From NCBI RefSeq assembly GCF_964340395.1, contig NC_135555.1, positions 4,109,501-4,173,500 on the forward strand: a DNA stretch of 64,000 bases. Reading direction: 5' to 3'. Made by a program: the position numbers and the translations under genes. Shown here piece by piece: positions 1 through 64,000 of the stretch. Position 1 is the first letter of the stretch. Each line of letters starts with the position of its first letter. The stretch comes from Glandiceps talaboti (lineage: Eukaryota > Hemichordata > Enteropneusta > Spengelidae). Under the pieces are notes generated by a model. It saw only the letters and a program-made list of their open reading frames with translations. It did not search any database and was not told the origin of the DNA.

Positions 1-1281
1 ATTTTATATAATTTTTCATGCCAACTTCTATATTTAAGAAATTCATTATTAACATGATTGTTTTTGAAATTTGGTCACAGAAAAACTTGATTATGTTTAA
101 AGGGTTTATGTTGCAATGGCCGGCCATGGTTCACACTTCTATCAGAAAGAAATGTTACATTTTAAAAGGAAAACAGGATTCTTGACCATAGTCATCTGCA
201 TATATACCATGTATTTTTATATGCATATTTCAAGGTTAAAAATCTTGTTTTCAATGGTGCATCTATCTTGCACATCATTTCTTTTTAAATTGTTCAAATT
301 ATGTATTTTGGAATACTATCAAGAATACTTCATTTGCAAGGGGCACAAGGTTTCAGGAAAAACTGTACTACAACAGTTTTTGGAAGATTTCACCGATGTT
401 GACACAGACACAAAGAAAATATTGCTTCTTTATGATTCAGTTGTAATTTAACAATGTGGTGATATTAGAGAGATACCCCTAAAAATGAAGTATTCTTTGG
501 TAGTGACATGACATCACAATAGACTGACTATGACACCCTACATTTCATATAACAGTATCTAATAGCAAGGGGAGCCAAAGTTTGTAATACTAGTGATCCA
601 TATCTGAAACTGTTAAGTGGCAATTTTCACCTTGATTGAACTTAACATTCTCACAGCGCAATGTACTTAAAAGTGTTGGGGTGTCATTTCCAGTTGGTTG
701 ATGTCAGAGCATTTGGGGAGTATATTCCTTCATGTCGCTTCAGAAGTGTAACATAACATTGATGCAGAGTTAATAATGCATTGTATCACATGCACAAGCC
801 AAGAGAAGTATAACTACCTCTAGCAGAATAAACCCAGTGTATAAAACGATGACAAAACTGTGTATTTGTTGCCTTTTTTTAAGGCAAACTAATTTGAAAA
901 AACTGCACACCTGTGCAAACTGATGTATACTTAATAAATGTTGATAAGTTTTACTGTAATTGTGTGTCTAAGTCAAGTAATGAGGTTGTAACATACAAAT
1001 GTACAGATCAGTTTTTAATTACTTTACTTGTGTATGTGATAAGTGCACGTGTGTCTTATCCTATCCCATCCCATCGTATCTTTCTTTGCCAACCTGAAAA
1101 CAATCCTGATGCCGATTCCGTATTACAATTTTATAGGCATCTGTAATTGGTAAGCAAAGGAGAATATGTTGGGATGCCATTGCAGTAAATGTCTATACTT
1201 GTACCTCATTGTAATCAGTGTCATATAAGTGATTTTGGAATTCAGCATACAGTTTCATCTCCCTGTTGTCATGTTTGATGT
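1..1281. other. Non-coding, no feature recognised
   Basis: AT-rich sequence with stops in all frames. The short open frames at 116-451 and 913-1146 have no family resemblance, no repeats and no splice context that I can recognise. I see nothing supportable here. Confidence 0.6.
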
Positions 1282-1576
1282 GCAGGTTAATTATATCATG
1301 GATGAGTTAACAGTCAATAATGCCATTAATAACCAGAGGGCCAATAAATCCATGAATGACTGCAAGGTCAATAATTTAATGAAGAACCCAAAAGTCAATT
1401 ATATCATGCATGACCTGAAGGTATGTTATGTAATGAATAACCCAGAGGTCAATATTAACATGTGACATAGAGGTCAATTAAATCATGCATGACCCTACGG
1501 TCAATAATTTAATGAATAACCCAAAGGTCAATAATAACTTGTATGACCTAGAGATCAATATATTCATTACTGACTT
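1282..1576. repeat. 27-bp minisatellite, 11 units, 54-bp higher order
   Basis: Eleven consecutive units, ten of 27 bp and one of 25 bp, share the core AGGTCAATAATTTAATGAAT. Units alternate between two versions, one ending like ATGCATGACCT and the other like AATGAATAACCC, so the real period of most of the array is a 54-bp dimer. The open frame at 1229-1465 is a by-product, because 27 is divisible by three. The AGGTCA hexamer recurs in several units. Confidence 0.85.
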
Positions 1577-3213
1577 CATCTTTTGTCATCAGTCGCATGA
1601 CTGGCATTGTTACTAACTTTCTTGTGGAAGTGTGACACTAATCAATCAATCTGAAAGTCTTAGTTGTCTATAAACAATCTTTTGACCAAAATTTTCCAAT
1701 AACTGCATGAATAAAATTGCTCGTCTGGCAGAGCTATGCATGTGCATGTATGGACGTTGTTATTTGATACAAGTAACATAATCAACGGCTTCTCCCTCTA
1801 ACCAACTATAATGCAAATTTTACAACGTGTTAAACTGACTTGTACGTGGACAAGATATTCATTCAGATACAAATATTGGATGCATTTGTTTTGAAACGTG
1901 GTACATGTATCTGGGCTAGGTTGTACAAACTTCAGAAATATTCCTTTATTTAATATGTATTTTCTATTACCAGTATTTTTTATTTATATGCTAATTGCAA
2001 AACCAATTTTGCTATTGTCTGTTTTTTTATTTTTCTGTTTGTTTTTGAGTGTCTGGATATGAAATTCCATTATTCCAATGGATAAGTCACTTTTGTACAT
2101 GGTTGCAGTGAAAGTCATAACATTATATATACAAAGGGGTTTATGACAACACTGCACCAGCAAATAGACACTTTGGTAAAGGGCTCAACATTTGTATACT
2201 TAGAAGTTTTTTGGACTATTTTCATACTGAAAATTTTGTTTTGTAATATTGTCAGAGTTTGTTTTTTCTTTGAAATTATGCACTACCGGTAGTAATTATA
2301 AATAGATGACAATTGGCAGGTGCCAACGAAGTAAGTACTTAAAAAAAACCTGTAAGTTCACTCTCAGTCTCAACCTGTGTAAAAGATGCTGGGCTTCTCT
2401 ATTTAGTTGTAGATAAACATTCACACTTTTGACCAGTTTTACCTGGATCTTTGATGTACAATTGTATGTTGTTACTTGGTATTTTCTTGTAACCTTCATT
2501 TTTTGTTGCATCACACCTACTTAAAAAAAAGCCCAGCATCTGTTTTTTGCCAGTGTGTATGTACTTACTTATATGTGGTATAGTCAATGTAGATTTCCTG
2601 TTGGCAGAACTGCTGTAATCAAAACACGCTGTAAAATTGTCGCACTTTGACAGATTTTTACTTCTCAAAACTGTCAAAAAATTTCCCCTCTGGAATAATC
2701 ACTGCATTGATGCTTACTGTTGTTACAATGTTTACTTAGTTAGTGTGTATGTCATCAAGAAAAAGTAGTGTTATTTATTCATTGTATCGCAAAAATTGTA
2801 GCACATTATCCAACATAATGCCGAACAGAACGAAGACCAAATTTGATTATTCAGAGCCAAAAAACTTAGTTACAGCATAAATGTGATGTCGGTGGTGACA
2901 AGAGATAATGAGATCCCACAAATTAGTGCATCAGATGGACTCAAAATTTCACTATTCATTTGATAGTCCCCTACCTTATGACTCTTCATTCCTGTATTAA
3001 GGAGTCTTCAAAACAGATACCACATTGGGACGTACTTTATCCTTTATTACGTAGAAACAATTTCAAGAGAAGCACAATCATGAGATAAAACGGATAAATT
3101 TTTATGCTGGTCATTTTCTGATTAAACCCTGTGTTCTATGAGTTTATTTGAAGTATATCTACCGATGCATTAATTTGAGATTTCATTCAAACATCAAGGC
3201 TGGTGAGACCATG
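1577..3213. other. Non-coding, no feature recognised
   Basis: AT-rich sequence with T-rich runs. Two overlapping minus-strand open frames (2296-2677) have no recognisable motif. Nothing else is supported. Confidence 0.6.
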
Positions 3214-3333
3214 TATCGCAGAGCATGACGGTATCCGTCCGCATTTTCAAATTTATGCAGACTTTTTTAATACAATAAATTTTCGGATCGGCAAGACGTG
3301 CCTCCTTTTTCTCTACCATCATGCTCTGTGATA
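3214..3333. repeat. Short inverted-repeat element (MITE-like)
   Basis: TATCGCAGAGCATGACGGTA at 3214-3233 is matched at 18 of 20 positions by the reverse complement of 3314-3333. The 120-bp span with 20-bp terminal arms looks like a small non-autonomous DNA element or a structured RNA locus. No target-site duplication was identified. Confidence 0.6.
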
Positions 3334-6300
3334 TCCTGGATATGTTGCAACGGTCCTCAAGTATGTAAATACTCCAAATCCTATGTCAAAACTTTGTCAT
3401 TGTGCACCAAGCAGGTCCAGGATTCATGAAAGAGAACTATTTTTATACTTAGGGGTACTTGAATGCTGGGCCTGTCTGGTGCAACTCCCAGCTGGTTGTA
3501 CTTAAATTATTCTAAAAAAAACACAACTGTCACAGATTGACAGAATGGACAATGCCGTAGCCTAGGTCTATATTTTGTCATACAGAAGTTTAACAAGTAA
3601 AAATAAAAATGCTTTCAAAGAAAATAAAATAAGAATTGCCTGTAGTGTCTTCTTTTTTTTTTTTACAACTTGAACTTCCCCTACCCCTGGAGTGTTTCCA
3701 TTCCAACCTCCCACATCCACCCACAGTTAACTATTTCCGACATTTGGGGACTGTGTATACTGTATGGAATTATCAGTGTTTTTACAAGGGTCTTACACAA
3801 ACTCTGCAAGTTTCCAAGTTGTTCAACTTTTCAATGAGCATCAAACCAAAATATACTATTATGGGAGGACAGAAATCTGCAAGTTTTGCCAAACTGTTGT
3901 CCTCTCAGTTCAGAGTTCTCAAGCCTTAGCAAATGCACTGATGATACTCGTATTAGAATACAACCCCATTTTGTATGTGAAAATGAAGTAAAGAAATATG
4001 CAACAGTCCAAAGATATCGAGGAGAAATTAAAAAATTTGGTTGGACAAAAAATAGATTAACAAAGAAAATCTTAAATATCTTTATAAAATTCCACCAAAG
4101 ACAATAATTTATATGATATACAACTACATGGTGAAGTTTGAGAAATAAATATCTATATAAAATATATGTTTTTACTCGTAAAAAAGCCAAAAACAGGTGA
4201 AAGCTGAGAGCAGCTTGGTCTTGGAAGTAACACATTTTAACAGCTTGATTTCGTTACTTCAAGTTGACATTTGTGTGAAGTCAGATCAATTTTGTAATCT
4301 ATTAAAATGAGCACATCTTTGGTCACTGTTGCATGTTAATGATTATTACCCCAATATTGACATGAGGCAGGAACTTGGTCATGGAACTAGCCTGGAAGCC
4401 ATTAGGTCATTTTATGTCCTTCCATTTAGAACATATCAATGTAGATTCCTGTAGCTACGTATGACCTAGCACGTCACTCATCCCAATTCGTCCCTTTTCG
4501 TGACCTGTGTGTGGCCCAGGGGGTTTACATTTAATTCCTGGAGGTGCATGAAAAAACTACTCAATCTGAATAACAATATCTTAACTTGGCACAGAAGCCA
4601 TTAAAATTGTACATCTGTGTTCTTAGAAGAGGTTTGTGGCAATGAGTAACACCAGTTGGGTGTCATGTTTATAATTTGAGGTGAATTTATTCAAAGTTGG
4701 CACCTGATGTATGTAATACCCTGGTAACATATTGGGTAATGAAAGTTGACCATTGTAGTGCATATTCCATGATTAATGTCTATCACTGTAATTATGGGGA
4801 GGAAAACCTGGAAACCCATACCTGTGATCTATCATCAACATCTACCGGTACTTCCATTCTAAGTATTCTTGATTCTACTAGATACATATAGGATAGCATA
4901 GATTCCAGGTTATATGTCACTTGCTGATTGTGCTTGCTAATATTCCACTGAAAAGATCTGAAAATAACTACACTGTATCTACACTACACTCTCCTCTCTT
5001 CTTATACATGAAAGCTGAACAGTTTTAGAATGACCGTGACAGACAGATGGACTCCTCAACATTTAATTGCAATACATACCACATCAAAGTATGCATCAGT
5101 GTCAGCAATGCACACGATCTTGGAGAATTTTCATAAAAAACATACATTAATCTTGGCTTCACAAAGACTATGTTGTTGACTTTGACTGACTCGGATACAG
5201 TCTGTATATTACACTGAGTCTCAGTGAAATGTGAGTCGGTCAATAATTCTGTGTATGTGAACACTGAAACTCTAGACTTCTTTGAAAAGCTATTATGTTG
5301 TTCAGTCAAGGTAGTAGTACCTCTTAGTCTAGCACCTCACAAGATATTGCAAGCAGCAACTATTTCTGACGAGTTGTGACCATTCAGATCCTGTGTCATC
5401 TTATTTCATCTACCAAACAGAAATCACATTCAGACACTGTCTCTGGCTGGGTTATTTGGAATCACTGAATCGTACCATTTTATATAAAGCTACAAAAGGG
5501 TTTTTCTGTAAATAGTGTTGGTCGCTTCATATTAGATGATATTAAAGATGGGACGATGTGCAAAGAATATATTTCCCATTGACTAAAGCCTCATCTCTAC
5601 AGGAAAATAATCAAAGTTGTATCAATTGAGTTGGCTGAAAATTTACATCTCAATCCAATTATTTTGATCAGTCGGCTTCAAAATTGAACTGGAACACCTA
5701 TTCATTGGGGTAATTGACACGTCGATCACTGACAAATGTTGCTGACTGGTTGGCTTGTGTCAGTCACTATTACACTGGAACATTCATACACCTGACGATG
5801 ACTTTTTGTCATTGTTTTTATACCACTTCAGCACAGGTATGATCATATGTGATTTATTTACTCCAATGATACAGAATTCCTTTCATAAGCACAGGTATGA
5901 CTAAACAATGACAGCAAAATATGGCTTATGGCACAGTGTAGCTGAAAAGGGCAACTGAGCAAGATATGACTTGGGGAGGATTCTGTTCACTGAGATGATG
6001 ACACAAATAAAATGTGTGCATATAAGAATTCTACAAACTCCATGGTACTCAAGAAAGATGCCAACAGTGACCAGCTGTGTGACTAAAACAATTTAACATA
6101 TCCAAACTTTGCTGTACGGAAGATGTGTTCTAGTTCGCTAAAGACAAATACGGCATCTAGCACACTGTATTTATAATGTATTACATTATGTCAGTTTCAA
6201 CATATTTCCCTCATTCTGTTACCAGGGTTCCAAAAACTTATCTAAAATACTCCCCCTATCTCTACTGGGACTGTGTAGTTCATTGTTATCGCGACACAAT

Positions 6301-6830
6301 ATTGTATTCTACATACCTTTTACTCAACTGGTCCAATATATAGCATTAATAGACCACCAATATCCACATAGTCTTGTTGAGCACTGGAAATGAATTGTCC
6401 TTTCCAAAATTCATTATACTGAAATAATAACAGCTTAAGTCACCATTCTAATAAATGAAAATAAATTATCAAAGTCATCTTCCAACTTTTATAAAATATA
6501 ATTGACATCATTTTTATAATGCTTACGTTTTTATAAAATGTGAAACATTGAAGTAATATGGGATTCATCAAGAAATTGGAAGTAAATCTGAGTAATTTTT
6601 TTAAAGTGCAAACATCAAAATGGTATAAAAGTTGGACAAATGCACTCTTATTTTAAAATTTCTACTTGTTTTAAAATGCTGTTTTTATGTGTATTTTATT
6701 TGGCATGGGATGTTTTTGAGCGTTTTTGCCTTCATTTCTTTCCTGAAATAAAAGTTCACAATAATTATATGGAACAATGTAACTTAACGTTATACAAACT
6801 TGGATCATAAATATTTATCCCATGGAAAGT
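3334..6830. other. Non-coding, no gene recognised
   Basis: Several open frames of 60-134 codons (for example 3831-4235 minus and 5025-5309 minus) overlap one another on both strands. They resemble no family I know, and I find no chain of exons. I treat the stretch as intergenic. Confidence 0.55.
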
Positions 6831-7013
6831 TTAATTTGTGGGTGCCAAATCCAACGAAATGTCAGTATTTTCAACCCTAGCCACGCCACTGCACCGTACT
6901 GATGTAAACTTCCGGGCCGCTAACTGATCATCTATCACTGTATCAGGTACGTACAGGTGTGCTTTCTTTAGTAATCTTTCTTTGTCTGCGGCATGTATAC
7001 GCTTCTTTTTCAT
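6831..7013 (-). CDS. Possible first exon of an unrecognised minus-strand gene
   Basis: The frame opens with a lysine/arginine-rich start (MKKKRIHAADKERLL). About 20 codons in, CACCT|GTACGT would be a usable donor, so only the first part may be coding. It lies about 450 bp from the CTCF promoter in head-to-head orientation, a common arrangement for housekeeping genes. I do not recognise the protein, and no downstream exon was found in 1-6830. The 3' half contains a sequence that looks more like genomic background. This is a weak call based on amino-acid composition and position only. Confidence 0.2.
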   Translation of the reverse strand: MKKKRIHAADKERLLKKAHLYVPDTVIDDQLAARKFTSVRCSGVARVENTDISLDLAPTN

Positions 7014-7379
7014 GTAAGATTATCAAACTATTGCTACATTGCTAACTGTGTTTTCGGGAATGTTGGAAACTCGTTTTATGAAACAGTGAAGTCAATTTGA
7101 ATGTCAAAAATATGGAAATTTACCAGATTAAATTTACAACTGACATGACTGACCTAGTCACTAGTGGTACTGGTAGTAACACATCCATGGTTCGAACAAC
7201 AACCTTCTCGGTATGTATCACTACGGATTAACGCTATGACGTGGAACTCTCTGGAAAAATGTAATTTATCATATTAGGAAAACTTACTATTGATGCAGAA
7301 TGGGGATGTGAGTGCAGTTATTTGGAAAAAGTCCGTTTAAACGTTGTGAATAGGTGTGAGAACTTCTTTCACGATAACC

Positions 7380-7601
7380 TAGAGGGTCTGAAAATAATCA
7401 ACTAAGTTGCGCGTCCTCACCATACTTTGGAACTGCGCATGCTCGATTAGATCCCGTGAACAGCGCCGCCATCTTGAGACTCACCCAATTGATAAATCAG
7501 GCGCTAAAATCCACCAAAAACAGGGGTAAATCTGCAACATTGCCCATTCTGCAGATACCTGGACGTTTATTGTGTTCGATTCTGATTTTTTGCGATATCA
7601 G
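7380..7601 (+). promoter_or_regulatory. Probable CTCF promoter and non-coding exon 1
   Basis: This is one of the few CpG-rich patches in the window. It carries an NRF1-like CTGCGCATGCTC (7433-7444), a clear YY1-type GCCGCCATCTTG (7465-7476) and a CCAAT at about 7485. Such elements sit at the start sites of broadly expressed animal genes. A plausible donor, ATATCAG|GTAGGC, ends an exon at 7601. The next acceptor consistent with the CTCF start codon is at 12488, so a non-coding first exon spliced over 4.9 kb is inferred. The exact start site is not visible. Confidence 0.55.
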
Positions 7602-7639
7602 GTAGGCAATTTATTCAGTTTTGAAGCGGAATTTCCAGT

Positions 7640-7653
7640 GCGCCCCCTCGCGT
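7640..7653 (-). promoter_or_regulatory. CTCF-like binding motif near the CTCF promoter
   Basis: Read on the minus strand the bases are ACGCGAGGGGGCGC. This agrees at 11 of 14 positions with the vertebrate CTCF core CCASYAGRKGGCRS, including the whole AGGGGGCGC half. It lies 39 bp after the inferred exon 1 donor of the CTCF gene. Occupancy is inference. Confidence 0.4.
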
Positions 7654-7829
7654 CATTTTATGATATGCAAATGTGGAGTCAGATGAGTATTTGGTCGATT
7701 TTACACATGCTTTAGACACTTTTTCTTCCATGTTTGGTCTTTGACAGATAGCTTAAAAACTTTTCATCAAATTATTGTAACTTTTTATCGGCTATTTCTT
7801 CGTGGAAAGAGAGAAAATGCCAAATCTAT

Positions 7830-7843
7830 GCGCCCTCAAGTGT
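7830..7843 (-). promoter_or_regulatory. Second CTCF-like motif in CTCF intron 1
   Basis: The minus-strand sequence ACACTTGAGGGCGC agrees with CCASYAGRKGGCRS at 12 of 14 positions by my count. It has the same orientation as the motif 190 bp upstream. Confidence 0.4.
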
Positions 7844-10653
7844 TCCAAAATGGCGTATGCAAATTTAGGTACAATGAATGTCTTAGCTTGGCTTGCCTGG
7901 CGTGGCGCTGCTGGCATGGCTCATTATCTGTCATTATTACGTGCTTGTGGTGGCGAATCTACTGTAAAATTGTAAATTTTGATCGATTTAATGATATTTT
8001 GACTGATAATACTGTACAAGGCACTGGAGTTGTACACGAGAGACAACAGAAGAGGCCATGCAGATGCGCAGAATATGGGTGTTGGCACATGGCTTGATTG
8101 TCTCATTTGCTAGATAACGCTAGCCTAAGCGTTGTTTGTTGCAGGACATAGTATTATGCCGTCATTGACGCGTTGTTAAAAAAGGCGGCGACTGTACTGA
8201 CCAGGTACCTGAAATGAATGGCTCAAGAGATAACACTTTATGCTGTTGCTGTGTTGTACAAGTTAGGATGTATTCATTGACTTTGTGTAGAAAAGTCAAT
8301 TTTCCAATTTTTTCCCCATTATTGTGTAATGTTCTGGTTTCCAAATTGTTTGCGACGATTGTTTTGTTTGTTAGTATCCTTGACCAATTGCTGCATTTCT
8401 AAATTCAACGTTTTTGTAACAGTCAACTAACTGACTATAATTATCAATTAATTCCTTTGGAATGATGCTCTTAAATTTCGAAAATAATTCAGAAGGAAAC
8501 TGCCAAAAGTAAACAAAATTATTACGAAAATATTCAGTAGATAGTGATTATAGAAGTTGAAGTTTCAGCAGAAATAAAGAGAATAAATTTATGTCTATTA
8601 TTGTTCCCCAGTTGTAAAGTTTGTTTTCATGTTTTAAAAAAAGCAGGAAACAAAAGTGAAAGCTGTTTAATCCAGTAACAAAGTGGAGGGTTTTGAGGTG
8701 TTTGGTATAAAAAGGTCTCCATAACATTGATCAACTTTAATAGAAATATATTTATTTAAGCCATAGAATCCAAACATTGCCATGAACTTAGTATTTCAAG
8801 ATTTTAATAGTTTGTCTGTCTTTTTACTCCATGAATTTGAAGATGTGTCTTCAGATGCATTGTATTGTACTGCCACATATTGACTTTTGCCCTACTACAC
8901 TGATATGAAATAAAATCAAGACTTTACAGTGATTCCACACATTATATAAATGATGGTCTACTGCTTAATGTTTGAACTTGAATGCGTGAGATCGGGTCAT
9001 TTATGTACATCTGATGATGTCAACAGTGTATCGGTACATTTCTTCAGTCCTGCATTGATTTACATTACCAGTAACACTTGTACTTGCCAGTTAGGGATAA
9101 TGAGAAAAGAATCTTGGGTCTTGTAACTGTTCAGATAGTATTTTTGTCTGAAATAAAATGGTATTGAATATAGTTTTCACTTAAATTAATGAGATGATGT
9201 TGGGAAATTGCATACATTTCTATTAGTTTTATGTGCATTGCAGTGATCAAAAATTTTCTGCACTTACTCATTTGTAGTTTTGACATGGCTAAGATTGATA
9301 AAATTTCACTTTGGTCTATCAAAAAATATAGGAAGTGAGCCAATTCAGTTTTATGTTGTATTAGAGTGTGAATCATCCATACCATGATCATATGTCAGAA
9401 GAGGCAGGTGTGGGGTCAAAAACATCCATCTACAGACATTTGATGTGTTGCCCTATGTAATGGTATCATACATTATAATGAATGAGACATTGAAGTGAGC
9501 AAAAGGAGTGATAACTTTGTTTTATTTGCACCATATATACTTCAATAAAACTATACAAAAGAGCAAAAGACAAAAAGGCATCTGCTGCTAGTGTTAATAA
9601 TGTGATACTCTATCTATATTAACCTCTATGTCACTTCCTATAACGTACCGGTAACTAGGATCAAGACTCACAAGTGATGAAAATGATATGACCCGACAGA
9701 CCCAGTGTTAACAAGTCATTTTACACTCCTAACCTTACATTACTGTATTTCATTCACACAAATTCTGCATTCCATTTGCAGTGCCTATTTTGCATTTGAT
9801 ATTGGACAACAAACTACATGTTAATTATTCTTGAACATGTTCAGCCACAGATTCAGTTTGACTTCGGATAATTTATGGATGATAAGAAAACCACCAATGA
9901 CCATAGCCATCGACCACAAAGAATACTCATTTGTAGCATTGTGTATTGTATTCATGTGCATGTAGACAACAAACATGCAAACCAAAAAATGTACTTTCAT
10001 AGTACAACATTGATATTAGTTTTCTGTGCAGCGTGATTTGGTTGTTTGTGGCCGTAGTTTGATGGTGGTTATAAATTGACTGATATTTCCATTCCATGGA
10101 ACATTATTTTTATACGGTATTTTCCAAGTCATTTTACCAAGGTTCCTCACCAAAATTATGGTAGAATGTATATGAAGCTATGCCAATTTTACTGAATTTC
10201 CCCCCTTTTTGTTACCAAGGTTGCCAAACCTTAATAAAAACACTGATGGAATGAGTCTGAAATACTCCAACAATACATCAATGGTCATTCATTCATAAGA
10301 GAAGTGTACCTGACCTACCCCTTGGCCTGGTAGGTACATTGTATTACAGTAGGTTTTAAACAGCCTTGATATCTATAATTATAAAAGGTCAGAATTTTCC
10401 ATTCCATGGAATGATCAGAAAATAGTGCAACCATAAATGGTCAGTCTTTCAGCAGTGAAGTGCAGCTGACCCAGCCAGGCAATGAAAGTACAGTGCACGA
10501 TATATCATTGAAAATGTCATCAGGACAGTGTACTAAATCATCCCTGTTTCATTTGACACCGCCATGCTCGTGTTTTTGTTCACAAATCTGATATCTTTGA
10601 GACCAAAGTACCAGTGTATCATATCAATAATATATTCATATACTCTGGAGTTG
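7844..10653. other. CTCF intron 1, first part
   Basis: Inferred intron between the non-coding exon and the coding exon. It is AT-rich with no recognisable exon. The open frames at 7741-8106 and 9131-9391 lack family features. The palindromic TTCCATTCCATGGAA-type motif occurs near 10090 and 10400. Confidence 0.5.
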
Positions 10654-10962
10654 TTTATTAAAGTGGCCATATGGATGAGGATTTGGTATTTATTTTATGT
10701 TTGATTTTTAATTTATAAAACAATTTTATTATGGCTTCCTACTTCAAAAATCAATGCGAAACAACGATGACAAAGTCTGTGTGTGTAACTCAATACAGTG
10801 TAAAAAGGTATCTTTTGCCATTTATTGAGTTACAAACAGGGACATAAGGCATATGTTGTTTCTCATTGAGTTTTCAAGTCGGAAGCCATGATAAAATTGT
10901 TTTATAAATTAAAATCCAAAATAAATACCCAATGCCCATCCATATGGCCATTTTAATCAACT
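10654..10962. repeat. Long fold-back element with roughly 100-bp arms
   Basis: The left arm (from TTATTAAAGTGGCCATATGG) is mirrored by the right arm ending GGCCATTTTAATCAA at about 10960. The arms share GGCCATATGGATG, TATTTATTTT, a stretch around ATAAAACAATTTTAT and ATGGCTTCC. Inside, a second inverted pair (GTAACTCAATA and TATTGAGTTAC) continues the symmetry, so almost the whole 309 bp can fold on itself. This is typical of a MITE or fold-back transposon. The open frame at 10874-11077 is a by-product. Confidence 0.75.
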
Positions 10963-12488
10963 GGGATGGTTGAGAAAAAAACACTATTATTAAATTATCA
11001 TGGGTAACCTTATGATGAAAATGATTGTTGTTGGAAGGAGTATCATATTGAAGGTACTTGTGAAGAAAGAAGGACATATTTTTGTTTCAAAGTCTGGACA
11101 ATTTGTTAAGTTCAACAATAAAATATGTTGACAGTGTCATTTATCTTTTAGATCTGTATATTTTATCCTTTTGTGTTGTAAATTGCACATTGCAGTTTGG
11201 CCGTAAAATGATTGTTCTCATTTTCACTTTTCATATCAAGTTGTGATGAAAATGAGCACGGTAATGGTCCCAGTAGAGGTGAGAGTTGAATCAGAGACAA
11301 ATTGAGAAATGTATACGTATCTATTAAATTGTTAGGAGTGTAAATCACAAAGTACATTTGTACATGGTATCAAAGAACAGCTCCTAAAACTGCTAATCAT
11401 AAATCATTTCAAGAGCCTGAAGACACACTCACCTATTCACCTTTCTATAACAATATTAGCTGCTGTAATGGCCACATTCTCATTGCAGGTCATAGGGGTA
11501 TTACAGTGTTACAGAGTTTAGTGGAAATATAATTTCATTGGTGTTCATTTAACCATTAACCTAGACCATCGTAGCCTGATTCGCTCATGTTAACCTGTTT
11601 CATTTTTGCAAATGAAATGTGTAGAATGCCCTCAAGAAATGTTTGTAGCAGTGGTTTAAGTGTTATCTTCATGTCAAATAGACATATGGTTATGACTTTG
11701 TACAGTTCTAGTTATCAAATGGCCAGTCTGGTGTGGAAACTAAATCTATACAGTTGTATACACGTGTTATGGATACATATGATATTGCATTTCACTCGTG
11801 GTATTGTCAAGTATTGCTGTACAAGAGTGGCCAAGATTTATCAAGTTACAGAGCTTGACTCACACACTGACTCCCAAAATTACTTTATAAAATCTATTTT
11901 TGCAAGAAAATTGGTTTTGTTACTTCACCTAAAGGCATGTAGGAGAATTGAATGTTAGCTGTGTTATCACATGACTTTTGTTTCCAATACAAAACAATGA
12001 AAGTAAAACTCAAAGTAACAATTGTAAGAAATATTGGCACTTTAATCCAGACATGTATTGAAAATAAAATTTGGCAGATACATGTACTATGCTTTGAGGA
12101 ACTTTTAAAACTGATCATTGTTTTATGAGGATTCACTTAGTGCAACTGTGCTGGTAAATTTCCATGGACATGTCCATGTAGTAGTTCACTCTATCATTGT
12201 ATCATTTTTGCAGAGTGGATATACATTGGCAGCCATTTTGTATTAGACCAGGCATTAGGTAGCGAAAGCATTTCATTGTGAGCTCATTTCTTCAAAACGT
12301 AAAGATATTCTTTTCTTTTCAGTTATTTATGTGCCATAATCCCCCTTCCCTTAAAAGTAAACACAATTTTTGGGGGTCAGCACTGCTGTTGGAAAGTCAT
12401 TTAAACTGGACATTGTACTTTTAGTATAAAGTGTTTGTTGTTTCAAATAGACTTTAATGTTACTTTCTCTTTTCTTTCCTTTTTCTAG
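10963..12488. other. CTCF intron 1, last part
   Basis: AT-rich intron ending in a long pyrimidine tract and TTTTCTAG at 12488, the acceptor for the first coding exon of CTCF. No other exon was recognised. The open frames at 11587-12136 overlap in antisense and have no motif. Confidence 0.5.
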
Positions 12489-12510
12489 ATTTGTTCAGTG
12501 ATTCAGAATT

Positions 12511-15500
12511 ATGGAAGCTCCACAAGAAGAAGCGCAGCAGCAGCAGCAAGTTGAAGCAACCACCGAAGGTCAAGAGGCTGCATCTACTGCAGCAGGTGAC
12601 AGCCTTGCTGCAGCAACATCCATTAGTGTGCTAGAAAACTATCTACAGAATTTCTCCAAGGAGTTGTCTTCAGAGCAACAGGCTGAGGGTGCTATAGCTG
12701 CTCAGGTAGCTGCACAGCAATCACAACAACAGGATGCTGGTGATGGTGCAGCAGAAGGTGCTGCTGCTGGTGATGAGACAGTTGCTGCTGGTGGAGGAGG
12801 TGATGCAGCTGCTGCTGTTACTGCAGCCGAACAAGAAGATGTTACTCAAACGCTTCAACTGCTTGCAAATGCTTCAGCTGAGATTGCACCACCTGTGATT
12901 GAAAGTGAAGAAGCTGTTAGTGATCCACAACAAATGGCAGTGAACACTGAAGGAATTACAGTGGTTCATGGCCAAGAACATCAACAGCTGACAACAGCAC
13001 AAGGTGTGCCAGTTACCACAGCAGGAGTTGTTGGCATTGACCAACAACAAGTTGTTATGGTTGGAGATATGCAGCCACCTACGCAGCAAGTCCTCATGGT
13101 CGCTATGCAGCAAGATCCAAATGCACCAGCTGAGCAACAAAGTATTGGTCACATGGCTGTATCAGATGTAGCCACTGGTTTGGTTGGTCAACAAACAATC
13201 TATCATACAGCTACCAGCACTGGCGTGACACAGTCTGACGGACAAAACACTCAGGTAATCACCATCATTCAACCTGGTGAAGATGGACAGGGTCAGACAG
13301 TAGTTACCATCGCACCATCTGTCGGAGATGGCACATCTCAGACCATTGGAGATGAGGTGATTCATCATGCTGTGGAACAGGTAACAGGTAGTGGGGAGAC
13401 ATACACTGAACTAGCAACAGTCAAGCCTGAACCTGAAGAGGGTGAAAACAGAGAGGGCGAAGATGACAAAGACAAACGAGTACCACTTAAAAAGAGATCA
13501 GTAAATTCAAACGGTACCCCACTAGACACTGTCAATGTGTCTGAAATACAGCAGACTGAAGGTGACAAAACACAGGAAGGTGAAAGGATTATTATCATAA
13601 CCCAAGTTGAACACCAGGAAAATGGGGGAGCTGTGGGAGAGGCTGGAGGCTCACAGGATCCAGAGGGTAAAGGTTCACAAGATGCTTCTGTGTATGACTT
13701 CTATGAAGGTGAAGATGATGATGCCCCTGTCACTACACCATCTAAAGATGAAAAGGGGGATACACCAAAACGCAAGAAGCGCCAGTACCAGATTCCGAAG
13801 TTTGATGATGGTAGGCTGATTGATCACGTTTTTAACAGAGTCAAAAAGGTACCACCGAGTCCTAGAGAACCCAAGACCCATGAGTGTGATATTTGTGGTC
13901 GTACATTTCGTACATCTACATTGTTACGTAACCATCACAACACTCACACAGGCACCAAACCATACAAGTGTGAGCTCTGTCAGCGAGCTTTTGGTACAAG
14001 CGGTGAGCTAGCCAGACACACAAAATACATCCATACTCATGAAAAACCTCACAAGTGCCCCCTCTGTGATTACATCAGTGTGGAGAGTAGCAAGATCAAG
14101 CGTCATATGAGGTCCCATACTGGTGAGAAGCCATTCAAGTGCCAGCTATGCAGTTATGCAAGTACCGATAACTACAAGCTGAAACGTCATATGCGAGTTC
14201 ATACAGGAGAAAAGCCATTCAAATGTCCTGACTGCGACATGGCCTTTTCTCAGAAGAGTAGTCTGAAGGAGCATCGCTGGAAGCATTCTGGTAACCGACC
14301 AACTCACAAGTGTGACTTCTGTGATGTGACCTTTGGCCGTATAGCTGACATGAAAGCCCACATCCGGAAGATGCATACTCCTGGTGATCCATTGATCTGT
14401 AAAGTTTGTGAGAATGGTTTCTCTGATCGTTACAGCTATATGCAGCACATCAAAACACATCGTGGAGAGAAGATCTACAAATGTGGCCAGTGTGGTTATT
14501 CCTGTCCTCAGAAGAGACACCTCTTGACCCATATGAGGGTTCATACTGGAGAACGTCCTTTCACCTGCAAGGACTGTGGGGAGAGCTTCAAGCATAAACC
14601 AACGCTGATCCATCACGAGAAGACCAAACATGATCCCAACTACCAAGATGATGGTTCAGATGGTGCACTGCAGTGCGATAAATGTGAAAAATCGTTCTCA
14701 CGTACCAGCGCTCTGAAGAACCATCAGAAGAAACACGAAACCATTCTGGTAGCAACCCCAGAGACCAGTGAAAAACGCAAAGCTGAAGAATCTCCTGAAG
14801 GATATTCTTCACCAAGAAAGATGACACGTTCACAAGCCAGGGTAGCCAGTGCTGCTGCCGTTTCAGAGGGGCAGGTGATACACCAGATAGATCCTACAAC
14901 AGTTTCTGGTATTGAGGGCGCTGTGGTAGACGTACAGGGTATCCAAGGAACTGTTATTGGTGTGGATGCTGAAGGTGGTGGCCTTGTCATTCGTGTTGAT
15001 AGTGGTGCCATGGGTGTTGTCAGCACTCCTGATGAAGAAGAACAAGAAGAAGAACACATGGAGACGGGTGAGGCTACAGCAGGTAAATTGAATAGCAATT
15101 GCCTTCTGTTTTTTTTTCACATCTCATATTGATATATATAACTTGGTATACCTAAAATGTCTATGCTGGAGTAACCAGTGCTCAGTGCATTATATATAGA
15201 GCAGTACAAATAAAACAGTATTTAGTAAGACATTGATGAGCCGTAAATATATGTATATAGCTCAGTATAGGTCAACTGACAAGAGCAGTGCTGAACACAA
15301 CAGGATTGTGATTGAAGAGAGAGGGCTTTGTTTACATTAATTCATTTTTTTTAGCTTCCCCTCAATAACAATCATTTTGTGTTCAGCTGTAAAAGTGTTG
15401 TTATCTATCTAGTAAAACAACAACCTAAACTTGCAAACTGATCAACAAATACTTTGTTTATATTAGAAATCATAAAATAGTTTCACCCATATAATTGAAC

Positions 15501-16297
15501 TTTGGAAGTGACTTGTTTTTTGATTCTGAAACTTGACAAATCGTGTAACTCTTTCACTTCATAATTCTGAATAAGTGGAATGATGGTCATGGTCAAATCT
15601 CACTAATTTGTATTTTTATGTATGTACGTACCAGAGATAACTTGCTCTGTGGCATGCTTACTAGTGGTATTTGCAATGCATTGCAATACCAAATACAGTA
15701 TTGCATGCCTGCATGCAAATGACATGCAAATGAAGGGACAATAATGCGTTGAACGTGAAAGCGTGTGATTGCACATTATCATTTTTATGGAAATTTGATG
15801 TTTTGGATAAATATGTAATAATAACAGAACCTCATTCGGTGCGAGTTCCAATGTGGATACTTTGGGGTATTTGTATGAGTGGTTGCAGTGTTTTTCTACT
15901 GTCACAGTAAACACTGCAAGCACTCATGCAAATACCCCAAGTATGCTACACTTATACTCTTGTGTCACAGGATTCTGTCATATTACTCACCTTACAAGAT
16001 CATATTGAAAAATTAGTCCGAGTTTATTCTAAAGGATGTTTTGATGTTTGTTTTTTTGGAACAGGTGAAGTACAAGAAACAGAGCACATAGAACAGACAG
16101 ACCAGCAAATGGTAGCCCAAATAGAAGAACAGCAAGCTGAAGCATCCCTTGACACTGCCCAACAACCACATCCAATTGCTGCAGCCATAGCAGCATCAAA
16201 TGTGCAAGTAAGCCAACAAGTGGAACAGGAAGGTGGAGAGGAGGAAACAGAAGAAGGAGAGGGTGGAACCATATATCTGTTTGTTGAAGAACAGTAA
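12511..16297 (+). CDS. CTCF: CTCF-type zinc-finger insulator protein
   Basis: Two coding exons, 12511-15082 and 16065-16297, joined in phase 1 (AG|GTAAAT donor, TTGGAACAG acceptor), encode 934 residues. The start codon lies 22 nt after the acceptor at 12488, so the 5' UTR is split. Order of parts: a Q/A-rich acidic N-terminus, a SVYDFYE motif at 393-399 matching the CTCF segment known to bind the cohesin SA2-SCC1 surface, a basic stretch (PKRKKR), ten C2H2 fingers at about 457-743, a basic patch and an acidic C-terminal tail. Fingers align one by one with vertebrate CTCF fingers 2-11. Linkers such as THTGTKPYKC and the IHTHEKPHKC step are diagnostic. CTCF binds DNA in the nucleus, stops cohesin loop extrusion and acts as an insulator. 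Human CTCF has 727 residues, so the extra length here is mostly N-terminal. Finger 1 is missing or eroded. Amniote CTCFL is the only alternative name and is unlikely in an invertebrate. Confidence 0.9.
13879..14739 (+). other. Ten-finger C2H2 array of CTCF
   Basis: Residues 457-743 hold ten complete C2H2 fingers within a single exon. Compared with vertebrate fingers 2-11, the recognition helices of fingers 3, 4 and 5 (TSGELARH, VESSKIKRH, TDNYKLKRH) and 9 (PQKRHLLTH) are nearly unchanged, whereas fingers 6 and 7 differ clearly. The last finger ends in His where the human one ends in Cys. Upstream, a stretch beginning RQYQIPKFDDGRLIDHVF occupies the place of finger 1 but has neither Cys pair nor His pair. 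Confidence 0.85.
15083..16064 (+). other. CTCF terminal intron
   Basis: GT-AG intron of 982 bp between the finger exon and the short C-terminal exon. If it were retained, translation would run 15 residues past the donor and stop at 15132, removing the conserved acidic tail. It contains the hairpin at 15858-15943. Confidence 0.8.
15858..15943. repeat. 86-bp near-perfect hairpin in the CTCF intron
   Basis: The arms 15858-15893 (TACTTTGGGGTATTTGTATG...) and 15909-15943 are complementary at almost every position. The loop is itself palindromic (TACTGT-C-ACAGTA). The fold is pre-miRNA-sized, but a second related hairpin at 22232-22360 with the same TGGGTATTTGCA arm suggests a MITE family. It lies about 120 nt before the last CTCF exon, on the transcribed strand. 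Confidence 0.75.
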
Positions 16298-17429
16298 TTT
16301 TTTTTTAACTTGAAGTTTTACTAGTTAGTTGTGTGCATGATGACTAAGCTTTCTTATAGTCTATGTCTGTCAGGAAGTTTAGTGATAGAATCAATGTAGG
16401 TAGAATTTCACAGATTGGCTTTGAAATAGTTTTGTTTTAATTTCAATGACTGCAACAAAAAATAATTTCAAGTGAAATAAAAAGAGTAATGTGGTATTGA
16501 ATGTTACAAATTCAAAATTCTTTGAAATGTATGCACATACTACCAAACATCTACAAATTCTGAAATTATGGTTTTAAAAGCTTTGGTCAAGTCATCAGTG
16601 TAGTTTCTAGAACCATGGTCCATGGAAAGTGTACATTTTTTTTATATCGTGGCTGAAAACCAAAAGTTTGTTTTTGTGGCAGTCGTCACTAAGGTAGGAC
16701 AATGTGCATGCTTAAGTACAATGTAACAGGTTTTGATAAATAGTTAGGGCCCACGGTATCTGTGTACTTATTCTTTTATCTTATATTCAGGTTCACTCAG
16801 AAAAAAACTCCTCTCACCACATATTCTTTTGGAACAAAGCTAAATTTGCCACAGGTACATTGTTAGGTTGTATATTCATGGTATTCTAAGGAGAAGTTAG
16901 ATTATTTCAATATACAAAATTACCCCCTCATAATTATTGTGCTGACAACATGTTTCACTACATGTATTCAATGGTATACAGAAGGTTATGCAAGTTGTGC
17001 AAGTGATAAAAGTGTGAAGTAGTTTAGATGTATCAATATCAAGTTTAAGTGTACCAGTGCTTGCTGTCAATCAAATTTCATATACTGTCAGTCTAATATG
17101 AGAGTAGTTTGCATTTCAATTGTAATATTCATATTTAAAGAAAATCTAAAAAAATCTAAAAACAAAAAAAGTATTTGAACTATTTCCTTATATAGCTTGC
17201 TAAATGTTTAGCTGGTTGACAAGACTCATACCCCCTCTTAGTGATTGCTTTATCGTCGATTCTCATTGTCATCGAATTGATTGGAGATTTGAAAATAGTG
17301 TTGCTTTTACAAGATTATAACAGAAATCTGCAAATTTGTTTGGTTCTGTATTTGTTGACACTTCAGAAGTTTTAGGTCGTGCTTCTGCCACATTATAAAA
17401 TGTTATTACCAGTGCAGGTTTACATCATC
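16298..17429 (+). other. Probable CTCF 3' UTR start and 3' flank
   Basis: Non-coding sequence after the CTCF stop codon. AATAAA occurs at about 16477, so a short 3' UTR is possible. Further AATAAA hexamers near 18225 and 19183 allow a longer one. The 3' end cannot be fixed from sequence. Confidence 0.45.
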
Positions 17430-17795
17430 TACAACCCATAACACCAAAGTAAAGTGTTCTCTGTATATACCACAATTATTTATAGCAGCCATATCAACTA
17501 CAACCCTTAACACCAAAGTAAAGTGTTTTCTGTATATACCACAATCGTTTATAGCATCTATATCAACTACAACCCATAACACCAAAGTAAAGTGTTTTCT
17601 GTACTACCACAATCGTTTATAGCATCCATATCAAGTATAAAAGTATGCTGTTTGATTTGTTAATTGACATTACAAAGGCCACAAGCCAGGCTTGTAAATA
17701 AACCAATTGAAACAGTATACTTTTACACTTGATGTGAATGCTATAAACGAGTGTAACACATAGAGAGAATGTTTTACTTTGGTGTTATGAATTGT
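17430..17795. repeat. Fold-back element with a triplicated left arm
   Basis: A unit of 69 bp (TACAACCCATAACACCAAAG..., then ...CAATCGTTTATAGCATCCAT) occurs three times in tandem from 17430. It returns once in inverted orientation at about 17730-17795 (...ATGCTATAAACGAGTGT..., TTTGGTGTTATGAATTGT). The centre is also symmetric (AAAAGTATGCTGTTT against AAACAGTATACTTTT). It looks like a MITE whose left arm has been amplified. It may lie in the CTCF 3' UTR. Confidence 0.75.
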
Positions 17796-19300
17796 ACAAA
17801 CCCTTTGACATGAATTTAAGAGACCCAGACTACAATGGATCTAATGTACATGTTAGAGCTCAACCAAATAATGGGTGCTTCATGCATCTTAACTCGATGA
17901 GAATTTCAAATGTGTGCTTTTGTTTCAATATGACTGTTCTAGATGTCTTGTAGGCACTTACATCCATCCATGTCACTTACCTGTACATTGAACTAGTTGT
18001 ATCCTGCCCCTTGATAGCGACAGGGTCAGATTTTGCACCAAGAACAGAGAAAAGGATCATCATCGCTGAATCAGATGTATGTGTAAACTATTGATGAACA
18101 AAATTGTATTTCTCAGCCCAACTTACCCAATTGACTTTTTGAAGGTATATTTTATATGTGTTTGGAAATTCTTGGTTCATTGATATTAGAGCCCCCCCCC
18201 CCCCCCCTTCCGATTTGTCATGTACCAAATAAAGTCAATTATTAGACTGCTGTAGAGATGTACATGATTGTATCCATTGGGCGTAGATATAAAAAAACAG
18301 GATATTATCGTGCTGTATGATATTGCCATACTCGTATGTATTACTTACACAATGTGTACTCCAATATCAATATTCAAGCTATTGTTTGAGTGTATGGATT
18401 AAAAATTATCACTTAACTTAATATCTCTCTACTAGCTTGACTTGAATCTATGCCTTCTGTCTGATTATATATAATATTTGAATATGAAATTCATCAACTT
18501 TAGATTGAAAAGTTCACTTAGACTTACTTTAGATTTGTAGAAATGTAAGCCATGTAACTAAATTGCTACAGTAGCTTAGAAATATCTCTTCTCAAAGTGT
18601 TGCAGGAAAAAAAAGAAAATGAAATGTCCAGGTGTTCCTTCTACTTATATAATGCCTTACTAGGGGTTAGCGAGTGTGTTTATGTAAGCAGACCAATGGT
18701 TGAACCTTTCACACTAAAAATGAAAAGGATGAATTGTGATGGACCAAGCACATAGAAGTTCTTCTCAGACATGTATTTACTAGCGCAAACTTTTTTTATT
18801 GTATTTTAGTAAAGGATAGTGTCATTATAGATGAAATTTGGCGCAAATTGTCGTACTTGTTTAGATTTGTGTTAGAATGTCCTGTGTTTGTGTAGACAGT
18901 TTTTTCTTACATTAGGTGAAGTGTGGATTTCTTGCTAGTTGATATGTATCATTGTTTTTAGCTTGCAAAAAATGCTAACTTTTTGTAACTATATTGATAT
19001 CATGTAGAATTCCTAAGTATGATGTATGTAGTATGTAGTATTTCAGTGTGATGCGATTTGTCAGTATCTAGTTCTGATCCACATTTGACAATTATGATAG
19101 ACATCGCACTTCTAATATTCTGTTAAGTATTGCTAGTATGTAGTATCATCGACATGTATTCTTTTCACTTCAGCTATCATAAATAAACGGTTTCTAAAAT
19201 ATGACTGGGTGTAAAACCTTTGTTTATATGTTGCAAAGTACTTGTACAGTTGTTGAAGCCTTTAGCTATTCAGTTGGCATACAAAGTATACTTCATTGAC
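17796..19300. other. Non-coding, CTCF 3' side
   Basis: AT-rich with a C16 run at 18192-18207. AATAAA hexamers occur at about 18225 and 19183. The latter, in CATAAATAAACGG, is followed shortly by a more neutral sequence and is a candidate distal polyadenylation signal. No ORF was recognised. Confidence 0.45.
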
Positions 19301-19471
19301 CAGTGTACCCTCTAACAATAACCAAATTTTGTTGTTGTGAGTCAAAATGATAAAAACTGGCATTTCTTGTGAGTCACCACATAGAAAGAGATAGGGGAAC
19401 ACCAAATTTTGATGTGTCACTATAAATAGTGTGCGTCAGTGCCACATCAAATTGGCTTAGAAGGCACACTG
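19301..19471 (-). mobile_element. hAT-like MITE, CAGTGTGCCC type, copy 1
   Basis: It begins CAGTGTACCCTCTAA and ends TTAGAAGGCACACTG, which are imperfect terminal inverted repeats. The reverse complement matches the 173-bp element at 62403-62575 along its whole length, including TTGTTGTTGTGAGTCAAAA and CTGGCATTTCTTGTGAGTCA. CAGTG ends are typical of hAT elements. Flanking 8-mers TCATTGAC and TCCCTAAC are only partly alike. Confidence 0.8.
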
Positions 19472-19485
19472 TCCCTAACCCTACT

Positions 19486-19606
19486 CTGTGTGTGTGTGTG
19501 TGTGTGTGTATTATATACAGTATGTATGTATGTATGTATGTATGTATGTATGTATGTATGTATGTATGTATGTATGTATGTATGTATGTATGTATGTATG
19601 TATGTA

Positions 19607-19641
<35 letters not shown>

Positions 19642-19814
19642 GTCTGCGTGCGTGCGTATGTATGTATGTATGTATGTATGTATGTATGTAGCAAGTGTCA
19701 CATCTAGATATCTCAGTGATATACTTAATATTTTCAAGACATTGTAAACATCAGTGTTTCTTTTGGTATATTTCCTTGCCAATGTCACTTCTTGTGTACA
19801 CTTCTTAATAAATA

Positions 19815-19845
<31 letters not shown>

Positions 19846-20026
19846 TGTATGTATGTATGTATGTATGTATGTATGTATGTATGTGTGTATGCATGTATGT
19901 ATGTATGTATGTATGTATGTATGTGTGTGTGTATGTACACATGTATGTATGTATGTATGTATGTATGTATGTATGTATGTATGTATGTATGTATGTATGT
20001 ATGTATGTATGCATGTATGCATGCAT
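19486..20026. repeat. GTAT/CTGT/TG compound microsatellites
   Basis: A TG run (about 19486-19509) is followed by GTAT tetranucleotides (19521-19608), CTGT (19609-19637) and again GTAT to about 19690. After 120 bp of unique sequence a second GTAT block runs from about 19815 to 20026 with TGTG interruptions. All long Cys/Tyr/His-rich open frames here, on both strands, are translations of the repeat. Confidence 0.95.
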
Positions 20027-20743
20027 TCACTTTGACTTGGTGCGGTGGATGTTGGTTGACCAACCTTTTGGGAAGGACATCACTGTGCTGAAGGGTAAAT
20101 CCTGTCACATCAACAAACAATTGTAATGCATCAGGCTGTAAACTAGGTAATTCGATCACTCTAAATACTATGTACTAGTGTGACTGTTTGATCTAGGGCT
20201 GGTAAAACTCTGCCACCCTCATCTCCACCTACACACACACGTGCATCTAAGGGTCATCGGAGAACATCTGAAAGAGAAAACTACAGCCATAGGAAAACCA
20301 ACTCAAAAAGAGAAAAACTAAATCATTACATGTCTCTATTTCATTGTGATTTGTGTAGGAAAGGCCACATATGTAGACCATATGGTTTGCATTAAACATC
20401 TATTTTCATCATATACTTTGATATCACTGGCTGGTTCACACCACAAATCACATGAAATTCATCACACCACTCAATAAATTGTAGCTACCATACAAATGGT
20501 GACATGATGTGTGTGTGACTTGTGATAAATCCAGTTGATAAAAATAGCGCCCTCAACGGACAGTAGTTAAATTACTTTGTATTAAAACTAAAAACAATAT
20601 AAAAGTAAGAGTATTTATAATTTATAATTTCCAGAGAGCTCCAGACGCTAACAAAGTACGAATTACAAACTGTGAGGACACAGCAATAATGGCAACAACA
20701 TGAGAGTTGGAGAAGAATGAAAGCTACAAGGAAAGAGGTAAGT
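20027..20743. other. Intergenic, nothing recognised
   Basis: Spacer between the convergent CTCF and TPX2 genes. A CTCF-like motif on the minus strand lies at 20547-20560. No ORF was recognised. Confidence 0.5.
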
Positions 20744-20863
20744 TTAAGAGTACAGTGGAAAACGCAGATGACAAAGACCATGGGGAAGTTTGTTCCAGAC
20801 TGAAGCAGTGTAGGGGAAGAATTGTTCACCAAACTTCTTAGGGAGTGTATATTTTTCATCAAA
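20744..20863 (-). mobile_element. Degenerate retrotransposon RT C-terminal fragment
   Basis: The minus-strand frame reads ...EQFFPYTASVWNKLP..., which fits the short motif (S/Q-FFP-x4-WN-x-LP) found at the very end of non-LTR retrotransposon reverse transcriptases. The frame ends a few codons later, and no RT catalytic core is present nearby, so this is at most a 5'-truncated relic. The resemblance is short and could be coincidence. Confidence 0.4.
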
Positions 20864-20886
20864 GGGCTGTCTTTTTTTCTGTGAAT

Positions 20887-20958
20887 CCCCCCCCCCCCCC
20901 ATAGAAAAAATGTATAAATTACCTATCCTCCTCAGATATTTTTTTTTGCCCCCCCCCC
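20887..20958. repeat. Two poly(C) tracts
   Basis: C14 at 20887-20900 and C10 at 20949-20958, 48 bp apart, in AT-rich surroundings. Confidence 0.9.
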
Positions 20959-21443
20959 ACCCCACCACTTACTTTTTATCTTCATCATCTCAAAATCAAC
21001 ACTGTACGTAGTTACCAGCATTGTTAAAATCATCACTTCTGTTGTAGATAGCAATGTAAGCAGCATCTATCAAACATCAGACTATACTGTCCGGTCAGAT
21101 AATAAAAGTATATTTTTTTACTCAAAATTACATGTAAAGACATGTAGAAAGTAGACAAATAATTTCAGTGTCTCGCTGCTATTTGTTCATATCCTGATAT
21201 CATTAGAATGATATAAACTGTAGATAATGAATACAGATATGGTTGTCAATGTCTTTCACAAGGTGCACATACTAGTATTCACCCTGCCTGTGTGTTGTAC
21301 AAGTTATGCAAGCAAACTATAGAGGGCGCTAATCACCATAACAGATTGGTAACAAAACAATAACTCATAGACAATAGATGGAGAAATTGTCTGTATGTAA
21401 ACAAAAGTTACAAACAAGTTATGAGCAGAGTCATGCATATGTG

Positions 21444-21522
21444 TAATCTGGATGCTAACGTGGTCTGTAACTAAACCATGTGTGGTGTAAATCCCTAATG
21501 ATACCCTATAGGAACTAGACTA
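21444..21522 (+). mobile_element. TAGTCT-family micro-MITE, copy A
   Basis: The sequence runs from TAATCTGGATGCTAACGTGG to TATAGGAACTAGACTA, with ACTAAACCAT and GTGTAAATC inside. The same ordered blocks occur at 33346-33425, 55224-55292 (inverted), 59978-60350 and 61024-61084. Confidence 0.7.
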
Positions 21523-22231
21523 GCATACAGTATGTGCAGCTAGCTGTAAGGTATTTATAGACATTCAAGTAAATTGAGTGAGCAAGATTTGACATGTATT
21601 AAAATAAAAGCACTTCTCAATTGACACACAAAAAAACCCACACACTTGTGTGTTGACCAGGACACAAGTCATTTTCATTTTAAATTTTTGTAAATTTATT
21701 TCCATTGTAACTAAGGTTGGCAAGGTAAAACCTTTCATAGCCTACAGTTGATCATAGGGTCAAATGTCTACTATTGATACACCCTATCACAATACAATAA
21801 CCAACACCATTCAAACCCAATTTTATTAAAATTTTTATTGAAGAATAGCATAAATAAAAATTATTCCAAAAACTTTTACAATACCAAAATATTCAGTAAT
21901 TAAGACAGGGCAGTACCATGGTTATATCAAAATAACTTTCTTACATGACTCAAGTCATTATCAACTTCCTGAATCTAAATGTAACATTTGAGTCTCCTAA
22001 AATGAAATTTAGCCATTGCTAACTTTTGTTATTGTTAGTGGCCTGAATTTGATGAGACAATTCCGTAGATTTACAAAAACGAGTGGTTCTGATGCCATGT
22101 CATTTTAATTTTACATTTGTTTTGTGTGCAAATAATTGTATAACATTTTCTGGTTTAGTGTCTTGTGGATGACAACCAACATTACAGTTTCTGTTTTTAT
22201 AATACTAACATATAACATTATATACTTTGAC
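21523..22231. other. Intergenic, nothing recognised
   Basis: AT-rich spacer in the convergent interval. No ORF or repeat was recognised. Confidence 0.5.
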
Positions 22232-22360
22232 CGATAGTATGACACAAGTGTCAGCATGACGTACTCTGGGTATTTGCACATGTACTTGCTGTGTTTTCTG
22301 CCACTCACAAGAAAGTGCAGCGAAAAGCATGAGTGTAAATACCCAGAATATCACACTATC
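22232..22360. repeat. Hairpin related to the one in the CTCF intron
   Basis: The inverted halves share GATAGTATGA/GATAGTGTGA at the ends and TCTGGGTATTTGCAC/TCTGGGTATTTACAC nearer the centre. The GGGTATTTGCA arm is shared with 15858-15943, so both belong to one family of fold-back elements. Confidence 0.6.
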
Positions 22361-24275
22361 ATCAAGTGCCATCGGGTACTTTTATTATCAAATGTGTTTA
22401 TCAAAAACAACAAATTTTGTAAAATACCACACACAGGTACACTATGTTTTCAATGACACTGCAGTGTGAATACCAATAACATGAACACCTACCAATTACT
22501 GGCATTTCACAGTATAGTTTTATGGAGCAACATTCAATCAATTTAAGTTACAGCCTTGAGAGTACTTTATTTCACTCTGATTGCCCCTACATTTTCCACT
22601 GTCATTGTTTATCTTGTGAAATTTTGCATGAAATGTTTAGAGACAGGATGGAAAATGTTAAGAGGTTTCTCATCAGAACCACACAATAAGTATTTTTTTC
22701 TTTTGCCCAATATCTGATACACATTAGCAAAAAAATAAAATAAATGTAATGAATCAAAGCATCTAAATAAATGGACCTCCACTGTCTATGGATAAAACCA
22801 TCTATTGTTCGTCACTATGTATTTCCCCCCAAAAAATACTACTACTAAAACACCACACACTTCAAAGATCACAAAGAAACTGACTTCATCAAAAAGAGAT
22901 TATAATCTCATGTACTGGCAGTGATAAAAATATGTACATTGTATTCACTGGCAGTTACAAATTTGGACATTTTCAAAAGCCATTGGCATATTCTAACTAC
23001 GTCATTCAGGTAAATTTGACATTTTCACACATACATACATCAATACACACTCATACAGAAGACAGTCATTCTAACATGTCAGGTAAACACTGGATACTAT
23101 TGTGGATAGTACTACATGGCAGTATTTGTGAAGTAGAGAGTGGAAATCTGGCAGTAGGGGTGCTACACCTATCAATATCAAATTGACACTAAGATATGAT
23201 AACACGTACAATAGTGGCGACTTAAAATTTGTAGAAAATGGAAATCTGGCAGTGGGGTGCTCCACCTATAACACTTACAACAGTAGCGACTTAAAATCTG
23301 TAGAAAATAGAAATCTGGCAGTAGGCTATCAAATTGAAACTAAGATAAGATAATACGAAGAGTAGAACTACTAACATTAAAATGTGGAGATAGTTGAAAA
23401 TTCTTCTCATTATCACTATTGTGTTATGATAATGTCTTTGAAATAATGTGTGTGTAGCTACATGGTACATATAAAACATAGTCATAGGCAATGTTGTGGT
23501 GGTGTTGATACTAGCACAATGCAAATATAGCTTTTCAATATTTTTACTTGTAACTTGCTGTAGTTCTTTTCAATTTGAAATTACCATCTCCCAGTTTTTT
23601 TGGCAAACATCAAAATATCACTAACACATAGATGCCTAACTATAACGGCTATCATTAAAGTGTTGCGGCAGTAAATTATGAAATGTGTAAATGTAGACAT
23701 GGTTACTTTGCCCAATGGTAGCAGTACATGGTGTAGAGTGGTGAATGTGAGCTAAATACAGTGTGACAACACTACTACAGTTCAAAAACAGTACATTTCT
23801 ATAAACAATACAATACAACATTACATTCTACCAAGACAATCTGATAAATATGTACAATAGTAAAAGGGTTCTTTCCACAGCTTATATAGAAATGGCACTA
23901 CCATCCTAGACTTTCCTGACAAGTGTTATGAATTTAGTATTTTACACAACAACAATATTCACTTCCTATGCCACTCTCAACGACTCTTTTGTCAAGTCGA
24001 GAAAGAACTTGTAGAGGATAGAATGAAAATAGACTTTTTGGCAGAATCAAGACATCAACAAGTGTGAATGCCTCTAGCTTATATCACATCTTTTCAGTGT
24101 GTATATTTCTCATGCTTGAGGCCAATAGCAATATCTAAATATGATATGCAAACATTCACTGTCCAGTGCAATCTAAATGTCTCAATCAACAAGACAAGCT
24201 AAAATGTTTACAGGTTATACATTCATCACAGTTTCTTTCATTTGCTTGATGATACAGAATTGTTAGCACAGTTAG
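22361..24275. other. 3' flank and possible 3' UTR of TPX2
   Basis: Sequence beyond the TPX2 stop codon (minus strand). TTTATT, the complement of AATAAA, occurs near 22380 and 22565, but which is used is unclear. A partial duplication is seen: GAAATCTGGCAGTAGGGGTGCTAC near 23141 and GAAATCTGGCAGTGGGGTGC near 23241. No ORF was recognised. Confidence 0.45.
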
Positions 24276-25251
24276 TTACAACCTGTCTGTTCGTCGGCGA
24301 CTGGTACGTAGTTGTGGGGATATAGGTGCAGTTAGGGGTACAGTACTTGGAATGACTTGTATTTCTTTGAAATGTCTAATGGGGTTGGGTTTGTGGACCA
24401 TATCGTTTCTTAGTTGTCTTACAGCTTCTTTCTCCATGGTCATGATCTCCTTTTCACGGTTTAGTTTTTCTTCAGCAAGATCACATTCTTTTTTCTTCTT
24501 GAAGTTTTCAAAGTCTTCCCTCTGATGTGCACGTTTGTCTGTGTTCAGCTGGAAGGGTGCCATATCTAATGGAATGAAAACAACAAACATAAATTCAGAC
24601 TTCTGAAGAAATGTTGAAATATTAAAATGAAACACATTTATAAAGAAGGCAAATGTACACCGTGCAGAGGAAACAAGGATATGTAATGGATAATAATAAT
24701 AATGATTAATAATAATAATAATAAATAAATATAAATATTATCTATTTTAAATACAAGTCATAATTTAGGGATGTAATATTTTGCATTTTAGGATCTTGAT
24801 TTTCCCTTTTGTTCCCATCAAACCGGACTAACATTTGGAAATCGGTTTATGTTGAAGTTGGATATTTCAATTCAACATTACTTCATTAATCTCATATTGA
24901 GTAATTAAATAGATAAGTTCATGTGGCATCTGATGAGAACCAAAACTTTATATACCAAAAACTAATGCTGACTGCTCGACTGGCTTGTTCTCCGTTTGTA
25001 AACAGTTCTGATGCAAATATTTGTTTGTCAACAAATTGTGTATTTGTGGGATATTGATATGGTTTGTTCACTAGGCAATGGACCATACATGCTTCACATA
25101 GTAAAAAAAACCAATCAGTCTATCAAATTGTCTGGCACACCGTGTCATTCACTGGTCCTACATTAGCAGGGTAGGCCACTGTATGAAGGCACCTTTTAGT
25201 GGTCCAGTCAGAAGTCTAAACTTTGTAATTATTAATTTATTACCATTGTAT

Positions 25252-25286
<35 letters not shown>

Positions 25287-28200
25287 TGTATGTTGTTTTT
25301 CTTATTTGATGTGTTACATTTGTTTTCTTTTTAACTTGACATATCTCTCGGAGAATAGCAATAATGACAAAATTTTGTTCAAGTTAGTTACTACTGGGGC
25401 TTTAATCTATGCATTCAATTAATATGATTAGTACATACCTGTCAATGGTCGTTGACCCGTCACAGGTATAAATGGTTCTTCATATAACACTTTAGTAGGC
25501 CTTGCTTTAAAAGCATTAGCCTGGGCTCTCTGGTTCTTAAGTTCTTCTTCCATCTGTAAATATAAACAATTCAAGTTACACAACGTGACAACAAATTGAC
25601 CAGACTTCAGTATCACACAGTAATTTCAGTCATTCCTACTAGCTAAACTCACCAAATGAGGCTTCTTTTCAGATACACATAGCATTACATTAGTGATAGC
25701 CAAGTTGAATGGATACATATTTCATCCTTCAACAATTTCTCTTTTAAATACAATGACGTTGAAGAGTTTTTGTAAAATGTTGAGTATGTAAAATTTACTA
25801 GTGATTTACCACATAACACATCTAAAATTCTTCATAAACAAAGTTACGCTATGTATAAATACATGGGGAGAAAATCTGTAAATTTTATGAGATATTCCCC
25901 TACTGAGCTAGAGTTTTGAATTCTTGGGGAATAACATCTTGATAATCAATATTTGAATAATGAATCATTCTTGCCAGCCAAAGTATAATGACAAGACGAA
26001 AATAAACACACTGGTGTAATTAGTTCTACTGATCACACACTAAACGAAAAAGTCTCTCTGATTGGCCCTTATGGTTAGTCGAAGAAGCTGGCTTCAAATC
26101 TGCTGAACAGTAGTCCGTTCAACAATGGCCTTTGCATCTGTTAAGCACCACTGTAAAGAGGCTAGTGGTTTGATGATGATGATTGCAATCTTGCAATGAC
26201 TTTGTAGGATCTACCCCCCCCCCCCCCCCCCCCCCCCCCCCCAGTAGGAACAAAGATCTAGCACTGAATTTCAAACACAAACATCCAATGACAGCATACA
26301 TACCTTACGAGCCCATTCATCTGCTGCTATAGTTCCTCTTTCTTCCACACGCAGTTGGAATGGTGCTGGTCTGGTTACTTCTTTTGGTTTCTTGACAGGC
26401 AAACCTTTCAAAGATGGGCTTGGTAAGGTTTGCGCCCTGAACTCTCTTGCCTGGGATAACAGATATTGTTATTTTTACATGGTGTTTGCAATTAGAGTCA
26501 AGAAATATTGATATTCCCATTTTCACGGCCTCTACTTGATATCATTGGTGGACAAAACACATTGCTAGAAATGTATACATAATTGTATTACAATATAGGA
26601 GGAGCTTGGACACCAGTCAAGTAAAAAAGCATGACTACAATTCTTACCGCTTTCATTTTTGCTACAACTGTTGTAAGGATTTTGTCCCTAAAACCTTACT
26701 TTAACACAGTTGCTTGCTGCAGCTTGACAATACAACTGACACTACATCATCGTTGTTTTCAACCATGTATAACTTCAACAACTTTCAGAATGACTAGACT
26801 AAAAAAACCAAACACACCATACCTTCTTTTCTTCCATGAACACCTGCTGTATCTTCTCTTCCTTCTTTGCCATTCTTTCCTTGTCGCGGTCATCAAAGGT
26901 GAATGGTTGTATCTCAGTATGTTTGTGGTCAATAACTGGTTTGAATATGATTCCTGGTTGGGGTGCTGGTCGTGAAAATTTTACAGGCTTCTCTCGTTCG
27001 TCCTGTGTAGGAGTTAAAGACAAATCAAATAAGATATGATTTCTTTCAGGATGCTGGACACTGGTAATATTGTTTACATCCAAAACTCAAGAAGTTCTTG
27101 GTTTATACACATTCATTTATTCCCACTGGCCTGTAGCAAACCTTTTGAAAATGACTAAATCCTACTGTTCAAAATCAACTTCTGTCTGCCATGATGACAA
27201 ATTCTGTAAGGATAATAAATATATATTAGCTTCTCATGGATCTATATCACTTTTATTTGACAAAATAATAGTTTACCTTGAAACTCTCGTCCTCTTTCTG
27301 AATTCGTACTCTGTTTTTCAATGCAAATGCTGGTGATTTGGGGCACGTCACTGGTATTGTCTTCTTCTCACCAACACCCTGGATATGAAAATAATATATT
27401 AGCAACATACAAACCACAAAAAGTTATAACACTAGTAATGCTCACATGCTAGAAACTTCACATATCTCAACGTGCACGTATAAAATTTTAAACTCCCTCA
27501 GAAATCACTTTCACTTGCTGTAAAGGAGAACTCACAAATCTTTCATGTTGCATACTATTATAAATTTTGCACATAATCTGAAAATTTAATCATTAAAAGG
27601 TATGCTCTTGTATATCATTCTCCTTACCATCGGTCTTTCAAGTATTTTTGCAGGAACTGGCCGCGCATGAAATTCAAACTTGTTTTCTTCTTTAGGCTTA
27701 GAGGCATCCCTGACTTCATTTCTGGAGCGGGTTTCAAATTCAAAACCAACAGGTTCAGTGCACTTTTTCTTGGCTGTTTTCTTTGGAAGAACGACTTTGT
27801 CAGTGAATAGGTGTGGATTTACAGGTTTGGCTTTAAACTTGTACCTGAGAGGAATGATAGATAAACAGATATTACATCAATAGTCGCAGTTCAATGAAAG
27901 GCCTATGTTGAATTGGAACTTAAGTTTGGGTGAGAAAAAACAGTAGTCTGGCAATTCTATGGGAAAAATTACTTACTGTTTCATTTCTTCCACTTCCTGA
28001 TCTTCTTTGTCTTGAGCACTCGCTACTGTATAACTTCTCTTTCTGTGCCTTGTTTCCAATAATGGTGTCTTTGCAATAGTTAATTTTGAACATGGTTTCC
28101 TCTTGCCCATCTGAGGAGTGTTTCCTTTAGAGACAACACAGTTATACATTCAATGTATGATTGTCAGTCAGTTTAATAAGCCCAGTTCAGATTAGGCTAG

Positions 28201-31200
28201 GTTAAACTTTAGGTGAGAAAAACAGTTGTGTAGTAGAGCTACAAAACGAAATTGCCTATTCTACCTAATTAATCTCTGTGGTTCCACTGATAAGATGACA
28301 CTGATACAACACCCTGGGATTGAATCTCTGGCCTTTAAGCAGTTCAAAAGTGAACTAAATCTTTGGATATACAAATTCATCTTGACCATGAGATAGTACA
28401 TGTACAGTACATTTGATGGAATTCAACTTTGTGACCAAGTATGCTGTTTAGATCAAGCAGGGTTCTCCACAATTTAGAAAAATACAGGGGCGCCCTAATT
28501 TGCATATTTATTTGCATATCATTAGCATATTTCCAGATCATAATATTAGGAAGTGAAAAAAGTTTCCAAAATCAAAAACTCCTATTTTATTCATTCAGCA
28601 AACTAAAATGTACTGAAATGTATTGTAATCACCAATTTCCAAACCTTTCACATAATTCACAATGTAAAAATTTCAGGAAGGAGGTTGACAGTTACACAAA
28701 CGATGTTATAGTAATGTTGGCAAGCATGTTTTACACACAGGAGTGACAACACATGGCATTGTTGATGTACATGTATGCACCTCTAGGCTAGCTATCACTT
28801 AGTTTTGAGTTGTTGGTTTCACCTTGTAAATGTGCATGTCATTCATAAAAATTAATTGAAAACAATTCATTTTCCTTTATTTCTCTAAAATTTGATATCC
28901 TTTTAATTTTCATGAATGGAAAATGATTTTTCATCCAAATTTGCCGGAAATACGTACATTTTTAATGTGACGAATTTGGGCTAAGAATAACCGAATACGT
29001 TCAGTGCAAATGTACAGTAACAAACATGGCTGCCACATCGGAGCTACCTCGTGGTACTACGATCGCGATTCACATCCAAACGTGATCATTTAGGACATAA
29101 ATTTTACCATGGAACCGTACCGGAGTAGTTATTTCTAAAGAACATGTATAAATTTTAGGATTTTGTTCGTATTTATCGATACAATACGAAAATTGCCGTG
29201 ACATCGTACATCGTATGCGTACTGTATTGCGTATACGGGAAGGCTTGGAAATTACCGGCTTGATATACCCGGCCATAGAAACTACCAACGTACCGTCTTC
29301 TACTTTACGACGGTACTACATTTACTGTTTTTTGTTTCGGCTACCATTGTTATAATCAAGGCGATAAATAAGTTCATAAATGATGATAGACGCAGTGTCG
29401 CTGTTCACTTCCTTCATTAACGGCATTGAATAGAATCTCTTGAAGACGTTCACACCAAAACAAAGGGGCGCTGAACGCAAACAGAGGGGCGGTCCATGAA
29501 AACAGAGGGGCGGTGCGCCCCTCAAAAACCCCTCGTGGAGAACACTGTCAAGGATTCAGAAATCACATTTGCAATCAAGAAAATACTACCACCATTGTCT
29601 ATACACACGGTGACACCATTATATGTGATAAAGTACAGTATTTAAAGACAGATTTTTACCTCTACTTCTTGGCTTCTGGCGGAATCGATCTGGTGTTTTT
29701 GACTGGAATTCATTGACAAGGACAGCCATTGGTTTATACACAGGTTCATCTTGTGTTTCACTGATTTTGCGTTTACGTTCATTGAAGTGGAATGGCATGG
29801 CTTTGGTTGGACCTTTCCTTGGATTATGCTTTGTATAAAAGGGGGGAAAGACGTGTTTAAATATTTAATTGATCTAAACATAGCAGATAATTTACTGAAA
29901 GAGAGTTGAGTCTAGTATCTGATTCATCACAACATTTAATAAATACTATTAATAATATAGAATGGCTTACAGGAGCGTAAAGGATGTCTGACTTCTCATT
30001 TTTTGGAATAAATCCCTAACAATTTACTTTGAAATTCAGTACTGTAAAACAGTACAGAATTCCAAAATTGTCATATACATTCAAACTGAATCTGACTTGG
30101 GACTGAGTTACATGCAAGACTAAATAAAATAAAATTTTCACTTTGGCATTTTAGAATTTTATATTATGTGTAATCATACCAATAATTTCTCCTGTTAGAT
30201 AATGACAAAATAATGAGCCAGTAACAGTAGCAAAACTTGGACTCAGCATTTTGGTATTCTTTGCGATGTAATGTTTTTGTGCTAATGCATGAAACTGAAA
30301 TATGGTAAACTAAATTGTACAACTCACTGGAGATGGTGGATGGCTTCGCAAACTTGACTTGAAGTCTCTTTCTTTAGCATCACTCCTTGTTGTCATGGAA
30401 TGTGACTTAAGTCTATCATCAGTAGCAAAGTGAAACTCTTCCACATGCGTACAAGTACGTTCTGATCGTACTGGTGCATGACCTGAGGAAGTCTGTGACT
30501 TCTTCATTGATTCTTCAGCAACTCGGCGTCTCTCTACTAGTTGATGTCTTAGTTTAGCTATCTTCTCCATCTCAAGTTCCTCTGATGACTTGAATGATGC
30601 ACCTGGTTTCACACCAACGCGTCTGTTAAAGGGAGGGGAGGGGGGGGGGGAAAGGAAGAGTAAAATTGTGGTTTAAGTTTTATTTACTTCAGATAGGATG
30701 ATACAAAGTATTTGTGATTAATCCTGTATATGATGACCTCTCTTAGAGGTCAGGTCATCTGAAATTTCCTCTAAATCTGAAGCATTCAAATGTACAAGCA
30801 TGACCAGATTACCCTAAACTAGACTCCATTAATATCTAAGGTAATGAATTAATACACTCAGTATTAGGGCAATAAGAAAACTACTAGTACAGTGGGATTC
30901 TGGAGAGAATGGACAAAAGTAAAACTGAAGTGAAACACAAACCATATGTGACAAAAATCCAATAGATGGTGAGATAGAAGAACATTGATAGTTTGAAGAG
31001 GCAATGGCATGTGTTGTTCCTTATATAAGAATAAAAATATACTGCGTCTACTCAAGATTAAGGGAAACAGCTATGAAAGGAGTGGAACGAACGGAGGATA
31101 GGAAAAATAATTTATTATATTTGTTATCATTAGAGTCGACATAAAATATATAAATAAACACATAACTGCTATCATTCCCAACTATTAGGTAAACTATTCC

Positions 31201-33906
31201 GACTTTTCTATCTTTTTACAAGTAATATACATATAGACACTTTAAAACATTTTTGGTCTGATTAAATTCTAGTAGATTGACTTACTTCAGACAAGTAGGT
31301 GTAGATGGCAAAGTAAGCTTAAGTTTCTTCATCTTTGAACTTTCAATTTTTTTATTTGCTTCTGTTCTACTTCTCTTTGTTGCAGGCCCATCTAATGATC
31401 GTGTTTCTCGCCTGATTGTTTGACTCTGTGCCTTTACCCTAGGTGAACACCTGGTACCACGAACGCCATTCTGAATCTGTGTAGTGGTTGATACTTTCTT
31501 GTCTGTATTCTTTAGGTGTTGCTGTCTAGCTCTTTGTCTAGAGACACAAACAAGTGAACAAAATTACATTTTGTCCTCGATGATGAATTAAGAACTGTGA
31601 TAATCCTAGTAACAGAGGTGGAAATCAGGTAAATTTGTACTGATTTCAAAACCATGACGGTAGCGTAAGATTGATGGGGACAACTCCAGTAACATAACAT
31701 ACTTGGGGAACTCAGGTAGATTTTACAAATGTAAATACTTTTCACCTAACAAAACATAGAGAGTCAGTTTTGTTTAAGTTCTGTTATTCCTGACTATTGA
31801 GACATTTTCCTAGGGTGACACAATTAGGTGCAGGACTCTGATGTTTATCTAAATTCTGCCACTGAGACAACCATTCATTTTTTAGACAATTAGAAGAACG
31901 TCTCAAGAATCAAAGATCTGTGTTATGTCCTCAAGTTACCAAGTTAAAATTAAGCAGACATATTCTGAAAAAGAAATAAAATGTCTATATATGGATCATG
32001 TGCAATAACCAGGATTATAATAGAAATGTGAATATTTACCTATTCAACTGCAGTGAGTCAACGTTTGACACAAGAACATCATTATTACCTAAATTTACAA
32101 TTTCAGACTTGGTAGCTTCAAGAAATATATGATACTTGATGACAATTTATTTTGCTGATGTCTTTACTTGTTCTTACCTCATCATTTTCTTGTTTTCTGT
32201 ACTAGCTACTCCACTGGTTGTGGTTTCATTACCAGATGTGTGCTTAGCTTTCCATGCCGTGAAGGTCTTTACAATATTCTTTGGAACTTTCACTGCATTG
32301 ACTATTTCTTCTGAATCTAAAAGTGGGTTGTTTCAATGAAATAAAATTAACACATTTTTAAAAATAGTAATCATGAGTATTTGTAAAAGTAAAATCAAAC
32401 TTGCAAGCGATTTAGAATGACCTCATTTCAGACACTTGGTTAAAATAATATCATCACATCCAATTATGGTCTCAGATGTAACACAGGTATAATCATTGGT
32501 CATTGGGATACAATCACACATTGTCCGGTCCCTATAAAACACAGAACACTCCTGGTGGTGTTTTTACCTTCTGAGGCTGGCTGTTGAGGTTCTTCAACAA
32601 CTGGTTCAGTTTTTTCATCTTCCATACTCGTTTCCTCAACAGTGTCTAAGTTAGCTTCAGTGTTTTTATCACTTGGTAAAGTTTCTGTGATAAAGAGAAG
32701 AACCAAAATAACAATGTCAAACAAAAGATCAAAGACCTCTTTCTAGCCAGAGCCAATGCTCTATTTCAAGACACTCTTGGTGACCAGACTTTGCTACATA
32801 CATGTACGTAGGGAAGTCTGTCATCAAGCTAAATGATCACTATATGCCAGTATTTACACAAAATGTTAGAAAGTCACAAACAACTCAATTTCAACAAAAT
32901 CACCTGTATCAATGGTATTTGAGGTGCTTCCATTATTTGGATTTGGGGCTACTGCCACCGAGACACGTTTTCCGTTGATAACAGAGAATCTCACTGGAAT
33001 GCCATTTTCATGATCAAAGTCTGGAAGGAATGAAGAAATAAAGAAATATGGTCAGCATTGCATTGTAATACACTATGCAATCATTTGAAATAAAAAAGAA
33101 ATACAGATTTAAAATCTATAGATGTAAAAATCTCCCTTCAATTATCTATTACAAAAGTTAAAACACTTCAAAATGATGAGTATGAAATGATACAAATGTC
33201 TTCACGATTCCAAGATGAGGGAGGGGTATTGGCATTTGATCTTTTCCATACTTCTTGCTTGAAACCAATTAGAATTACAAACTTTCCTGCAGTTTGTTTG
33301 TCCTTGGTTTATCAGGTGGTAGCTCTACCCATGGAGGTAGAATCTTAGGCTGGATGTCAACGTGGTTTCTAACTAAACCACGAGTGAGTGAGAGGTGTAA
33401 ATCATAACGATACTGAACTAGACTAGTAGTAGTAGAATCTAGGACTTTGATTCTGTCTCCATATTCTACCAAATCCATCTTACCTTAAATATAACACATG
33501 CTACAACAGACATGCCCTAACCATCCCTTGATGACTCAGAACTTCGTGAAGTAAAATAAACATGGTTGTACACCATAGTCTTACTTAGGGCATACATGTA
33601 CACATGATACAAAAATACAACCGAGTAAGGAATCATGACCAAGGTCACATGCAAGTTTGAATGACAAAAATATTCCTGTTTTAGGTTTGTAACTTATTTT
33701 CATAATAACATTGTAGCTGCACGCCAAGTCGCAATATACCTGAAGCTAGAGTGGAAATGGGCTAATGTGAGATTTTGTTGATATTATTTATACTCACTGA
33801 AATAAGAGTCAGCGCCATCATCATAAAATTCCGTCGCTGTAGCCTCTGAAAAATCTACGAACTGTGGAGCATTGTAGTCCCAATCGCCGTCTACCGGTGC
33901 ACTCAT
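24276..33906 (-). CDS. TPX2: TPX2 spindle assembly factor
   Basis: Fourteen coding exons, 5' to 3': 33798-33906, 32904-33020, 32568-32684, 32178-32316, 31286-31537, 30328-30622, 29660-29828, 27977-28124, 27628-27844, 27277-27378, 26823-27002, 26304-26450, 25439-25553, 24276-24565. All joins are GT-AG and in phase, giving 798 residues (human 747). The N-terminus (WDYNAP at 9-14, SYF at 34-36) fits the Aurora-A-binding segment. A conserved block PSTPTCLK ends exon 5. Repeated PF-x-F-x4-R modules follow ([46 protein letters not shown]), then FKARP at 679-683. The C-terminus has PFQLNTDKR, a coiled coil and [10 protein letters not shown], the family's kinesin-5-binding tail. TPX2 is released from importin by Ran-GTP in mitosis, nucleates microtubules and activates Aurora A. 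Transcription starts from a promoter shared with CIAPIN1. Confidence 0.93.
25250..25287. repeat. (TTTA)n microsatellite in TPX2 intron 13
   Basis: About nine copies of TTTA in the intron between the last two TPX2 exons. The Phe/Ile/Tyr-rich plus-strand frame here is an artefact of the repeat. Confidence 0.9.
26214..26242. repeat. C29 homopolymer in TPX2 intron 12
   Basis: Twenty-nine consecutive C, hence G29 in the TPX2 pre-mRNA, starting about 60 nt after the donor of exon 12. It is followed by CAGTAGG, as is the C19 tract at 58275-58293. Confidence 0.9.
28125..29659 (-). other. TPX2 intron 7
   Basis: Intron of 1535 bp, mostly filled by the 1.1-kb inserted element at 28458-29547. Without the insertion it would be about 445 bp. 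Confidence 0.75.
28458..29547. mobile_element. Non-autonomous hAT-like transposon in TPX2 intron 7
   Basis: The 1090-bp insertion begins CAGGGTTCTCCACAA and ends ...GTGGAGAACACTG, inverted ends that also share GGGGCGC farther in. TCAAG flanks both ends, an apparent 5-bp target duplication. CAG ends are characteristic of hAT transposons, most of which make 8-bp duplications, though lineages with 5-6 bp are known. Near the right end GAGGGGCG recurs three times (29458-29520), like the subterminal repeats to which transposases bind. No transposase frame is present. Confidence 0.7.
33021..33797 (-). other. TPX2 intron 1
   Basis: The largest early TPX2 intron. It carries copy B of the TAGTCT-family element. 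The open frame at 33275-33478 is formed partly by that element and is not an exon. Confidence 0.7.
33346..33425 (+). mobile_element. TAGTCT-family micro-MITE, copy B
   Basis: Contains in order CTGGATGTCAACGTGG, AACTAAACCA, GTGTAAATCATAACGATAC and GAACTAGACTA, the block order of copy A at 21444-21522. Confidence 0.65.
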
Positions 33907-34238
33907 AGTTCTAAACGATCGTCAAAATATCAAAATTGGAAAGTATGATGCGAACAGGCTGGCAAGTTATATATTTTGTGACAAAAACACACGAGTTTGA
34001 ATAGCAGCTCGCTATTATAAATCTCCAACGCCAACCGTTCTGTTCAATTTTAGCTCTTTACACGTATCCACCAATCAGAATGGAAAGATTCACGACTTCT
34101 GATTGGCCGACGGGAAATCATCGCCCTCGGGAATCATCGGTATTTATACGAAGTTCACCGAACATGAACCACTTCCGGTTCAAGGGATTAGAGCGAGGAG
34201 ATCTCGAGAACGTGTGACGACTCTTGCGTTTTATCAAT
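33907..34238. promoter_or_regulatory. Bidirectional TPX2/CIAPIN1 promoter
   Basis: The TPX2 start codon (33906, leftward) and the first inferred CIAPIN1 exon (rightward, donor TCAAT|GTGAGT at 34238) are less than 340 bp apart. In between are two CCAAT boxes in opposite orientation (34071-34075 and 34102-34106, centres 31 bp apart), an AACCGTT MYB-like motif (about 34033), TTTGAA (33996-34001, the CHR hexamer but reversed for TPX2) and the ETS/GABP motif CCACTTCCGG (34169-34178). Paired CCAAT boxes at about 31-33 bp are common in cell-cycle genes such as TPX2. The motifs are seen; the function is inferred. Confidence 0.7.
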
Positions 34239-35030
34239 GTGAGTTAAATAACGCTATTTTAAGGTCACCTTTCCGAAACGACAATTATTCCTTACGTGAA
34301 ATTTAATATTAAGGAAATCGTCGTATCATTAAGGTATACATTACGCATCACCACTCATCAGTCCAGTCTGCATGCACTCTAATGTTATTGTCATTTGTGA
34401 ATACTACCTATAGTACTAATAATAGATTAGAAATTTCTGACAGCAGTTTTGGGTAAATTTGCCAAAATTTAATAAATTAGTTTCCATATAAATGTCATTT
34501 ATTAGGAATACAGTATTTCCATCCTTCAAAATGAGCCTTTGCATTCTCATTTTGAATAAAATTGGCTTAGTCATCATGATCTTGTTGAAATACTTCAATC
34601 TAGTGGCACTCGAAGCAATCTGTATGATTTTTTAAAAAAAAGGGATAGTAAATTATTTACTACACGTTCTCAAAAAAAATCATACAGATTGATTCGAGTG
34701 CATGTGATAAAAACTGGTAGAAGTGAAGGTCCCAGCAGAAGACAGTAAATGCCAGGGTGGCGAGGAGAAGGTTATATATAATTATATTATTATATAAGCA
34801 TAGATCCATAATGCAAGCGATATGTTTGTTCATCAGACAAACTTGTCATTGAAATTTACTTTCACTCTTCCTGTTTGTGTGATTTTCTGCAAAAAGAAAA
34901 TTCCTAAAACATTTTTTTCATAGATACCATGCATACCTTCCTAAATCTGTGAAATTTAGTTTCATGCAAATCAGTCACTTTTTCTTTCAGTTTATTTATT
35001 TATATATTTATTTATTTATTTTGAATTCAG
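34239..35030 (+). other. CIAPIN1 intron 1
   Basis: Inferred intron between the non-coding exon (donor at 34239) and the acceptor GAATTCAG at 35030. It contains the hairpin at 34605-34702. Confidence 0.6.
34605..34702. repeat. 98-bp hairpin in CIAPIN1 intron 1
   Basis: GGCACTCGAAGCAATCTGTA on the left pairs with the right arm, which reads TGCACTCGAATCAATCTGTA on the opposite strand. The T-rich and A-rich flanks also pair. The loop contains a second perfect palindrome, TAGTAAAT/ATTTACTA. The whole is pre-miRNA-sized but may be a MITE remnant. Confidence 0.7.
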
Positions 35031-35042
35031 AGCAAACTAATT

Positions 35043-38000
35043 ATGTTTGAGGAGATCAAGTCAGGACAGCATGTGTTGTTGTTATGGGGAGGTTCTTCTC
35101 CTGCAGCTAATCTACAAGACATAGTGAAAGATTTGATTTCAAAGGTTGGAGATGATGGCAAGGTTCAGGTGGAACATGTAGAGAGATTACATTTGTGTAA
35201 GTATAAGCCCAGCTTTGTTCCACATGCAAGGAAACATCACAGTACAGTAACAAATATGCATAAAATTGACCCATCTATGTTGTAAGTTGGAGTGTATTAT
35301 TATGTTTTGAATTTCAAACACAGGGGTATAGGGCTCCTTTCCCAGTGTTGTGAGTTTAATACTTGAGGCCAGGACATGAAAGCATACCCATGGGCTGTAC
35401 TGGAGCTTGGTGTTAGATACATTTGAAATGTGAAAATGGTTACTTGACTCTCAATACTACCTAATACCTACTGCCAGGACCTAGGCTAGTGAGCTATTGT
35501 ATGTGGTCAGAACAACGTCTCATTGTAATTTCCGTAATAATACTATTATTTACTATGTTGTCATTTCTGAAATGATGTAGTTAAGTTGAGATAACACACA
35601 TAATGGTCACTTAAAACACCCCTTTGTCTACATCATAGGTGAGAACTTAAATGTCAGTTGACAAATTTGACTTTTTCCTCAAACTGTTTTTCATATTGGA
35701 GATATTAGAGAGAAGTAGATTAGTACAATTGCCATACTTGAATTATTTAGAATCATGTCATGCTTCTGTAAGGAGAAAACATGTAAGTCTGTTTCGCAAA
35801 TATCTAGTTTGTGTTATTGAAGGCTAACATTTCATTGTCACATCTTTTACCCAACAGCTGAACATAAAGATTCAACGTTTGACGTGACAGTGTCAGGTGT
35901 GTTGCAACCAGTAGTTACCGTCCACAGTGCAGATATACTGGCTGAAATAGCAAGGATATTGAAACAAAATGGTAAACTTATAGTGAGGGAACCAGTCTCA
36001 CAGAATGCAGACAGTAAACTCAGAACAGCAGCTAAACTTATCAGTGCTGTTAAACTTTCAGGGTTTGTTGATGTTTCACAGGTAAGAATTTTATACAATC
36101 GTCAACTTTGGTAGTGAGGTGAATATGAGCATGGTAAAGGATTACATGTAAAGTCCAATACAAGATGATTTTGACAAATGATTGCAGGAACCAAGATATT
36201 TAGTTATGGTTTTGTTATGAAACTTAGTGAGCTAGGCTCAGTCCAACTACAAAATGATAACACTTTTTAAAAGTGGGTCTTGAGGATTGTAGCAATGGAT
36301 TTGTTTGCTTTAGGTCTTGGTTTTCATATATATGCAGATAAAATCTTTATTTCAACATTTTGGCATTAGACAGAAAACCTTCTTCAGGATACTAAAAAAG
36401 AAAATAAAGAAAGGACAAATAATGAGTAAAAAGAAATACAATATCAGATAAAAAGTGACATCTTAACGGTTTGAAAATGTACTTCTCTTCTGCCATATAT
36501 TGATCACTGACTGTAAATGTTCTATTTACCCAAATAATGGATATTGTTATTGAAATCAATGTGAAAACATCAAGTATGTGACATAGTGTGTAACCCTTCT
36601 TGGCTAGTTTGTCTACTGTACAGGGTGAAGGATTGTAACAGACAAGCTTTCCCCCAGAATATACTCTTTATCACAGTGAAACGTGCATTTAAATTGTTAA
36701 GTTTAAGTATACAATATATCAAGAAATTATAGAGTAGAAACCCCACACTATGAAGGCCTTTATAGCAAGCTCATTTGTGCCATTATTTATGATATACTCT
36801 TTAATACTATATCTCATGATCTTACCACAGCCCAATGCAGTGTATCTCAGTGTACATTTTATGATATACTCCCTAACACTATATCTCATGATCTTACCAC
36901 AGCCCAATGCAGTGTATCTCAGTGTACATTTTATGATATACTCCCTAACACTATGTCTCATGATCTTACCACAGCCCAATGCAGTGTATCTCAGTGTACA
37001 TTTTATGATATACTCCCTAACACTATGTCTCATCTTACCACAGCCCAATGCAGTGAATCTCAGTGTACATTTTATGATATACTCCCTAACACTATGTCTC
37101 ATCTTACCACAGCCCAATGCAGTGTATCTCAGTATACATTTTATGATATACTCCCTAACACTATGTCTCATCTTACCACAGCCCAATGCAGTGTATCTCA
37201 GTATACATTTTATGATATACTCCCTAACACTATGTCTCATCTTACCACAGCCCAATGCAGTGTATCTCAGTATACATTTTATGATATACTCCCTAACACT
37301 ATGTCTCATCTTACCACAGCCCAATGCAGTGTATCTCAGTATACATTTTATGATATACTCCCTAACACTATATCTCATGATCTTACCACAGCCCAATGCA
37401 GTGTATCTCAGTGTACATTTTATGATATACTCCCTAACACTATGTCTCATCTTACCACAGCCCAATGCAGTGTATCTCAGTATACATTTTATGATATACT
37501 CCCTAACACTATGTCTCATCTTACCACAGCCCAATGCAGTGTATCTCAGTATACATTTTATGATATACTCCCTAACACTATATCTCATGATCTTACCACA
37601 GCCCAATGCAGTGTATCTCAGTGTACATTTTATGATATACTCCCTAACACTATGTCTCATCTTACCACAGCCCAATGCAGTGTATCTCAGTGTACATTTT
37701 ATGATATACTCCCTAACACTATATCTTATCTTACCACAGCCCAATGCAGTGTATCTCAGTGTACATTTTATGATATACTCCCTAACACTATATCTCATCC
37801 TTACCTCAGCCCAATGCAGTGTATCTCAGTGTACATTTTATGATATACTCCCTAACACTATGTCTCATCTTACCACAGCCCAATGCAGTGAATCTCACAG
37901 ATGATGAAGTTATTGAAATAAAGAGCAATCTTAAGTGTACTGCTGATCTAAGTGTTGTGAAAGTCACATGCAGTAAACCAGCATTTGAAATTGGTTCCAG

Positions 38001-40532
38001 CTCTCAGTTATCTCTCAGTTTTGCAAAGAAAACCAAGACAGAAACAGGTTTGTCTTCAATTTTGTGATGATGTACCTTGCTAATGGAGTAAAATTAATAT
38101 TTTAGTGGTTGTATTGTATTTTTATGTAAACTGTCCTGTTGAGAACAGTCACCAAAGAAGATTCATAACATTAAACCATATATTGGAATATTCTAGAATT
38201 GTCATTTTCTAGCTGAAGAATTTTGCTATAATTAATAATGTATTTGATTTCTGTACTAGACAAAACCAGCAATGCAGCCAAAGTATGGACTTTGTCAGCT
38301 ATGGACATGGCAGATGATGAAGTAGTAAGTTTGAAATTCACTGACATTTCCTTACTATTAATGTGTTTCTTTACCATGACCAAGGATTCTTATTAGGGTG
38401 ACCCTATTTTTTTTCTGTTTCTCATTACCCAGACCAACCCAAATTGTCAGCTCCGACATTTTTATTTTCGCCTGCCTTTAATAATATTTTGCGGAACAGA
38501 GCCCTCTCTGGCAAAAAATAAGCAAGGGTCTGGACTGTCGATGTCATGGCGATGATGACAACACTTGTTCACAAACAGAACATTTCTTTCATGATGGAAG
38601 ATATTCAGGGGTGGGAGTGGTGGAGAACATGCCAATTGTGTAGACAAGCTGGGAAAGAGCTTCTTATGAGGAATCCAATAAAAAGTAAGATAGAGAGGAG
38701 GAAAAGGAGATGCAGTGAAACATGAAGAAGCTAATTTTTAATTTTTTAAATTTTTTCTTAACATTGATTGACCATCCAACAGACCCAAAAACTTCACACC
38801 CAATGTGAAACAATGCTATAAAATTAACACCACTGTATTACAGCAATGAAAACCCATATTTTAATATGAACAGATCTAATTGACAAATTTTATTTAATTA
38901 GGATTTAGTCGATGAAGATGATCTTTTAGATGATGACGATTTCCTCAAACCTGATCCATCATCCCTTAGAGGTAAGAATAAATTGAATGATTTATTTTGT
39001 CCCATGTTGACTTCAAAGACACTCAACGTAATACATGTACTTGAGAAAATTTCAGTGGTACTGTGCACAAACAGACAGACAATTATATGTAAAAAAAAAA
39101 GAAAAAGAATATATATGTTAATAAGTTTTCAAATGGCTACAAACTCATCTTTGTAAATAAAATCATTCTCAATATCATTATAAACTACAGTTTGTATGAC
39201 TACTGGGGTAAGCTATAATGTTTATGGTTTGTTGTGTTTCTGTTTTCATTTTGAATAGCTGAGTGTGGTCCTGGTACCGGAAAGAGAAAAGCCTGCAAAA
39301 ATTGGTAAGACTACATCACTATGAATTTATAGAAATGTTCTGTGTACTCTGGGTATTGTGTCTCCTCCACTATATCTTCTGTTTTTATGCTAAATTAAAA
39401 GGAAATGATACCTTGAGAATTTAGTATGTTTATAAAAACTTGGATAAATTGCACTGGTTTCATTCACTTTCACTTATCAGTACAGAGCTGGTATTGATCT
39501 GAACCTAGGCAGAAGTGACATACTGGCCTTGCTTGACAACTTCTGTTAAATATGTCGGGGGGGGGGGGGGGGGGGTATTTTTTGGTGGCAATAGTGATGG
39601 TGGTGACACCTATAGCATCAGTAGTGAATGATAATGTTTCAGACTTAATCGTTACACATCAGTGACACATAATCAAATATATTTAGTCATTGCTACATCA
39701 TAAATAGAATATTTGTTTTCTCTCATTGTAGTTCATGTGGACTTGCTGAAGAACTTGAAAATGAGAGTAGTTCTCAGAAGAAATCAACACAGAAAACTGC
39801 CAGCTCAGCTTGTGGAAGTGTAAGTTTTTAGAATCCGACAAGTAATCTCAAAGACTGCTAGTACTCAATACAGGAAGCTTTGGTGGAGAGTGGGTTTAGG
39901 ATGGAATTGATTATTAGTGGTTGATTGATAGCAAACATCGTATTATGCTAATTTTGAGTGCCAAATTTGACAATTTCAAAAATAAAGGCAGGGAGGCAAT
40001 ACCATTTGTGATGGTATTTTTGCTATGAGTATAGTTCTCTTGCAGAACTCAGTTTCGTGTTTATCTATGCCTATATTTGAAGGATAAGTCTATTGCATAG
40101 CGAGCAGAACTTGCTTTGATTCTTTCTATGCCAATAATACATTTCCCAGATTTCAAATGTGTCATATTTGCAGGGTATTGTTGCCATGGTTATTGTACCC
40201 TTGTAGCAGAGAGGGAGATTACAATAGAATGTAGAATTCACCATATATCAAAGCCTGTATTTGAAGTGGAAGTCTCATGTACGGCTTGCAGAAATCAGTT
40301 ATATTCCTATTTACTTTAAATATTATCTCCCAGATTTCAAATATGTTAAAGTTTTAGACTGTCTACAAAGAAAAGGTTTGCTATTTTCTCTTACATTTCA
40401 TGCATTTTTCTCTTTTAGTGTTATCTGGGTGATGCTTTCAGATGTGCAAGTTGTCCATATCTTGGAATGCCAGCATTTAAACCAGGAGAGAAGATTTCCC
40501 TCAGTGACAGACAACTAAAAGCTGATGCTTGA
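35043..40532 (+). CDS. CIAPIN1: CIAPIN1 (anamorsin), Fe-S assembly electron carrier
   Basis: Coding exons: 35043-35196, 35858-36081, 37879-38047, 38260-38324, 38902-38971, 39259-39304, 39732-39819, 40419-40532. All junctions are GT-AG and in phase, giving 309 residues (human 312). Residues 1-180 are the methyltransferase-like fold ([32 protein letters not shown]). Then come the linker [13 protein letters not shown] and an acidic [14 protein letters not shown] segment. Two Cys motifs close the protein: C230-x9-C240-x2-C243-x-C245 and C270-x2-C273-x7-C281-x2-C284, then [13 protein letters not shown]. The family carries Fe-S clusters and, with the diflavin reductase NDOR1, feeds electrons to cytosolic Fe-S assembly. 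It was first named as an apoptosis inhibitor. The first Cys motif has nine spacer residues where the human protein has eight. Intron 3 holds a tandem array of copies of the exon 4 acceptor. Confidence 0.93.
36775..37878 (+). repeat. Tandem array of decoy 3' splice sites in CIAPIN1 intron 3
   Basis: Each unit holds CCCTAAC (branch-point-like), CTATGTCTCATCTTACCACAG and then CCCAATGCAGTG, about 20 nt matching the start of the real exon 4. CCCAATGCAG starts at 36831, 36903, 36975, 37044, 37113, 37182, 37251, 37320, 37392, 37461, 37530, 37602, 37671, 37740, 37810 and finally 37879, the true exon. Spacings are 69 or 72 bp, with a single 70. The 72-bp form has an extra GAT. There are no stops in the coding frame of the unit, and the opposite strand is open as well. 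The long open frames on both strands (359, 384 and 296 codons) are by-products. The array clearly arose by amplification of the intron/exon boundary. Confidence 0.95.
39557..39575. repeat. G19 homopolymer in CIAPIN1 intron 7
   Basis: Nineteen G on the transcript strand between coding exons 39259-39304 and 39732-39819. A candidate for strong RNA structure. Confidence 0.9.
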
Positions 40533-42209
40533 TGACCCAACTATGGAAACTTTGCAAACAAATTTGATTAAAAAAAAATTTTGATTGCTGACTCCTACAT
40601 TGTGATGTACTATGTATCATCCCCATTTGTTAATATTCATTTAAACTAGAAATATCATGTGATTTTTTTCTCAGCAATTTCCCATAGGAATTTCTACCAG
40701 AGTCTAAAGTAAACAACAGTACTGATTGAACTTTAAGTTGTCTCATTGCAGCATCAGTCATGTTCTTGCGACAGAACCAATTTCAAATTAGCACCAATCA
40801 CTACTCTCTTTGTTGACGAAATGGTATGAATATTATAACTGTTTATTTGAGTACACATAACAAAACCCTGTGGAGTTGTTAATGGTACAACACATAGAAG
40901 GAAAATAATAACAAAACTAATAAACTATCTAAAAGAAGCATATTCATGAAGTACATGTCAATTCTCCCAGTACGTCCTGCAATAATTTGTGTGCTCACAT
41001 CGATTTACATAAGCTTTGTCCTTTTGTTATTTTTGTTAGTCTATTTTATTAATATTTCTTTGATGGGTCAAGAACATTTATTTGAGATAACAGTTTCTTT
41101 GACTATGACTTATATTTGCGAGTATTTCTTTCCTTGCTACAACACTATTGAATTTGTTTCACTTCAGTGCATATTTGTCATGGCTGTTTCTGTTAACTAA
41201 AGGTAAATACTGAAATAACTGAGAATATAGCCATCACAGTCTGATCATCTGAATAAGTGCACTAGCATTAAATGTTGAAAGACATCTAGATAGGTACAGT
41301 AACATTGAAATTTGGCATTGTAGATCGTGAGTATCAATGTTCTTGAGTTTGATCATGTCTTATGAAATACCTCTCTAAACCTAGATTTGATGAGATCATG
41401 TTATATTTGCATATTAGTGAATTAAATCAAAGGACTGTGTTGCATGTTTTATTTTTGAGTGACATGGAGTTGACAGGTTTATGTAGTATATATACAAATA
41501 GGACAGTCAGTTTTCAGAAATCTGCATAGCAGCTGAAGTTTAATATTCATTATGTATCTGTTGTACTAGACTAAGATATGTCATGTCACTGCCTTCACCA
41601 GCCTGAAAGAGGTTGACTGATGTATGAGGGCGCTCTATCACAGCTTTCCTTACAGACTACTTATGTACATATTGCATTGTATTTGAGTGTTGGAATTAAA
41701 GAATACTATGTCTTTCACTGTGTTACACAGTGTGTGTTATTTATAATGCTATTATTAGTGACAATAATGGATAGCAAAATGCAAGGTAAAGTTATTTGTG
41801 GTAATGTCATGGCAACATGAGTGCCAGTAATGACTGCATCATGTAGTCTTCATTAGAGCCCTTTATTCTTGAAAGTAATCACATACAACACAAGTAAAAT
41901 ACAAACTTTCACCTGAACTAAATACAATACATTATGTTTTGTTTTTGTTTTTGTTTTATAAGGGGGTGGGGGATCATTGATAACCAATAGAAGGTTTATA
42001 GTCTGTCTATCATATATGATAGAGAATGTGGTTCTTCCCAAAAGTTTATTGAAAGTGTTTGTGAAAATTATATATAAGGTTTCCTAAATGAATTTCATTA
42101 GACCCAAAGATGATAACAAAATTTGTTTCCATTGTTGTACAGGGTTTTAGCATTCGACAGAGCTACTCATGATCAGTTCACTGAGCTGAGCGAATAAACA
42201 TTTAGAAGG
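40533..42209 (+). other. CIAPIN1 3' UTR and 3' flank
   Basis: Non-coding after the CIAPIN1 stop. No clear polyadenylation signal stands out; GAATAAAC occurs at about 42192. The open frames at 40946-41200 and 41620-41820 have no recognisable features. Confidence 0.5.
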
Positions 42210-42223
42210 GCGCCACCAAGTGT
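42210..42223 (-). promoter_or_regulatory. CTCF-like motif downstream of CIAPIN1
   Basis: The minus-strand sequence ACACTTGGTGGCGC agrees with the vertebrate core CCASYAGRKGGCRS at 12 of 14 positions by my count. Binding is not shown. Confidence 0.4.
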
Positions 42224-43540
42224 CAAAAACAGCTGTACATGGTCATTCAGTAAAGATACGATCAGAAAGTCTCACGGGGCTCGTATTTTTTTCATAATGG
42301 TGAAATGATGTGGCAACAATATACTTTGATAAATTTTCTCTGTGTTTAATGTAGTTTTCTGTTCAGTTGTGATCAGGAGAGGGTATTGTTATCAGGTTGA
42401 CATGTTAAAATAACACCAGACTCTTAGTTTTGGTCCTTGAATTTCGAAAATTCGGGGCGGGAGGGGGAAAACCCCTCTCTTACCAACCCCATCCTGACAT
42501 CACTGCTCCCTTGTATTTTGATTGATATTTTATCAAGTATTGTTGCTCCCTCAACATGTTAAATACATAGAACCAGAAAGCATGCTTTCAGTCCTTGAAT
42601 TTCAAAAATTACTAGGGGTGGGAGGGGGACCCCCCCCCCCTCTAGCCTGTACCCCACTTGGTCCCTTTTTATTTTCAAATTTTACTAAGTATTATTACTA
42701 ATACTTTGATGTCTTAATATAGCACCGATTCGGGCTGTGATTTTCAAATAAGGCTAACATTTATAAGGACTATAAAACTCATATATTTCAGAGAACATAA
42801 GATTTAATTAAGCGGGCATATGTTTACATAGGATGATAGATTTAAAAAAAATTCATCTGAGCCCGACACAATCTATACTATGGTACTTCCATGCTCAGAT
42901 CTGATATTTCAAAGTTGGTTTTGGCTCTGACCGTCTGACCATCTTTATACTGTAGAGTGCAAGGTTTTGGTCACTTTCATATTTAGGGAATCGATTGGGG
43001 GCGCAAGTCGAAACCCCCTCTAAAGATCTAACCTAGTCAGTCCAGCGCTTCTCGACGACGCGACGACGGCCAAGCGTCTTACTCCATGGATGTATTAGTG
43101 TTTATACGTACATCCATGCTTACTCACATATCCCCCTTTACTTGTATGTGCCCCCATACACCACATTTACTATATTTTGTTGCTGCTAACATTATTTTCC
43201 TGAAATTTGAAAAATTCACAATCATCTATGATATAAATTTTCAATTTCACTTGTGACGAAAACACATTTTATTTTCCCGCGCTCCTACCCGGAAGTGTGT
43301 AGATATAAAAACTACAAACACAAAAGTTAATCATATTCCGGGGGTGAGACAGACATATCAACATTAAACATTGTTGAACCGTTTCTGAAATGAAGCATAG
43401 CCAAAGAATTTGCAAATCAATTGTACATAATGTAGTGACTATATTATTTGATTTTAAATGAATAGAGTTCACCCTATTTTCCAATGTGATTTATTTATCT
43501 CTTTTTATGCCCGTAAATATAAATTTATCATAGGAGCATT
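42224..43540. other. Intergenic, tandemly related G-rich/C-rich patches
   Basis: Two related segments (about 42430-42490 and 42590-42655) share CCTTGAATTTC, AAAATT and a GGGAGGGGG run, the second followed by C11 at 42630-42640. A CpG-rich island-like patch lies at about 43040-43075. No ORF was recognised. Confidence 0.5.
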
Positions 43541-43641
43541 CCCCTCGCACACCATATCCGCCATATTGATTCTCTAGGCTTTTCCATATTTTTCACGTGT
43601 CGCTATTTTTGTTGCGTGGCCTCCACTATTTTTCCATTTTG
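43541..43641 (+). promoter_or_regulatory. Candidate promoter and 5' exon of an unseen gene
   Basis: A YY1-like CCGCCATATTG (43558-43568), an E-box CACGTG (43594-43599) and a strong donor CCATTTTG|GTGAGTATT (exon end 43641) lie in a small CpG-richer island. The pattern matches the CTCF promoter in this window. No coding exon could be attached downstream, so the gene, if real, has a long first intron or lies beyond the window. Confidence 0.35.
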
Positions 43642-46600
43642 GTGAGTATTAGGCTCAGTCGATTTTCGTTTTTTAACATCTGCAATTCACTTTCTTTATT
43701 TTTATGACATTTTGTAGACATTTCAAAGTGTTTCGACCTGTTTAGCAACGTGTCTGTGTGTGATTTTTGCTCAGACCGAAACCTGTTGGCAGTAAACGCT
43801 ACATTCGTACTGCACTGTGTTATACACTGTTAGGCCGTACCGCCGTTCGTTGATCACGTAGCGAAACCTGAAAGTACTATGTCGCAGCTAGCTCAACATG
43901 TTTGGCAACCATCTTCTAAAGTGTTTTTTGTTGTGAATATTTGGTGACTGTTGACATTTTAAAACTAATTACGGAGGTCATGCTTTTTTCTCACCTTTTT
44001 CTTCCATGTACTTTATGTTGTACTCATGTTTCGAATATTGATGCAACGTTTTCGGTGAAGCTCGTTTTGTGTTATAAACTATCAGCAACAGTGCAACTCA
44101 GCTATTTTCCATTTTAAGAGTCTCGTTTTAATTTTAGTGTTGTACTAAACTGTTATACAACCCGTCTGCTTTACGTGTACCGCAGTCAGATTAATCGTAC
44201 ACTTCATCACAAATTTGATATAATCATGTTTTGTCAAGTTATTTGAAATATTTTTGATAATTTTTTGCGAGGTAGTTTAGAATCAGACTCTGTCAAAATT
44301 GTTTCCCGGAACATCAGGTGTTTGTATCGGCGGACGTTTCCTGGAAAAAAAAATGAAAATAGCAATGTAAAAGAAAAAATACGAGAAGAAAACACTTTCT
44401 TCCGGGTTATCATCTATTTATTTACACTTTTGTTGAAAGTAATACAGGGCTTCTAACCAGATCCATTTAATAGGCACCAGTGAGCAGACAAGCTCACAAC
44501 CAAGTTACATCCATGGTGATAACTCCTACTCAGGCATATTATTTCACCATTAAGGTTCAAATGAAATCTCCAATCGACTGACAAGTCATTTTTCATTCAG
44601 CCAACCCGCCTTTAATTTACATGCCTTGTCATGTTCCCTGTGTACACTCTAACATCTTTCTTATCACCAATGCCACATCTAAAATGACTACTCTCAGTAA
44701 TGCAGGCAATAACCGAAAAAGATTGGAAAGTACATTATTGTAACTTTTGATTGTTTCCAGGTCAACACTGCATATTATCTCATTATATTTATGTTATGGA
44801 CATTGCATTTTGCAAAACCAGACAATTTTTTCACCTCATGATACATGCATAGCAGTAGACTAAAAGTCTAATAATAACTAAATGATCATGTTGATGCAAT
44901 GTTTTTGTTAAAATCCAAACTTCAGGAAACAGTATATATTATGCTAGCTTTTAATAATTTTTCTGTCTGAACATGTACATTTTTAATATTATAGGGTTGA
45001 AATTTTCACTTAAGACAAAATAGGAATATCTAAAAAGTGTTAGAGCATGAAAGTAATGATTACTGTTTACCATGTTGGCAAGTACAGCTGTAAGCTGTCA
45101 TGTTTTGGAAAGCATATACGTGCATGAGTCATTGTACACACTGAACTATGTCTTGTGGGAAACATACATTCTGCCTGAATACACAGATAATTCATATCAA
45201 GGGTGAGTACAGTACAAAACAGATGTGTTCCTTTATAGTCAGGCAAATTGAGCTTTGGACCAGTCCAATTATTGCATGGATTAGGTTTTAACTGGATTAA
45301 GGCATACAAAAAATGGATCACAGTTCAACTCAAAATTAAATTTGCTTGCTACTTTTCTGTGAAATCATTGTATTTTGTTTATTAGAAATCCAGACGTCCT
45401 TGGCAAGATGATCAAGTTTGTAACTACATGTGGAGCCAGTACAAAAATCAGTTATATTGTGTATTTTTACATGACGACCTACTTTATCAAAAATATTCAT
45501 CGCAGATGTTCAGATATTGAGGATATTTAATGAAGACCTATAGAGTTTTATTTTCCCTCAGGCCATTTTTTTTATAGAAAGGAAAAGCTGGAAATTGAAA
45601 ATAGCAAAATAGTAGTAGACAATTAAATGCAAACATGATACCGGAAGAAAAATACAAATTGAGATTATACAATTGGAGGCAGTTGAATATTGACTACTTT
45701 GGCCCTGAAATTCTGTAAAATCATTAGATCCATGTCTTTCCTTATTAATGAGCAGGAAGGATATTGATGAGTTTTGATGTGATGACAGACAATCATATAC
45801 CTGAACATTACAGTACCAACTGTTCCACAGGAATGATTCAACAAAGCTAATGATCCATACTTGCATACAATATTTTAAAAAAAGAAGCTAGGTCTCTTCA
45901 TCATGAAATTTGATACATTTTTCATTTGTAAATTTAACAAACCTGTCTAATCATGAAATTGGTTAGTTGGACTGAAAGAAAAATGTTCGGTGATTACAGA
46001 ATGATATTGCTTGACAATGTGTTTTATGTTTAGTATACATATAGTAACTGTATGTAGTTGTGTAAATTACACAGCCATTGGCCAACTTTGGACACTATTT
46101 TGATTGTGTAAATACATACTGCCATAAACCTTATCCAGAATTATATTTATGTTCCTTGAAATGTTTAAAAAATTTCCATATTATAGTATTGACTGGTTTG
46201 AGGATGTGCATTTTCTCTAAAATTTTGACGTCAGCAGCAATTTTGGGAGCACCCAATTTCAAAATTTGGTCATCAAACTGTTTATTCATGTTTCTTATTA
46301 TGCAGTGCAGTACTTCTCATGATTACTAGTAGAATTTACATGTAACATGTTTGAGTAAGTAGACAAACATGGAATTCTTCACTTGAAACAAAAAATAACA
46401 AAATTATTCTGATCTGCCCCATGCTCCTTTTTAGTATCACTATTATAATGCTCACCATTTTGAAGAAAAGTCAGACATATGAAAGAGATAGAGACTTGGC
46501 TTGTTGATAATTACAACTCAGGAAGCAGGCACATTTTATTGTGATTGTGTTCTTCAGAGCTGTTGCTATGGATCATGTTTTGTGTGGACTATAAAGCGCT

Positions 46601-46778
46601 ATACCTTCCACCCACTAAATATTTCTCATTATGTTACCTTGGTTACCATATCTGACTTGAGGGTACTAGTATTGATATTCACATAGCATAGGTTTTAAAT
46701 CCTTCGTGTTACCTTTTCAAAATGGCAGTTTTCTTGTGTGGTCAGTACTTGAATAACTAGCCAGATGGCTTGACATTC
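43642..46778. other. Non-coding, possible first intron
   Basis: AT-rich. Open frames (44265-44456, 45067-45321, 45558-45866, 46078-46329) resemble no family. Nothing further is supported. Confidence 0.5.
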
Positions 46779-46841
46779 CTTTGTGTGTATATATTATACA
46801 TTTATATACAATATATGTAAATGAGGTAATTATGTGTGTGT

Positions 46842-47013
<172 letters not shown>

Positions 47014-49506
47014 ATGTATAATATCATTTTAGCCATATCAAGTTTGTATCAGTTGTATAGATACCAGTAATGGCTGTTTATCTTGATGAGAAGAAACCAA
47101 TAACACAGAGACCATATGGAAAACATAACTACTTGAACTAGACACTTGCATGAAAAAAAATATATATAAAAAAAATAAAAATAAAAATATACCTACCCCA
47201 CCTATTTTAAATTGAGCGTAATCGGAACCACACAATTTTTTTTTAGGCCTAATCATTGGTGAAATTAGGTAGAAGATATACTAGCGACAGAATTACAGGG
47301 CAACCAATATTTATGAACCCATAGCAAATGATCAACGGCTGATGTACAGAGCTTTTTCATTTGAAATATTAAACAAGGCTATCAATAAAGCTATCAGTTA
47401 CAACTAACAACAAACAAGTTGTCCTGTCTCATTATTTATATTGGAAACTGACATTTTGATGGGTGTGTCTCTTGTGTGTGCATGTATGGAAAAGCAGTAT
47501 TTAATACAGTGTGAAATCCAAACACAACATGTCATGCCATTGTTGGCTGTTTTAACCTCAACTTTTACCTATCTTTCTAAAAAGAAATACATTTTATTCG
47601 GTATAACTTTTTCCTCTTTGTAATTTTTACTTTTTTTCCACAGATTTCTGAATATTTTTTTCTTGTCTTTTTTTCCTTTTTCTTTTTTTATTACTTCAGC
47701 CAAACATTTGGAGAGATTTTGAGAAATTTGATCTTGGCTTGATCTTAATAAACAGTTAAACTGAAGATTTTGCTGAGCCAGGTTGTAAAGGTATTAGTAC
47801 GACACTTTTTTTACTCTCCAGAGATTATAACAAATTTTTTTGTGGTGTTCCTAGTATTGATTTTCACACTTATAAATCATCTTTACAAATGTACAAATCT
47901 ATTCAATATGAAGACTTGAGATGTTGTGTATTACCTGCTTAAAAATTTTTTGTTATAATTTTTATAAAATTTCTTGCACTTAATTTTTTTGTTTGGGTTT
48001 ATAAAATTAATGGTTTTTGCTTCAAATATTTTGTTTTGTCAAAGTTGTTAGGCAGGGTGATTCCCCAGGTCCTACGTAGTATTAATTTTTGTCACTACTG
48101 GTATGATTTATTGAACACAGTTGAAATTAATTAACATTAACAATAGTTCAGTTGTTTGTTTCATGTTGAATTAATATTTTGTGAACTACACTTGCATGCA
48201 TGGTAAAAAGACGTACATGTAATAGACTGGAATCCTTCAGTTTGATGGTTTTGTGTATTTACAATTCAAGCTGACACAGGTTTACATGTAGTTTAATTTA
48301 CAAATGATAAGGCTGTAGAATTGTAATTATGTCAACACTAAAGAAAACTACATGTAACATTATTTGTATATTTACTAAAATGTGAACAGATTGGAACTGT
48401 ACAAAAGGATGGTTGATGAAATTCATACACTGAAGCAAACATGGAAACATTTATGTTTATTTTGCACCAAATATGTGTAGTTCTGATGAATGTAACAACT
48501 GAAAATGAGTTGGTGACCAAATACAGAATAGATGACTCTGCTTATATAAGTGATACATTTTATAATATGTTATTAATATATATTAGTATACATGTACATT
48601 TTTGTAAACATGGCTGAATTCCTAATATTGAACATTCTGATTAAGATTCAGAAAAATAGTGAATACAAAAAAAATAGTGAATAGTGAATGATGTAGTGGC
48701 TAGTTCTTGTAACATTCATACAACAGTTAATCACATTATATACACACTGTATGTGTAAATGGTATATGCCATGGTAATGAAAATATCTCGGCCCTGGGAG
48801 TAATTTTCCCTGTGAATGGATGTCCGGGCACCCTAGACTGACAGATTTGTGGTTGTTTGCACTCCTGTAACCATGAGTGGATTGGCAAATCTTTAAGCTG
48901 TGGGCACACTTCCTGCTAGAAAGAAATATCATATTTACTCTTGTTAAGTACTATGTAAGAATATACTGTAAACCTGGACATATTCACTCTAAAAGACTTA
49001 TTTTTGCTTGTATTGCTGGAAAACAAATACGTAAAATAAGTAGTGACTAAATGCCTTATAGTATATGAACACAATGTACCAGTGTGGTAATTAGTAAAAA
49101 TAAGTCTTTGAGAACTAGATGAAGACTGTAAAATCGCAAAATTTTCTAGCAGTGAAAATAACAAGGTTTACAGTGTTACATGTGGCTGTGTTGTTTTTTT
49201 ACCATTTGCTAATGAATTATCATGTACTAGTATATGATGTATGAAAAGGAATTTGTAAATGTTTCCTTTGCTCATTAGCATTAATCCAGTATGGCATAAT
49301 TTTTTTATATAATCAATGTTATAATCCAGATGTGGGTGGTGTATTGTTAATGTTGTCTATGTTTTCATTTCAATAATAAAAAAATTAACAAGGAAACAAA
49401 ATATCGTCTGGTTCTAGGTATTACATTTCATGCCACCCCTAGGTCTGTTTTCTTATATACTAGACTCCCTTTGTTTCCTAACCTACAGGTATCATACAGA
49501 TTATGA
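47014..49506. other. Non-coding, nothing recognised
   Basis: AT-rich with T-rich runs (47560-48000). The open frame at 48648-48932 (minus) overlaps a slightly CpG-richer patch but has no recognisable domain. Confidence 0.5.
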
Positions 49507-49770
49507 TTATTTATAATCCAGTCTCTTCCCTTCATGTAAGAGTCGCCTAGCTGTGTTGAAACACCCTTTGTCATCAAATCCTTTTCTCATCACAGAATTA
49601 CAAATATCGATACTATAATTCTCTCCCTGTCCTTCATGTAAGTGCGTAACAGTGTTGAAACAACCTGCATCTTCAGACCTTTTCTTGCCATAAAAATTGG
49701 AAATGTTATTATCCTGTTCAAAGTCCTTGTAATAGGTTACTGTTCTAGTTGTGTTCGATTTAAAATGCAT
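49507..49770 (-). CDS. Unrecognised ORF with an internal two-fold repeat
   Basis: An 87-codon frame whose second half repeats itself: DAGCFNTVTHLHEG and, 33 residues later, DKGCFNTARRLLHEG, each preceded by a basic KR/RK step. The repeat is visible in the DNA too (GTGTTGAAACA twice, CCTTCATGTAAG twice), so it may be a tandemly duplicated non-coding unit. Conserved Cys, Phe and the HEG ending would suit a coding repeat, perhaps the last exon of a repetitive protein. I do not recognise the family and found no neighbouring exon. Confidence 0.25.
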   Translation of the reverse strand: MHFKSNTTRTVTYYKDFEQDNNISNFYGKKRSEDAGCFNTVTHLHEGQGENYSIDICNSVMRKGFDDKGCFNTARRLLHEGKRLDYK

Positions 49771-52700
49771 GAAATAGACATGTAACCTTTATGTAATTTG
49801 TATGTTTATTTCACTTTGAATCACATAGCAAGACTATAAAAATATTCATTGGATTGTGTCTGTAAACATTAACAGTTTTATCCAGTATTTAACAGTCCAA
49901 TCCAAAGACGTTTACAGAATACTAACATCACAACGTAAAGAATACAGACTTAATTGACTCAGACTGGTATTCATAGGGATTTATTTGCGAGACAGTATTA
50001 ACATCACACTGTGTCACAAGAGACCGTGAAGTATTACAAAAATTTGAATTCTTTTCAAGACACCTTTCCTTGATGAGCCGTTTCTAACAAAGAATCATTG
50101 TTAGTGGTTGTAAGGCTTGTAATGTGGAATGTGAACATGAAATTTATGATTGTTATGTTTCTAAGTACCTGTCTAGTCATTGTTAGCATTAGAGAATCGA
50201 TTTCTAAATCTCATGTAGCAATATTGGCATTTGTATGCAGTTAAATTTTAATGGCTATACTGATGTGACATGCTGATACTTGTTTTGGCATTTCACATTT
50301 TCAGAGGAAAAATGCAAAATGATAGAATTATTGTATTATATATACCATTATGCAAGCCAACTTGTATGGAGTGTGTATGTGTTTGAATAGAAAATACCAG
50401 ATTTATATCGTGACAACACACATATCTATGTCATTGGTTCTGTGATGTTCAAAATATGAGCCAAAATGTTCAACATTGCTATAAAGTTCCCCATTTTCCT
50501 GGTATTTAGCTGGTGCAGATAGTAAATTTTTTTCCAATATTTTCTTCATTCAGCTGGAAAAAATTGGTGACAATAGGTTTGATTACTTTTTGGCGTTGGC
50601 TTGTAGTGATGAAGTACTTTGTGTCACCTGCATTTCCAGCAGTTGAATGAAGATAAATATTTATGGACTAATATCTAAATATCTCAGTTGTTGATTTGTA
50701 TGTTCTGTGTCCTATAAGCGTGTAGGGATTTGGTTGGTTTGGGTCTTTTTATGTGCACTGTATTCTACTCTATATATATTGTTTATGAAATAAGTCAAAA
50801 TAGGATATGATGATGACCCAAACAAAAACAATAGCAACAACAACAACAACAACAACAACAATAATCAAATGTCTCTTATAGTTAAAGCAAACATTTATGG
50901 TGTAGATATGGCACAAATTCACCCACTCTCAGTCCAAGAAATTCTTCCAGGCACATTTGAGAGTTTTATTGGCTATTCCAAGATGACACATTATAACACA
51001 GAATAGACCTGAAGTTTTGATGATCCACTTCAAAAATAACCATTTATCATTTTGAAATGGAGAAACAATTGAAAAAGCCACCAAACTTTTGAGGAAGTAG
51101 AATTGCAAATTTCAGCAAGTGGCTGTCTTACTGTTTTGGTAAGAGATTTTTTTTTATACAAAATGCCCACTCAGTTGGATATTATTGTGAATAAACATGA
51201 CATTTGGTCTGTAGATGCTGACAAGACAATCACAGGTTATTGTCCTGGGATTTAAATTTCAGATCATAGGGTTCTGCCTAGAGGTATCAACATGAACTGT
51301 AGCTATAAATTTATAGGATAAATTAAGGAAAGTTAACATGTTTGCTAAAAGTTTCCATGTATCCATCTCAAGGCTGATTCTATAAACATACCTCCTGAAG
51401 TACAGCTAGTGACTTTTGAACATGTAGCAATAGGAGATATCTGAGATAACATTGGTATTTGTAATATGGTTGCTATTTGATATTGCGCACACTTCTGATT
51501 TCCCTATCAAATATTTTTAGTCGATAATGAAAATAAAGCAAACATCTATTGTAACATGATCCTCATATTAGGATAATGAAATTTAATAATGAAATTGTCA
51601 TCCTCTGGAATTGAACTTGAAAATCAAGTTTCTACAAAATCCATTCGTTCAATTTTCATACCAGAGAAGATTATTTGATATGATGTGAAAACAAATACAC
51701 TCGGCATACATTCATACATACCATATATATATGTTGAAACAAATCAGAGTTGGCAGTGTGTTAGAAGTGCTTTAAGTAGAATGTGCCTCAGAAATTAACT
51801 CTTTAAACTTTTCCTATTAATTTGTTCAAGAAAACTTCAACCCATTCTCAATTAAGATCAAGAAAAATCTGGGGTTACAGCCTTACCATACAAATTTTTA
51901 AAATCAATATCACCAAAATTTAGTGTCTGAGTATGGGCACCAAATACTGTGTTTATAACACTATAAAAATTGATGATTTCCTTGAAAACAAGATAGAGAA
52001 CTTAGAAATTTCTTTAATATTTCAAAAGAAAGTTTGGCAAGAATTGGAGAACTTTGATTTTCGAGATTTGTTCCAGTGGTACATTTTACTTTAAGTGTAC
52101 ACAAAGAGACTTAGAAATCAAGAGAGAGTTGTTCAGAATTTGGTACCAAAACTGTCATCTACAAATTCAGATTAGAGCTGCACCAATGTCTAGAGATAGT
52201 GAGTGTTGAAGTAGTTTAAATAGAATGGATACATTTCCATGAAAGGTAAACATCAAAGTCAAAAAAGTTACGACCTTTAACCTCTCAAGCTGCATAATTT
52301 TACAAAAATTACTAATAATGGATAAAATGGTTGTATGGAGTGGGAAGAATACCAGAATGCCTGAACATTATTACCACCACATATTCTTTCTTGTTGAAGT
52401 GAATGAATACTTTGATTTGTAATTTTCCTTTGCTTATTTCAATGTACATAAATGAGATCTCGTAAACCTATTTATTTTTTTATACCAGGCTGTATTGCAC
52501 GTAATCCATCTCTATGTAGAGTAGCTTGAATGTAAATTCATTTAATCTTGGCTCAGACAGTATTTCGTTTACACTTACATATGTTTTTCCATTGACAATA
52601 AAAATAAGACGTAAGGTCAAAAGTTTCCAAGTGATTCATAGCTTTATGTCTTGTGGACTTCATATCATCCAATCAGCTAGTCTGTGTATTGGAAATCTAA

Positions 52701-52989
52701 AACTGATTTATATTGTTTTCTCAGTCCATCAGTAATTTTAGGACTTGATCAGGTGTAATGTCTTATATTCTATGCATTACATCTCATAGATAGTGGGTTG
52801 GGTGTTTGATTAATTGTATGATGGATGCATAAGGTTTCAAAATGCAAAATGTTACTTGTTAATGGCACAGAAATTATCAAAATAGAAAAGTTAAATTGCA
52901 TGGAGTTATTTTATATCAAAAATAGATATTCATCCTGTAATTATATTTCAGTGTACAGCTACCAGGTAAATTGATTCACTTATTAGTAT
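49771..52989. other. Non-coding, small (CAA)n only
   Basis: AT-rich. A CAA trinucleotide run is at 50835-50861. No coding exon or large repeat was recognised. Confidence 0.5.
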
Positions 52990-53353
52990 TAGTCTAGATG
53001 CTATACGTAGTGGGTTTGATTTTCTACAATCTCTCTCTCCATGTATAGTCAAATGAACAATAATCTAGCTAAATCTCCTGCTGGCGAAAGGGTGAACAGC
53101 GCATGTCAGTAATCTGTCGTACTTTAACAGGCAGTTGTAATTGGTTACTTTGTGCAGTTTATTACAAACTCAACCTCCATTTTGAAAGTAAGTTGGGTGA
53201 AGATGCGATAATGTCATCACGTTTACACCAATGCTCTAATAGCATTAAACTATGATAAACGCTTTTGATGTTAAGAATAAAATATGGACATTTGACTAGG
53301 ATCTGGAGAGAGATCATAGAATGCTGAACCCACCATGTATAGCACCTAGACTA
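52990..53353. mobile_element. TAGTCT-family TIR element, long form 1
   Basis: The left end TAGTCTAGATGCTATACGTA and the complement of the right end, TAGTCTAGGTGCTATACATG, form inverted repeats that extend to about 40 bp with a few mismatches. The 364-bp interior contains GCATGTCAGTAATC and ACAGGC, which recur inside the element at 59463-59856. Confidence 0.75.
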
Positions 53354-54564
53354 GTATGTTAATTATATTTGCATACCAAACTATCTCAAATAGTATGATT
53401 CATCAAAACCTGCCTTGCCTTTTCCTTTTCACATTTCTTAATGAGACATATTCCTTTATCATTTGTTTTATTATTCCATCAAATCTAAGATTCAAACATT
53501 TTGAAAAGGTTTGATAAACACAATGCTAAGTGTAGTGTTTACAAAGATCTTGTCATCGAAATTGATGAAGTGTAAGAAAACACACATCTTGTTTGTAGTG
53601 CAGTGCGACAGAGACTACGCTGAATGGATTTGAAAATGTCAAATGCTATTCACCCAAGTAGAAAATATGTTTTCCATCATGCAGAAAAATAGCGTGTTCC
53701 TTAGAAAGAAAATCAATTGAGTTCCAATTCGTAAAATCAAGTAATGATCATGTGTTGTTATTGGGACATTGATCTGAAAAATTCAGGGTCGTCTTGCGGA
53801 AACTGAAAAACAACTTGGTATGAATTAGGGTAGGTATTTTTGAAAATTAGTTGTGTTACTGTCAGAAAACATGGTATTTGTTGTAGAAGTTAAAGAAATA
53901 GATGAAATGTTTTATGTATGCTGTGAAAGGTCAGCATGAAAAATTATCCATTTCCATTTTGAAACTTAATCTTAGCATCTTCATCATCTTCACCTTTCCC
54001 ACCCCTGTAACACCATTATTTAAAGTGGTCCACTATTGAAAAAGGTAGGGCTGTACCACTTTTTAGGGTAAGAAGATTGATAGCTGGCGAGGGTGATGGA
54101 AAGGGAATCAAAATAAAGAAATATTGAATAATGGCTGTTATTATATATCATTATGTGCTATTGATTAGCTGAACCTGTAACAAAAGTAAATCAATTTTGA
54201 TGAGGCGGCTGAGTCAATAATGTTTGTAGACTGAGTAAACACAGCCAGTAGAAACTCATTGAAACTTGTTTACAAGGAATTAATATGTTGTGGTGAGCTC
54301 AATTCATGGAAGTTAATTAGTAACAAATTAGAAAAAGTTTATATGACCCTTGGTGTCAGTAGTAATCCACAATAATATTTATCATATCCCTGCTACAATA
54401 ACCAGATGGCTATTCATGTCTTCCAATTGATTGCATTTTTATCAGCAAGAGCAGTTTCATGTAAATTGTGTTACACGATGTTTGCAGTAAAACAGTCATC
54501 AAGTGTTTCCAAAGTTTTATTACAGGCCTGGTGTCTATTACAGGATGCCTTGGAGAATATTGTA
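53354..54564. other. Non-coding, nothing recognised
   Basis: AT-rich spacer. The short open frame at 54406-54612 shows no family features. Confidence 0.5.
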
Positions 54565-54955
54565 CATGTGGCAATCATAGTCTGTAGATTTGTGGACTTT
54601 AGAATATTATGAATGTGGCTGTTGTGGACTCTAGAATATTATAAATGTGGCCATTGTACTCTGTAAATTTGTGGACTCTAGAATATGTGGCCATCGTAGT
54701 CTAGATTTGTGGACTCTACAAATTACAATTTTATAAATGTGGCCATCGTGGTCTGTAAATTTATATAATAAATGTGGCCGTTGTAGTGTAGATTTGTGCA
54801 ACTTTACAATATTATAAATGTGGCCATCCTGGTTTATAGATTTGTATTATAAATGTGGCCATCCTGGTTTATAGATTTATGTAACAAATGTGGTCGTTGT
54901 AGTCTAGATTTGTAGACTATATATATAAGAATATAATATTAAATGTGGCTGTTGT
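54565..54955. repeat. Irregular minisatellite, about 10 units
   Basis: AAATGTGGCCATCGT followed by GTCTGTAGATTTGTGGACT recurs at about 54565, 54612, 54645, 54687, 54737, 54772, 54815, 54851, 54887 and 54942. Period varies from 33 to 55 bp. Most units keep TGTGGCC(A/G)T. Confidence 0.8.
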
Positions 54956-55215
54956 TAGCGGCTTGTTGTATATACATCATGTCTGTATGAATGACACAAA
55001 CCAGAAATACTAATAGTGATGAGGAAGTACTTGTACAGCATGGACAAGCCTGTAATCCACATCTGGAACAGTTGGAAATGTATACCATACAGTAAACATA
55101 GATCACAAGGGAAGCATAGGCTAACAGGTAGCTGACCGGTCAGTAGCCTGGAATTCATCCAATGGAAAAGGACCGCATGGAGTCAATGTAACGACATGTC
55201 GATGTGACCAAGCCA

Positions 55216-55300
55216 TGCATTTATTAGTCTAGTTCCTATACCCTATCATTATGATTTACACCTCCATGTTTGTTGGTATCCATTCCAGACTATGCATTTA
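55216..55300 (-). mobile_element. TAGTCT-family micro-MITE, copy E, with 8-bp TSD
   Basis: The 69-bp element (55224-55292) is inverted relative to copy A and is flanked by exact TGCATTTA direct repeats at 55216-55223 and 55293-55300. An 8-bp duplication indicates hAT-type insertion. Confidence 0.75.
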
Positions 55301-56176
55301 TATGATCCCCGGTATAATTCACAGACAATAAGTTAAAAGAATCCGATAGGTTAAGTGGATATTTGCAGTGATCACATAGAACTAGTGTGAAGTAATAATA
55401 ATCTCAGTGAAATCATTACTATTTCCAAGTTGGCATTACTGGAATTCTAATTGCCTAGACTTAGATTTGTTGTCAAATCAAAAGGTCAAGGGGCAAGTCT
55501 GATGACTATAAATTACACCACTTGCTGTACATAGCAGGAAGACATAGCTGAGGAGTTAACTAATGGTTTGAAGTCTAGTGTAAAATGTAACATACATTGT
55601 AATTAAATTTGATCGACACAGTTTGTGTTTGGGTATAAAATTTGTTGCTGACTGTGTAGACTATGGTTTTAGAATGACCTTTTCACCTTTAAATTGATCC
55701 GCATTCATCTAATGGTAGTTGCTAGCTAATTTGTCATTCTGTCTGTCTGTATTGATTTTGTATCATATTGAATATGAAACTCTGTTGTATTGGAGTAGAT
55801 ATTATGAACTGAGATGCATTATTCTATTTTCTAAAGAACTTCGTAGTAACAACCAACATCTGGAGAACTTGTGGAGATTACGTGACATAGTGTAATGAAT
55901 ACATATGAGTTAGATATTCACTACTTACACGCGCCAACCACTTTCACTGTAAAATATTTGGTATGCTGAAATTAGTTTAATGTTGTCCTTCATCAAATCT
56001 TAGAACTCTCTTAAAATGAAGGTTAGAAAGGATTTAATATCATGTTGGCATCCTGACAATGCTGAAACATGCTGGTATGAATGTAACTTATTGTAAGGCA
56101 GAATATTACCACTTGACTGAATCGTAAAACTCACAAGCTCATTTGAAATTTGTCACTCATTAAGATAAACCAGTGT
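55301..56176. other. Non-coding, nothing recognised
   Basis: AT-rich spacer without ORF or repeat that I can identify. Confidence 0.5.
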
Positions 56177-56466
56177 AAAGGGAACACCACTCCAGGAAAT
56201 AAAGGTGTTTTCATAAACTTTAGGGTCTCATTTCTAATAATTATTCATGTGAAGGAAGTAAGCCCTGAGGAGTTATGAATATTCAGTGTGCATCTAATGA
56301 ATAATCCTGCCCAAGACCCATGATGCAATGGTGTTCCACTGAAAGAACATTAGAGGTGAAAAAGAGTTTCAATTTGATGTTTCTTGGCAACCGAGTGAAA
56401 ATTATGAGATGTGAAATCATGAAACCCAAAGATTATACCTTTATTTCTTGGAATGGCATTCCCTTT
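56177..56466. mobile_element. 290-bp TIR element (AAAGGGAA ends)
   Basis: The left end AAAGGGAACACCACTCCAGG and the complement of the right end AAAGGGAATGCCATTCCAAG are followed by AAATAAAGGT on both sides. No coding capacity. MITE-like; the superfamily is undetermined. Confidence 0.7.
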
Positions 56467-57540
56467 TAGTACAGGGTATACTATAACTTTTGAAAATGTC
56501 AAGTGAGTGATATTCACAATAGCCGTTCAGGATTAGTCATACATACTCTCTGCTAGCTTTAGTATCAATGTTTTTTGCAATTCAAATCGTTAAATGTTGA
56601 TAGATGGATGGATCTGGTTCGATGTTTTCATGCCAAAGTCTACATGTACAAAATGTACGACTCTCCTCTGTGTTAATTTATTATTTTCAACCTATTAGAA
56701 TTAGATGACAATCATTTTTATATTTTTATTTAAAGTGTATCTCATAATGTTCCACCGTCATCTCATATTCTTTTGTTGTCATGAAATTGTCCAGAAATTT
56801 TAATATGAATGTAAAATGTGAAATCTATGCATGAAATGGTAAACACAGTACCTGCAAATGTCAGTAACTTTTCGAAAATAATTTCGCCATGAAATGAACT
56901 ACTTTTTTTGCTCTACTCCATAACCATGTGTGATCAGAAAGTGATTAAACTAAGCTGTATTTGGCTTTAATACTGTCGTATTCAAAATGTTCAGTGATTG
57001 AAATAAGTTGGTTGCATTTGGCTGTAATATTTAAAATGTTGAAGTTCAGTGAGTAAAATTACTTTGTTGTAAAAAATAATTCATGTTATTACTTGGAATA
57101 TAGAAATAAAATAGAAAGTTGTATCAAAGAATGGTACTGAATATGAAATACAGCCTCAATGCAGTGTCCATGTGTTGCCATAGTAACATGGAACAATGGC
57201 TATTCCAAGATACTTCATTCCAAGGATATAAAATATAGGTAAGAATAGATTCCAGACTAACACTGAACAAAATAAATTTCAGTTATATTATAGCTGCTGA
57301 GACATAATTGCTACTGCACAGTGTTATTTTTATGCATATCTGTGTTCATCAGTGTCAGTGCCAGCCAGATACTTGCTATGCTAGGTTGCCAGAAAGTACA
57401 TTTTCTGTATGTATATATACATGTACATGTATGCACAGTTCAAACGTTGAAGTTGTGTACACAGGATCTGTCACCAAGGAAATTGAGTTAAGGGGTTGGC
57501 TTGTTTGACATCCACCTAGCATGCACTGTCAAGTGCTTGC
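56467..57540. other. Non-coding, nothing recognised
   Basis: AT-rich. A small related pair (TGTATTTGGCTTTAATACTGT and TTGCATTTGGCTGTAATATT, near 56955 and 57010) suggests an old local duplication. Confidence 0.5.
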
Positions 57541-57650
57541 CCATTTGTACATGATTTGCTGCAGTAAACATTTTTACAAGATTTACTGCAGTCAACATGT
57601 GTACATGATCTGCTGCAGTCAACTTTTGTACATGATCTGCTGCAGTCTAT
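57541..57650. repeat. Short tandem repeat, about 4 units
   Basis: Units resembling TGTACATGATCTGCTGCAGT, about 30 bp apart, occur four times. Confidence 0.8.
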
Positions 57651-59090
57651 ACAGTAGACAGACCTACTGTTTGCAGGAGTGACATCAAACTTAGATTATG
57701 AAAGCTGAGTAAGTGCATGTCATTTTGATGAGAAAGCTATGAGTACATAGACTATTGTAATGACTCTGTTTTGAAGAGAACTGTACCTGGCAATGTCTTT
57801 TTACTGACATTGATGATATATAGATTGATAGTCTATAAGTTTGATGACTAGATAGTCTGCATGTATTAACTAGATTTCCAAGGTCATCTCAGTAGTCTAC
57901 ATTTGGAGACCTAATTGACTGGAAACCGTTGCTTCAAAAGCCATGCTATGTCGTTGCTGTTTTACAAATGGTTTGTGATGGGTGGTGTAGGAATGTCAAC
58001 CTTAGAATCTCTTTATTTTCTCTTAACCTTAAATTCATATTATGGTATAGACCATTGTATTTCCTTTAGTTTTATCTACACTGGAGAACAGAAGAACATG
58101 AACTCTAAAGAGTGGTTGCTAAGATACCCTTCCCCACCCACTCCTGTCCTCCATAAATGGACTGCAGGTGGAATAGCACTGCTATGGTGAAATTGAAGAC
58201 GGATTGATGGCCAAGCATAGTACTTGGTGGCTTCCACCTGAAGGGTAGTAAGTATTCCAAGAATAGAAGGTCGTCCCCCCCCCCCCCCCCCCCAGTAGGT
58301 TTCCTAGAAAGTTTTCAAAGAAAGTCATATGTTTTGCTGTAGCTACATGTAATAATAATATGTGTCTGAGACTGCTATTGGAAGAGGTACATTCTAAATA
58401 ACTAGTTGTATACATGTAAATGAATGTTGGTGTATTAGCAGTTGGACCTTGAGGTGGTCAGCATTCTTGGAACAGATGTGTTTCTTAGAATAGCTTTTTG
58501 AAAAAGATAATACCTTGTCCTTCATTACTCTATAGGCATACAGCTATTAGGAATAGATGGCTGGATGTGGCAGTGTTTTGCTTCAGTTAATGCATATATT
58601 TACAGTCTCAATAGTCTTGTCCCCACCTGAATTGATTTGAAGTGGATACAAACTGAATTAATTCAGTTAAATTGGTTCGAAACCAGTTTCTGTCCAGACT
58701 TGTACATTTTATTTTGATGTTTGAATTAAATCAGCATAGCATAACTAGAACATTTTCAATGTGACCGTAGCCATAATGCATTGTTATTTTGCAGAGGTCT
58801 AGAACATATGTCATTTATGGTGGAAAATGTTCCTGTGTCTAATCCTGAATTTCTTTACTCATATTCTGTCATATGGTCATGTTTGGAATTTTATTTCTTT
58901 CCTAAATGTGCCATACTTAAAGGTCAAATAAAGTGTATACGCAAAAGAAGAATTGAAATATTTATTTTATACATTTGATCAATTTAGGGTGACGTATTTA
59001 ATTTACTTTCCATTCACTAGTATGTGTCATTTACAGTTTCAATTTAGTCCAATTACAGTCATTTGCATCGACAAAAAATACCAACTGAAT
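57651..59090. other. Non-coding, one C19 tract
   Basis: C19 at 58275-58293, followed by CAGTAGG. The open frame at 57915-58190 has no recognisable domain. Nothing else is supported. Confidence 0.5.
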
Positions 59091-59230
59091 TTCTCTGTAT
59101 GTGTTAGGGATTGCAATCAATGCTGTAATATCACACTGATATTTTAATGTTAAATGTAATTTCTGTGTATGTGTTAGGGATGGCAATCAATGTAGTAATA
59201 TCACGCTGATATTTTAATGTTAAATGTACT
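59091..59230. repeat. 70-bp tandem duplication
   Basis: 59091-59160 and 59161-59230 are near-identical head-to-tail copies (GTATGTGTTAGGGATTGCAA against GTATGTGTTAGGGATGGCAA), differing at a handful of bases, so this is a recent duplication. Confidence 0.9.
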
Positions 59231-59462
59231 TAAAAAGGAAACACTTTAGATTTTATCACCCTTGTGCAAGAGAAAGCTTAAAATATATCTTTACTGAAAA
59301 TCTGGGAAAAATAACATTCAGGGGTTTCCATAATTAGATGCATGTAACAATTTGGAAAATGCAAGATTTTCTAAAATGTCCACATTTGTATCATGTTGGC
59401 TAACAAATAGTATATACTTTTGTATTGCAATGTTTGACAATGTCAGTATTTACATTTGTATG

Positions 59463-59856
59463 TAGTCTAGTTCCTGACAGACCATATTCATACTACGTTT
59501 CATACTATACCATGTAGCCAATCCTGTTACTCAAGGCGTTAATTGTGGTTCAACCCCATGGTGGGCGAAGTGCAAATGGTGCATGTCAGTAGTAATCCAT
59601 CACAAATTGACAGGCTATCATCATCGTTCTCATATTTCTATTACTGATATGATATGCAAATGTCCAACCAGGACTCCACCTCTGCTACCTCCAGTCTGTT
59701 TAAACTAGAATCACATGGGGACGCGATGTCATGTTTATATGAACTCTGTTGGGGGAAGTAGAGAATTCTGTGCGAGAGTAAAAAACAGGATTGACTAGAC
59801 AGTATATAGTATGAAGATAATGTACTACGGAATATGGTCTGTCAGGAACTAGACTA
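59463..59856. mobile_element. TAGTCT-family TIR element, long form 2
   Basis: The 27-bp terminal repeats are exact inverses: the left begins TAGTCTAGTTCCTGACAGAC and the right ends GTCTGTCAGGAACTAGACTA. Weaker symmetry continues inward for about 30 bp. The interior shares GCATGTCAGTA...AATC and GACAGGC with the element at 52990-53353. Confidence 0.85.
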
Positions 59857-59977
59857 GTATTTATGAAATTCGGATTGATTAACACTTGTATGACATTTAG
59901 AAGTCTTCATTCATAATAATTTTGTAATGGGTATTTCACAACATTTGTCCTACTGATAGTGTCAGGTCCTATATAGA

Positions 59978-60350
59978 TAGTCTACTCTGGATGCCAACAT
60001 GGTCTTGAACTAAACCATCTGGTCAAAGTCTCTCAATCATCACAAAATGTCCAATCAATGAACCCCAATCGTTATAGCGACGTAAACAGTGTAAAGTAGC
60101 ATCCAGAGCTGACAAATACGCCATATTTGGACATTACATAAGTAAACACTAACTTTATGAGGGACTGTGTTATTGGTTAGAATTTTGTGATTGATTAACA
60201 AAGACATGATGTTAATGACTGTGTTGGTGGCTGTGGATGATTTTTAAATTGCATCTCATGCATCTCAGGACTTCTACTTGAGTATAACGACTTTGACTAT
60301 ACTGCGAGTGGAAATGTAAATCGTAATAATACCGTATAGGAACTAGACTA
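59978..60350. mobile_element. TAGTCT-family element, copy C (expanded or nested)
   Basis: The left part (TAGTCTACTCTGGATGCCAA, CATGGTCTTGAACTAAACCAT) and the right part (AATGTAAATCGTAATAATAC, CGTATAGGAACTAGACTA) match the two halves of copy A, but about 300 bp separate them. An inverted GCATCCAGAG at about 60101 suggests a second element inserted in the first. Confidence 0.6.
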
Positions 60351-61023
60351 TTGCTTTGAGGCAATATGTGATTAGATTTTGTCTATACACATGTATACTG
60401 TCCCTTCTATACATTTTTCCTCAGATATTTAACTTGGTGTATACTTAGACTATAACTTATAGATTTGTTGTTGGTATGAGTGAGTGGTATGAGTGTACAC
60501 CACGATTTCAAATTGTTGTTTGTGCTAATTGACTAAATATTTCTTGGAATGTACAATCTGAAGTCACAATGGTGCTGAATTATTTTTAGGATAATAGCTA
60601 CTACACAAAGTAGCAAATGATAATTTATCCTGCTTTATCCCAAGTGTCTAAATCTGCTTTTCCTTGGAATCTCCACAAAAACCCAGCATTTTCCCTGGAA
60701 CAAAGAGTGCAGCAAAGATCATGTCCCCAGACATGTATAGAGTTGTGTGATGAGACACAGAGAGAGAAAACACGCACATGTAAATGATGGAGTATTGATG
60801 TGTGTGCATTTAGCAGCTGCAGAAGTTCATGGGTGTCAGACAAAAGCCAGTTAATTTACAATGATTTATGTACAGATGGGACAAGATCAGAAGTGCAGAC
60901 TGAGGAAAAGAAAATCCTTACCAATATCTATCTAGTGTTAGTGGCTGTATAGAACAGATCATAAAATTTGCCATGGAAGTATATGTCTTGGCCTGGAATA
61001 TGATACACTTGTTGTCTCGCTAT
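60351..61023. other. Non-coding, nothing recognised
   Basis: AT-rich spacer. The open frame at 60625-60843 (minus) has no recognisable domain. Confidence 0.5.
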
Positions 61024-61084
61024 TAGTCTGGATGCAAACATGGTCTCTAGGACGTTGTATTGATACTGTATAGGAACTAGACTA
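61024..61084 (+). mobile_element. TAGTCT-family micro-MITE, copy D
   Basis: The 61-bp copy begins TAGTCTGGATGCAAACATGG and ends TGTATAGGAACTAGACTA. Flanks CTCGCTAT (61016-61023) and CTGGCTAT (61086-61093) agree at 7 of 8 bases. Confidence 0.75.
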
Positions 61085-62402
61085 CCTGGCTATGTATGAG
61101 GGCACAAGTACAGACGTGTATTACCAGGAAAGCTGTTATGCAGCCACTCTTTCACTGAGGCTGAAAGCTGGGGGAAATATTTCTACACAACAGCTCATGG
61201 GATAATATGATATCTACTTTTTGTGAGCAATATTTTTGTCGGAAGAGAATGCCATAAACATCAAGGAATTCAATCAACGTCTTATTTTCACAAAACATTG
61301 TGCTTGCTTGCAAAATTTCTGTACTGTGTCCATGATCATACATAACTTGAATTCATGAGTATTTTGAGTTCATTGAAATGGAAAAGAAACAGGATTCTTG
61401 CAAACCAGAGCAATTTATTTTTACTCACTGAGAGGGAGTTAAGAGAAAATGGCCAGTCTTAAAACGTATTAGTTCGAAGTGATATAATTACATGTACATC
61501 AGATGAGATGGTGGATTTCATTTCATGTCATTCACATAATGTAATGTGTTGTCTGAATCCTTCTGTACACCTATGGTGTTATTTCAACATGATGTGATAG
61601 CGTAATCTGAGAATTGTAGTAAAGTGCACCCAGAAAAAACAAAGTAACTAAAAACTGCTGTGAAGTGAATGATGCTTTGGGTAGATTATAGGCTTTAGAA
61701 GAGAATGTAAAGGAAACAATCTGTTTCATTACATACCACTTTATCACTATCTCTGTTCAAGATTTACAAAATATTGAGATTGATATTTAGAATTCTTTAT
61801 GATAATTATCAATATCATATAACCCAGTTCCAATTTGATATGGCTGGGTAGTGTTTTTGTTGTAACTTGTAAGATCCTTAGCTATTTTACTGGGTTTCCA
61901 AACTGTAGTCCAAAGCTTAGGAATTTATCAATCTTACCTGATTCACCTATATCTATTAAAATACTGGGGTTCTCCAACCTTGGCAAAAACACTTTTGAAG
62001 TATCTTGATTGTGTGACTTTTCCATATGACTTACTTAAAGGCCCATAATTCAACCCAGGTTCTTGAATTAGTGTTATCGTATCACTTGGAATGTAAGTAT
62101 TACATAGGATCATCAATTTATTCAGGACCGTTTTTCTGTCAATAGTCCTTGTAAACTGTTTTTCATACTTAAGTTTTATCTCTAATATGATTTATCCTTT
62201 TAGAAAAATGACATTTATGAGATAATAATTAATGGTATATACATACATGTGTGCTTACCTAGAGTGAAAGATGATAGTGTAACATATAGTACATATAATG
62301 TGTTTACAAGCTGTGGTTTTGATAGATATACCAATATTTACAATATTATGTCATCTAAAAATATAACAACTCTACAAATGAGACAGTGTAGTCACATCTG
62401 TG
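61085..62402. other. Non-coding, nothing recognised
   Basis: AT-rich spacer, no ORF or repeat identified. Confidence 0.5.
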
Positions 62403-62575
62403 CAGTGTGCCCTCTAAGCCAATGTGACGCGTCACTGACGCACAGTTTCTAGTGACGCACCAAAATTTGGTATTCCCTATCTACTACTACATGTATGTAG
62501 TGACTCACAAGAAATGCCAGTTTTCTCCTTTTGACTCACAACAACAAAATTTGGCTATCATTAGTGGGCACACTG
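62403..62575 (+). mobile_element. hAT-like MITE, CAGTGTGCCC type, copy 2
   Basis: The 173-bp element runs from CAGTGTGCCCTCTAAGCC to TTAGTGGGCACACTG and is the inverse-orientation partner of 19301-19471. It contains the self-complementary patch TGACGCGTCACTGACGCAC. No target duplication is evident. Confidence 0.8.
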
Positions 62576-62926
62576 CACCATACATGTATGTGTGTCTATA
62601 CAATGCAAACATTTTATAGTAATCCTATCAATTCTGTCTTCTCAAATTTGTACTTCGGTTTTGGTGACATGACAGCTTGTACAATGGGTTATACAAATAC
62701 AGATATAACTACAAGTAACACTACTTATAAATTGTGATGTTATGCAGTCGTCATTTACAAAAACTGTGTATGGCTATAGTTCTGAACTTGGACATGACTA
62801 TTTATTCAGCCAATTGTGGAACTGTAGCGTAGAGTTCGAAAATTTCATAGAAGTCTTTGAGAAGTAATATTGCACTGTGAGAATAAGTAATTTTAGAGAT
62901 GTATATATGATATATTTGGTCTCAAC

Positions 62927-63298
62927 AAAACTCAGCTCAAGGGTTTCCAAAATTCTGACTATTAAACTTTCATGTACATGTACATCATTTAGTGTATGTC
63001 AAAACTCAACTCAAGGGTTTCCAAAATTCTGACTAACTTTCGCCCTGTTAATTGAGCATCATCATGTCAACTATCAGTATCATAGATATAATAATAAACA
63101 TTTAAAAAATGTATGCAAATATACCTAACAACAAGACCACGCCTATAGCAACAGCCAATGATCACATATATTGCAAAGATAAAATCAGGAATTCATAGAC
63201 AAATGAATGAACATTCAAAAATGTATGCAAATATGTCTAGCAACCAGTCCATAGCAACAGCCAAATGATCACGTATATATTGCAAAGATAACAACAGG
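62927..63298. repeat. Two adjacent segmental duplications
   Basis: A 35-bp sequence (AAAACTCAGCTCAAGGGTTT...) occurs at 62927-62961 and 63001-63035. Next to it, a segment of roughly 85 bp beginning AATGTATGCAAATAT and containing ATAGCAACAGCC and ATTGCAAAGATAA occurs at about 63104-63189 and 63217-63298. Confidence 0.85.
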
Positions 63299-64000
63299 GT
63301 TGGATAGGCAACTGGATAGTCATTCAGCAATTGAACACCTACAGTATACCCAGCATGGATCAGCATGTGGATAAACATTTTTGAAAACTGTACAATTGTG
63401 CTACAACACCATTTGTGCTATTTCTGTGGTGGTAATTTTGATATCATTAAATAAATTTAGGAATTTATGTTTATGCTCGTGTGACAACCATGTGTTCGAC
63501 GTCACTTGACTTTCGCCGTTCTGTGTGGAATTTTTGACGATTTCCCTGTGACACGAAACGTAAAGTTCAAAGACTCAAAAATACAGCTTTTGGTAAAAAA
63601 TACGCCTGCATATCTGCAGGGCTCTCAACCAGTCAGAATGCGAGATGGGTGACAGGTGACGTGTAATTCAGGGTATCCACTAGTAGAGTTGACTTGCAGT
63701 CACCAGGGTATGTACAAAGTACATGTTCATGTGTCCTGGGCTTTACTTCTGTGATCACGTAATAGGAACTGTACATTTTGAAATTTGATAGACATGGGAT
63801 AACGCATGTAAACCTTTGTAGAGCCTTTAGTGTCTAGTATTGCTATAAGAATTGTTTGATCTTTACTTCATTTTCCCCATGGACACAGGGAAATATCTGG
63901 GTTAGTATGCAGTGTCAGTGGTCAAACTTTATAACAGATATAATTGTGAGAATATGGTTTTATGTCGGGGGGAGCCTGACCTGGTTCATTCTGGTCTTGT
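63299..64000. other. Non-coding to the window edge
   Basis: A slightly CpG-richer patch (63480-63680) includes CGACGTCACTT and TTCGCCGTT. No start site or exon can be argued. Confidence 0.4.

Follow-up and report, generated by a model that had tools for sequence, protein, structure and literature searches.

Sixteen tandem copies of a splice acceptor segment at the intron 3/exon 4 border of CIAPIN1 in Glandiceps talaboti, probably a tolerated minisatellite

Glandiceps talaboti is a spengelid acorn worm (Hemichordata, Enteropneusta). Its CIAPIN1 gene carries a row of nearly equal 3' splice sites in front of exon 4. The locus raises two connected questions, namely which of these acceptors is used and whether the array that contains them is a control device of the gene or repeat DNA that the gene puts up with.

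The CIAPIN1 gene and its surroundings

The window, by which we mean the whole analysed stretch of 64,000 nucleotides, covers positions 4109501-4173500 of its contig; the assembly comprises 47 contigs and 590 Mb. When the eight coding exons of the window are joined, they give a protein of 309 aa that matches the NCBI entry 'anamorsin homolog [Glandiceps talaboti]' (P0002) with 100% identity over 100% of the length. The product, which the initial annotation had correctly named CIAPIN1, contains the Pfam domains Anamorsin_N (PF20922, E 9.4e-57) and CIAPIN1 Fe-S (PF05093, E 1.7e-22), and solved anamorsin structures align to its residues 5-167. When the assembly was searched with this protein, all seven matches at E 0.001 or better turned out to be exons of one gene, exons 5, 6, 8 and 9 among them and the short exon 7 missed, and CIAPIN1 therefore appears to be single copy. 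The elements of the gene and of the array are listed below, with the basis of each assignment in brackets.

35043-35196, + strand: CIAPIN1 coding exon 2 (joined exons equal the NCBI protein)
35858-36081, + strand: CIAPIN1 coding exon 3 (joined exons equal the NCBI protein)
36082, + strand: donor of intron 3, CAG/GTAAGA (donor score)
36082-37878, + strand: intron 3, holding nearly the whole array (exon borders)
36786-37897, + strand: tandem array, 16 copies of a 69/70/72-bp unit (Tandem Repeats Finder, unit alignment, genome matches)
36786-36849, + strand: copy 1, an edge copy with TTTAAT replacing the CTAAC region (unit alignment)
37044-37062, + strand: exon part of decoy 4, which is the same as the authentic junction from -72 to +19 (unit alignment)
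37740-37809, + strand: frame-breaking 70-bp step (unit spacing, frame analysis)
37810-37878, + strand: last decoy up to the authentic acceptor, in frame, 23 aa (frame analysis, hydropathy)
37879-38047, + strand: exon 4, beginning at the authentic acceptor; nt 1-19 of the exon lie in the last array copy (joined exons, unit alignment)
38260-38324, + strand: CIAPIN1 exon 5 (joined exons, protein search)
38902-38971, + strand: CIAPIN1 exon 6 (joined exons, protein search)
39259-39304, + strand: CIAPIN1 exon 7 (joined exons)
39732-39819, + strand: CIAPIN1 exon 8 (joined exons, protein search)
40419-40532, + strand: CIAPIN1 exon 9 (joined exons, protein search)

Upstream in the window, a putative TPX2-like gene lies on the - strand at 24276-33920, with PF06886 at 24276-24737 and a below-cutoff PF12214 at 30310-30672; judged by eye, its 5' end and CIAPIN1 are arranged head to head, a few hundred bp apart. 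On the + strand, positions 12502-15132 encode a C2H2 zinc-finger ORF of 876 aa, in which Pfam finds zinc fingers only and which we take to resemble CTCF in its make-up.

Architecture of the array

Tandem Repeats Finder places the array at 36786-37897 with a period of 69, 15.9 copies, 96% matches and a score of 1947. The unit consists of the end of intron 3, comprising a branch-point-like motif, pyrimidines and CAG, followed by the first 19 nt of exon 4. The sequence CCCAATGCAG occurs 16 times in the window, from 36831 to 37879, in agreement with the initial annotation, which had counted 15 tandem decoys before exon 4 in addition to the authentic acceptor; the latter (37879) belongs to copy 16, and copies 1-15 are the decoys. 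The spacings of CCCAATGCAG are, in order, 72, 72, 69, 69, 69, 69, 69, 72, 69, 69, 72, 69, 69, 70 and 69, so that the lone 70-bp step from 37740 to 37810 is present as had been claimed. The left flank TTTGTGCCATTATTTATGATATACTC is similar to the start of the unit, and the right end of the array is located 19 nt inside exon 4.

Among the aligned units 19 of 72 columns are variable, gap columns counted. Copies 1 and 15, at the edges, and a 3-nt indel account for most of these columns, and the differences that recur are two A/G sites plus this indel. Higher-order periods of 210 and 279 are also found (Tandem Repeats Finder / unit alignment). Some details of the earlier description need adjustment. 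A CTAAC motif had been ascribed to every copy; it is present in 14 of the 15 decoys, copy 1 having TTTAAT at that place. The distance of about 23 nt, assigned to the interval between CTAAC and the pyrimidine stretch, is right in number but runs from the branch-like A to the exon and includes the tract; it is 23 nt at the authentic site and in the 69-nt units, 24 nt in copy 15 and 26 nt in those 72-nt units in which CTAAC occurs. The exon part, given as about 20 nt per copy, is real and exactly 19 nt long, and in 14 of the 15 decoys it is one base off exon 4 (TGTATC for TGAATC), the deviation being zero in decoy 4 (37044). The TGAATC base of decoy 4 (37044-37062) is common to exon 4 (37879-37897) and absent from the other 14 decoys, which suggests an exchange between array and exon or else a retained ancestral copy.

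Origin of the array and abundance of minisatellites

A search of the 590-Mb assembly with the unit gave at least 16 matches, of which all 16 fall within the array, and the whole array was matched at least once; these genome match counts are lower bounds, very common words having been skipped. Elsewhere in the window, unit-like matches extend over 12-26 bp only. As the unit is seen nowhere else in the assembly, a local duplication is indicated, and in the simplest history the array would have arisen by duplication across the border of intron 3 and exon 4 and subsequent expansion.

How exceptional such an array is was estimated from 19 stretches of 10 kb (190 kb in total, 10 kb of it N), a small and clustered sample which contains six arrays with a period of at least 20 and at least 10 copies. 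They are spread over 4 of the 19 loci, one locus holding three of them, and four of them reach a length of about 1 kb or more. A naive extrapolation from this small, clustered sample gives on the order of twenty thousand such arrays genome-wide; if they are that frequent, some units are expected to straddle acceptors by chance, and selection is not needed to account for a single case. The G. talaboti genome may be rich in minisatellites. Long ones are found in the sampled stretches L010, L013, L016 and L020, the highest copy number being 80 (L013:1-2721, unit of 34 bp), while the array at L016:1-2909 has 67 units of 43 bp. Within the window, other arrays are located at 17424-17634 (period 69), 54628-54893 (81/35), 57542-57647 (27) and 59088-59228 (70), and a TGTA-type microsatellite of about 537 bp at 19487-20023. 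No recognisable exon was seen by eye among the ORFs located between 56 and 61 kb of the window.

The decoys as acceptors

Decoy 4 (37044) and the authentic site are identical over 91 nt, from -72 to +19 in the unit alignment; decoys 10 and 13 equal the authentic site from -72 to +12, and decoys 5, 10 and 13 do so from -56 or further to +12. Given the 91-nt identity of decoy 4, the sequence of the site cannot distinguish the two, and only position and exon context can decide. In a simple frequency matrix not fitted to G. talaboti, the authentic exon 4 acceptor scores 7.68, the second of the gene's eight, and the decoys 5.85-7.68 (7.35 for the last one at 37810) as compared to 0.36-8.71 for the eight authentic acceptors. 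With the same matrix 5 of 327 other AGs in CIAPIN1 reach 7.68, and none of the 327 has CTAAC in position. The notions that the unit is a genuine acceptor module derived from the intron 3/exon 4 junction and that the spliceosome faces a row of near-equivalent acceptors are thus borne out, the former by the unit alignment, the latter by the near-identical units and by decoy scores in the authentic range.

The stretch of units that was scanned contains seven GTs, none of which scores above -4.2 as a donor on a simple frequency scale not fitted to G. talaboti; on this scale the seven CIAPIN1 donors examined score 0.8 or higher and the authentic donor of exon 4, at 1.0, is weak. Judged from these values, the units seem to lack a usable donor of their own, in which case decoy use would produce a longer exon 4, extended by 69 to 1,048 nt, and not a pseudo-exon. 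Mini-introns or micro-exons inside the units were rejected, the unit GTs being too weak as donors, and so was an assignment to the class of decoy exons, which combine an acceptor with a usable donor (unit GTs -4.2 or lower on this simple scale). Folding of the 227 nt of RNA across the last copies gives z = -1.70, and 13 of 200 shuffles fold equally well.

Reading frame and predicted decoy products

Frame analysis agrees with the initial annotation in that splicing to any of acceptors 1-14 would put exon 4 out of frame and run into a stop at 37902-37904. It likewise agrees, together with hydropathy, on the last decoy: acceptor 15 (37810) keeps the frame and adds 69 nt or 23 mostly hydrophobic residues free of stops. 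This strongly hydrophobic insert includes a membrane-like 19-residue stretch with a mean hydropathy of 1.96 and falls between residues 126/127, within the N-terminal domain, which is predicted with confidence (mean pLDDT of 97 for residues 121-130 in a model of the normal CIAPIN1 protein, without the insert).

The units had further been described as stop-free multiples of three, which might suggest a designed element. The frame is indeed open, and its openness is ordinary: among 20,000 shuffles 43% keep the exon frame free of stops, and among 8,950 window 50-mers 38% do so, the exon part being fixed in both cases; one in three unit lengths would be divisible by three in any event. Despite its designed look, the open frame of the array is not unusual and fits chance. 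The 388-aa frame of the array has zero protein matches at E 0.01 or better among 7,994 candidates scored, and with an openness that fits chance a coding function of the array was discarded.

Which acceptor is used

NCBI lists one G. talaboti anamorsin, with one member sequence, and this protein uses the authentic acceptor (37879). Neither an insert-bearing isoform nor a second G. talaboti isoform is found among the best 120 of 3,192 protein hits, where no other row exceeds 70% identity. NCBI puts 'isoform' in the names of genes with several proteins, and the name 'anamorsin homolog [Glandiceps talaboti]' does not carry this word. The junction region is exactly 19 residues long in 118 of 120 aligned proteins, that of the window included, 18 in one and 20 in another, and an insert of at least 8 residues is seen there in none of the 120. 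Transcripts subject to nonsense-mediated decay (NMD) would not be revealed by NCBI protein lists. A retrocopy that might have recorded the splicing was dismissed, the assembly yielding neither a second CIAPIN1 match nor an exact copy of the string that joins exon 3 to exon 4. When the acceptors are weighted by the exon length that each would add, in a toy calculation which is an assumption and not a measurement, the share of the authentic acceptor ranges from 6% to 90%.

Proposed history and alternative explanations

We consider it very probable that the 69-bp junction segment of CIAPIN1 became a tolerated minisatellite, that the exon-proximal last acceptor is favoured and that the products of the decoys are mostly degraded by NMD. 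In this scenario, the segment across the intron 3/exon 4 junction, 19 nt of it exonic, would have turned into a minisatellite and expanded to 16 copies, leaving 15 acceptor copies upstream of the real one in an array that was most likely tolerated and not selected. The last acceptor would be favoured because it alone adjoins the body of the exon and is the one closest to the exon 4 donor, and also because no usable donor seems to be present in the units. Transcripts spliced to the decoys would mostly be NMD substrates and removed, perhaps with some leakage. Moreover, minisatellites are frequent in the sampled genome, so that a neutral origin is enough. Some points count against a tolerated repeat: the identity of decoys to the authentic site makes real competition plausible, the polymerase reaches the decoys ahead of the authentic site, and the weak donor of exon 4 (1.0 on the simple scale) weakens exon definition.

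One of the two explanations put forward originally, besides a tolerated minisatellite, is a copy-number-dependent rheostat in which the decoys would take a share of splicing that rises with array length and, via NMD, sets the CIAPIN1 level. In its favour, the decoys are identical or near-identical to the authentic acceptor and 14 of 15 lead to a stop, and a toy model allows NMD shares of 1% to 88%, which are set only by the exon-length penalty and thus are an assumption, not a measurement. The reading is kept alive by the human CBS gene, for which lower activity is reported at more copies of a 31-bp VNTR (PMC5188458). However, the open frame is explained by chance, the single protein listed by NCBI is spliced to the last acceptor, and the frequency of minisatellites in the sampled genome makes a neutral origin sufficient; we therefore did not retain the rheostat and regard it as unlikely. 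Its more elaborate form, a length-tunable attenuator of CIAPIN1, a single-copy gene of Fe-S assembly, in which added copies of the acceptor module divert splicing to NMD and unequal exchange changes the dose between individuals, seems quite unlikely; if true, the exchange would also homogenise the first six codons of exon 4.

A regulated isoform using the last decoy (37810) and inserting 23 hydrophobic residues would profit from a stop-free, in-frame acceptor with a score of 7.35 in the simple matrix. Yet the best 120 of 3,192 hits include no such protein, inserts of 8 or more residues at this place occur in 0 of 120 aligned proteins, and a membrane-like 19-mer would be introduced into a confidently predicted N-terminal domain, which renders this isoform highly improbable. 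A false expansion by the assembly is improbable as well: assemblies often go wrong at tandem arrays, but the differences among the copies are orderly, as seen from the 69/72-bp unit types and the higher-order periods 210 and 279, and the 1.1-kb array is situated in a window free of N inside a 28-Mb contig. Finally, the further minisatellites of period 69 and 70 in the window might point to a dispersed satellite or mobile element that landed by chance in intron 3. Such an origin is hardly credible and was rejected, as it is contradicted by the 16 of 16 genome matches of the unit inside the array (very common words skipped), by matches of just 12-26 bp beyond it in the window and by the 19 nt of each unit that correspond to CIAPIN1 coding sequence.

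Comparison with known systems

Rather than a known control switch, the array is probably tolerated repeat DNA that offers a useful natural test of splicing. It poses the question whether, from identical 3' splice sites in a row, the first one transcribed or the one on the exon body is taken. The minisatellite takes in the beginning of a coding exon, so that exonic and intronic sequence may be exchanged. Even if ordinary, the array provides a measure of how much acceptor duplication a single-copy gene tolerates.

Neighbouring alternative acceptors within one intron are also known as NAGNAG or tandem acceptors, which are a few nt apart and have one common branch point, whereas each CIAPIN1 copy has its own tract and branch-like motif. 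Decoy exons have splice sites on both sides, unlike the CIAPIN1 units, which seem to lack a usable donor. Decoy exons such as that of OGT, described as promoting intron retention, share with the CIAPIN1 units that non-productive intronic sites could engage the spliceosome.

Closer relatives are repeats that span an exon-intron border, to which the CIAPIN1 array belongs inasmuch as its unit holds the authentic junction together with exon sequence. Intron 7 of human F7 contains a variable number of 37-bp repeats, of which normally only the most upstream, exon-proximal donor is used, a splice-site copy in each repeat being implied (PMC6627357). F7 thereby supports the idea of proximity for CIAPIN1, from the donor side. 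F7 repeats donor (5') sites every 37 bp and CIAPIN1 acceptor (3') sites every 69-72 bp; the mirror is not exact, as in CIAPIN1 the decoys precede the authentic site in transcription. The human CBS 31-bp VNTR c.1444_1467+7, with 16-21 copies, comprises, by its name, the end of exon 13, that is 24 coding nt plus 7 nt of intron 13 (PMC2630376). The paper in which more repeats are reported to go with lower activity calls the sequence non-coding (PMC5188458), and the link between repeats and activity also appears as a table entry (PMC1395315). In CBS and in CIAPIN1 alike, the minisatellite unit spans an exon-intron border, on the donor side in the former and on the acceptor side in the latter; the CBS VNTR is polymorphic and linked to activity, whereas the CIAPIN1 array was read from one assembly.

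Many acceptors in a row within one gene are also found in the SmPoMuc mucin genes of Schistosoma, where exon 2 is tandemly repeated, with up to 20 exons 2 in the genes (PMC2576457). SmPoMuc, however, repeats and joins complete exons, in contrast to the CIAPIN1 units without a usable donor. The length of a GTT repeat near an acceptor of Arabidopsis NTM1 is reported to affect splicing through intron retention (PMC12177298); this microsatellite, unlike the CIAPIN1 unit, has no splice sites in its unit.

The statement that no acceptor-module minisatellite had been described holds in part. On the acceptor side none was found in searches of an open-access library, a weak indication of absence, but on the donor side F7 and CBS are counterparts. 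As minisatellites that span a boundary and multiply donors, and tandem whole exons, are already known, the CIAPIN1 array is an acceptor-side variant of them and would add such a counterpart to the donor-side repeats of human F7 and CBS.
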